Below, one piece after another: positions 1-8,260 of a DNA stretch of 8,260 nt. Position numbers and translations under genes: made by a program. The notes beneath the pieces were generated by a model. That model saw only the letters and a program-made list of their open reading frames with translations, did not search any database and was not told the origin of the DNA. Each line of letters begins with the position of its first letter. Position 1 is the stretch's first letter. Source of the stretch: Gemmatimonadota bacterium (GTDB lineage: Bacteria > 4572-55 > J002); the NCBI GenBank assembly GCA_003697105.1, contig RFFQ01000043.1, positions 1-8,260 of the forward strand, in the 5' to 3' direction.

Positions 1-822
1 CGCCGGTGGAACATCCCATGTCTGATCTTCAGTGATGGTGCCGCCATTGATCAAAATCGCGTTATATGCTCCATCTTCACGAGGAGTAAACGTGTTGGTG
101 GTGAACAAATTACCCGCGATCGATGCTGGAACATAGACCGGAAAGTTACCGTTACCAGAGAACGTTGATCCGATAATTGTTGGAATGGCATTCACATCGT
201 TAGATAGAATCCCATACGCCGCATTATTGATAAACTGGCAGTTGGTAACCGTCGCATCCGACCCGCTCACCAGATACAATCCCGACGCCGTTGTCGGATT
301 CCCATTATTCTGGATGATACAATCGGTCAGTTCCGGTGCACTGTTCTGATTAAAATAAAGCCCGTAATAATAGCTGTCCTGAAACGTACAATTCGTAAAG
401 GTTGGGCTGGATTGGTAAGCGTACACATTGCCATAGCCGCTTCGTCCGCCGCGCTCAAACGTGGCATAATCCACTGTTGAAGCGGAAGATTCTGCCCCGT
501 AAAACTGGACATACTGCCAGTAATTAGAGCCATTTCCTGAAAATAACACCGGTTGGTCTTCCGTACCATTGACATCCAGAACACCGCGGATGTCAAGGTA
601 GTAATTCCCGTTGAACAGGATTTCCACTCCCGGATCAACCGTCAGCGTTGCCCCGGATTGTACCTGAATGTTGGTCATCAGGATATACGGACTGCCGGAT
701 AGCGTCCATGTGGTACTTTCGGTGATGTGGCTGTTGATTTGGGTCTGAGCAAAAGTGCCAGATGTACCCCCCAACAGGATCACCAACACCATCCAAAAAC
801 CAATTGAAATTGAGCGTGACAT
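1..822 (-). CDS. Secreted right-handed parallel beta-helix repeat protein (5' part, runs off the window)
   Basis: The frame is open from the ATG at 822 to the first base of the window, giving 274 visible residues and no stop, so the C-terminus is missing. Residues 1-25 form a signal peptide: a basic start, a hydrophobic core WMVLVILLGG, and a TFA|Q cleavage site. Residues 32-72 form a leader module (TW..SGSPY, then GATLTVDPGVEILFNG). Residues 73-250 look like beta-helix rungs of about 20-28 residues, with Asn/Cys turn positions (FTNCTF, LTDCIIQNN, VTNCQFINN, IIGSTFSGN). At residues 262-274 a second module starts (TITEDQTWDVPPA), matching the first (HITESTTWTLSGS), so the whole protein probably has repeated modules. 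Two ATGs are adjacent; AAGGAG lies 6 nt before the one at 822 but only 3 nt before the one at 825, so 822 is preferred. Such proteins are usually exported and often bind or cleave polysaccharide, but no catalytic residues can be assigned. The beta-helix class is confident; the function is unknown. Confidence 0.88.
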   Translation of the reverse strand, partial: MSRSISIGFWMVLVILLGGTSGTFAQTQINSHITESTTWTLSGSPYILMTNIQVQSGATLTVDPGVEILFNGNYYLDIRGVLDVNGTEDQPVLFSGNGSNYWQYVQFYGAESSASTVDYATFERGGRSGYGNVYAYQSSPTFTNCTFQDSYYYGLYFNQNSAPELTDCIIQNNGNPTTASGLYLVSGSDATVTNCQFINNAAYGILSNDVNAIPTIIGSTFSGNGNFPVYVPASIAGNLFTTNTFTPREDGAYNAILINGGTITEDQTWDVPPA

Positions 823-848
823 CATCCACTCCTTAGAAAAGAGGTGAA
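823..848 (-). promoter_or_regulatory. Leader of beta-helix gene: TTCAC, T-rich run, AAGGAG
   Basis: Reading the minus strand, TTTCACC is followed by a T-rich stretch, then AAGGAG 6 nt before the ATG at 822. The same order of elements at a similar distance precedes the two other exported genes in the window. The Shine-Dalgarno is seen directly; any role for the TTCAC part is inference. Confidence 0.5.
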
Positions 849-854
849 AAATAG

Positions 855-872
855 ATTTGATCGCAATTTGAT
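855..872 (-). repeat. Direct repeat ATCAAAT, 11-bp spacing
   Basis: On the minus strand ATCAAAT occurs twice with starts 11 bp apart, about one helical turn, some 33-50 nt before the beta-helix start codon. An inverted third copy sits at 937-943. This could be a binding site for a regulator of the beta-helix gene, or chance in AT-rich DNA. Confidence 0.25.
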
Positions 873-959
873 ACACGTACGCCTGAATATAGCGCTGGAC
901 CCAGGAAGTCTGTACCCGGCGGCATATCCCCACATCATCAAATGGGCGACCTAATGGAG

Positions 960-992
960 AAAAGCCCTAAGGGTTAAGGAACCCTTAGGGCT
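960..992 (-). terminator. Intrinsic terminator after the outer-membrane protein gene
   Basis: A perfect 13-bp inverted repeat (963-975 with 980-992, arm AGCCCTAAGGGTT) encloses a 4-nt loop. On the minus strand it is followed directly by TTTTCTCC. It begins 12 nt past the stop codon at 1005-1007. The plus-strand exit has no T-run, so it serves minus-strand transcription. It separates the barrel gene from the beta-helix gene, which therefore probably has its own promoter in 826-959. Confidence 0.88.
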
Positions 993-1004
993 AATATCTA
1001 CTGT

Positions 1005-1553
1005 TTACATCCCTAAACTAAAACCGTACCCAATATCGACACCTAAGTACGTTACGGCGTCACCATCCGAAGTGATATAGTGATAAAGTGTTTCAATTTT
1101 AATATTGTTACCTCCCATTGGCATTTGGAAACCTGCGCCAATAGCAAATCCGAGATTATTATCTTCCACATCACCCGCACCTAGATAGTAACCAATATTC
1201 CCCACAGCATAGGGTTTCATATCACTTGCACCGAAGGCATACTCTGCACCCACTAACACCGGAATAAAGGCGTATTGAGGACCTTCAACCGTACCGAACC
1301 CACCCAAATCAATATCTTTTGTACCAAAGGTGTGGTACGCAACACTGCCCCGAAGACTGAGCATGGAGTTCATCGATTTGGCGACGGTTACACCTCCACC
1401 AAAACCCATTTCAGCGGCATCAGCCAAATCACCAGTCGGCACCGCGAGCGATCCATTGATCGTCAGTTCTAATCCCTTCTGCGCGGATGCAGAAGCCGGA
1501 TAAATCAGGGTTATAAAACCCAGTGCAACAAGGAGAACGAACATGTGTTTCAT
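1005..1553 (-). CDS. Small outer-membrane beta-barrel protein (OmpX/OmpA-barrel type), 182 aa
   Basis: The protein has a signal peptide (residues 1-24, a hydrophobic core after MKHM, ASA|Q cleavage). The rest breaks into about eight amphipathic strands separated by Gly/Asp/Asn turns, as in 8-stranded barrels of the OMP_b-brl family. Examples are LELTINGSLAV, GGGVTVAK, LSLRGSVAYHTF, IPVLVGAEYAFG, KPYAVGNIGYYLGAG, FAIGAGFQMPM, IKIETLYHYIT and YLGVDIGYGFSLGM. The C-terminus ends Leu-Gly-Met instead of the usual terminal aromatic residue, though Tyr and Phe lie just before it. The ATG at 1553 is chosen because GGAGGG lies 7 nt upstream and the signal peptide begins there; the frame stays open to 1694 but that extension has no ribosome site. 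It lies 175 bp downstream of the lipoprotein gene and ends at a strong terminator. No substrate or partner can be named; a structural or adhesion role, or a partner of the neighbouring lipoprotein, is inference. Confidence 0.87.
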   Translation of the reverse strand: MKHMFVLLVALGFITLIYPASASAQKGLELTINGSLAVPTGDLADAAEMGFGGGVTVAKSMNSMLSLRGSVAYHTFGTKDIDLGGFGTVEGPQYAFIPVLVGAEYAFGASDMKPYAVGNIGYYLGAGDVEDNNLGFAIGAGFQMPMGGNNIKIETLYHYITSDGDAVTYLGVDIGYGFSLGM

Positions 1554-1580
1554 ATAAAAACCCTCCACAAAAAAGTGAAT
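1554..1580 (-). promoter_or_regulatory. Leader of outer-membrane protein gene: TTCAC, T-run, GGAGGG
   Basis: On the minus strand ATTCAC is followed by TTTTTTGTGGAGGG and then 7 nt before the ATG at 1553. It closely resembles the lipoprotein leader at 2515-2544, which suggests shared post-transcriptional behaviour or duplication. The ribosome site settles the start codon. Confidence 0.55.
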
Positions 1581-1600
1581 GAAAAGTAAGGACACTCTCA

Positions 1601-1619
1601 ACAAACCCACATGGTTTGT
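1601..1619 (-). promoter_or_regulatory. Inverted repeat upstream of outer-membrane protein gene (operator-like)
   Basis: Arms ACAAACC (1601-1607) and GGTTTGT (1613-1619) are a perfect 7-bp match around a 5-bp spacer, centred 57 bp before the start codon. No T-run follows on either strand, so a terminator is unlikely. It could be an operator or a 5' UTR hairpin. It does not resemble the dyad at 2740-2760. Confidence 0.35.
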
Positions 1620-1646
1620 CACAAAAACTAAATTCGGAAGAGAGAT

Positions 1647-1684
1647 ACAGACCGCGCTCAACCGAAACGGGAGCGCAGGTCTGT
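1647..1684 (-). repeat. Long imperfect hairpin between lipoprotein and outer-membrane protein genes
   Basis: On the minus strand ACAGACC plus TGCGCTC pairs with GAGCGCG plus GTCTGT, giving about 13 pairs with one bulged C and one G-T pair around an 11-nt loop. It lacks an adjacent T-tract, so it is more likely an RNA-stabilising or attenuating structure than a classical terminator. It directly follows the hairpin at 1690-1711 in transcription order. Confidence 0.5.
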
Positions 1685-1711
1685 AAAACAACAACCTGAG
1701 TAGCGGTTGTT
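1685..1711 (-). terminator. Probable weak terminator after the lipoprotein gene
   Basis: On the minus strand AACAACC (1711-1705) pairs with GGTTGTT (1696-1690) over an 8-nt loop, followed by GTTTTA. It starts 18 nt after the lipoprotein stop codon. The stem is short (7 bp, three G-C pairs), so read-through into the outer-membrane protein gene is plausible. Confidence 0.5.
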
Positions 1712-1728
1712 ATGGGCAATTCAGAATC

Positions 1729-2514
1729 CTATTGAACGGTTACTGTGACACTCGTTACAATTTCAGCGATGATCGGGTAGCTTTTACCCCCTTGATCAAC
1801 GACATTATAGCGATATTTAACCACCTGCAACATCGCTTCGCCGGAAATATCGGACATATCCCCCGCAGAAATCGTATGGCTACCATCATCTGCCAAATTC
1901 ACCGGTGAAAAATATTGGGCGTCACCGTCCATATCCAGCAAGGTGATCATCACGTTATTATCGTTAGATGTATTCGTCCACGCGATTTGCAAACCTGCCG
2001 ATTTATTGACGGTTGCATTTGCTACCGGTTGGGTCACATTAAATGCGGAAGGGCTACTCACCGAACCACTAAATGAGGGTACGCCACTACCGCCGGAAAC
2101 CGTCCAAGAATGGTCTGATCCGTCAAAATTAACCCCAGTTAATTGTTGCAACGGATTCTGTGGATCGGGAATCATGTAATAGGTGTACCCGTCTTGGGTC
2201 ATTTTGCCAAGCATGTTGCTGTTGACCGAAACATCCCCGGCATCCACACCACCATCACCAAACGTGGCATACGCCATCGTCATGGCGACCGGAAAACCAC
2301 CCACATTCATGCTGTAACTGATGGTTGCCATCATGCCACCATAATCCGTAACACCTAAATCCGGTAACGGTTGCCCGGTTTGGTTTGATGGTGTACCGCC
2401 ATTGTTACCACCACCATCGCCGCCGCCATCATCACTATCGCAACCAACCGCAAAGATAGACAAACTGATCGTGAGTAACAGGACCCACAATCCTGAAAAA
2501 TATCGTTGTGTCAT
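1729..2514 (-). CDS. Exported lipoprotein with Gly/Asp-rich linker and beta-rich body, 261 aa
   Basis: The signal is type II: residues 1-24 with a hydrophobic core (LWVLLLTISLSIF) and lipobox AVGC, placing the acylated Cys at residue 25. The mature chain begins Cys-Asp-Ser-Asp-Asp followed by Gly/Asn-rich linker to about residue 42. Two beta-rich parts follow. Residues 50-155 hold a Gly-rich part (YGGMMATISYSMNVGG, TMAYATFGDGG). Residues 158-261 resemble an Ig/FN3-like sandwich (P-x-x-x-A-T-V-N-K, LQIAWTNTS, VMITLLDMDG, then repeated Val/Thr strands to the end). The start at 2514 is chosen because GGAGG lies 6 nt upstream and the lipoprotein signal begins there; the frame extends to 2565 without a ribosome site. 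Asp after the Cys would retain a lipoprotein in the inner membrane under the Escherichia coli rule, but an acidic patch there marks surface export in Bacteroidota. No enzyme motif is seen and the family is unrecognised. It lies directly downstream of the regulator gene and is its best candidate target. Confidence 0.87.
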   Translation of the reverse strand: MTQRYFSGLWVLLLTISLSIFAVGCDSDDGGGDGGGNNGGTPSNQTGQPLPDLGVTDYGGMMATISYSMNVGGFPVAMTMAYATFGDGGVDAGDVSVNSNMLGKMTQDGYTYYMIPDPQNPLQQLTGVNFDGSDHSWTVSGGSGVPSFSGSVSSPSAFNVTQPVANATVNKSAGLQIAWTNTSNDNNVMITLLDMDGDAQYFSPVNLADDGSHTISAGDMSDISGEAMLQVVKYRYNVVDQGGKSYPIIAEIVTSVTVTVQ

Positions 2515-2544
2515 AAAGAACCTCCACACATAAAAAAGGTGAAT
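2515..2544 (-). promoter_or_regulatory. Leader of lipoprotein gene: TTCACC, T-run, GTGGAGG
   Basis: On the minus strand AATTCACC is followed by TTTTTTATGTGTGGAGG and a 6-nt spacer to the ATG at 2514. The order and spacing match the leaders at 1554-1580 and 823-848. Confidence 0.55.
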
Positions 2545-2586
2545 TAAATGTGATGCTTTCCTCACAGAAAGACATCTTGTTGATTT

Positions 2587-2609
2587 TCAAATACGCATTA
2601 AACCTCCTT
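2587..2609 (-). other. Possible leader minigene Met-Arg-Ile-stop
   Basis: Reading the minus strand, AAGGAGG (2609-2603) is followed after 4 nt by ATG CGT ATT TGA (2598-2587). The ribosome site is near-perfect yet opens only three codons. It lies in the predicted 5' UTR of the lipoprotein gene and could modulate its translation, or could be a relic or chance. Confidence 0.25.
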
Positions 2610-2647
2610 CACCCGATGGGAAAAGACGATTATCAATATGGAGTAAA

Positions 2648-2663
2648 CACAAGAATGATGCCA
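2648..2663 (-). promoter_or_regulatory. Sigma-54-like promoter candidate for the lipoprotein gene
   Basis: On the minus strand TGGCAT, five bases, then TTGTG compares with the sigma-54 consensus TGGCAC-N5-TTGCA. The -24 box matches at five of six positions. The -12 box has GT in place of the nearly invariant GC, which is a real weakness. It predicts a start near 2637 and a 5' UTR of about 120 nt. A sigma-54 activator gene lies just upstream, which raises the prior. Confidence 0.35.
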
Positions 2664-2739
2664 GATCACCTTTCCCCGCTATAGTAAGATAACTATTTGA
2701 AAATAAAGAGAATATTAAAATAGCACAGGAGACCCAATC

Positions 2740-2760
2740 GTTGTATGATTTTCATACAAC
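2740..2760. promoter_or_regulatory. Perfect 21-bp dyad, candidate enhancer or operator
   Basis: The 9-bp arm GTTGTATGA (2740-2748) and its exact reverse complement (2752-2760) flank TTT. No T-run follows on either strand, so it is not a terminator. It is centred about 113 bp upstream of the predicted sigma-54 start, the usual range for an activator enhancer, and the Fis-type HTH of the neighbouring regulator would bind a dyad as a dimer. A different dimeric regulator is equally possible. Confidence 0.5.
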
Positions 2761-2954
2761 AGGGGTCACCGGTCAGGCTAAAATGGGGTGAATCATGGAA
2801 AGAAAAGTAAGGTCAGAAGGGTGTGTACTCAGATCATACACTGTACACGAAGCAGTCATGGTTCTTCGCCATGCGGCGGCATTATCCAGACCCAACAGTT
2901 TCCGTTTTTTCTTAGCGGCTTGGAGTTTGGGGGTAAACGTGGATGTGATACAAA

Positions 2955-5900
2955 CTAAGATGGCGCCAAGCCGTACTTTTCAATCAATTTATATACCCGG
3001 TGACGGTACACTCCCAGTGCCGCTGCCGCTTGGGAGATATTCCAGCCAGATTGGTTTAATGCACGTTCCACCAGATACCGTTCCAGTGCATTTTTTTTAT
3101 CATCTAAGGTATCACCATCTAACAAATGAACCACCTGATCCAGCGTGGGAGTATCTGCAACCGGTCGCGTGGCAGGGAGATTTACCGGTTGGTCTGGAAA
3201 GAGGTCGCCCACGGTTAGCAACTGATCCGCTTTTTGCCGGAGGACAGCTTTGGCAATGGTATTTTGCAGTTCCCGTACATTGCCCGTCCATTTTTGACGT
3301 TTCAGCGCTTCCAGCGCCTCTTTGGTAAAGCCGGTGATAGGTTTGTGGCACTCTTGGGCATATTTTTCCAAAAAATGATACGCCAATAAGGGGATGTCCT
3401 CTGGGCGATCGGCCAACGGGGGTACATAGATGCGTAGCACGTTCAACCGGTAGTATAAATCCTGCCGGAACGTCCCTTGCGCAATCTCTTTTTCCAATTG
3501 CCGGTGGGATGCCGCCACGATCCGCACATCCACCGGTAATGGATGCTTCCCCCCAATCCGCCAGACCTGTTTTTCTTCCAAAGCGCGGAGTAACTTCGCC
3601 TGAATTTCTACAGAAAGTTCCGCGATTTCATCTAAAAAGAGCGTACCGCCTTGCGCGAGTTCAAACTTGCCCGGTTTGGCAACGGCACCGGTAAAAGCGC
3701 CCCGTTCCTGCCCGAACAGTTCGCTTTCTGCCAATTCCCGGGGGATCGCCGCACAATTCACCGCAATAAACGGAGCTTGCCGTCGAGAGCTTAACCGGTG
3801 AAGTGCCCGTGCCACCAGTTCTTTACCGGTACCGGTTTCCCCCTGAATCAATACGGTCAGATTCACTTTTGCCGCTTCCTCAATCGCCTGATAAACGGCT
3901 TGCATTCGCTTGCTGTTGCCCACAAAAAATCCCAGGTGTTGGATTTCGGATTGCACCCGTAGGTGTTCTGCTTCTTCCTGTTGCACCAGTACGGGTGTGA
4001 GAATATCCGCTACCTGTTGCACCTGTTGCAATATCGCCGGATCGAATGCCCCCCGCTTCACCTGCCGTCGATCCAGATAAACCGCACCGATCCCATTACC
4101 TTGTATCCGCATTGGCACGGTTAATACGGAGAGAAACGGTTTGCTGATGACACTAGGATTTTCCCGAAATTCGGCCTCATCGGCTGCGTTTGCCACGCAT
4201 AACGGTTGGTTCTGATTGAACGTTTTGAGCAAGATCGACCGGCTAAAATCCACATCGTCGGTATCCATTCCCGAGGAGACGGCGCGGACTTCCAATCGAT
4301 CCGTTTTGGAGTTATGGACAATCACCTGCCCGCAATCCGCTTGACAAAAATCGACCAAAAAGCGCAGCAACTCTGTAAATGCCACTTCTGGATTCATCAA
4401 TTTGACCAACGCCTGAATGAGTGACAGCGTCGATGTTTCGGATGCCATTGTCTGTGAACCCTCCTTAAGAGTTTTTACCCGTTTTTGATAGCTCAACGTA
4501 GGTGTTTGCCGGTAAAGCTGTTCGTATCGCTCAAGTGCTTGTTGCTGGTAGTCCGCTGCCCGTGGATCACCCATTTGGCAACAGACCCACCACTGGGCAT
4601 AGGCTATTTGTGCCTGCTGGTGTAAAGAGTCCGCTATCACGGCTAAATCCTGTAATTGGGTTCGTGCTTCTTCCGGTTTTCCCTGTTTGGCGTCAAGTTC
4701 TGCCCGCAACAACCGGCAACGAAAGTCCGTATCTACTTTTTTGGTCTGCTCTGCCAGATATTGGGCTTCGGTGAGTAACGGTGCTACCGAATCGTATTTC
4801 TGCTGGGCAAACGCCAATCGTGCCGTATCCACCAACACATCCGCTAATTTGTGTTGGATACCCATCTGCCGTGCTAAGGTCAAGGCATGTCGGTAGGCTT
4901 CGTCCGCTTCATGAAAGCGGTTGAGCTCAAAAAAAAGACGTCCCCGGGCATGGTAGGCATTGAGTTGGGCGGATTTATCCCCGATATCGGTTGCCAATCC
5001 TAGTTGTTGATCGAACCAATTAAGCGCCTCTTCAAAATCGCCTTGGGTTTGCAACAGGGTACCGATATTCTCCATGACAACTAGCAGCGCAACTTTATCA
5101 TCCAACTGTTGGCAAAGCGCCAACTGTTTGCGGTAGCATCGCATCGCTCCGGCAAAATCTCCTTGATCATCGTAAACGGTGCCCATATTGCCCCAGGCCC
5201 AAGCAACTTCCCGCTGATTTCCCATCTCTTCTGCGAGCGCCAAATGCTGGAGATAATAGTCCATTGCGGTATCATAATGGTGTTTGTCCGCGTGGATGTT
5301 CCCCAGATTGCAGAGTGCCACCATCATTTTTGTTTTGTCATTTATCCGGCGGGACATCTCTAGCACGGTTTCCAATCTTTGTTGTGCCTTGTCTAATTGT
5401 CCCTGTCGGTAATAAATCAACCCGATGCTACCGAGCGCCGTGGTCACCTGATTTTCATTATTGAGAGACCGCCCAATGCTTAATTCTTGCTCAAAGTAAT
5501 CTAAGGCATCCTCGTAGCGTCCGGTTAAATCTGCTACGCGCCCTAAATGCCCTAACGCTTTACCGATTCGGAAGGTATCATTCATCGTTTGTGCCCGTTG
5601 TAATGCTTTGTGATAAACGGCCTCTGCTTGTTCCCAAGCACCGGTGAGCATCAGAATTTCACCCTTTTTAAATTGATAATCCCAGTAGGTGATCGGGTCT
5701 TCCAGAGTTTTTGCCAGTTCCATCACCCGTTGGTACCACTGCAACGCTTGATCATTTGCATAGCACCGGCGGGCAATATCTACCGCTTGTTTGTAGTAAT
5801 GCAGGGCTTTTTCCGGCAAATTGGCGGCATAAAAATGATGAGCGAGTGCCTCAACCCTCTGCTCCACCGGATCGGCGAGATACTGCTCTTCCAGCATTTC

Positions 5901-7940
5901 TGCCATCTTCCGGTGCCAAGCGGTGGCATGATCCGAGTCAATTTCCGCCAGCAAGATTTCTCGCACCGCATCATGTACAAACTGATAATTTCCTCGTTCA
6001 TCATCGATTAAGCGCATTTGACGGGCTTCATTTAAGGCGGTCATTACCGCATCTTCGCTTTGATCGAGCAACATTAGCAAGGAGTCGATCTCAAACACGT
6101 TTCCGATCAGCGCGGCAACTTGCAACACATTTTGCACCGTGGCATTTAGGCGGTCTAACCGTTCCCGGATGACGGTCTGCAAATTATCCGGTAACTCCTG
6201 CCGCTCCAGTGCCTCCACATCCAAAAACCAACCCTGAATGTGGCGGGTTAGGATTCCTTCATCCAGCAAATGTTCCAAAACTTCTCGCACAAAAAAGGGA
6301 TTGCCCCCGGTTTGCTGTGCCAGTGTTTTGATCAAGCGCTGAAAAGCGAAACTGGTAGGATGCAATCTACCGGGTGTAAATGGGGTCTCCGGTTCCGGCG
6401 TATCCCGCGGCAGACCAAGCATAGATACCACCATGTCATGAATGCCAGCGGTATCCAGCGGTGGTAATGGGAGAATTTTAACATCCGGATTCGATTCAAG
6501 CAACGGCAATATGGGCTGCAAGGATGAATCTGGCACCGCATCCGGGCGGTATGAGCCGATCAACAGAACCCCACTACCTGCCAGTTGGTCGACAGCATGG
6601 TAGATAAATTTTGCTACATGCGTATCTGCCCAGTGTAGGTCATCCATATAGATTACTAGCGGGATTGATTCATCTGCCGCCACCTGTTTGAGTAGATTAC
6701 AGAAGGTCGTCAGCCGCTCTTTTTCCGCTTTTTGTGGTGATGAGGGCGGGTGGGCTTCAATCTGGCTCATAAAGGAGTGGGACGCCAACTCCGGCATGAT
6801 AGTTGTCAATTCCCATGCTTGTTCACCAAACCAGCGGGCTTTTTCCGCATCGGAGCGATCCGCGAAGCGCGCCAAGAGTTGGGTCAACAGGTCGCGAAGG
6901 GGTTCGTAAAGGCGTTGCTCTGGGGTACACTTTGTCTGAAACACGATGGCATTCTGGAGGTAAATCGATTGAAACGTTTCCCACAGCCGTGTTTTACCAA
7001 TGCCGGCTTCTCCAGCTAGAAATAGCGTGTAACTGGTGCCTGCCTGTGCCGCGGTGAGCGCATTTTGTAACGCGGTAATTTGTACCGTTCGCCCCATTAG
7101 CTGAGGGGGTAGAAGATACATTCCAGCGGGTTGTTGGGGAATAGACAGCTCACACGGGATGAGCTGGCGGACTCGCGCGATCACATCCAAAGCACTGGGA
7201 GGACGGTCTGCCGGGTCTTTTGCCAATAACTGGCAAATGAGATCATTCACAATAGAAGGTAGCTCCGGGCGATACCGGATCGGAGGCGTTACTGCCGTAT
7301 TGAGATGCTGAAACGCAATTTCAGTCCATGTTTTACCATGGAAGGGCAAACGACCGGTAACCAGCTCGTATAACACTACCCCCATTGCATACAAATCACT
7401 GCGGGGATCAACCTGACTAGCATTGTTGCACTGTTCCGGGGCGGCATAATGCACCGTGCCCAAAAACGTGCCCGGACTTACTTCTGGCATCGAACCCTGC
7501 CACCGGATCAAATCAAAATCCGTAATTTTGAGGCAGTCTTCCTCCGTGACGAGAATATTTGCCGGTTTTAGGTCTCGATGAACAATTTGGCAGCTGTGAA
7601 GTGCATCCAAACCTTGACACAATTGGATCAACAGGGGTATCACCGCCGAAATATCAGAAGGGAAACCTGCCGGAAATCGCTCTGAAATCGGCTTCCCCTG
7701 GATCAACTCCATCACAAAACCGAACATTTCACCCGTCTCGACCCACTCGATCATGCGTACACAATGCGGGTGCTGCACCTGCTTCGCGGTAATAAAACCG
7801 GCTTTAATACGCTGTCGTTCTGCCTGATAAGCGGGGTGAATCTGTTTGAAAGCGGCAACCTCACCTGTAAGGCGGTGCCGTACTTGTGAGACCGTTCCGA
7901 ATGTTCCGGCGGCAATGTCCGTTTCGATGACCCAATCCAT
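2955..7940 (-). CDS. Fused Ser/Thr kinase - STAND ATPase - TPR - GAF - sigma-54 activator, 1661 aa
   Basis: One unbroken frame encodes, in order: a Ser/Thr kinase (about 1-262; Lys32, HRDLKPAN 121-128, DFD 141-143, APE 167-169); an AAA_16/STAND ATPase (about 281-700; Walker A GEAGIGKT 310-317, Walker B YMDDLHWAD 431-439, GGNPFF 545-550, FVHDAVR 654-660); TPRs (about 705-1140) with an exact 40-residue period (LG-type repeat ends at 800, 840, 880, 920, 960, 1000); a GAF domain (about 1172-1318); a sigma-54 AAA+ domain (about 1338-1565; Walker A GETGTGKE 1367-1374, GAFTGA 1414-1419, Walker B LFLDE 1434-1438, YYRLNVLR 1496-1503); and a Fis-type HTH (about 1620-1658). Intact GAFTGA and both Walker motifs predict a working sigma-54 activator acting on DNA in the cytoplasm. 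The N-terminal half resembles mycobacterial PknK (kinase plus STAND), the C-terminal half a free GAF/NtrC-type activator. The ATG at 7940 has an in-frame TAA two codons upstream and only a weak GGA ribosome site. The kinase has three altered conserved positions (Ala10, Gly48, Asp143). Ligand and phosphorylation target cannot be read from the sequence. Confidence 0.95.
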   Translation of the reverse strand: MDWVIETDIAAGTFGTVSQVRHRLTGEVAAFKQIHPAYQAERQRIKAGFITAKQVQHPHCVRMIEWVETGEMFGFVMELIQGKPISERFPAGFPSDISAVIPLLIQLCQGLDALHSCQIVHRDLKPANILVTEEDCLKITDFDLIRWQGSMPEVSPGTFLGTVHYAAPEQCNNASQVDPRSDLYAMGVVLYELVTGRLPFHGKTWTEIAFQHLNTAVTPPIRYRPELPSIVNDLICQLLAKDPADRPPSALDVIARVRQLIPCELSIPQQPAGMYLLPPQLMGRTVQITALQNALTAAQAGTSYTLFLAGEAGIGKTRLWETFQSIYLQNAIVFQTKCTPEQRLYEPLRDLLTQLLARFADRSDAEKARWFGEQAWELTTIMPELASHSFMSQIEAHPPSSPQKAEKERLTTFCNLLKQVAADESIPLVIYMDDLHWADTHVAKFIYHAVDQLAGSGVLLIGSYRPDAVPDSSLQPILPLLESNPDVKILPLPPLDTAGIHDMVVSMLGLPRDTPEPETPFTPGRLHPTSFAFQRLIKTLAQQTGGNPFFVREVLEHLLDEGILTRHIQGWFLDVEALERQELPDNLQTVIRERLDRLNATVQNVLQVAALIGNVFEIDSLLMLLDQSEDAVMTALNEARQMRLIDDERGNYQFVHDAVREILLAEIDSDHATAWHRKMAEMLEEQYLADPVEQRVEALAHHFYAANLPEKALHYYKQAVDIARRCYANDQALQWYQRVMELAKTLEDPITYWDYQFKKGEILMLTGAWEQAEAVYHKALQRAQTMNDTFRIGKALGHLGRVADLTGRYEDALDYFEQELSIGRSLNNENQVTTALGSIGLIYYRQGQLDKAQQRLETVLEMSRRINDKTKMMVALCNLGNIHADKHHYDTAMDYYLQHLALAEEMGNQREVAWAWGNMGTVYDDQGDFAGAMRCYRKQLALCQQLDDKVALLVVMENIGTLLQTQGDFEEALNWFDQQLGLATDIGDKSAQLNAYHARGRLFFELNRFHEADEAYRHALTLARQMGIQHKLADVLVDTARLAFAQQKYDSVAPLLTEAQYLAEQTKKVDTDFRCRLLRAELDAKQGKPEEARTQLQDLAVIADSLHQQAQIAYAQWWVCCQMGDPRAADYQQQALERYEQLYRQTPTLSYQKRVKTLKEGSQTMASETSTLSLIQALVKLMNPEVAFTELLRFLVDFCQADCGQVIVHNSKTDRLEVRAVSSGMDTDDVDFSRSILLKTFNQNQPLCVANAADEAEFRENPSVISKPFLSVLTVPMRIQGNGIGAVYLDRRQVKRGAFDPAILQQVQQVADILTPVLVQQEEAEHLRVQSEIQHLGFFVGNSKRMQAVYQAIEEAAKVNLTVLIQGETGTGKELVARALHRLSSRRQAPFIAVNCAAIPRELAESELFGQERGAFTGAVAKPGKFELAQGGTLFLDEIAELSVEIQAKLLRALEEKQVWRIGGKHPLPVDVRIVAASHRQLEKEIAQGTFRQDLYYRLNVLRIYVPPLADRPEDIPLLAYHFLEKYAQECHKPITGFTKEALEALKRQKWTGNVRELQNTIAKAVLRQKADQLLTVGDLFPDQPVNLPATRPVADTPTLDQVVHLLDGDTLDDKKNALERYLVERALNQSGWNISQAAAALGVYRHRVYKLIEKYGLAPS
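4446..4468 (-). promoter_or_regulatory. Internal Shine-Dalgarno and in-frame ATG at the TPR/GAF boundary
   Basis: On the minus strand TTAAGGAGGG (4468-4459) is followed after 10 nt by the in-frame ATG at 4448, codon 1165 of the regulator. Initiation there would give a 497-residue GAF, sigma-54 AAA+ and HTH protein, the size of a stand-alone activator. The match is much stronger than the gene's own start site. It could also be a chance effect of the Lys-Glu-Gly codons AAG GAG GGT. Confidence 0.5.
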
Positions 7941-7998
7941 TAGTTATCCATTTATTACATGCTATAAAAATCGTAGGTTTACACCATAAGACGCAACT

Positions 7999-8015
7999 AA
8001 ACTTGAAACTTGAAA
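7999..8015. repeat. Short tandem repeat AAACTTG x2 plus AAA
   Basis: The heptamer AAACTTG occurs twice in tandem and is followed by AAA, in the upstream region of the regulator gene just downstream (in transcription sense) of the TTGACA box. It could overlap a promoter or operator; no more can be said. Confidence 0.4.
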
Positions 8016-8022
8016 TCTAAAT

Positions 8023-8028
8023 TGTCAA
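8023..8028 (-). promoter_or_regulatory. TTGACA box upstream of the regulator gene
   Basis: On the minus strand a perfect TTGACA lies 83-88 nt before the regulator start codon. No good -10 hexamer follows at 16-18 bp. A TATAGC at about 7962-7967 is a separate weak candidate nearer the gene. The promoter call is therefore tentative. Confidence 0.3.
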
Positions 8029-8062
8029 CGGGTTTTTCGGAAACAGTGGTGAATGCGCAAAA

Positions 8063-8086
8063 AACCCACCAACCCACCAACTCCCG
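8063..8086. repeat. Degenerate octamer copies next to the main array
   Basis: AACCCACC occurs twice in tandem and is followed by AACTCCCG, a unit of the main array that begins at 8122. The gap of 43 bp between like units is not a multiple of 8, so this looks like an eroded edge of an older array, or an independent start. Confidence 0.5.
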
Positions 8087-8121
8087 AATCAGGATTTAGG
8101 AATTAGGGGAACGAAAGCCGC

Positions 8122-8260
8122 AACTCCCCAACTCCCGAACTCACAAACTCCCCAACTCCCGAACTCCCAAACTCCTAAACTCACAAACTCCCCAACTCCC
8201 GAACTCCTAAACTCACAAACTCCCCAACTCCCGAACTCCTAAACTCACAAACTCCCCAAC
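8122..8260. repeat. Octanucleotide tandem array with 32-bp higher-order period
   Basis: Seventeen full octamers AACTCNNN follow without a gap and a further copy is cut by the window edge. Five variants of the last three bases occur (CCC, CCG, CCA, CTA, ACA). From 8178 onwards they cycle in fixed order ACA, CCC, CCG, CTA, giving a 32-bp superunit. Earlier copies have a simpler order. Stops occur in the frames inspected on both strands, so it is non-coding. It lies upstream of the regulator gene and is likely length-variable. Confidence 0.92.

Follow-up and report, generated by a model that had tools for sequence, protein, structure and literature searches.

A candidate internal translation start at the TPR-GAF hinge of a fused kinase-ATPase-TPR-sigma-54 activator gene

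The regulator gene described here appears to encode one fused protein, in which a kinase, an ATPase, a TPR array, a GAF domain and a sigma-54 activator module follow each other in a single chain, a widespread architecture. At the hinge between its TPR and GAF parts it carries a strong Shine-Dalgarno (SD) sequence and an in-frame ATG. Judging from the sequence, we give about an even chance to the explanation that this is an ordinary fused activator with a lineage-specific usable internal start, from which some 497-aa NifA-like activator would be made. The window, meaning the whole stretch of DNA analysed, has 8260 bp and is identical with contig C109 in a draft genome that totals 4.18 Mb.

The gene (2955..7940, minus strand, as are its domains and the hinge features below) codes for 1661 amino acids; it was delimited by its open reading frame, by Pfam domains and by a start shared with a fused homologue in another genome (L039/L072). 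The N-terminal protein kinase domain (residues 6-247; 7200..7925; PF00069, E 1.6e-44) is followed by a STAND-like AAA_16 ATPase domain (residues 280-460; 6561..7103; PF13191, E 2.1e-24). The TPR array, with approximate edges at about residues 770-1120 (4581..5633), was recognised by the TPR_12/TPR_MalT families and by helical repeats in an AlphaFold model, and the GAF domain (residues 1184-1313; 4002..4391) by PF01590 and the same model. Next come the sigma-54 interaction AAA+ domain Sigma54_activat (residues 1340-1504; 3429..3923; PF00158, E 1.3e-70), which has its lid according to Pfam and a GAFTGA loop visible in the translation, and a Fis-type HTH, HTH_8 (residues 1619-1656; 2973..3086; PF02954, E 3.8e-6). 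With these components, and with rpoN present in the genome (RpoN DNA-binding domain, E 2.2e-63), the protein has the features of a sigma-54 activator. The full-length start (7941-7965; GTAATAAATGGATAACTAATG) has no SD. Many genes in this genome do carry AAGGAGG, unlike the start of this one. Further upstream, at the contig end (8122-8260), lies an array of 8-bp/32-bp tandem units (AACTCCCA).

On the minus strand the hinge reads AAA ACT CTT AAG GAG GGT TCA CAG ACA ATG GCA TCC. Here TTAAGGAGGG occupies 4468-4459; the internal SD, AAGGAGG, lies at 4460..4466 (duplex energy with ACCUCCUUA of -12.4 kcal/mol), and the candidate start ATG at 4446..4448 is codon 1165 of 1661. The spacer to this ATG is 11 nt counted from AAGGAGG and 10 nt counted from AAGGAGGG. 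Thus the longer reading frame contains both an SD and an in-frame start codon, and the initial annotation, which had reported a strong SD before an in-frame ATG at codon 1165, was right to the base. The internal start is conspicuous because the first start of the gene is weak. A weak 7-bp hairpin, AACUCUU-AAG-GAGGGUU (4457..4473, -4.4 kcal/mol), partly covers the SD, and its opening would cost about 3-4 kcal/mol. The region around the SD showed no excess structure relative to shuffled sequences (z 0.43), and a consensus scan of the minus strand revealed no internal promoter before the site.

The strength of the site was estimated by a simplified and approximate RBS-like score, which combines the duplex with ACCUCCUUA, a spacing penalty, the start codon and local folding. 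Neither the 16S gene nor its 3' end was found in the assembly, and CCUCC was adopted as the presumed anti-SD; the enrichment of AAGGAGG before ATG in this genome (154 cases of AAGGAGG-N4-9-ATG vs 30 of a reversed control pattern) supports this assumption. The internal site scored -0.99 vs 2.2 for the gene's own start, so that the internal one is the stronger. It also outscored 86% of the starts in a set of 928 genes, each represented by its top-scoring start in a range of 30 codons.

If the site is so strong, then we can ask: How often would its equal arise inside genes? The scoring sample comprised 1.39 Mb, about a third of the genome, taken as stretches. In it, scores as good were reached by 5 of 5682 internal ATGs in frame (0.088%), which places our site in the top 0.1% of this class, and by 9 of the 11591 internal ATGs that are out of frame (0.078%). 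As the two rates are equal, about 15 such in-frame sites per genome are expected by chance, one of which might perhaps fall at a domain hinge. By synonymous shuffling of 254 kb of internal coding sequence, 0.38 in-frame occurrences of AAGGAGG-N5-12-ATG were expected, hence several per genome, and one was observed, the window site itself.

The 11-nt spacer stands at the long edge of the usual range. Spacers of 10-12 nt are weakly enriched (38 vs 18 in the control); about 16 of those 38 sites belong to a repeat or have a nearer ATG, and after clean-up about 12 of 22 resemble real starts. We had considered the 11-nt spacing as a disqualifying feature and dropped this objection, since several probable real starts in the genome have spacers of this length. 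SD-ATG counts are inflated by an array of AAGGAGGAAGGA-like repeats on contig C61 of G000 (20980-21224), which is rich in SD-like sequence. A leader similar to that of our site, AAGGAGGTTCACAGGTCAATG on contig C153 of G000, was tried as a shared ribosome-binding site and rejected as a chance likeness, because it lies out of frame within another gene; a direct search detected no shared leader.

The ATG was located on a confident AlphaFold model (mean pLDDT 85) that covers residues 1040-1340 and drew on eight homologues. The only segment with pLDDT below 50 comprises model residues 124-129, that is residues 1163-1168 of the protein; TPR helices precede it, and the helices and strands of the GAF domain come after it. 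Met1165 (model residue 126) is predicted to lie inside this sole disordered segment, so the initial claim of an exact TPR/GAF boundary agrees with the model. A product started at the hinge would therefore retain the whole GAF, AAA+ and HTH domains. This would-be protein of 497 amino acids (2955..4448), described beforehand as an activator of standard size, is indeed complete by Pfam: GAF, sigma-54 AAA+ with GAFTGA, and HTH_8, in a NifA-like layout. It matched positions 12-523 of the 534 in the NCBIfam nifA profile (TIGR01817), with 346-352 bits, below the cut-off of 528.85.

Among homologues the fused form is the rule, with ten cases in two related genomes and four in distant ones. In G001, a genome of the same phylum and class, one homologue is fused (1785 aa; L039, identical with L072), and another is split (L040, identical with L074). 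The latter consists of a 1191-aa kinase-AAA-TPR gene, a gap of 28 nt and a 525-aa GAF-sigma-54 gene with its own start and ribosome-binding site. Split homologues had been named as something to look for, and this pair is one, its cut falling no more than about ten residues away from the point that corresponds to Met1165. The two halves can therefore exist separately. The genome labelled Calditrichaeota bacterium CLD3 has about a dozen homologues, and all copies that extend beyond the hinge are fused. Its kinase-AAA-TPR-GAF-sigma-54 genes are clustered, three on L068 and two on L069, a large expansion of the family. The architecture recurs, also fused, in four distant genomes. In the other fused homologues, 30-40% identical, the hinge contains no SD and no in-frame start with a score close to that of the window site. 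Conservation of the AAGGAGG bases or of the Met had been suggested as a check, and neither is kept among these homologues, a result that speaks against an internal start but comes from sequences too distant, at this level of protein identity, to be decisive. Searches of the phylum, of plasmids and of viral contigs found no close relatives.

The output module also occurs in other settings, namely with a REC domain (L002) or almost alone (L041). The REC-GAF-sigma-54 paralogue L002, encoded in the window's own genome, shares 51-52% identity with the regulator's C-terminal half, which marks this module as mobile. On contig C88 of G000 we also observed a 2393-aa open frame (L043:3534-10712, minus strand), in which two complete kinase-AAA_16-TPR units stand in tandem in one chain. 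This duplicated PknK-like protein is unusual, and no sigma-54 or histidine-kinase output was present among the families listed for it.

The origin of the site may be explained in several ways. The initial annotation offered, as one of two options, that the gene arose by fusion and kept the old ribosome site. In this reading two genes of an operon would have fused in this lineage, and the ribosome site of the second one would have been left inside. The two-gene version cut at the hinge in the same class, and the GAF-sigma-54 module found in other company, speak for such a history. However, every other homologue examined is fused, those of distant genomes included, and the linker of our regulator has the same length as that of the fused L076, with no intergenic remnant. 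The branches of the tree are long (about 1.5 changes per site for the N half), and an SD without selection would have eroded at 30-40% identity. The split pair L074/L040 is most simply taken as a derived fission next to L072, although the trees of both halves are poorly resolved and neither demand nor exclude this. As fusion is common, the linker normal and the divergence sufficient to erase an unselected site, we consider a relic of fusion very improbable. Equally small is the probability we assign to a translational pause, in which elongating ribosomes would be slowed by the SD-like run between the two domains, giving the TPR half time to fold ahead of the GAF half. In favour of this, the run directly follows the last TPR helix in the model; against it, homologues do not keep the run at this boundary, and the in-frame ATG would be superfluous for a pause. 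Pausing at internal SDs is, moreover, disputed in the literature.

A more serious alternative is chance, which we hold to be quite possible at somewhat less than an even probability. Here AAG GAG GGT would simply code Lys-Glu-Gly in a variable linker with a Met 11 nt further on, and there would be little or no product, or one with no role. The equal frequency of equally strong sites in frame and out of frame, the several sites per genome expected from shuffling, the lack of conservation of SD and Met, the partial hairpin over the SD and the long-edge spacer all count against a used start. On the other side, it is very unlikely a priori that a top-0.1% site should meet a hinge of about six residues, though many genes were open to inspection, and the gene's own start is predicted to be the weaker of the two. 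From the strength of the internal start we think that ribosomes probably use it to some degree, a statement to which we give about even odds.

We thus return to the fused activator with a usable internal start. In this lineage the K-E-G codons of the hinge (AAG GAG GGT) together with the Met may have produced a strong internal initiation region. On a fraction of messages ribosomes would start at codon 1165 and make the 497-aa GAF-AAA+-HTH activator beside the 1661-aa sensor-activator. Sigma-54 activators act as hexameric rings; short subunits could therefore enter the ring, altering the dose of sensor domains and so diluting or bypassing control by the kinase, STAND and TPR parts. It is a rather unlikely, though conceivable, further step that the start has been selected, so that free activator subunits from the same gene set the ratio of sensor-bound to sensor-free forms, as the relative in the same class would do by splitting the gene. 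If the start is used, one sigma-54 regulator gene would yield dual products, and translation could separate signal control from output. A fused regulator could in this way also become two genes, first gaining the internal start and later losing the join. If the site is due to chance, it serves as a useful warning: internal ribosome sites of the top 0.1% can be expected to coincide with a domain boundary about once in every genome.

Comparable arrangements are known. In the SctQ/HrcQ/SpaO family one gene gives a full-length protein and also, through an internal ATG, a separate C-terminal one, and some relatives are split (PMC8553256, PMC12132427). The functional internal start of HrcQ, whose C-terminal product is required, has GAGG 11 nt upstream, and relatives carry separate HrcQa and HrcQb genes (PMC8553256). 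Initiation at the window site would follow this mechanism. In proteoform pairs of Salmonella the SDs of alternative starts are stronger than the annotated ones (PMC11005335). In contrast to the window site, which is not conserved in the homologues compared, the sites of the SctQ/HrcQ/SpaO family are genus-conserved and proven by mutation and blotting, and the family itself is unrelated. The would-be short product resembles NifA-type activators (GAF-AAA+-HTH) in domain order and size, and nifA is its best NCBIfam profile; it differs in its score, 352 bits against the higher cut-off, and in the fusion of the module to a kinase-ATPase-TPR half. With the HstK dual kinases of cyanobacteria the regulator shares an N-terminal Ser/Thr kinase and a GAF domain ahead of the output module. 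The output of HstK is a histidine kinase, whereas here HisKA is absent among the 25 families listed and the C-terminus consists of Sigma54_activat and HTH_8. The N-terminal half, by its domain content, is of the type of PknK, a soluble kinase in which the kinase domain is followed by AAA_16 and MalT-like TPRs. PknK, however, targets a distinct regulator protein, VirS (PMC4601284), while the activator of the window lies in the same chain and that of the split pair L040 in the next gene.
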